Shown in pieces: positions 1 through 21,441 of a stretch of 21,441 nucleotides of DNA. Made by a program: the position numbers and the translations under genes. Position 1 is the first letter of the stretch; each line of letters begins with the position of its first letter. The DNA comes from a virus, in IMG/VR virus record IMGVR_UViG_3300048592_000439, positions 1-21,441 of that record; one strand, given 5' to 3'. Under the pieces are notes generated by a model that was not told the DNA's origin, did no database searches, and was given only the letters and a program-made list of their open reading frames with translations.

Positions 1-40
1 TACCGTTGCCTATTAGAGTGATTACAGGCCGCCTTCACAG

Positions 41-67
41 CCTTACATTATTTATGAGAATGTAAGG
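41..67. promoter_or_regulatory. 9-bp perfect inverted repeat upstream of the integrase gene
   Basis: CCTTACATT at 41-49 is the exact reverse complement of AATGTAAGG at 59-67, with a 9-bp AT-rich asymmetric spacer between them. It lies 50 bp before the integrase start. Two readings are possible: an operator for a repressor controlling integrase expression, or a core recombination site, since tyrosine recombinases bind short inverted arms around an asymmetric crossover spacer. The sequence alone cannot decide. No poly-T run follows, so a terminator is unlikely. Confidence 0.55.
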
Positions 68-117
68 AACGGCACAAAAACACCAGAAATGGGGTATCAG
101 GAATTGGAGAATCAAGA

Positions 118-1146
118 ATGACGAATTTGCCAGCCGTCCCGGTCGACCTCGGCGAGATGGCCAACCGCGTCGCCGCCGGCGCCGTGTTCGATCTGTATGC
201 CGATGAGATGTCGCAAGCCACGCTGGAGACGCAGGTCGACGCGCTCAACCTGTTCGCGCGCTACCTCGGCGAGAAGAAGCACGCGACCACCGGCCCGCGA
301 CTGGCCACCGACCCGGCCCAGTGGCGCGGCATCACCTGGGGCCTTGTCGAAGGCTTCAAGCAGTGGATGAAAGAATCGCAGGGGTTTGCCATCGGCACGA
401 TCAACAACCGGCTGAGCGTAGTGCGCACCTATGCCGCCCTCGCCCACAAGGCCGGCGTGATCGAACCCGAGGAGGCCTCACTCATTGCCGCGGTGACGAA
501 CATCCGTTCCGCCGCCGGCATGAACATCGACAGCCACCGCGCAACGACGCGCGTGAGCACGAAGAAGGCGAACTTCAACACGCTTTCGCGCCAGGAGGTG
601 CAGGCGCTGCTCGATCAGCCCGACACGCCGCGCGGCCGGCGCGATGCAGCAGTGATCGCCACGCTGTATTACTTCGGCACGCGCGCCGAGGAGGCCGCCG
701 GCATCCAGGTGAGCGACGTGAACATGATCGAAGGCCTGGTGCACGTGTTCCGTCCCAAGGTCAAGGGCACCGACCAGGCGCATGGCGTCTATGACCTGAA
801 CGCGCCGGAGTTTGCGCCGGCGCGCCGGGCGTATGAGTCCTACCATCGTCATGACGCGCCGCCGATCGGGATGTTCTTCCGCGGGTCGATCCAGAACAGT
901 GACGAGCTGGGTGATCACCCGATGACCCGCGTCACCATATCGCAGCTCGTGGCCACGCTGGGCCGGCGCATCGGCTTCAGCAACCTGAGCGCGCATGACC
1001 TGCGCCACACCGGCGCCACGCACATCGCCGCAACAGACAACAACCTGATCCGTCTGCGCGACTGGGGTGGCTGGAACTCGATTCAGATGCCGGCGCGCTA
1101 TGCGAAGCGCGCGAAGACGGCCAATGAAGGCGTGAGGTTTGGGTAA
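118..1146 (+). CDS. int: Tyrosine recombinase / phage integrase (Cre-like active site)
   Basis: Site-specific DNA recombinase of 342 aa, the usual length for this family. An N-terminal core-binding (SAM-like) helical domain covers about residues 15-130 and the catalytic domain about 150-335. Visible catalytic residues are R189 (in GTRAEEAAGI), the beta-hairpin lysine K214 or K216 (PKVKGTD), H293 and R296 (AHDLRHTGATH), W319 where most integrases have His, and the nucleophile Y328 (ARYAKRA). The Trp with a 9-residue spacing to Tyr matches Cre (W315/Y324). The start is supported by GGAG at 106-109, 8 nt upstream. It is the leftmost gene, as expected of an integrase near an attachment site, and is followed 45 nt later by the 1192 gene. 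A second recombinase of a different class lies at 4115, so which one drives integration is open. Confidence 0.95.
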   Translation: MTNLPAVPVDLGEMANRVAAGAVFDLYADEMSQATLETQVDALNLFARYLGEKKHATTGPRLATDPAQWRGITWGLVEGFKQWMKESQGFAIGTINNRLSVVRTYAALAHKAGVIEPEEASLIAAVTNIRSAAGMNIDSHRATTRVSTKKANFNTLSRQEVQALLDQPDTPRGRRDAAVIATLYYFGTRAEEAAGIQVSDVNMIEGLVHVFRPKVKGTDQAHGVYDLNAPEFAPARRAYESYHRHDAPPIGMFFRGSIQNSDELGDHPMTRVTISQLVATLGRRIGFSNLSAHDLRHTGATHIAATDNNLIRLRDWGGWNSIQMPARYAKRAKTANEGVRFG

Positions 1147-1191
1147 TACCAACTCATTAAATGAAACCACCGATTAACAAGGAGAAAAACA

Positions 1192-1761
1192 ATGTCAAGT
1201 ATGAAGTTCAGAATCACAGGAACGTCGCCACTGCTTTTGCACAACGGCCAAACGAGCGATCCGCTCAACGAATGGTCGAAGAAGCTGAAGAAGGTGACAA
1301 GCAAGCGAAACAAGACAGACGAAGACCACGCCGAAATTGGACGAATAGAGTTTTTCGCAGGACTCTACTCAGAGAATGGACGCATCGTCATTCCCGCTGA
1401 CGTGATAGATGCGTGTCTGCTGAATGGCGCGAAGCGCTTCAAGCTTGGCCAGAAGTATCAATCTGGCTGCTACGTGAAAGAAGTGGCCCCGCTTGTTTTT
1501 GATGGTGACAAATTGCCGTTCGACAAGCTCTATGAGCGTGGGCAAAACGCGCTTCGCGTTGCCGTTCGCGTTGGTCAAGCGAAGACGATGCGCACCCGCC
1601 CCATGTTCAATGAGTGGTCTATGACCTTCGATGTCGAATACTTCGAAGACACATTGGATGGCGATCAGGTTGAGTTGATTGTCAAGACCGCCGGCGAACA
1701 GATCGGGGTTGGTGATTGGCGGCCACGCTATGGTCGGTTCAAGGTGGAGATGGTCAAGTAG
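1192..1761 (+). CDS. Uncharacterised phage protein with RAMP/Cas7-like features, adjacent to the pentamer array
   Basis: A 189-aa protein. It resembles, from memory, a widespread family of unnamed phage proteins; I know no proven function. The start is set by AAGGAG at 1179-1184, 7 nt upstream. An N-terminal strand KFRITGTSPLLLHNG (5-19) is followed by a basic linker (30-42), then GRIVIPADVIDACLLNGAKR (63-82), which recalls the IPG-x-S-x-K-G-A-L-R turn and helix of RAMP/Cas7 proteins. Next come RVGQAKTMRTRPMFNEW (126-142) and a C-terminal glycine/aromatic/arginine motif GVGDWRPRYGRFKVE (172-186) similar in style to the RAMP glycine-rich loop. These similarities are by eye and remote. The stop codon overlaps the first base of the 5-nt-periodic array, so the array would be the 3' part of the same transcript. 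By eye the gene is richer in A/T than its neighbours, suggesting separate acquisition. An ssDNA- or RNA-binding role is inference. Confidence 0.85.
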   Translation: MSSMKFRITGTSPLLLHNGQTSDPLNEWSKKLKKVTSKRNKTDEDHAEIGRIEFFAGLYSENGRIVIPADVIDACLLNGAKRFKLGQKYQSGCYVKEVAPLVFDGDKLPFDKLYERGQNALRVAVRVGQAKTMRTRPMFNEWSMTFDVEYFEDTLDGDQVELIVKTAGEQIGVGDWRPRYGRFKVEMVK

Positions 1762-2085
1762 GTAAGGTCGGAGGCGTGGCGAGGCTCGGCAAGGCGCGGT
1801 CCGGCGCGGCGTGGCCCGGCTAGGCAAGGCCTGGTGAGGTGAGGAAATGTCGGGGGCGAGGTCGGGACGGGCGAGGCACGGTCGGGTGAAGTCAGGCGCG
1901 GCGCGCTCTGGCATGGCATAGTGAGGAAGTGTCAGGGGCATGGCGCGGCTAGGCGCGGCGAGGCGCGGCCGGGTGCGGCCAGGCATGGTAAGGAAGTGTC
2001 GGAGGCGCGGCGTGGCAAGGCCGGATGTGGTCGGGCATGGCGCGGCTTGGTGCGGTCTGGCAAGGCAAGGGAAGGATGGGTGAAG
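1761..2085 (+). repeat. Composite array: four ~20-nt conserved repeats alternating with runs of GGYNN pentamers
   Basis: The whole stretch has a 5-nt period. Four conserved units lie at 1761-1775 (shortened by exactly 5 nt), 1838-1857, 1920-1939 and 1987-2006, with consensus GGTRAGGAARTGTCRGRGGC. Each is followed by 2 nt that shift the phase (GT, GA, AT, GC) and then by uninterrupted pentamers: 11 (1778-1832), 12 (1860-1919), 9 (1942-1986) and 13 (2009-2073). By my count 42 of 45 pentamers start with GG and 43 of 45 have a pyrimidine third; positions 4 and 5 are freely variable. An extra GGTGA sits at 1833-1837. The phase continues into the 5' arm of a perfect hairpin at 2074-2103, where GGTGAAGGTC may be a degenerate fifth unit. 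The array starts at the stop codon of the 1192 gene and does not look like coding sequence. Possible roles are a structured or guide-like RNA, a protein-binding scaffold, or a G-quadruplex-prone tract; none is proven. Confidence 0.9.
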
Positions 2086-2103
2086 GTCAATCTTCACCCA
2101 TCC
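2074..2103 (+). other. Perfect 12-bp hairpin closing the pentamer array
   Basis: GGATGGGTGAAG (2074-2085) is the exact reverse complement of CTTCACCCATCC (2092-2103), with a 6-nt loop GTCAAT. The 5' arm still follows the pentamer phase, so the hairpin belongs to the array rather than to unrelated intergenic DNA. No T-run follows, so a classic intrinsic terminator is not supported. It may cap, stabilise or mark the processing end of an array transcript. Confidence 0.75.
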
Positions 2104-2116
2104 AGAGAGATTTCAT

Positions 2117-2140
2117 CCGACGAATGGAAACTTACGTCGG
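2117..2140 (+). promoter_or_regulatory. Leader hairpin A (GAAA loop) before the truncated recombinase gene
   Basis: A 24-nt hairpin: outer stem CCGACG (2117-2122) with CGTCGG (2135-2140), an inner part with two mismatches, closing G-C pair and GAAA loop at 2127-2130. It aligns without gaps to the hairpin at 2979-3002, with two fully compensatory stem changes (C-G to T-A and G-C to A-T). It ends just before the ribosome-binding site GGGAG (2148-2152), so it could be a translational or protein-binding leader, or a DNA operator. Confidence 0.65.
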
Positions 2141-2157
2141 AATATATGGGAGCAACG

Positions 2158-2565
2158 ATGAGCGAAGATCATGAGGCCTATGCGGCAACGCCAGAGATAG
2201 ACGATCTCGATGTTTGGCTGGGCGAATTGCACAGCGCGATTCATGCATGGCTATTCGCCGCCGGCATCACTGACGGGCCGGTGTTTGTGAAGCTGGCCTA
2301 CGGCAAGCTCACGCGCCAGCCATTGACCTGCGAGAGCTACATCAACGAGATCGTGGCGCGTGTGGCAGATCGGGCAGGGCTGGAAGTGAAACGCATCGCA
2401 CCGCACCGCGCCTTCAGAGCGTCACCGATCACTGCGGCTGCACACGCCGACGAAAACCCGGCGCTCATCTCCAAGCGAGCGCGGCACAAGAGTTTTGAGA
2501 CCACGAAGAAATACATTGACCGCAATGCCGGCGACGATGTGCGCGTCGGCAGGGCGGCGTATTAG
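2158..2565 (+). CDS. Truncated tyrosine recombinase catalytic domain (C-terminal half only), chimeric N-terminus
   Basis: 135 aa. I chose the start at 2158 because GGGAG lies 5 nt upstream and because the leader and first codons are duplicated at the 3021 gene. Upstream in-frame sequence is the repeat array and not coding. Residues about 18-135 match the C-terminal half of tyrosine recombinases: GITDGPVFVKL (36-46), the HxxR region degenerate as APHRAFRAS (H83, R84, R87), then ARHKSFETTKKYIDR (108-122) with H110 and the nucleophile Y119 nine residues later. The first catalytic Arg and the Lys are absent, and the HxxR spacing is off, so it is unlikely to recombine DNA alone. The first about 17 residues resemble those of the 3021 protein, suggesting fusion of a duplicated 5' region to a recombinase remnant. 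It may be decaying, or a DNA-binding regulator. The next gene's RBS overlaps the stop. Confidence 0.75.
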   Translation: MSEDHEAYAATPEIDDLDVWLGELHSAIHAWLFAAGITDGPVFVKLAYGKLTRQPLTCESYINEIVARVADRAGLEVKRIAPHRAFRASPITAAAHADENPALISKRARHKSFETTKKYIDRNAGDDVRVGRAAY

Positions 2566-2572
2566 GAGCAGC

Positions 2573-2971
2573 ATGGCGGCAAAAAGCGAAGTCGAAGTGA
2601 TTCAGTGGGCGCAGGAGAATCCTGTATACGCATTACTACTTGAGCAAGGCTTAACGCCACGGGAGATCGAGGAAGTGCGCTTCGCCAATCACTATGCTCA
2701 TGAGTTCCTGCACGGCACAGATGGGCACTCGCGCCTTGTGGTGATTGCAAAGCTCGCGGCAGCGCTATTCGAGGTGGCTGAGACGATAGGGTTGCACGGG
2801 CACATGCTCCAATGCCCCGACTGCAAAGAACAATTGACGAGTCTTCTGCTTTGCACGAAATGCGGTAAGCGGTTCGAGTTGGTTGAACAGGGCACACGCG
2901 CCGCGATGGATTGGGCGCAAAAACACATGCCCAGTGCATACGACGACATGATCAGCCACACAGAGTATTGA
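2573..2971 (+). CDS. Small zinc-ribbon phage protein, function unknown
   Basis: 132 aa. The start at 2573 is set by AGGAG (2564-2568), which overlaps the preceding stop codon, so the two genes are likely coupled. The N-terminal 75 residues are predicted helical with a conserved-looking segment RQ/EQGLTPREIEEVRF-type (25-37) and YAHEFLHGTDGHSRLVVIAKLA (41-62). A four-cysteine ribbon follows: C81 and C84 (CPDC), C94 and C97 (CTKC), typical of zinc binding. I do not recognise the exact family. The position between recombinase remnant and Ea22-like gene suggests an early or accessory phage function such as nucleic-acid binding, which is inference. Confidence 0.85.
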   Translation: MAAKSEVEVIQWAQENPVYALLLEQGLTPREIEEVRFANHYAHEFLHGTDGHSRLVVIAKLAAALFEVAETIGLHGHMLQCPDCKEQLTSLLLCTKCGKRFELVEQGTRAAMDWAQKHMPSAYDDMISHTEY

Positions 2972-2978
2972 TTGATGA

Positions 2979-3002
2979 CCGATATAAGGAAACTTATATC
3001 GG
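2979..3002 (+). promoter_or_regulatory. Leader hairpin B: perfect 10-bp stem with GAAA loop
   Basis: CCGATATAAG (2979-2988) and CTTATATCGG (2993-3002) are exact reverse complements enclosing GAAA (2989-2992). The hairpin ends 5 nt before GGGAGG (3008-3013), the ribosome-binding site of the 3021 gene. It is the counterpart of the hairpin at 2117-2140, and the preserved pairing despite base changes argues for function in RNA or as a palindromic operator. Confidence 0.75.
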
Positions 3003-3020
3003 AATATGGGAGGGCAAAGC

Positions 3021-3779
3021 ATGAGCGAAGAACGAGAGACCCACACGACAACGCCGGCGCTTGATCTGGACGCCATCGAAGCGCGGGCGAACGCTGCGAC
3101 GCCGGGGCCGTGGGAGAAGTGCGGCGCAAATGATGGACGCTGCGCGTGCGGGATGATTAACACGCCGTTGCCGCCAAATGGTGTTGACCCATTCATGTTT
3201 GCTTATCGCGCCATTGATGGTGTTGCAACAATCCCAATGCGCGATGAAGACTATCGCAACATTGACTTCATCGCCGCCGCCCGCACCGACGTGCCGGCGC
3301 TGGTGGCTGAGGTGAGAAATCTACGCGCTTACGTTGCGGCATTGGATAATGAAATAAAGGCGTTTTACGGTGAGCCAATCAACACGGCCCAGCGATCACC
3401 CGAGGCTACGACTGCGGTGCTGGTGCAAGAACTCGAAGAATGTGTGAGTGCGTTCTGCGCGTCGAAGGTGTTAAACCGAGCCGTGTCCAGTGCGGCGAAT
3501 GAGATGCAGTGTGCACGCGCTCGACTGTTGCGGCGGGGCTGGGCATTGGAGAGCGAGAACGCCAAGCTTCACACCGACCTCGAGCGCATCGGCCGCGAGC
3601 GTGACGACATGGCCAGAGCCAACGCCGAGCTGCAGCCACTTGCAAGCATAGCAAATGAAGTGATTGCATATCGTCGACGTGTTGGCCCTCTGGGTTTTCA
3701 GTTGGAGAAGCTTGACGACTATCTCAGCAAGGCGGGTTTACCCCTTGATGCACCAAACAATGAGCACGCGCACAAATAG
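3021..3779 (+). CDS. Ea22-like phage protein
   Basis: 252 aa from the start at 3021. An in-frame ATG at 3006 lies in the leader and is rejected because GGGAGG (3008-3013) is placed 7 nt before 3021 and the duplicated gene at 2158 uses the same start context. The N-terminal half carries the pattern LDLDAIEARANAATPGPWE (residues 14-32) followed by YRNIDFIAAARTDVPALVAEV (about 75-95), which is the recognisable signature of the phage Ea22-like/ead group of accessory proteins of unknown role. Residues about 175-235 are charged and probably coiled coil. The gene end overlaps the start of the next gene by 20 nt. Such proteins are common in the variable early regions of temperate phages, which suits the location. 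Confidence 0.8.
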   Translation: MSEERETHTTTPALDLDAIEARANAATPGPWEKCGANDGRCACGMINTPLPPNGVDPFMFAYRAIDGVATIPMRDEDYRNIDFIAAARTDVPALVAEVRNLRAYVAALDNEIKAFYGEPINTAQRSPEATTAVLVQELEECVSAFCASKVLNRAVSSAANEMQCARARLLRRGWALESENAKLHTDLERIGRERDDMARANAELQPLASIANEVIAYRRRVGPLGFQLEKLDDYLSKAGLPLDAPNNEHAHK

Positions 3780-3942
3780 GATTCTCGCCCTACCGCTGAT
3801 GGGCGTGTTGATCGTTGCGCACTGCTGGCAACTCAGCAATCAATTCTCTGTCATCTCTGCGCTTGGAATCGCCGTTTGGAGTTTTTACGCCGGCATGATT
3901 GTTCATGCGTTGATGTGTGACAAAAACGGAGGCGGCAAGTGA
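3760..3942 (+). CDS. Small two-helix membrane protein
   Basis: 60 aa when started at 3760 (alternative in-frame ATG at 3748). It begins inside the 3' end of the Ea22-like gene. Two hydrophobic stretches are visible, about residues 8-22 (ILALPLMGVLIVAHC) and 27-49 (FSVISALGIAVWSFYAGMIVHAL), with a short charged tail. The family is unknown. The stop TGA (3940-3942) overlaps the GTG start of the following gene, consistent with translational coupling. No strong ribosome-binding site is visible, so expression may depend on the upstream gene. Confidence 0.65.
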   Translation: MSTRTNRILALPLMGVLIVAHCWQLSNQFSVISALGIAVWSFYAGMIVHALMCDKNGGGK

Positions 3943-4118
3943 CCCGCAAACTCCCCCACCCTCGCCGGCCGGGCCGGCCCAAGCGCGCGCCAAACGTCGC
4001 ACGCTTGCCGGTCGTGCCGCGATCCAAGCTCAGCGCCTACCCGCCGCGCGTGCAACGCCTCATGCGCGCAATCGCCGCTGCTGAAGGCCAGCTCGAGCCG
4101 CAGCCGGAATCTGCATGA
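3939..4118 (+). CDS. 59-aa basic AT-hook-like protein (GTG start), coupled to the serine recombinase
   Basis: This short gene begins with GTG at 3939, overlapping the preceding TGA (GTGA), and has a strong GGAGG at 3928-3932, 6 nt upstream. It ends with TGA at 4116-4118, overlapping the recombinase ATG (ATGA). The protein is strongly basic at its N-terminus with PRRPGRPKRAP (residues 8-18), a GRP-core AT-hook-like motif, followed by a second basic region and an acidic end. No database family is known to me. Both overlaps and the RBS argue that it is translated. Its position immediately before a large serine recombinase invites the idea of a DNA-binding accessory factor or recombination directionality factor, which is inference only. 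Confidence 0.6.
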   Translation: MTRKLPHPRRPGRPKRAPNVARLPVVPRSKLSAYPPRVQRLMRAIAAAEGQLEPQPESA

Positions 4119-5659
4119 CGCGCATCGCCATTTACATGCGCTACTCCAGCGAGGAGCAATCCGAAGGCTGGAGCATCGAAGCGCAGGAACGCGGCTGCCG
4201 GGCGTTCGTCGCCGGCAAGCCTGGCTGGAACATCGTCGCGCTCTACACCGACGAGGCACGCAGCGGCAAGAGCACCGACCGCCCCGGATTTCAGGACATG
4301 CTCAAGGGCGCGCACGCCGGCGCCTTCGATGTGCTGGTGTGCCATAAGCTCGACCGCTTCTCCCGCAACCTGGTCGACGTGCTGCTCACGCTCGACGATC
4401 TGCAAAAGCACGATGTGACCTTTGCCAGCGCGACAGAGCCGATTGACTTCACCACGCCGCTGGGCAAGGTTGTGCTGATCATCCTCGCGTTCTTCGCCGA
4501 GTGGTATCTGCAAAACCTCAGCGCCGAGACCACCAAAGGCAAGCGTGAGCGCTTTCAGGCCGGCCTATGGAACGGCGACCTGCGCTACGGCTACACACGC
4601 AGCGCCGACGGCAAGCCCCAGCTCGTGGATGAATCGCAGCACGTGCGCACCGCCTATGAGGCATGCGCCGCCGGCAAGAGCGACACACAGGTGGCCGCCG
4701 CGCTGAATGCAGCCGGCTCGCGCACACTCCGCCTGCGCAGCAACAGCAGGATGAAAGCCGGCTACGACACGCCGATCGACGAGCGCCGGCCGTGGACGAA
4801 GGATGGCATCGGCGCATTGTTCACGCCGGAAGCCGCCGCGTTCTACTGCGGCCACACCACCTACATCGGCGAAGAGGAGCGCAAGAAGCCGAAGCACAAG
4901 CGCGAGATGCAAGTGCGGCGCAACACCCACCCCGCCGTTATCGATGATGAGCTGGCGCAAACGGCACTGGCTGCACGAGCGCGCCGGCGCAACCCCGGCC
5001 GGCTGGCCACCGTGCCACTTAAACATGACTACATCTTCGGCGAGCGCGTCGCCGTGTGTAGCGTGTGCGGCAAGCCAATGCGCGCCTGGCACAGCACCAC
5101 CGGCCAGAAGGCCTACTATCGCTGCGCAGCCGCCCAGCGCGGGGAATCGTGCACGGCGCCGGCGCGCCCGGTGGCTGAAGACGTGCTGGTCGATTGCATG
5201 AACGATTACATCGCCGATCTGGAACTGCCCGACGACTGGCGCGAGGCGATCCGCGAGGTGAACGCCCAGGACGACGCCCGGGCGCAGGCGATAGAGGCGC
5301 GCGAGCGGCTGGCCGGCCAGCTCAGGCGCATCAACTACCAGATCAACGCCGGCATGGTGCTCGACGATGACCTGCCCGGCATGGAGCGCCGCGCGCGATC
5401 GTTGAAGGAGCAGATTGAAACGATGGCCATTCCAGCGCCGGCACGGACCGTGGAGGCCGGCGAGCGCATGGTGCGGCTGCGGCAGATCTGGCCGACGGCC
5501 AGCAAATACATCCGGCGCGAGATCGTGCAGGCGATGTGCGCAGCGGTGATTGTGGACACGGAACGCCGGCGCATTGCCGGCATCAAGCCGCATCCGGAGT
5601 TCCTGGTGTTGTTTGATCGCACACGCCTGACCCGTGACGGCGACGTGTGGCGCATATGA
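4115..5659 (+). CDS. Large serine recombinase (serine integrase)
   Basis: 514 aa, typical for large serine integrases, which cut and exchange DNA between attachment sites through a phosphoserine intermediate. The N-terminal resolvase domain (about 1-145) has the nucleophile S11 in MRYSSEEQ, an early QxxR-like segment, and KLDRFSRN with D80, R81 and R84. The recombinase domain follows (about 155-285), then a zinc ribbon with C315, C318, C337 and C346, and a probable coiled coil (about 385-437), the element that controls direction in this family. The start at 4115 overlaps the upstream stop (ATGA). All key residues appear intact. It is the last gene of the rightward block, followed by inverted repeats and a terminator-like hairpin. 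Together with the tyrosine integrase at 118 it gives the element two chemically different recombinases. Confidence 0.95.
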   Translation: MTRIAIYMRYSSEEQSEGWSIEAQERGCRAFVAGKPGWNIVALYTDEARSGKSTDRPGFQDMLKGAHAGAFDVLVCHKLDRFSRNLVDVLLTLDDLQKHDVTFASATEPIDFTTPLGKVVLIILAFFAEWYLQNLSAETTKGKRERFQAGLWNGDLRYGYTRSADGKPQLVDESQHVRTAYEACAAGKSDTQVAAALNAAGSRTLRLRSNSRMKAGYDTPIDERRPWTKDGIGALFTPEAAAFYCGHTTYIGEEERKKPKHKREMQVRRNTHPAVIDDELAQTALAARARRRNPGRLATVPLKHDYIFGERVAVCSVCGKPMRAWHSTTGQKAYYRCAAAQRGESCTAPARPVAEDVLVDCMNDYIADLELPDDWREAIREVNAQDDARAQAIEARERLAGQLRRINYQINAGMVLDDDLPGMERRARSLKEQIETMAIPAPARTVEAGERMVRLRQIWPTASKYIRREIVQAMCAAVIVDTERRRIAGIKPHPEFLVLFDRTRLTRDGDVWRI

Positions 5660-5701
5660 CTCGCGCACAAGCGACGCCCGTCGCTTCCGTCTGAGTCATA
5701 T
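5654..5701. other. 48-bp imperfect palindrome overlapping the serine recombinase stop codon; possible att site
   Basis: Outer arms ATATGACTC (5654-5662) and GAGTCATAT (5693-5701) and inner arms AAGCGACG (5669-5676) and CGTCGCTT (5679-5686) are both perfect and exactly symmetrical around a central CC (5677-5678); the 6-bp blocks between them do not match. Serine integrase attachment sites are about 40-50 bp imperfect palindromes around a central dinucleotide and often adjoin the recombinase gene, so this is a candidate. A simple nested RNA hairpin is the alternative. Confidence 0.4.
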
Positions 5702-5728
5702 GACCACCGAGAGACCGGTGGTCATTTT
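5700..5728 (+). terminator. Probable intrinsic terminator of the rightward gene block
   Basis: ATGACCACCG (5700-5709) and CGGTGGTCAT (5716-5725) form a perfect 10-bp stem with a 6-nt loop, followed by a short T run (5725-5728). It lies 40 nt after the serine recombinase stop codon, the expected place for the end of the + strand transcript. Confidence 0.65.
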
Positions 5729-5740
5729 GTATACTGCACC

Positions 5741-5789
5741 TGCGCCGGCGGTTGAACCGTATCCCCCTTGAGGTTCAGCCGCCGGCGCA
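5741..5789. terminator. 18-bp hairpin between the convergent gene blocks
   Basis: TGCGCCGGCGGTTGAACC (5741-5758) pairs with 5772-5789 over 18 positions with a single G-T wobble and a 13-nt loop. TTTCATTT follows on the + strand; on the - strand only a weak A/T-rich stretch follows. It separates the convergent rightward and leftward blocks and most likely ends the leftward tail operon, whose last gene stops at 5830, or works in both directions. Confidence 0.6.
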
Positions 5790-5829
5790 TTTCATTTCCG
5801 CGGAAATGCCCCGCCCTACTGCCGGCCCT

Positions 5830-6021
5830 TTATCCGGCGGCCGGTGCGTCTTCTTTTGGGGCTGGATCCGGCTGCGCTTCCAGGGCTGCAGCGGGTGCAG
5901 CTTCCGGCACGGTGACAGTTGCGCCCACCTCTTTCAGCGCCTGCCACACCTGGAGCGCGCCCTGCAATTGCACGATCTGCGTTTCAATTGCCTTGATGTT
6001 CTGCTCGATCAAATCGTTCAT
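5830..6021 (-). CDS. Small coiled-coil protein with Ala/Pro-rich tail, end of tail operon
   Basis: 63 aa. The start at 6021 overlaps the stop of the upstream gene (ATGA), which argues for translational coupling. Residues 1-30 (MNDLIEQNIKAIETQIVQLQ and onward) form a likely amphipathic helix or coiled coil; the remainder is rich in Ala, Pro, Glu and Asp and probably disordered. It is the last gene of the leftward block before the hairpin at 5741-5789. I do not recognise the family. Location after the fibre gene suggests a fibre-associated or lysis-region function, but nothing in the sequence shows which. Confidence 0.65.
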   Translation of the reverse strand: MNDLIEQNIKAIETQIVQLQGALQVWQALKEVGATVTVPEAAPAAALEAQPDPAPKEDAPAAG

Positions 6022-6293
6022 GATTGTTCTGTGGCTCCCTGTGGAATGATGCCGCGCGCGATGGCGTCGGCATACAGCATGGCCTTGATCGTGCCATACA
6101 GCTGCGGCATCCCCTCGATGCTCAGCAGCTCGGCGCCGGCGGCTGATATGGTTGTGCGTTGAACCTCCGCCCCGTTCAGCTTTGCGACGACCTGATAGGA
6201 CACCGACGGCAGCGCCGGGTCGATCTTCACATCGGCTATCACCCATTGATTTGCGCTCACCAGCGCGACGGGCGTTTCGGTTATCAGTGGCAT
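6018..6293 (-). CDS. Small phage protein downstream of the fibre gene, function unknown
   Basis: 91 aa. GGAAGG lies 5 nt before the start codon at 6293. The sequence alternates in a way that suggests beta strands (ALVSANQWVIADVKID, YQVVAKLNGAEVQRTTIS) and ends with a helix (LYGTIKAMLYADAIARG). It has no signal peptide or membrane segment. It is probably co-transcribed with the fibre gene across the 306-nt gap that holds the opposite-strand 6386 gene, and overlaps the next gene by 4 nt. No family recognised. Confidence 0.7.
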   Translation of the reverse strand: MPLITETPVALVSANQWVIADVKIDPALPSVSYQVVAKLNGAEVQRTTISAAGAELLSIEGMPQLYGTIKAMLYADAIARGIIPQGATEQS

Positions 6294-6357
6294 ATCACCT
6301 TCCTGTCATCCTTGCGTCATGCGCTCATCGCCGCATCGTACGACCATCAGTATAAGG

Positions 6358-6371
6358 GTATACGGGTATAC
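6358..6371. promoter_or_regulatory. Paired GTATAC palindromes before the 6386 gene
   Basis: GTATAC occurs at 6358-6363 and again at 6366-6371, separated by GG; each is self-complementary, so the pair also forms an imperfect dyad. It lies within an A/T-rich stretch (6349-6385) in otherwise GC-rich DNA, 14 nt before the start of the + strand gene, and may be a promoter or operator element. No clear -35/-10 pair can be assigned. Confidence 0.35.
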
Positions 6372-6385
6372 GATTGTCATAGTCG

Positions 6386-6625
6386 ATGAACAACGATCTT
6401 CACTACTTCAGAATCCGCATGTGGGCGGCCGCAACCATCATCATCGTCCTGCTCGCCCTCGCCATCCCGGGCTTCAGCAGCCAGCCCCACATCCAGATCA
6501 AGCTTGCATTCGCCATTCCCTGCATCCTGGCCGGCGCATGGTCGCTGCCGCCGCTGCTTGCGCGGATGGTGCGCGAGATGATCCGCGCCTATGAATCGCT
6601 CACTGGCCGGCGGGTGCGGGATTAA
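6386..6625 (+). CDS. Small membrane protein on the opposite strand within the tail module (moron-like; holin-like topology)
   Basis: 79 aa. Two hydrophobic segments are visible, about residues 12-30 (MWAAATIIIVLLALAIPGF) and 38-56 (IKLAFAIPCILAGAWSLPP), followed by a positively charged tail containing MVREMIRAYESLTGRRVRD. Two helices and a charged C-terminus would suit a holin, but also many unrelated small membrane proteins. The gene reads rightward between two leftward genes and its last 26 bp overlap the 3' end of the fibre gene. It has its own A/T-rich upstream region and no strong RBS. Independent orientation suggests a moron, possibly expressed in the lysogen. Confidence 0.6.
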   Translation: MNNDLHYFRIRMWAAATIIIVLLALAIPGFSSQPHIQIKLAFAIPCILAGAWSLPPLLARMVREMIRAYESLTGRRVRD

Positions 6626-9600
6626 CATCGAGCACCGACGGCGGCGCGAATGATTCATCAAGGCCGTGTTCCATCCACGTATACACCGTGCCCTGATGTG
6701 ATTCTTCTTTCTCGACCTCGACCGTGAACGGATGCGCCGCTGCCCACGGATCGCGCCGCTTGCCGGTTGCGATCCATGACACTTTGGCATGCGGTTCGCC
6801 GGTAATGATCCAGCCATTCGGGATGAGGTCGAGCGTGCGCGCCGGTCGCTCGCCTGGCTTCGCCTCGCCCCAGGCGCCATAGGTGACAGCCAAATCCTCA
6901 TTCAGCGCGTCGAACCAATTCGGCATCTGCACCACCGCCCGCCCGCGTGCATCCAGCACGACGTTGCCGCGATAGAAGGTGAAGTGCCCGTCACCCTCAA
7001 CGGCCACATGGTCAAGCCAGTGCGTTGTCGGCCTCAATGGGTGGTCGATGCGCCACGACTTTGAGCCGGCGGTGACGACAAATGACGTTGTGCCGTTGTT
7101 GTCAGTCAGTGCCGCCGTCGCGGACGATCCTGTTTTTGAATAGACTTCCAGCGTAACCGTCGCAGACGGTGTGCCCACGTTGACGGTGTTTGAAACTACG
7201 GCGCGCGGGCGGTCATAGAAAATGGTTGACTGGACAAACTTTGACGCAATGAGTTGCGCCGTCGCTGTGCCGCTTCCGGCTTCGATTTTTGAGTCCACAT
7301 AGACAACCGGCGAGCGCGATGAGCTGTTGGAGTAGGTGCCGATCCGCATCGCGTTATACGTGCTGCCGTCGGTGTAGCTGTAAACCTCTCCCAGCTTGGT
7401 GCCGTTTGATTGCACAAACGACAAGGCGCGCTTGCCTTCATAGCCCGTGCCACCAACGATGGTGATGGCATTCGACGGCGTGATGCTCATCGTGTAAGCG
7501 CCGCTATCAAACACGCCAATGATGCAATCGCCCGCCACACCGCCGTCCGTTGTGCCATTGCCGCGCCAGATCTTGATGCCGGTGCCCACGCTTGAGAATG
7601 AGCCGGTGCTGCCCTGATAGATGCCGCCCGACGCGCCAAGGTTCATGGCGCCCTCGATTACGCCGGCGCTTGAGAATGACAGGATGTTGGTTGTGCCGGC
7701 GCGGATGTTGAGCGCCCCTGTCGACTGGTCGAACAGCACATTGCCCTTCCCGCTCGAGTTATCGCCCAGCATCGTGTCGCCTGCGGTCATCACCTCGCCG
7801 TTGACCGTCGTGCCGGCGTTGACCAGTGAGAATGTCGGCTTGTTCGATGTGTCTGTGCCATAGATGCCGGCGGCGTTGGCGATGACCTTGCCATAGCCGT
7901 CTTCGGTCAGCATCAGCTCATAGTTCGAGCGCGACACATTCAGCGGCGCGTTGCTGTTGTAAATGGCTGTTATCTCATCCGCCGTCAGCGCGCGATCGAG
8001 AATGGCGAAGTCGTCAATCAGGCTGTTGTGGTTGTAGGTTGTGCCGATCAATGAACTGCCGCCGATCTGGATGGTTGATGGGTGCAGCGTTGGCAGTGTC
8101 GTCGAAGGCGTGCCAGCGCTGGTCGAAGGCACGCCATCCAGATACACGCGCATCGTGTTGGCGGGCACATCCCATGTAAACGCAACGTGATGCCAGCCGG
8201 CAGGCACCTGTGTTTGGTGCGTGACGGTGTTCCCGTTGATATACAGCTGCAACGACCCCGCTGCACTCACCTGGCCCTGGAATTCCCCGTTGGCGTCGCC
8301 GGCATTCCACAACACCCCGCCCAGGCCGACTTTGTAGTATTCCATCAGGATCCACATGCTGACGGAGCCCCTGACAGGCGAAATGGTGTTGTTGATTGGA
8401 TACGCAAGCACGGCGGCCGTGCGCGACGATGTGGATGCGTGCGCGGTGCCCGTCCATGCATACCCGCTGCCGAGCGAGCCATCGACATAGGGCGTGGTGT
8501 ATGCCCGCGCCTCAACCTGCCAGCCATCAAAGAACCATTGCGTGTTGGTCGCCATGCCGGTCAGCCCGACGATGTGGTTGCCCAGCGCGGAGATTGCGCG
8601 CGTGCCATACACGCGATACCAACCGTTGCCGACAGGCGTGATGGTTGGCGTGAGGGTGCCGTAGGAACTGTCCAGATACATCGACAACCCCGACACCACG
8701 CCACCATCGAGCCGCCGCACGTAAACGCTGAAGGTCAGCGTGGTGGACGCGGCCAGCGTGCCGGACACGTTGTAATAAACGTTGGCCGAGCCGCTTGAGT
8801 AAACCCACTTCAGCGAATACTGCCCGAACAGCGCATGCTCAGATGAGCGCGACAGCGTCACTGTGCCATCGGATGCATAGCCGGTGGTGTTCGTTTCAAT
8901 TGACGGATTCAGGATGCGGTTGGTCGTTGCCTCGCCCACGGCCACCGCGCCGCTGAATTTACCCATCATGCCGCTGACGCCGCCGGTGATGGTCGGCACC
9001 TGGCCCTTGTGCCCGTTGGTATTGACGGCATTGCCCTGCCTGGGCGTGTCGAACGCGCAATGCATCAGCGCCGGCACACTGAAGCCGACGCCCGGGCCGA
9101 TGATCAGCGAGCCGTTGATGAACCCGCCGTTGATGTAGACACGGTTGCCGTAAAACCCATAGCCTGCCAGCGTGCCGAAGAAGCTGTCCGTGATGCCGGT
9201 GAGCTTGCCGATCCTCGTCTTGGTTTTGCCGCTGGTGTTGAAGTCTGCGTGCGCAGCGACGCCGTCGTAGATGTCCATGAACGGCGCGCCCGAGTCATCG
9301 GCAGTGAGGAACAACCCGCCCTGCCGGCTCGTGTTCGACGAGTTGCCGACCACCGCATATTCATAGCCGGCCGCCGGCGCCACGCCGCTGGACAGCGTCA
9401 CGGTGGCCGTCGTGCCGGTCGGCACGGCCGTAACAGCCAGCAAACTCAGATACGTGCCTGAGCCGGTGAATTTTTGCGCCCTGAGCAGGTCACCGACAGC
9501 CAGGCCGTGATCGTCGTCAAACGCAAGTGTATACGGCCCGCTGCCCGACACGGTCGCGACCTTGCCGCCGCCAGGGGACACGATCATGCTGCCACGGCTG

Positions 9601-10484
9601 ACGCGGATCTTGTTGATGACCAGTTCATAGACCCTGAGCAACCCGCGCACCACCAGGTTGTCGAATTCTGCGGTCGCCTGGCCGGCATAGCTGACACCCT
9701 GATCGACACGCCAGCCCGCGCCGGCAAAGCCCGATACAAACGTCGTCGAGCCGCCGATGGTCTTGCCGTCGGTCAACACCACGCCGGTGGCCGGCGTCAG
9801 TGTCAGCGCGCCAGATGCCGTGTCAATCAAGGGTGTGCGCACCTTGGTGGTCGCGAGGAATTGCGGCAAGGTCAGAAAGCCGTTGGCGTCACTGGCGAGG
9901 ATGGATGCCGCTGCGCCCGGGCTGCTCGAGCTGGTCAGCCGCACCGCATCGGCCTCGACCGTCAGGCCGGCTGCGCCGGTGTTGGCCACGGCAACGTTGA
10001 GCGTCGGGTTGCCTCGAACGTCACCGCCGCCCGTCAGGCCGTTGCCGGCGCCGATGGTCATCGCCGGCAGGTCATTGACGCCCAGCGCCCGGAAGGACGG
10101 CTGGCCAGAGCCGGACAAGAGCGATGCCAGGACCAGGTTGGGCGACAGCGTCGGCAGCGTGTGGTGCGCCCCGAGCAGGTCGTGTGGCGAAGGCGCGCCG
10201 GTGAGTGCGCCGCCGGCGCCGGCAGGGGCAGTCAACACCGTCGAGCTGCTCGACCCCGCGGCATCGCCGGATGTGATCACGCGCGCGCCGTTGCCGCCGA
10301 TCTCCACATCGACCACGTCGCCGACAGCCAGTCCGCTGCCGGAGGCCACGCGACGCAGGCGAACACCGTCCGGCAGCTCCACCCCGGCGGTGCCGCTGCC
10401 TGTTTCAAACACGACCGCGCGCATCGTCCTGCCGATGTTGCGCCCGCGCGCGATCTGCTGGCCAAAGCTTTGTGGGTCCCTCAT
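6600..10484 (-). CDS. Tail fibre / receptor-binding protein with LamG-like domain
   Basis: 1294 aa; GAGG lies about 8 nt before the start. The N-terminus (1-75) probably attaches to the tail tip. Residues about 85-300 contain repeat-like fibre sequence (TIGAGNGLTGGGDVRGNPTL, 143-162), common in phage fibres. About 525-690 resembles a carbohydrate-binding beta-sandwich (RILNPSIETNTTGY, then GWYRVYGT and WFFDGWQVE). About 695-850 is a LamG/concanavalin-like jellyroll with GSVSMWI, GWHHVAFTWD, MRVYLDGV and SLIDDFAILDRALTADEI. After a beta-rich stretch, residues 1141-1275 form a separate domain (HWLDHVAVEG, YRGNVVLDARG, WFDALNEDL, KVSWIATGKRRDPWA) that I recall at the C-termini of other adhesin-like proteins. 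The role is presumably binding host surface sugars. It is co-transcribed after the hub gene (21-nt gap). Confidence 0.85.
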   Translation of the reverse strand: MRDPQSFGQQIARGRNIGRTMRAVVFETGSGTAGVELPDGVRLRRVASGSGLAVGDVVDVEIGGNGARVITSGDAAGSSSSTVLTAPAGAGGALTGAPSPHDLLGAHHTLPTLSPNLVLASLLSGSGQPSFRALGVNDLPAMTIGAGNGLTGGGDVRGNPTLNVAVANTGAAGLTVEADAVRLTSSSSPGAAASILASDANGFLTLPQFLATTKVRTPLIDTASGALTLTPATGVVLTDGKTIGGSTTFVSGFAGAGWRVDQGVSYAGQATAEFDNLVVRGLLRVYELVINKIRVSRGSMIVSPGGGKVATVSGSGPYTLAFDDDHGLAVGDLLRAQKFTGSGTYLSLLAVTAVPTGTTATVTLSSGVAPAAGYEYAVVGNSSNTSRQGGLFLTADDSGAPFMDIYDGVAAHADFNTSGKTKTRIGKLTGITDSFFGTLAGYGFYGNRVYINGGFINGSLIIGPGVGFSVPALMHCAFDTPRQGNAVNTNGHKGQVPTITGGVSGMMGKFSGAVAVGEATTNRILNPSIETNTTGYASDGTVTLSRSSEHALFGQYSLKWVYSSGSANVYYNVSGTLAASTTLTFSVYVRRLDGGVVSGLSMYLDSSYGTLTPTITPVGNGWYRVYGTRAISALGNHIVGLTGMATNTQWFFDGWQVEARAYTTPYVDGSLGSGYAWTGTAHASTSSRTAAVLAYPINNTISPVRGSVSMWILMEYYKVGLGGVLWNAGDANGEFQGQVSAAGSLQLYINGNTVTHQTQVPAGWHHVAFTWDVPANTMRVYLDGVPSTSAGTPSTTLPTLHPSTIQIGGSSLIGTTYNHNSLIDDFAILDRALTADEITAIYNSNAPLNVSRSNYELMLTEDGYGKVIANAAGIYGTDTSNKPTFSLVNAGTTVNGEVMTAGDTMLGDNSSGKGNVLFDQSTGALNIRAGTTNILSFSSAGVIEGAMNLGASGGIYQGSTGSFSSVGTGIKIWRGNGTTDGGVAGDCIIGVFDSGAYTMSITPSNAITIVGGTGYEGKRALSFVQSNGTKLGEVYSYTDGSTYNAMRIGTYSNSSSRSPVVYVDSKIEAGSGTATAQLIASKFVQSTIFYDRPRAVVSNTVNVGTPSATVTLEVYSKTGSSATAALTDNNGTTSFVVTAGSKSWRIDHPLRPTTHWLDHVAVEGDGHFTFYRGNVVLDARGRAVVQMPNWFDALNEDLAVTYGAWGEAKPGERPARTLDLIPNGWIITGEPHAKVSWIATGKRRDPWAAAHPFTVEVEKEESHQGTVYTWMEHGLDESFAPPSVLDVNPAPAGQ

Positions 10485-10505
10485 GCTGTATTCCTCACGC
10501 TGTCC

Positions 10506-13500
10506 TCATGCCGGCACGTCCTTGTAAAGCCTGAGCTTGTAGGTTGCCTTCACACTGGCGTTCTGCGCGTCCAGCCGCACGCCGGTGATCACCATGTTCG
10601 TGCTCGCCTGCGTGGCGATGTCGCCGCCCGGGCCGTAGGCCAGCGCGCAGCGATCTTCCGGCTGCGCGGCGAGCCGGCCGTAACCGCTCAGCTCATGCTC
10701 CTCGGCAAATTCGGCGCTCTCGCGCCCCTGCAGCCGGCTTTCTACCTGGCAGGCGTTCGGCGCGCCGGTGATTTCCGTGGAAATGCCCGAGAAGTCATAG
10801 CCGTCGGCGGCGATCACCGTCATGTCCAGCACCTCGCCCACATCGTCCAGGCCGGTCACCTTCTGGTGCGCCGTGCGCGCCTTGTCGGCCTTCTCCCAGT
10901 TGTGCTTGAGCAGGTTCTTGCGCAGTTCGCCGATGTCGTCGCGCGTCCAGAACTGCGAGAACTCCACCCCGCCCGCCTGCGTGGCGCGGCTGCGGATCAT
11001 CCGCGCGCCGATGATGCTGTCGATCACGCCGCGGGCGCTTCTTCCGTCGCCGCGCGCGCTCTCCTCGATCACGATGTCGCCGGCCTCGTCGAACAGCTCG
11101 ATCAGCTCGAAGGTCGCCGAGTTGCCCGACTGCGTGGCGGTGTATTCCACCTGAATCGGGCCGGCCGTCTGCACGTTGTAGTTCCAGGTGTCGCCTTCGA
11201 ACAGCGTCAGGTCGAAGGTGAAGAGCGGCTGGCCGCCCAGCTCGATCACGATGTCGTCGCCGACCACCGCCAGCGTGATCTCGACATTCTTGGTTGCCGT
11301 CGTTGAGATCCATGCGTTCACCGGCACCGTGAGATAGCCCAGCCAGCGGTCGCCGGATCCGTCGGCATCCACCCCGCCCTGCGCGGCGGACTTCGTCGTG
11401 GCCAGGCCGACCAGCACGCCGCCTGAGCCGTTGTGCTGGAGCGTGAGGCGGTAGTAGCTCCGGAAATACACGTTCAGCCGGCCGCTCACCGGCAGGAAGG
11501 CCTGCATGCGCAGGACAAAGTCGCTCAGGTTCTCGCGCGCTGGCAGACTGTAGGGCGTGGTGGTGATCGCCTGCGTGATCACCGCAGTGGGCGTCGAGAA
11601 GGCATAGCGGAAGGCGGCGCTGCGCATGCCGGCCAGCCGCGCCGTTCGCTGGATCGCATCGCGCAGGGACACATACAGGCCGGAGAAATAGCGGTAGGAC
11701 TCCAGCGTCACCGTGGCCTGCGCGCCGTTCGCGTCGCAGGGGTAATACACCACCGGCGCGTCGGCTTCATGGGTGGTCTTGGCCGTGCCCCACTGGCCGC
11801 GCCCGCTCAGCACGGCGAGATCGCCTTCGAGCTTGGTCTTGGCCAGCGCCGGGTTGATTGTGCCATCGGCAAGCACGCTGTCAGGATCCGGGCCGCGCAC
11901 GCTGTTTTCATACGGCTCGGTCAGCGTGACGTAGGAAGTGTTGCCGGCTGTCGGCGAGCCCACCTTCGTGGCGCTGGCCACGTAGTATTGCTTGTCGCCC
12001 TCGCCGGGCGCGCCGTTCTTCGACACAACCTCCACCATGAGCCCTGCGGGGTTGACGCCGAAGTTGGTCTGGATGTCGCCGAGATCGTCGCCGGGCTGCG
12101 CGCCGCCGGACGAGCGCCAGTTGCGCAGCGTCGAGGTCGGCCCTGTGGCCGCCGCGAGCGGCGCATAGAAGGCCGGCACAATCGTCCACGTGTTCTGCGC
12201 GGCCATGCCGCGCTTGTAGAACGTGAACGACGCGTAGCGGATCACCTCATCATCGACCATGAGGTAGCCGATCGACGGCAGGCCCTTGGATGCCGGCGCG
12301 CCGTCGAACACGTAGCCGTGGTGCATCACCACGCGCCACACGCTCGGGTCGGAGGATGAATCGTAAAACGGGTCATCGTCTGCGGCGATGGGGTTGGTCA
12401 GGTCCCAGCCCACCCGCGTGCCGTTCTCGCCGCCGCTCCACAGGTAGAACCGCACGCCGTCGGTCTCCAGCATGCGGATCGACGCGGCTGTGTTGTCGTC
12501 GGTGACGAAGATCCCGCGCCCGCGCGAAGCGCGCCCCTTCTTCTTCGCCTTCGGGTCGATCGGCATGGGCAGGTCGCCGAGCTCGTCGGCCTCGGTCGCC
12601 ACGTAATTGCGTTTGCCGCAGTCGGCAGTGCCCCACACGTTGTGGGTATACAGCGTGTAGATCGTGCCGTTTGCGCCGGGGGCAGACAGGCCGTAATGCG
12701 ACGTGAACTGCACGTTGTTGCCTGTGATGCCGGCAATGCGCAGGATCTGGTCAGAGTTGTCAGGGATGGCGAGGCGCACATACTGCCCGACGATCAGCAT
12801 CGACGGCGTGGCGGTGCAGTTCACGCTCAGCCGGTCGCCGATCGGCGACTGGCCGTTGCAGTTCACCGCCGCCACGTTGAAATCTTCCTGCACCGCCCAG
12901 TTGACCGCGTGCGTCAGCGTCTGCTCGAAGTCCTCGTAGCTGCTCGCTGACAGCGCGCTCGAGTCGCCCCACACGTCGGTCGAGATGGCCACGCCGCTGC
13001 GGGGGGTGTCGCTGTGGCTTTTGCGCGCCTGATAGCCGAAGACGAACTCGCTGCGCAGGGTGTAGCCGGCGTTGGCCGCACAGGACGCCGGCGCCAGGTT
13101 CCACGCGCGTGTCCAGAGTTGCGCTCGCCGGCCGGCGGTGCGCACGGCCACGCCATACTTCGTGCCGGGCGTCATGGCGAAGCTGGACGAGGTGAGATAT
13201 GAGCCCGTCGCCGCCACGCTGCGCACGTTGCCGGTATCCACCGCTTTCACCAGGCCGTTGGCGCGCGGGGTCATGTTCCAGCCGGTGTCGTCCTTGTTAG
13301 GGTCGAGCGGGTCGATGCTGTTGAGGCTCAGCACGCGCATCTGCGGGCCGGTCAGCACGTCATCGCCCCACGTGCCGTCCTTCGGTAGCACGAACACGTT
13401 GCCCCTTCCCTCGTCGCTTGCGCCGATCAGCACGCCGATCGTCGACAGGTGATAGGCGTCGCTCACATCCGCCTTTGTCACCAGGTGCGTCAGGCCGTCG

Positions 13501-15092
13501 CCGTGGTCGTATTCGTCGGCCAGCGCAATCCACGGCTCGTTCAGGCCGCGATATACCATGCCGGTCGAGTTGAAGCCGAGGCGCGCGCTGTTCATCTCCG
13601 CCGTCTTCTGGATCAGGCCGGCCAGGCCGTCGGCGAGGTCGGTCTTGATTCGAGAGCGCGCCATGAGTTGCAGCGTGAGCGGGCTCTTCCAGTTCAAGAG
13701 CGTCTTGTCGCCCAGCGAGCGGCCCGAAATGGCCAGCGGCGCGCGCCCCGACACGCTCACGCCCACGCGCGGCCGGTCGAGCCCATACTCGCCCATATTG
13801 GCCAGCGTGGCGCCCTGCCCAGACTGCAGCTGCAGGACCTTGCCGCCGGCGAGCAGGCTGTCGGTGGATAGCGCGCCGTCGGCGTTGTCGAGCGTGGCGC
13901 TGAATCCGTCCGCGCCGTTCGTGCCCTGGTCGAGCGTCCAGCCGATCAGCCGGCTCGTGTATTCGGTGCCCGTGATCGACGAGTTCTGGAAGGGCGTGGC
14001 CGCGGCGGTGGTGTGGTTGCCGTTGCCGATGTAATACACCGTCGAGCCGCCGGCGGGCAGGAGCAGCGCGCCGTAGCACGTCGAGGTGGTCACGACATGG
14101 CTGCGCTCGCCCAGGCTGAACATGCCCGACGCGTCGCCGATGAGATAGCCGTCGAAGGCGGTCAGCGCCGCGCCGGAGGTGCGCTTGCGGGTCATGCGGC
14201 CGGTCAAATACAGCCAGCCGTTGATGCTCGTGAGCGACGCCGGCAGGAAGTTCACCGTCGTCACCGATGCATCGATCGGGATCACGCTGCGCACGGCCGA
14301 CTCAACGCCGTTCTGGATCGTGAAATACACCGCCCGGCCGCTTGCGGCTGCGTTGGCCACGACGATGATGCGGTCGGTGGCCGACTCGTAGGCCGCGCTG
14401 ATGAAGGCGCAGTGTTTGGCGTTGCCATACCAGGACGAATACGCCTCGCCGAACGGCACGTGCAGGATCGCGTTGAGCTGCACCGCGGCGGCGTTGGTGG
14501 GCAGGAACCAGAAGGTGATCGTCGACAGGCTGTTGGTGAAGTCGTGCTCGCCGACGGCGACGACCACCTGCCCGTTGTCGCACGGGCACACCGCCTCGAC
14601 GCGCCGGATGAAGGTCGCGGTGTTGGTGAGCGCGCTCCCGAAGGTCGGCCCGTAGTTGCTGAAGCTCGCGGTGAGCGGGTTGGTGGTGCCAGACAGCGAC
14701 GCGCGCTGCACCTGGATCGCGCCGCCGGACGGCACGGCCGTGTAGATGTAATGCGTGCCGGATTCGATGCTGAAGCCGCTGCGCAGGGCGGCCATCGTGC
14801 CGCTGTTGGCAATCGTCACGGCATTTGCGGCAGCCAGCGACGCATTGGCCGCGCTCGTCACGTCGACGGCGCGCAGGTAGTGCGTGCCGTTGGTGTGGCG
14901 ATATGCGGCATAGGCCACGTTGCCGCTCGAGCGCATGCGATACGTCTGCGGCGCGGCCAGGTCGAGCGCGCCGTCGGCGTTCGAACTCGGCGCGGCAAAG
15001 GCCAGCAGCGGGTTATAAATGAAGGCCTTGTGCCGGTAGGCCGGCGCGGGCGAGATCTCGCCGGCGGTGATCGCAGCATCAACGGTTCGCAT
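10506..15092 (-). CDS. Very large tail-tip / baseplate hub protein
   Basis: 1528 aa, positioned after the tape measure protein and before the fibre, the place of the central tail-tip protein in siphoviruses. Residues about 20-380 are rich in short beta-strand repeats, suggestive of a propeller or solenoid. GWTLDQGTNGADGFSATLDN and onward (384-410) followed by GQGATL looks like the opening of a hub-type domain, and the centre contains many beta-rich segments with a basic stretch KAKKKGRASRGRG. Assignments to hub are mainly by position and size; no lysozyme or peptidase motif is evident to me. The start at 15092 has no clear RBS and follows the 139-aa gene by 9 nt, so coupling is likely. Confidence 0.7.
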   Translation of the reverse strand: MRTVDAAITAGEISPAPAYRHKAFIYNPLLAFAAPSSNADGALDLAAPQTYRMRSSGNVAYAAYRHTNGTHYLRAVDVTSAANASLAAANAVTIANSGTMAALRSGFSIESGTHYIYTAVPSGGAIQVQRASLSGTTNPLTASFSNYGPTFGSALTNTATFIRRVEAVCPCDNGQVVVAVGEHDFTNSLSTITFWFLPTNAAAVQLNAILHVPFGEAYSSWYGNAKHCAFISAAYESATDRIIVVANAAASGRAVYFTIQNGVESAVRSVIPIDASVTTVNFLPASLTSINGWLYLTGRMTRKRTSGAALTAFDGYLIGDASGMFSLGERSHVVTTSTCYGALLLPAGGSTVYYIGNGNHTTAAATPFQNSSITGTEYTSRLIGWTLDQGTNGADGFSATLDNADGALSTDSLLAGGKVLQLQSGQGATLANMGEYGLDRPRVGVSVSGRAPLAISGRSLGDKTLLNWKSPLTLQLMARSRIKTDLADGLAGLIQKTAEMNSARLGFNSTGMVYRGLNEPWIALADEYDHGDGLTHLVTKADVSDAYHLSTIGVLIGASDEGRGNVFVLPKDGTWGDDVLTGPQMRVLSLNSIDPLDPNKDDTGWNMTPRANGLVKAVDTGNVRSVAATGSYLTSSSFAMTPGTKYGVAVRTAGRRAQLWTRAWNLAPASCAANAGYTLRSEFVFGYQARKSHSDTPRSGVAISTDVWGDSSALSASSYEDFEQTLTHAVNWAVQEDFNVAAVNCNGQSPIGDRLSVNCTATPSMLIVGQYVRLAIPDNSDQILRIAGITGNNVQFTSHYGLSAPGANGTIYTLYTHNVWGTADCGKRNYVATEADELGDLPMPIDPKAKKKGRASRGRGIFVTDDNTAASIRMLETDGVRFYLWSGGENGTRVGWDLTNPIAADDDPFYDSSSDPSVWRVVMHHGYVFDGAPASKGLPSIGYLMVDDEVIRYASFTFYKRGMAAQNTWTIVPAFYAPLAAATGPTSTLRNWRSSGGAQPGDDLGDIQTNFGVNPAGLMVEVVSKNGAPGEGDKQYYVASATKVGSPTAGNTSYVTLTEPYENSVRGPDPDSVLADGTINPALAKTKLEGDLAVLSGRGQWGTAKTTHEADAPVVYYPCDANGAQATVTLESYRYFSGLYVSLRDAIQRTARLAGMRSAAFRYAFSTPTAVITQAITTTPYSLPARENLSDFVLRMQAFLPVSGRLNVYFRSYYRLTLQHNGSGGVLVGLATTKSAAQGGVDADGSGDRWLGYLTVPVNAWISTTATKNVEITLAVVGDDIVIELGGQPLFTFDLTLFEGDTWNYNVQTAGPIQVEYTATQSGNSATFELIELFDEAGDIVIEESARGDGRSARGVIDSIIGARMIRSRATQAGGVEFSQFWTRDDIGELRKNLLKHNWEKADKARTAHQKVTGLDDVGEVLDMTVIAADGYDFSGISTEITGAPNACQVESRLQGRESAEFAEEHELSGYGRLAAQPEDRCALAYGPGGDIATQASTNMVITGVRLDAQNASVKATYKLRLYKDVPA

Positions 15093-15101
15093 GTCTTGTG
15101 C

Positions 15102-15521
15102 CTATATCTGGTGCAACTGAATCGGGATGGTGTAAACAGCCGCCGCGTCGTATTTCGCCTTCGTCAACAGCCGCGGCGCCCATGCGCCCTTCGCGGCGTT
15201 GATCACGTCATACACGGTCGTGTCCTTCATCGCCCTGAACTTGAACTGCACGCCGGCGGTGGTGTCGGTCGTGAAGAGCGCCTGCGCGTCGCTGTAATTG
15301 GCGTAGCCCGTCGGCGCGCCGGAGTAAGGGAAGATCAGCGTGTAGCGAAAATACTTCTTCCCCGGCCCGAACGCGATCATCGGGCTGCCGTCGAGCGTCT
15401 GCGGCTGGTAGTCGACGGCCTGCGTGTAGCCGTCGTCCACAATCTCCGCAGACAGCAGCACGCGGAATTTCTTCGCGCCGCTGATGTTGCCGGTGGTCGA
15501 GATCTCGATATAGTCCGCCAT
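15102..15521 (-). CDS. Phage tail protein of unknown family (distal-tail position)
   Basis: 139 aa, with GAGG upstream of the start at 15521. It begins with MADYIEISTTGNISGAKKFRVLL and appears beta-rich, with FGPGKKYFRYTLIFPYSG (51-68) and GVQFKFRAMKDTTVYDV (90-106). It has no membrane segment. It lies between tape measure and hub, where distal tail proteins (Dit) usually lie, but it is shorter than typical Dit proteins (about 200-250 aa) and I see no diagnostic motif, so the role is inferred from position only. Confidence 0.7.
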   Translation of the reverse strand: MADYIEISTTGNISGAKKFRVLLSAEIVDDGYTQAVDYQPQTLDGSPMIAFGPGKKYFRYTLIFPYSGAPTGYANYSDAQALFTTDTTAGVQFKFRAMKDTTVYDVINAAKGAWAPRLLTKAKYDAAAVYTIPIQLHQI

Positions 15522-15542
15522 GGTTTAGCCTCACAAGCGCGC

Positions 15543-17813
15543 TCACGGGGCGCTGTAGCGATCCACGTCAACCTGGGTCGCGTTGTTGAGGTGCTCCAGC
15601 AGGACGCTGCCCAGGGCGCGGCCGTCCAGCACCAGTTCCACGCGCGTGCCGCCGCCATTCAACCCGCCGCCCCCGTTGGGGCCGCCGGCTGCATTGCCGG
15701 TCAGGCCGCTCGCCTCCGGGCGGGAGATTTCATTCGGGTCCATGCCGCGGTTCGGCAGCGCGTCCTGAGCGGGCGTGGCAGGCTGCGGCGCATTCATCGC
15801 ATACATCAGCGGGTGCCGGTCGAACACGTCCTCCCAGCCATACACGAAGCCCAGCGCGCTCATCTCGCCGAAGTAGTGCATCAGCTTCGAGGGCGACGCG
15901 ATGTTCAGGATCTTGCGCACCGGCTCGGGAATGAGGGCGTAGATCTTCGCCTTCAGCGCCTCGCCCATCTGGTTCATGCCGTCGATGAAGCCCTGAATCA
16001 CCTGCCTGCCGAATGAAACGAACTTCTCCGGCAATGACTCGATGAACTTCACGACCTCGCCGAACACCGTTTCGAAGGTGGTCTTGAGCGTTTGCAGCGC
16101 GCCGGCGGTGTCGCCGTTGATCAGCTGCAGCACGCTCTTCACCACACCGAGCACCAGGTTGAGCGCGCCCTCGACGATGGGCTTGAGCGCGTTGAAGACG
16201 CTTTCAAACACTGTGCGCACAATCGGCAGCACCACCTGCACGATGTTCTGGATCGCCGTCAGCACCCGGCTCACGATCGGCGTGATGAGCGGCCAGTATT
16301 CGGTCACCGCGGCCACGATCTTCTGGAAGAGCTCATAGGCAAACGCCAGCGCCGGCTTCAGCGGCGACTCGATGAACGCCGCGATGTTGGTGAGCACGGT
16401 CTCGATGATCGCCTGGATCGTCGGCCAGTTCGACTGCACGAACGTGACCACCTCGCCGACCACCGACTGGAAGGCCGCAAGGAACGCCGGCAGGTTGGCC
16501 TGCGCAAACGCAACCAGGTCGCGCACGTTGCCGATCAGGCCGTCGATGAAGCCGCCGACCGCCTCCGCGTCGAACCAGTCGCGGAAGAGCTCGGTGAAGC
16601 TGTTGGAGCCGCTGAAGACGCCGGTGATGTTGTTCCAAAGCGCCGTGACAAACGCGATGATGTCGTTGATGGATGACCCCACCTGCTCGGCCACCGCGCC
16701 GACGTTGTCGGCAAATGCGCTGGCCTCGTCGCCGCCCAGCCCCAGCGCATCAGCGATGAAATAGACGGCGTTGCTGACCGCGCCAAAGGGGCCGGCGGTG
16801 TCAAAGCCGTCGACCACCATGCGGACGAAGTAATCGATCTGGTCGGCAAAGGTCGTGAAGAGCGCGATGCCCTGGTCGATGATCGGCGTGATGAACGCGA
16901 TCGCCGCGCCGATGCCGTTGGACAGCGTGGTGGCGAAGCCGGTGATCGCGCCCTGCACCGCCGGCGAGCCAAGAAACTCCAGCACCCCGCCGAGCTTGTC
17001 CTTCAGCAGTTCGAAGATCGGCTGGCCGATGGTGCGCAGCGTGCCGGCGACCCAGTCGTTGAGGTTCGACATCATGCCCTCGAACGTCCCGCTCTGGGCG
17101 TCCATCATGCCGCCGTATTTTTTCTTCATCAGGTCCAGCACGACCTGCGTGGCCTCGGGCAGCGGGCTGAGCAAGGAGCCGGACTTGTCGAACTCCAGGC
17201 CGAGCTTGGTCAATTCTTCGCGCGTGGTGATGCCCAGCTCCTGGAATCGGCTGATCACCTCGCCGGTCGCGCCGGCGCTGAACTTGCCGATATACGCGGC
17301 CATCTCTTCGAAGGAGGTGCCGGCGCCGCTCGCCGTGTCGCCGGCGATGGTGCGGATCTCCTCGCCGGTGAAGCCGAATTTCTTCGCCGACTCCTCGCTG
17401 TGCAGCCCGAAGCCCTGGATGATCTTGTCTGCCTTCACGACCTCAGGCAATTCGAACGGCGTGGATGCGCCGAACTTCGCAAGGTCTTCGAGGCGCGCCT
17501 TGGCGGCGTCGGTCGAGCCAAGCAACACGCCGAACTGCACGGTATATCGCTCGAACTCGGCGTTGCCGTCGATCATGCCGCTCTTCAGATTGCCGAGCGA
17601 GCCGACCACGGCGTCGATGCCCTTCATGATCACGTTGCCCGTGACCCAGCTCATCGCGCCCTGCATGATCGAGCCCAGGCCGCCGATGCGCCTGGCCTCG
17701 CCTTCGAACTTGTCGGCGAATTGCCTGGTCTGGCCGGCGGCGCCACTCATGCTTTCAGAAAAGCCGGAGGTGTCGCCGATCAGCTTAACGGCCAGTGTTG
17801 CCAGCGTTGCCAT
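15543..17813 (-). CDS. Tail tape measure protein
   Basis: 756 aa, the protein that fills the tail tube during assembly and sets its length. The first 300 residues match the tape measure N-terminal region (AVKLIGDTSGFSESM, then DLAKFGASTPFELPEVVKA and IAGDTASGAGTSFEEMA). Residues about 300-600 are strongly hydrophobic with repeated helical segments such as ITPIIDQGIALFTTFADQID and LKPIVEGALNLVLGVVKSVL. The C-terminus contains IASPSKLMHYFGEMSALGFVYGWED, a motif frequent near tape measure ends, then a Gly-rich linker. At about 0.15 nm per residue, the rule known for these proteins, it implies a tail near 110 nm. Its start overlaps the frameshifted chaperone T gene by 29 nt. Confidence 0.95.
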   Translation of the reverse strand: MATLATLAVKLIGDTSGFSESMSGAAGQTRQFADKFEGEARRIGGLGSIMQGAMSWVTGNVIMKGIDAVVGSLGNLKSGMIDGNAEFERYTVQFGVLLGSTDAAKARLEDLAKFGASTPFELPEVVKADKIIQGFGLHSEESAKKFGFTGEEIRTIAGDTASGAGTSFEEMAAYIGKFSAGATGEVISRFQELGITTREELTKLGLEFDKSGSLLSPLPEATQVVLDLMKKKYGGMMDAQSGTFEGMMSNLNDWVAGTLRTIGQPIFELLKDKLGGVLEFLGSPAVQGAITGFATTLSNGIGAAIAFITPIIDQGIALFTTFADQIDYFVRMVVDGFDTAGPFGAVSNAVYFIADALGLGGDEASAFADNVGAVAEQVGSSINDIIAFVTALWNNITGVFSGSNSFTELFRDWFDAEAVGGFIDGLIGNVRDLVAFAQANLPAFLAAFQSVVGEVVTFVQSNWPTIQAIIETVLTNIAAFIESPLKPALAFAYELFQKIVAAVTEYWPLITPIVSRVLTAIQNIVQVVLPIVRTVFESVFNALKPIVEGALNLVLGVVKSVLQLINGDTAGALQTLKTTFETVFGEVVKFIESLPEKFVSFGRQVIQGFIDGMNQMGEALKAKIYALIPEPVRKILNIASPSKLMHYFGEMSALGFVYGWEDVFDRHPLMYAMNAPQPATPAQDALPNRGMDPNEISRPEASGLTGNAAGGPNGGGGLNGGGTRVELVLDGRALGSVLLEHLNNATQVDVDRYSAP

Positions 17814-18482
17814 GTAGTTTTGCCCAGGTGCGGAAGCGCGCGTAGATGTCGCTTTCGGTCTGCTCTTCCCGTTCGACGCGCTTCAGCATGAAATCGTCTG
17901 CGTCCAGCAGCTTGCCCTTCTTCGGGTCGCGGTTGACGTTGTAGATGGCTGCAACCACCTGCGCCATCATGCGATGATCAATCGCATGCCCGAACGGCTC
18001 GATCGTGTCATAGGCCATCCACTCGGTCAGTTCATGGCTGCTGATGCGACTCAGCAGCTCCTCCACCGTGCAGCCCAGCGCCAGAGCTAGTCGGAAGTAG
18101 AACTGTCGCTCTGGCCGCTCCCTGAGTTTTTTGCGAGCTCGTCGATGTCGTTCTCGGTCAGCCCGCTCAGCCGTTGCGCCGCGCTGAACACGCGGTCGAG
18201 CGCCGCCGCGCTCTTTTTGCCGAGCAGCTCCACGTCCGCATCGGTGAACAGCCGGTTGCCGGCCTCGTCGATGAGCGACAGCGACACCAGGCGGGCGCGC
18301 GCATTGCGCAGGTTCAGCTCGCGGCTCTTGCCGCGCTGCTTCACCACGCTGTCTTCAAACGCGTCGCGCTCGACGCCGGTGAGGGACTTCACGATCACGT
18401 CCCCGCCCCACTCCGGCACGGCGATGGTTTCGCGCTTGAGGTCGTCAGCCGCGAGGATCTGCTCGCGTGTGAGTAGTGGCAT
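17785..18482 (-). CDS. Tail assembly chaperone G-T fusion made by -1 ribosomal frameshift (T part has DUF4035-like motif)
   Basis: The 0-frame gene (18482 to 18126) switches to the -1 frame at the heptamer AAAAAAC and continues to 17785, giving about 232 aa (119 + 113). The extension reads through RPERQFYFRLALALGCTVEE and then SRISSHELTEWMAYDTIEPFG, the classic T-domain/DUF4035 pattern, with no stop in between. The T frame has no convincing start of its own: the first ATG at 18066 is internal to the motif. As in lambda G/GT, the short G form and long GT form are needed in a fixed ratio to load tail tube subunits on the tape measure. The two frames are seen directly; the slip itself is inferred from the family. 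Confidence 0.85.
18087..18482 (-). CDS. Tail assembly chaperone (G-like), short 0-frame form
   Basis: 131 aa. The start at 18482 is chosen over a further-upstream start at 18599 because GGGAGG lies just before it and because the upstream extension is basic shadow sequence inside the tail tube gene. The sequence MPLLTREQILAADDLKRETIAVPEWGG-type N-terminus followed by VIVKSLTGVERDAFED fits the tail assembly chaperone family that helps tail proteins assemble. It ends with a Ser/Asp/Gly-rich tail. It shares its first 119 residues with the frameshifted form. It directly follows the major tail protein gene (13-nt gap), the usual order. Confidence 0.9.
   Translation of the reverse strand: MPLLTREQILAADDLKRETIAVPEWGGDVIVKSLTGVERDAFEDSVVKQRGKSRELNLRNARARLVSLSLIDEAGNRLFTDADVELLGKKSAAALDRVFSAAQRLSGLTENDIDELAKNSGSGQSDSSTSD
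18126..18132 (-). other. Slippery heptamer A AAA AAC for -1 ribosomal frameshift
   Basis: On the - strand the sequence GC-AAAAAAC is read in the 0 frame as gca aaa aac, exactly the X XXY YYZ form. Slippage by -1 joins frame G to the open T frame. Its position 13 codons before the G stop codon matches the usual location in phage tail chaperones. Confidence 0.85.
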
Positions 18483-18495
18483 GCTCCAGCCTCCC

Positions 18496-18909
18496 TTACG
18501 GCGTGATCGTCGGCGCGCCGGTCGGCGTGATCTCGACCTCGGCGCTATAAACCTCTTCCTGCTCGGCGACGCGCCCGATCTTGTTGATGAACGCTGCAAA
18601 CGCGATGATCTCGCTGCCGGACGGGTCCTCGATCGACATGTTCACCGCCGACGTGCTGCTGAAGGCGGTGACCATCGCCGCGTGCGTGGCCTGCGCCTTG
18701 TCCCAGTTCAGCGTCACCGTGAACGCGTTGAGCGACTTCTTGCCGGTGTCGATCATCTCGCGCCAGCCGCCCGACGAGTCGTGCGAGGTGGCATCCGCGA
18801 GCATCTTCTCGAACTCCGGGAACTCCACTTCGCGCACGCCGGCGACGACGGTCAGCGCGGTGCCGACTGTGATCTTCAGCTTGACGCCAAATCCACCTTG
18901 CTCTGCCAT
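18496..18909 (-). CDS. Major tail protein (tail tube subunit)
   Basis: 137 aa, with AAGGAG 8 nt before the start. It follows the tail terminator and precedes the tail assembly chaperone. Features include GFGVKLKITVGTALTVVAGVREVEFPEF near the start, a central GKKSLNAFTVTLNWD segment and a C-terminal EDPSGSEIIAFAAFINKIGRVAEQEEVYSAEVEITPTGAP, a beta-rich pattern typical of siphophage tube proteins. It polymerises as hexameric rings around the tape measure protein. No Ig-like extension is present. Confidence 0.85.
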   Translation of the reverse strand: MAEQGGFGVKLKITVGTALTVVAGVREVEFPEFEKMLADATSHDSSGGWREMIDTGKKSLNAFTVTLNWDKAQATHAAMVTAFSSTSAVNMSIEDPSGSEIIAFAAFINKIGRVAEQEEVYSAEVEITPTGAPTITP

Positions 18910-18919
18910 GTTATTAACT

Positions 18920-18942
18920 CCTTGCTCTATGCCTTGCTCTAT
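18920..18942 (-). repeat. 11-bp tandem repeat carrying a duplicated ribosome-binding region
   Basis: ATAGAGCAAGG occurs twice in a row on the - strand (18942-18932 and 18930-18920), 12 bp apart. The first copy overlaps the DUF3168 stop codon; the second forms the AAGGAG site of the tail tube gene, the most strongly expressed tail gene. A short slippage duplication is the simplest explanation. Confidence 0.7.
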
Positions 18943-19337
18943 TCCTTATAGAGAAACTCAAAATCACAGCGGCTGACCGCTGCATCAAACAATTCATCCT
19001 GGTCGTTCTCATTGACCTGGTTGCAGAAGTGCACGTCGACCGGATCCGCGCCCATCGACCCGCGCAGGCCGCTCAGGTCGTGCCTGAGCGCCAGCGTCAA
19101 GGCCTTCACACCGGCGAACGTCGGCGCGTGGCAGGTGAACTGAATCACCGCGCGCGTCCAGCCGCCCGGGCCGTCGTGCGCCATCTTCGGCTGCGTGCCG
19201 ACGCGCTGATATGCGATGGACGGCATCGGCTGCTCCTGCGGCACCAGCAGCGGATACAGCCGCGTGCTGACCAGCGCCGCCGTCTCGCGCGGCGCGCTCG
19301 TGAGGTAGCTCCACAGGGCTTCTTCAAGCGTTGCCAT
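18939..19337 (-). CDS. DUF3168-type tail terminator / tail completion protein
   Basis: 132 aa. MATLEEALWSYLTSAPRETAALVSTRLYPLLVPQEQPMPSIAYQRVG-type N-terminus is the hallmark of the DUF3168 family: a helix, then RLYP, then a P-x-IAYQ strand. WTRAVIQFTCHAPTFAGVKALTLALR (60-85) continues the pattern. These proteins form the ring at the head-proximal end of the tail. Its start overlaps the previous gene by 14 nt, with GGAGG upstream. The location next to the tail tube gene supports the assignment. Confidence 0.9.
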   Translation of the reverse strand: MATLEEALWSYLTSAPRETAALVSTRLYPLLVPQEQPMPSIAYQRVGTQPKMAHDGPGGWTRAVIQFTCHAPTFAGVKALTLALRHDLSGLRGSMGADPVDVHFCNQVNENDQDELFDAAVSRCDFEFLYKE

Positions 19338-19602
19338 TCGGCAATGCCTCCGTGCGCAATGTCACATCCAGAATCGGGATCGTCTCGCCCCACAGAATTT
19401 CAGGGAATGACGGGTGCGCAAACACCAGATTGACCGTGCAATTCGATTCATTCATCCAGCCGCGCACATACTGCGCGCCAGCCGGCAGTCCGCTGATGCA
19501 GCGCACAACGCGTTCTGTGCCAGCCGTCCACCCTTCGGTCAGCATTTCTGCCAGTATTGCAACTGATAGTTCGACGCGCTTCACATTGCTTGGATTCGCC
19601 AT
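19324..19602 (-). CDS. Small phage protein, unknown function (between gp10-like and DUF3168 genes)
   Basis: 92 aa from ATG at 19602; the stop of the upstream gene overlaps it (TGATG). A GTG one codon earlier is possible. The first 30 residues (VKRVELSVAILAEMLTEGW) form a likely helix and the rest is beta-rich (CTVNLVFAHPSFPEI, IPILDVTLRTEALPNG). I do not recognise the family. Conserved-looking overlap with both neighbours suggests a structural or head-tail joining role, which is inferred from context only. Confidence 0.75.
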   Translation of the reverse strand: MANPSNVKRVELSVAILAEMLTEGWTAGTERVVRCISGLPAGAQYVRGWMNESNCTVNLVFAHPSFPEILWGETIPILDVTLRTEALPNGNA

Positions 19603-20180
19603 CACGCGCCCTCCAGATACTTCGCAATCACCGCTTTCGAGATCACATAGCCGAACTTGTCCTTCATCGGGTTCTCGCTGCCGAGGAAGTTGCGCCGCAT
19701 AAATGGCTGGGCAGCCATCGGGCCGCGCTGGACCCGCTTGGCGAACACCACCGCGCCGCCCACGCCGCCGGACGCCTCGAAGGCCAGCACGCTGCCCTCG
19801 CTGCGGATCCTGCGGCCGCGCATCCGCTTGCCGCTCTTCTTCTCCGTCGCCGTGCGCCTCGTGCGGCGCTTGACCATGTTGATCTCGAACGCGCTCACGC
19901 CGGTTTCAAAGAACTGGTAATACCAGTGATCCTTGTCCGGCCCCACGACAAACACCGCCACGCCGGATGCAGGCGACTTGTCCGGCGCCATCACGATGCC
20001 AGGCCCGGGCGCGTCGGCTTCGATCTTCGCGCGCGAAACTTCCATCGCCTCGCGTGTGGCCACATCGGCCACCTTCTGCGCATCAAGCCCCAGGCCTTTC
20101 AGCTTGCGCAGCAGATCCTCGCCGCCCTTCAGCGTCGTCGAGACCTGTATGCCCTTGCCCCAGCGCTTGCTCGATGCCAT
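19602..20180 (-). CDS. HK97-gp10-like head-tail / tail completion protein
   Basis: 192 aa. I use ATG at 20180 because AAGGGG lies 9 nt before it; a TTG two codons earlier is only 3 nt from that site. The protein has the family pattern: an N-terminal helix (LLRKLKGLGLDAQKVADVA), AKIEADAPGPG, HWYYQFFETGVSAF (about 87-100) and a C-terminal QPFMRRNFLG. The loop at about 103-130 is unusually basic (KRRTRRTATEKKSGKRMRGRR). Such proteins sit at the head-tail interface. Its place after the adaptor gene agrees. Confidence 0.85.
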   Translation of the reverse strand: MASSKRWGKGIQVSTTLKGGEDLLRKLKGLGLDAQKVADVATREAMEVSRAKIEADAPGPGIVMAPDKSPASGVAVFVVGPDKDHWYYQFFETGVSAFEINMVKRRTRRTATEKKSGKRMRGRRIRSEGSVLAFEASGGVGGAVVFAKRVQRGPMAAQPFMRRNFLGSENPMKDKFGYVISKAVIAKYLEGA

Positions 20181-20193
20181 CGTCAATAACCCC

Positions 20194-20511
20194 TTACATC
20201 AACTCCCTGCACATCAGCACGATCTCCTTGCCGGCCGTGTCGATGTTCTGCACGTCGAGGATGTCGAACGTGCGGCTGCCGAGATGCACGCGCATCGCCG
20301 GCACGATGCCCGTGCGGTGCCGGATGCGGATGCGCGCGGTCTGCTCTTCCTGCAACTGCTTGCCCTGCAAATATTCGCGCCCGGTGATCGGCTGCACCTG
20401 CGCCCATACCGTGCACACGTCCGTCCATGTGACGGTCTCGCCGCCGAAGGTGTCCTGTGTGGCCACCTTCTGCTTGATCGTGATGCGCTGGTCGAGTCGT
20501 CCGGCTTGCAT
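20194..20511 (-). CDS. Phage head-tail adaptor (SPP1 gp16 / head-tail joining family)
   Basis: 105 aa, usual length for the family. RLDQRITIKQKVATQDTFGGETVTWTDVCTVWAQVQPITGREYLQG-like sequence shows the typical start (I-x-I-x-x-x, then D-x-x-G), followed by TARIRIRHRTGIVPAMRVHLGSRTFDILDVQNID, the beta barrel strands. It makes the ring joining the connector to the tail. It lies 13 nt from the gp10-like gene and 28 nt after the connector gene. Confidence 0.9.
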   Translation of the reverse strand: MQAGRLDQRITIKQKVATQDTFGGETVTWTDVCTVWAQVQPITGREYLQGKQLQEEQTARIRIRHRTGIVPAMRVHLGSRTFDILDVQNIDTAGKEIVLMCRELM

Positions 20512-20539
20512 GGCTATAGCTGTCCTTAAAACCTGATCA

Positions 20540-21175
20540 CTAGAACCTGATGACGCGCGTCGGCATGAGCAGCGCGCTCACACCCAGCGGCAGCTGGGCT
20601 GGCGTCAGGCCGGCGCCCATCGTCACTTCCTCGCGGTTCTCATACAAATGCGCCGCGATCAGCCGGATCGCCTGGCGGTGCCGCATCGGGATCGCATTGC
20701 GCGCCGCGGTGATCTCAGCCTGCGTTGAATCGGCATCGAGCAGGTCGGCGTAGCCCGCCACATAGCGGATCTTCACGCCGGCAATGGCCTGCAGGTCAAC
20801 CGCCGGCCAGTCCGCATTCGGCTTCAACATCAGCCGGCCCGGCTCGCTCCCAGTGTCGATGTAGTAGTTGGCGGATGAATAGGTGGCCTCCACGCCGTCT
20901 TCATCGGTGTATCGGATCGACACAATGCTCCGCAGGGGCGCGCGCGGGATCTCGACCGGCACGGCCGGCCAGGCGTCCAGCGTCCATTCCCACGTGGTCG
21001 GCATCAGCGTGCGTCGCAGCTCGTCCTCGACGTGCTCGCGCGCAGCCTGGATCAGCGACAGCACATACGTGTATTCGGCATCGCTGTCGATGCGGGAATG
21101 CTGCATGAGGTCGTCCACATTGACAGGCTCATACAGCGGCTGCGTGACGCGCTGCAGGTTCATGGCGGGTGTCAT
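20540..21175 (-). CDS. Head-tail connector (phiE125 gp8 / HK97 gp6-like)
   Basis: 211 aa from ATG at 21175, which overlaps the upstream stop (ATGA); a second ATG at 21163 is possible. The longer frame from 21343 is antisense-like basic sequence inside the upstream gene and is rejected. LYEPVNVDDLMQHSRIDSDAEYTYVLSLIQAAREHVEDELRR-type helices at the start, then PRAPLRSIVSIRYTDEDG, PNADWPAV, VKIRYVAGYAD and HRQAIRLIAAHLYENREEV, are the order of this family. It forms the ring below the portal. Confidence 0.9.
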   Translation of the reverse strand: MTPAMNLQRVTQPLYEPVNVDDLMQHSRIDSDAEYTYVLSLIQAAREHVEDELRRTLMPTTWEWTLDAWPAVPVEIPRAPLRSIVSIRYTDEDGVEATYSSANYYIDTGSEPGRLMLKPNADWPAVDLQAIAGVKIRYVAGYADLLDADSTQAEITAARNAIPMRHRQAIRLIAAHLYENREEVTMGAGLTPAQLPLGVSALLMPTRVIRF

Positions 21176-21387
21176 CCTTCGCCTCGCTGGGGCGGCGCAT
21201 CGGCGCGCTCCGCCGGCGGCGACCATGGCTGCACAAGCTTCTGGTTCAGCAGCTGCGCGGCCTCCTCGCCTTCCACCTGCAGCACGGCGCCGGTGTGCCA
21301 CACGCCGCCGGCGATCACGCACGGCAGGAGCACCTTCACCCACACCTTCGCCGGCATTTCTGCTTGAGTCTCTGCTTGTTCGCTCAT
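21172..21387 (-). CDS. Small phage head-module protein, function unknown
   Basis: 71 aa, starting one base after the preceding stop (TAGCATG). The middle, VWVKVLLPCVIAGGVWHTGAVLQVEGEEAAQLLNQKLVQPW, is a compact beta-beta-beta-alpha pattern found in small proteins encoded between the capsid and connector genes of many siphoviruses, as I remember them. No enzymatic motif is present. It overlaps the connector gene by 4 nt. Confidence 0.75.
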   Translation of the reverse strand: MSEQAETQAEMPAKVWVKVLLPCVIAGGVWHTGAVLQVEGEEAAQLLNQKLVQPWSPPAERADAPPQRGEG

Positions 21388-21388
21388 G

Positions 21389-21441
21389 CTATTTGCTCCG
21401 CTTGCGCCTGGGCGCGGTTACCTGCACTTCGTCAATGGTCT
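21389..21441 (-). CDS. C-terminal end of an unidentified protein (cut by the window edge)
   Basis: Sixteen codons before a TAG stop (21389-21391) are visible, ending in a basic sequence TAPRRKRSK. The frame is open to the window edge and the next gene begins one base after the stop, so it is very probably the end of a real upstream gene. By position it could be the major capsid protein or a small neighbour, but nothing identifies it. Confidence 0.55.
   Translation of the reverse strand, partial: TIDEVQVTAPRRKRSK

Follow-up and report, generated by a model that had tools for sequence, protein, structure and literature searches.

The window (the whole stretch of DNA analyzed, a 21,441-base linear phage record from IMG/VR) carries a tyrosine integrase gene and a large serine recombinase gene, and between them a RAMP-like gene with a guide-RNA array and two copies of a hairpin-containing leader, each directly upstream of a different open reading frame (Table 1). 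The leader region lies beside integrase genes, in the lysogeny/integration region; tail and head-connector genes are on the opposite strand.

Table 1. Features of the leader region and its surroundings in the window.
Feature	Position	Strand	Remarks	Basis
Tyrosine integrase gene	118-1146			
Vipr (RAMP-like) gene	1192-1761	+	PHROG 4652	family profile match
GGY/NN guide-RNA array (GGYNN repeats)	1773-2083	+	directly downstream of the Vipr gene	
Leader hairpin, copy 1	2117-2140	+	GAAA loop; pairing at 8 of 10 positions; mismatches A.A and T.T	sequence, folding
Shine-Dalgarno-like GGGAG, copy 1	2148-2152	+	ATG at 2158, gap 5 nt	
Duplicated gene start, copy 1	2158-2201	+	73% identical to 3021-3064	repeat finding
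Chimeric gene, 135 aa	2158-2565	+	first ~13 codons like copy-2 gene, then tyrosine integrase C-terminal part	
Leader hairpin, copy 2	2979-3002	+	perfect 10-bp stem; GAAA loop	sequence, folding
Shine-Dalgarno-like GGGAG, copy 2	3008-3012	+	ATG at 3021, gap 8 nt	
Gene start of copy-2 gene	3021-3064	+	duplicated with the leader	repeat finding
Copy-2 gene, 252 aa	3021-3779	+	PHROG 722/1667/1138, no assigned function	weak likeness to phage proteins
Large serine recombinase gene	4115-5659			

The two hairpins lie where a preliminary description of this DNA had placed them. As it stated, they align without gaps over 24 nt, have in common the GAAA loop and the CCGA/TCGG ends, and run on into a shared tail (GGAATAT..GGGAG..ATGAGCGAAG). 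Its account of the paired changes is also accurate: at pair 5-20, copy 1 has C-G and copy 2 has T-A, and at pair 6-19 they have G-C and A-T, respectively. Absent from it were two pair-breaking changes in copy 1 that have no compensation, A7.A18 and T9.T16; the stems thus differ at six positions, four of them belonging to the two kept pairs and two to the broken ones. Copy 1 also has a 2-nt AT insertion directly 3′ of the hairpin. The perfect stem of copy 2, which had been noted as well, is rare by chance: one 10-bp stem with a 4-nt loop is present in the window, against a mean of 0.07 per dinucleotide-shuffled window. The predicted folding energy is −12.8 kcal/mol for copy 2 (z −6.6) and −8.2 kcal/mol for copy 1 (z −3.3), and the predicted folds of copy 2 leave the start site unpaired. 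Within the window, the strict motif CCGA-N6-GAAA-N6-TCGG is found at two places only, the hairpins themselves. Rfam covariance models gave no match at the gathering threshold in the window, nor any in positions 1750-3100 with the E limit raised to 1. A scan of the + strand from 1700 to 4200 found no sigma-70-type site, although this may not be the host's promoter type. A sigma-70 promoter within the leader itself was considered and set aside: the candidate TATAAG in the left arm is missing from copy 1 and from two related contigs (G004 and G005, below), and no matching −35 element is kept (judged partly by eye).

Repeat finding shows that the likeness between the two places does not end with the leader. 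Positions 2117-2155 and 2979-3017 are 74% identical, and the resemblance, at about the same divergence, continues ~40 nt into both genes (copy 1, MSEDHEAYAATP; copy 2, MSEERETHTTTP). Since it passes the Shine-Dalgarno site and includes the first ~13 codons, what was duplicated is a gene start, not a leader alone. The earlier picture of one leader duplicated in front of two distinct genes is supported, and the leader is conserved in related phages. Past these codons, the copy-1 gene is 88.6% identical in DNA sequence to positions 1119-1425 of a related contig (G002), which there form a portion of an intact 332-aa integrase gene (429-1427). Copy 1 is thus a gene start duplicated onto an integrase remnant. 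The product of the copy-2 gene, a mosaic gene among relatives, has a weak likeness to proteins annotated as Ead/Ea22-like in Gordonia phage Getalong. The duplication is genuine, yet near-ordinary.

By pattern and protein scans, the leader was located in five contigs besides the window, designated G001 to G005. One of these, G003, is otherwise ~99.9% identical to the window and has both copies. The other four have a single copy, at the copy-2 locus, where the gene that follows either matches the copy-2 gene or has its end in common with it. The hairpin of G002 is identical to copy 2, and that of G001 has one unpaired change (A.C at pair 6-19). In G004 and G005 it reads CCGACAGTAAATCAACTTATATCGG, with another loop and a weaker stem containing unpaired C.A and A.C (the isolated hairpin folds at −3.1 kcal/mol). 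The outer CCGA/TCGG pairs do not vary among the six loci. Between the window and G001, the leader is 92.5% identical over 40 nt, compared to 83% in the neighboring recombinase gene; as these sequences are closely related, conservation of the leader could reflect shared descent. Across loci the order of parts is fixed, with the ATG 15-18 nt beyond the hairpin and 5-8 nt beyond GGGAG. An upstream ATG, inside AATATG, was rejected as the true start: its frame is not kept, being in frame at three of six loci and out of frame at the other three, so the downstream (second) ATG is the conserved start.

Outside this group, searches were negative. No leader was seen in G006, which has a related integrase and may end before the place, and a distant DNA search of named phages with positions 2060-3060 gave no match. 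In bacterial genomes, CCGA-N5-GGAAACTTA-NN-TCGG had six matches, all attributed to chance and none with the AATATGGGAG tail; a looser pattern for the right half had four extra viral matches, also chance and without the dyad. Dispersed copies before other genes of related phages, which the preliminary description had suggested looking for, were not found in the related contigs searched. Repeated hairpins of another, GC-rich kind follow GGAAAAGCAAA in G001 (L020-L022; contig positions 11568-11599, 21160-21191, and 31070-31101) and G003 (L026; 26033-26067 and 36211-36245). They end in TTTGCTTTTCC on the opposite strand, and are therefore probably terminators of leftward genes.

The left border of the leader is sharp. 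In all loci the shared sequence starts at CCGA, the first hairpin base, and comparison of 300-nt upstream stretches showed nothing common abutting the hairpin except in the near-identical pair G004/G005. The upstream neighbor is the VIPR array for copy 1 in the window, a zinc-ribbon-like gene for copy 2, an integrase gene with a terminator-like hairpin in G001, a small ORF whose stop codon adjoins the hairpin in G002, and an HNH endonuclease gene in G004 and G005. In most contexts, the gap from upstream stop codon to hairpin is 0-7 nt. The HNH endonuclease gene (L030 and L029, respectively) has an AP2 domain and adjoins the hairpin, which in these two contigs has a different 5′ arm and loop; it may be a homing gene that inserted at the leader.

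The region upstream of copy 1 (1192-2103) is, judging by its sequence, a new member of an already described kind, the VIPR system. Such systems act against competing phages and consist of a RAMP-like protein and guide RNAs; the latter are made up of alternating GGY/NN motifs and recognize DNA with a one-base skip (PMC13142463). The Vipr family profile matches PDB entry 36pp, “SUSP1 Vipr protein,” over its full length (E 7.9e-87); in the array, 15 of 15 GG are in phase, against a maximum of eight in shuffles. Among 80 IMG/VR loci with a Vipr gene, the array is on the coding strand in 72 and on the other strand in none. The window array (compared over 1765-2105) consists of four units, with a repeated GGAARTGTCRGRGGC-like stretch connecting them, and that of G003 (L025, 2791-3240) of five, the extra unit being a 97-bp hybrid of units 3 and 4. 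This would fit unequal recombination between units, giving a guide of new specificity, or else a difference in assembly. More divergent Vipr-like genes (E 2e-8 against the family profile) are found in G002 (L023, 1452-2228) and on the G004 contig (30057-29260, − strand). The order in G002 is integrase, Vipr-like gene, a second gene, and a short GG-periodic stretch (2752-2791), so similar positions are taken by different VIPR variants. In G001 and G005, no Vipr gene was found.

The leader is not part of this system: among the 80 Vipr loci its tail is found in G003 only, and it is present in G001 and G005, in which no Vipr gene turned up. Nor do the guides appear to be aimed at the leader or at related contigs, where the best matches by the published one-base-skip rule are no better than those of shuffled guides; in the 667 kb searched, no targets were found for the four window guides. 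At the array end, 13 nt before copy 1, a strong 12-bp hairpin (GGATGGGTGAAG-GTCAAT-CTTCACCCATCC, 2074-2103) probably belongs to the last guide RNA, as its tail or end.

Selection for base pairing, which the preliminary description had read from the two paired changes, was examined with an alignment of five distinct sequences and a null of 500 column shuffles of the 3′ letters. Observed cells are paired at 90%, compared to a mean of 88.4% in shuffles; 175 of the 500 shuffles reach the observed share of paired cells and the observed covariation score, and 144 reach two pairs changed on both sides. The double changes are confined to a single sequence, copy 1, while unpaired changes occur in copy 1, G001, and G004/G005. 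With counts no better than chance, covariation was rejected as proof of a selected RNA structure, and the claim of selection for pairing is not borne out. When copy 2 is given six random changes in simulation, two compensated pairs arise in 1-3% of trials and an equally stable fold in 3-4%; this gives weak, nominal backing to pairing selection, from one sequence pair chosen for its striking look. Few copies, a duplication, and unpaired changes in relatives had been named beforehand as what would speak against selection on the motif, and this is largely what was found.

It is possible, though doubtful, that only the start site (AACTTAYRTCGGAATATGGGAG-ATG) is conserved and that the hairpin is idle, an inherited stem-loop decaying in some lineages; the window would then hold a mere duplicated gene start. 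The lack of covariation beyond that in shuffles is consistent with this, as are the start of G004/G005 identity to copy 2 at the dyad center and the distribution of variable columns, 8 of 13 in the 5′ half of the hairpin vs. 2 of 17 in the 3′ half and tail (nominal Fisher p 0.007, for related sequences). Compared arm to arm, however, the imbalance does not reach significance (Fisher p 0.35), and the perfect stem, improbable by chance, is unchanged between copy 2 and G002; even G004/G005 retain CCGA and, within the stem, a TAA/TTA part. Evenly conserved arms would be predicted for a structural RNA and for a symmetric operator alike. The latter possibility, that a phage repressor or activator binds the 24-bp dyad as DNA just upstream of the start site and so controls the gene, is suggested by the sequence of the near-perfect dyad, by the exact start of homology at its edge, and by its location in the lysogeny/integration region beside integrase genes. 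It is nevertheless decidedly unlikely: the half-sites are unequally kept, the dyad always has a single orientation and a fixed distance to GGGAG, and no conserved sigma-70 promoter (perhaps not the host's type) adjoins it. No further dyad copies or close variants were found in the related contigs searched, which also speaks against it; an operator with several sites is likewise not supported, as such copies would be expected and the 3′ half and tail are better kept than the 5′ half.

Least probable, and by our estimate very much so, is that the dyad serves the serine recombinase, an integrase, or an HNH endonuclease for recombination or insertion. This would explain cassette exchange to the left of the dyad. 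In its favor are the neighbors there, which differ by lineage, the start of identity at the dyad center in G004/G005, the HNH gene abutting the dyad in these contigs, and the 862-bp block between two direct copies in the window. Yet the hairpin is perfect in G002, a contig without a DNA match to the serine recombinase gene; no matching site with the same tail turned up in the bacterial genomes scanned, and the distance to the integrase genes is not conserved.

Among known elements, the closest are the Start-Associated Sequences and extended SAS (SAS/ESAS) of Cluster K mycobacteriophages (PMC3203893; PMC12699233). SAS have a 13-bp consensus, GGGATAGGAGCCC, located 3-7 nt upstream of the start codon (PMC3203893); ESAS are 17-bp imperfect inverted repeats with 4-13 bp spacers, just upstream of SAS, and there are 11-19 copies per genome (PMC3203893; PMC12699233). 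Arm changes in ESAS speak against RNA pairing, and the authors favored protein binding (PMC3203893). Like these, the leader is a short conserved sequence of putative function, with a Shine-Dalgarno core a few nt before the starts of non-structural genes, an imperfect inverted repeat upstream, and arm changes that do not support pairing. The SAS consensus is absent from it, however: the sequence is AATATGGGAG(GG), although the position of GGGAG is similar. Its arms are 10 bp with a 4-nt loop, it occurs once per related contig and twice in the window and G003 (the contigs being fragments), and its conserved unit takes in the gene start, unlike SAS/ESAS. The leader resembles these elements but, by sequence, repeat length, and copy number, is not a member.

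Promoter early stem-loop cassettes, or PeSLs, were reportedly described in T4-like phages by Arbiol in 2010 and Comeau in 2014 (cited in PMC4503421 and PMC5931544). PeSLs and the leader are both stem-loops between genes, at borders of gene shuffling among related phages, but no conserved early promoter was found with the leader by the sigma-70 scan (again, perhaps not the host's type), and it has one or two copies per genome where PeSLs are expected as several between genes. Intercistronic mRNA stabilizer hairpins and intrinsic terminators are stem-loops directly after a stop codon. The leader shares this position, and a stabilizing role for it is putative. An intrinsic terminator would have a G+C-rich stem and a T run; the tail here is AATATGGGAG, without a T run after the hairpin, so the leader is not classed as one, and a terminator scan did not report its hairpin.

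Taken together, the reading we favor, at about even chances, is that the element is a conserved 5′ leader, or translation-initiation region, of one phage accessory gene, bordering a region of cassette swapping and duplicated once. Its parts would be the stem-loop, a short A/U-rich AATAT, the Shine-Dalgarno GGGAG, and the ATG. Lying between two genes in a shared mRNA, the hairpin may act as an insulating or stabilizing stem that frees the start site and shields it from the upstream cassette, and the downstream gene could therefore be translated whatever cassette lies upstream. Against this reading, the covariation counts lend no support to selection on pairing, and a strong hairpin is not essential, given the weak one with a differing loop in G004/G005. 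Copy 1 may have arisen by illegitimate recombination or duplication, with drift afterwards. A further notion, quite unlikely, is that the leader, with its hairpin, ribosome-binding site, and first codons, serves as a portable start cassette open to copying before other sequence, here rescuing expression of the integrase remnant, and that it also marks a fixed border for exchange of accessory cassettes (VIPR, HNH, integrase, and zinc-ribbon genes).

In interest the VIPR array, in which nearly identical contigs differ by one unit, outranks the leader. Neither insulation nor the origin of a new ORF is expected to hold much surprise for specialists. The duplicated gene start is nonetheless a case of a new ORF in the making, from an integrase remnant behind a leader and a few codons; and insulation of one gene start from a changing upstream neighbor, if true, would be a small, testable case of how expression is kept up in mosaic genomes.
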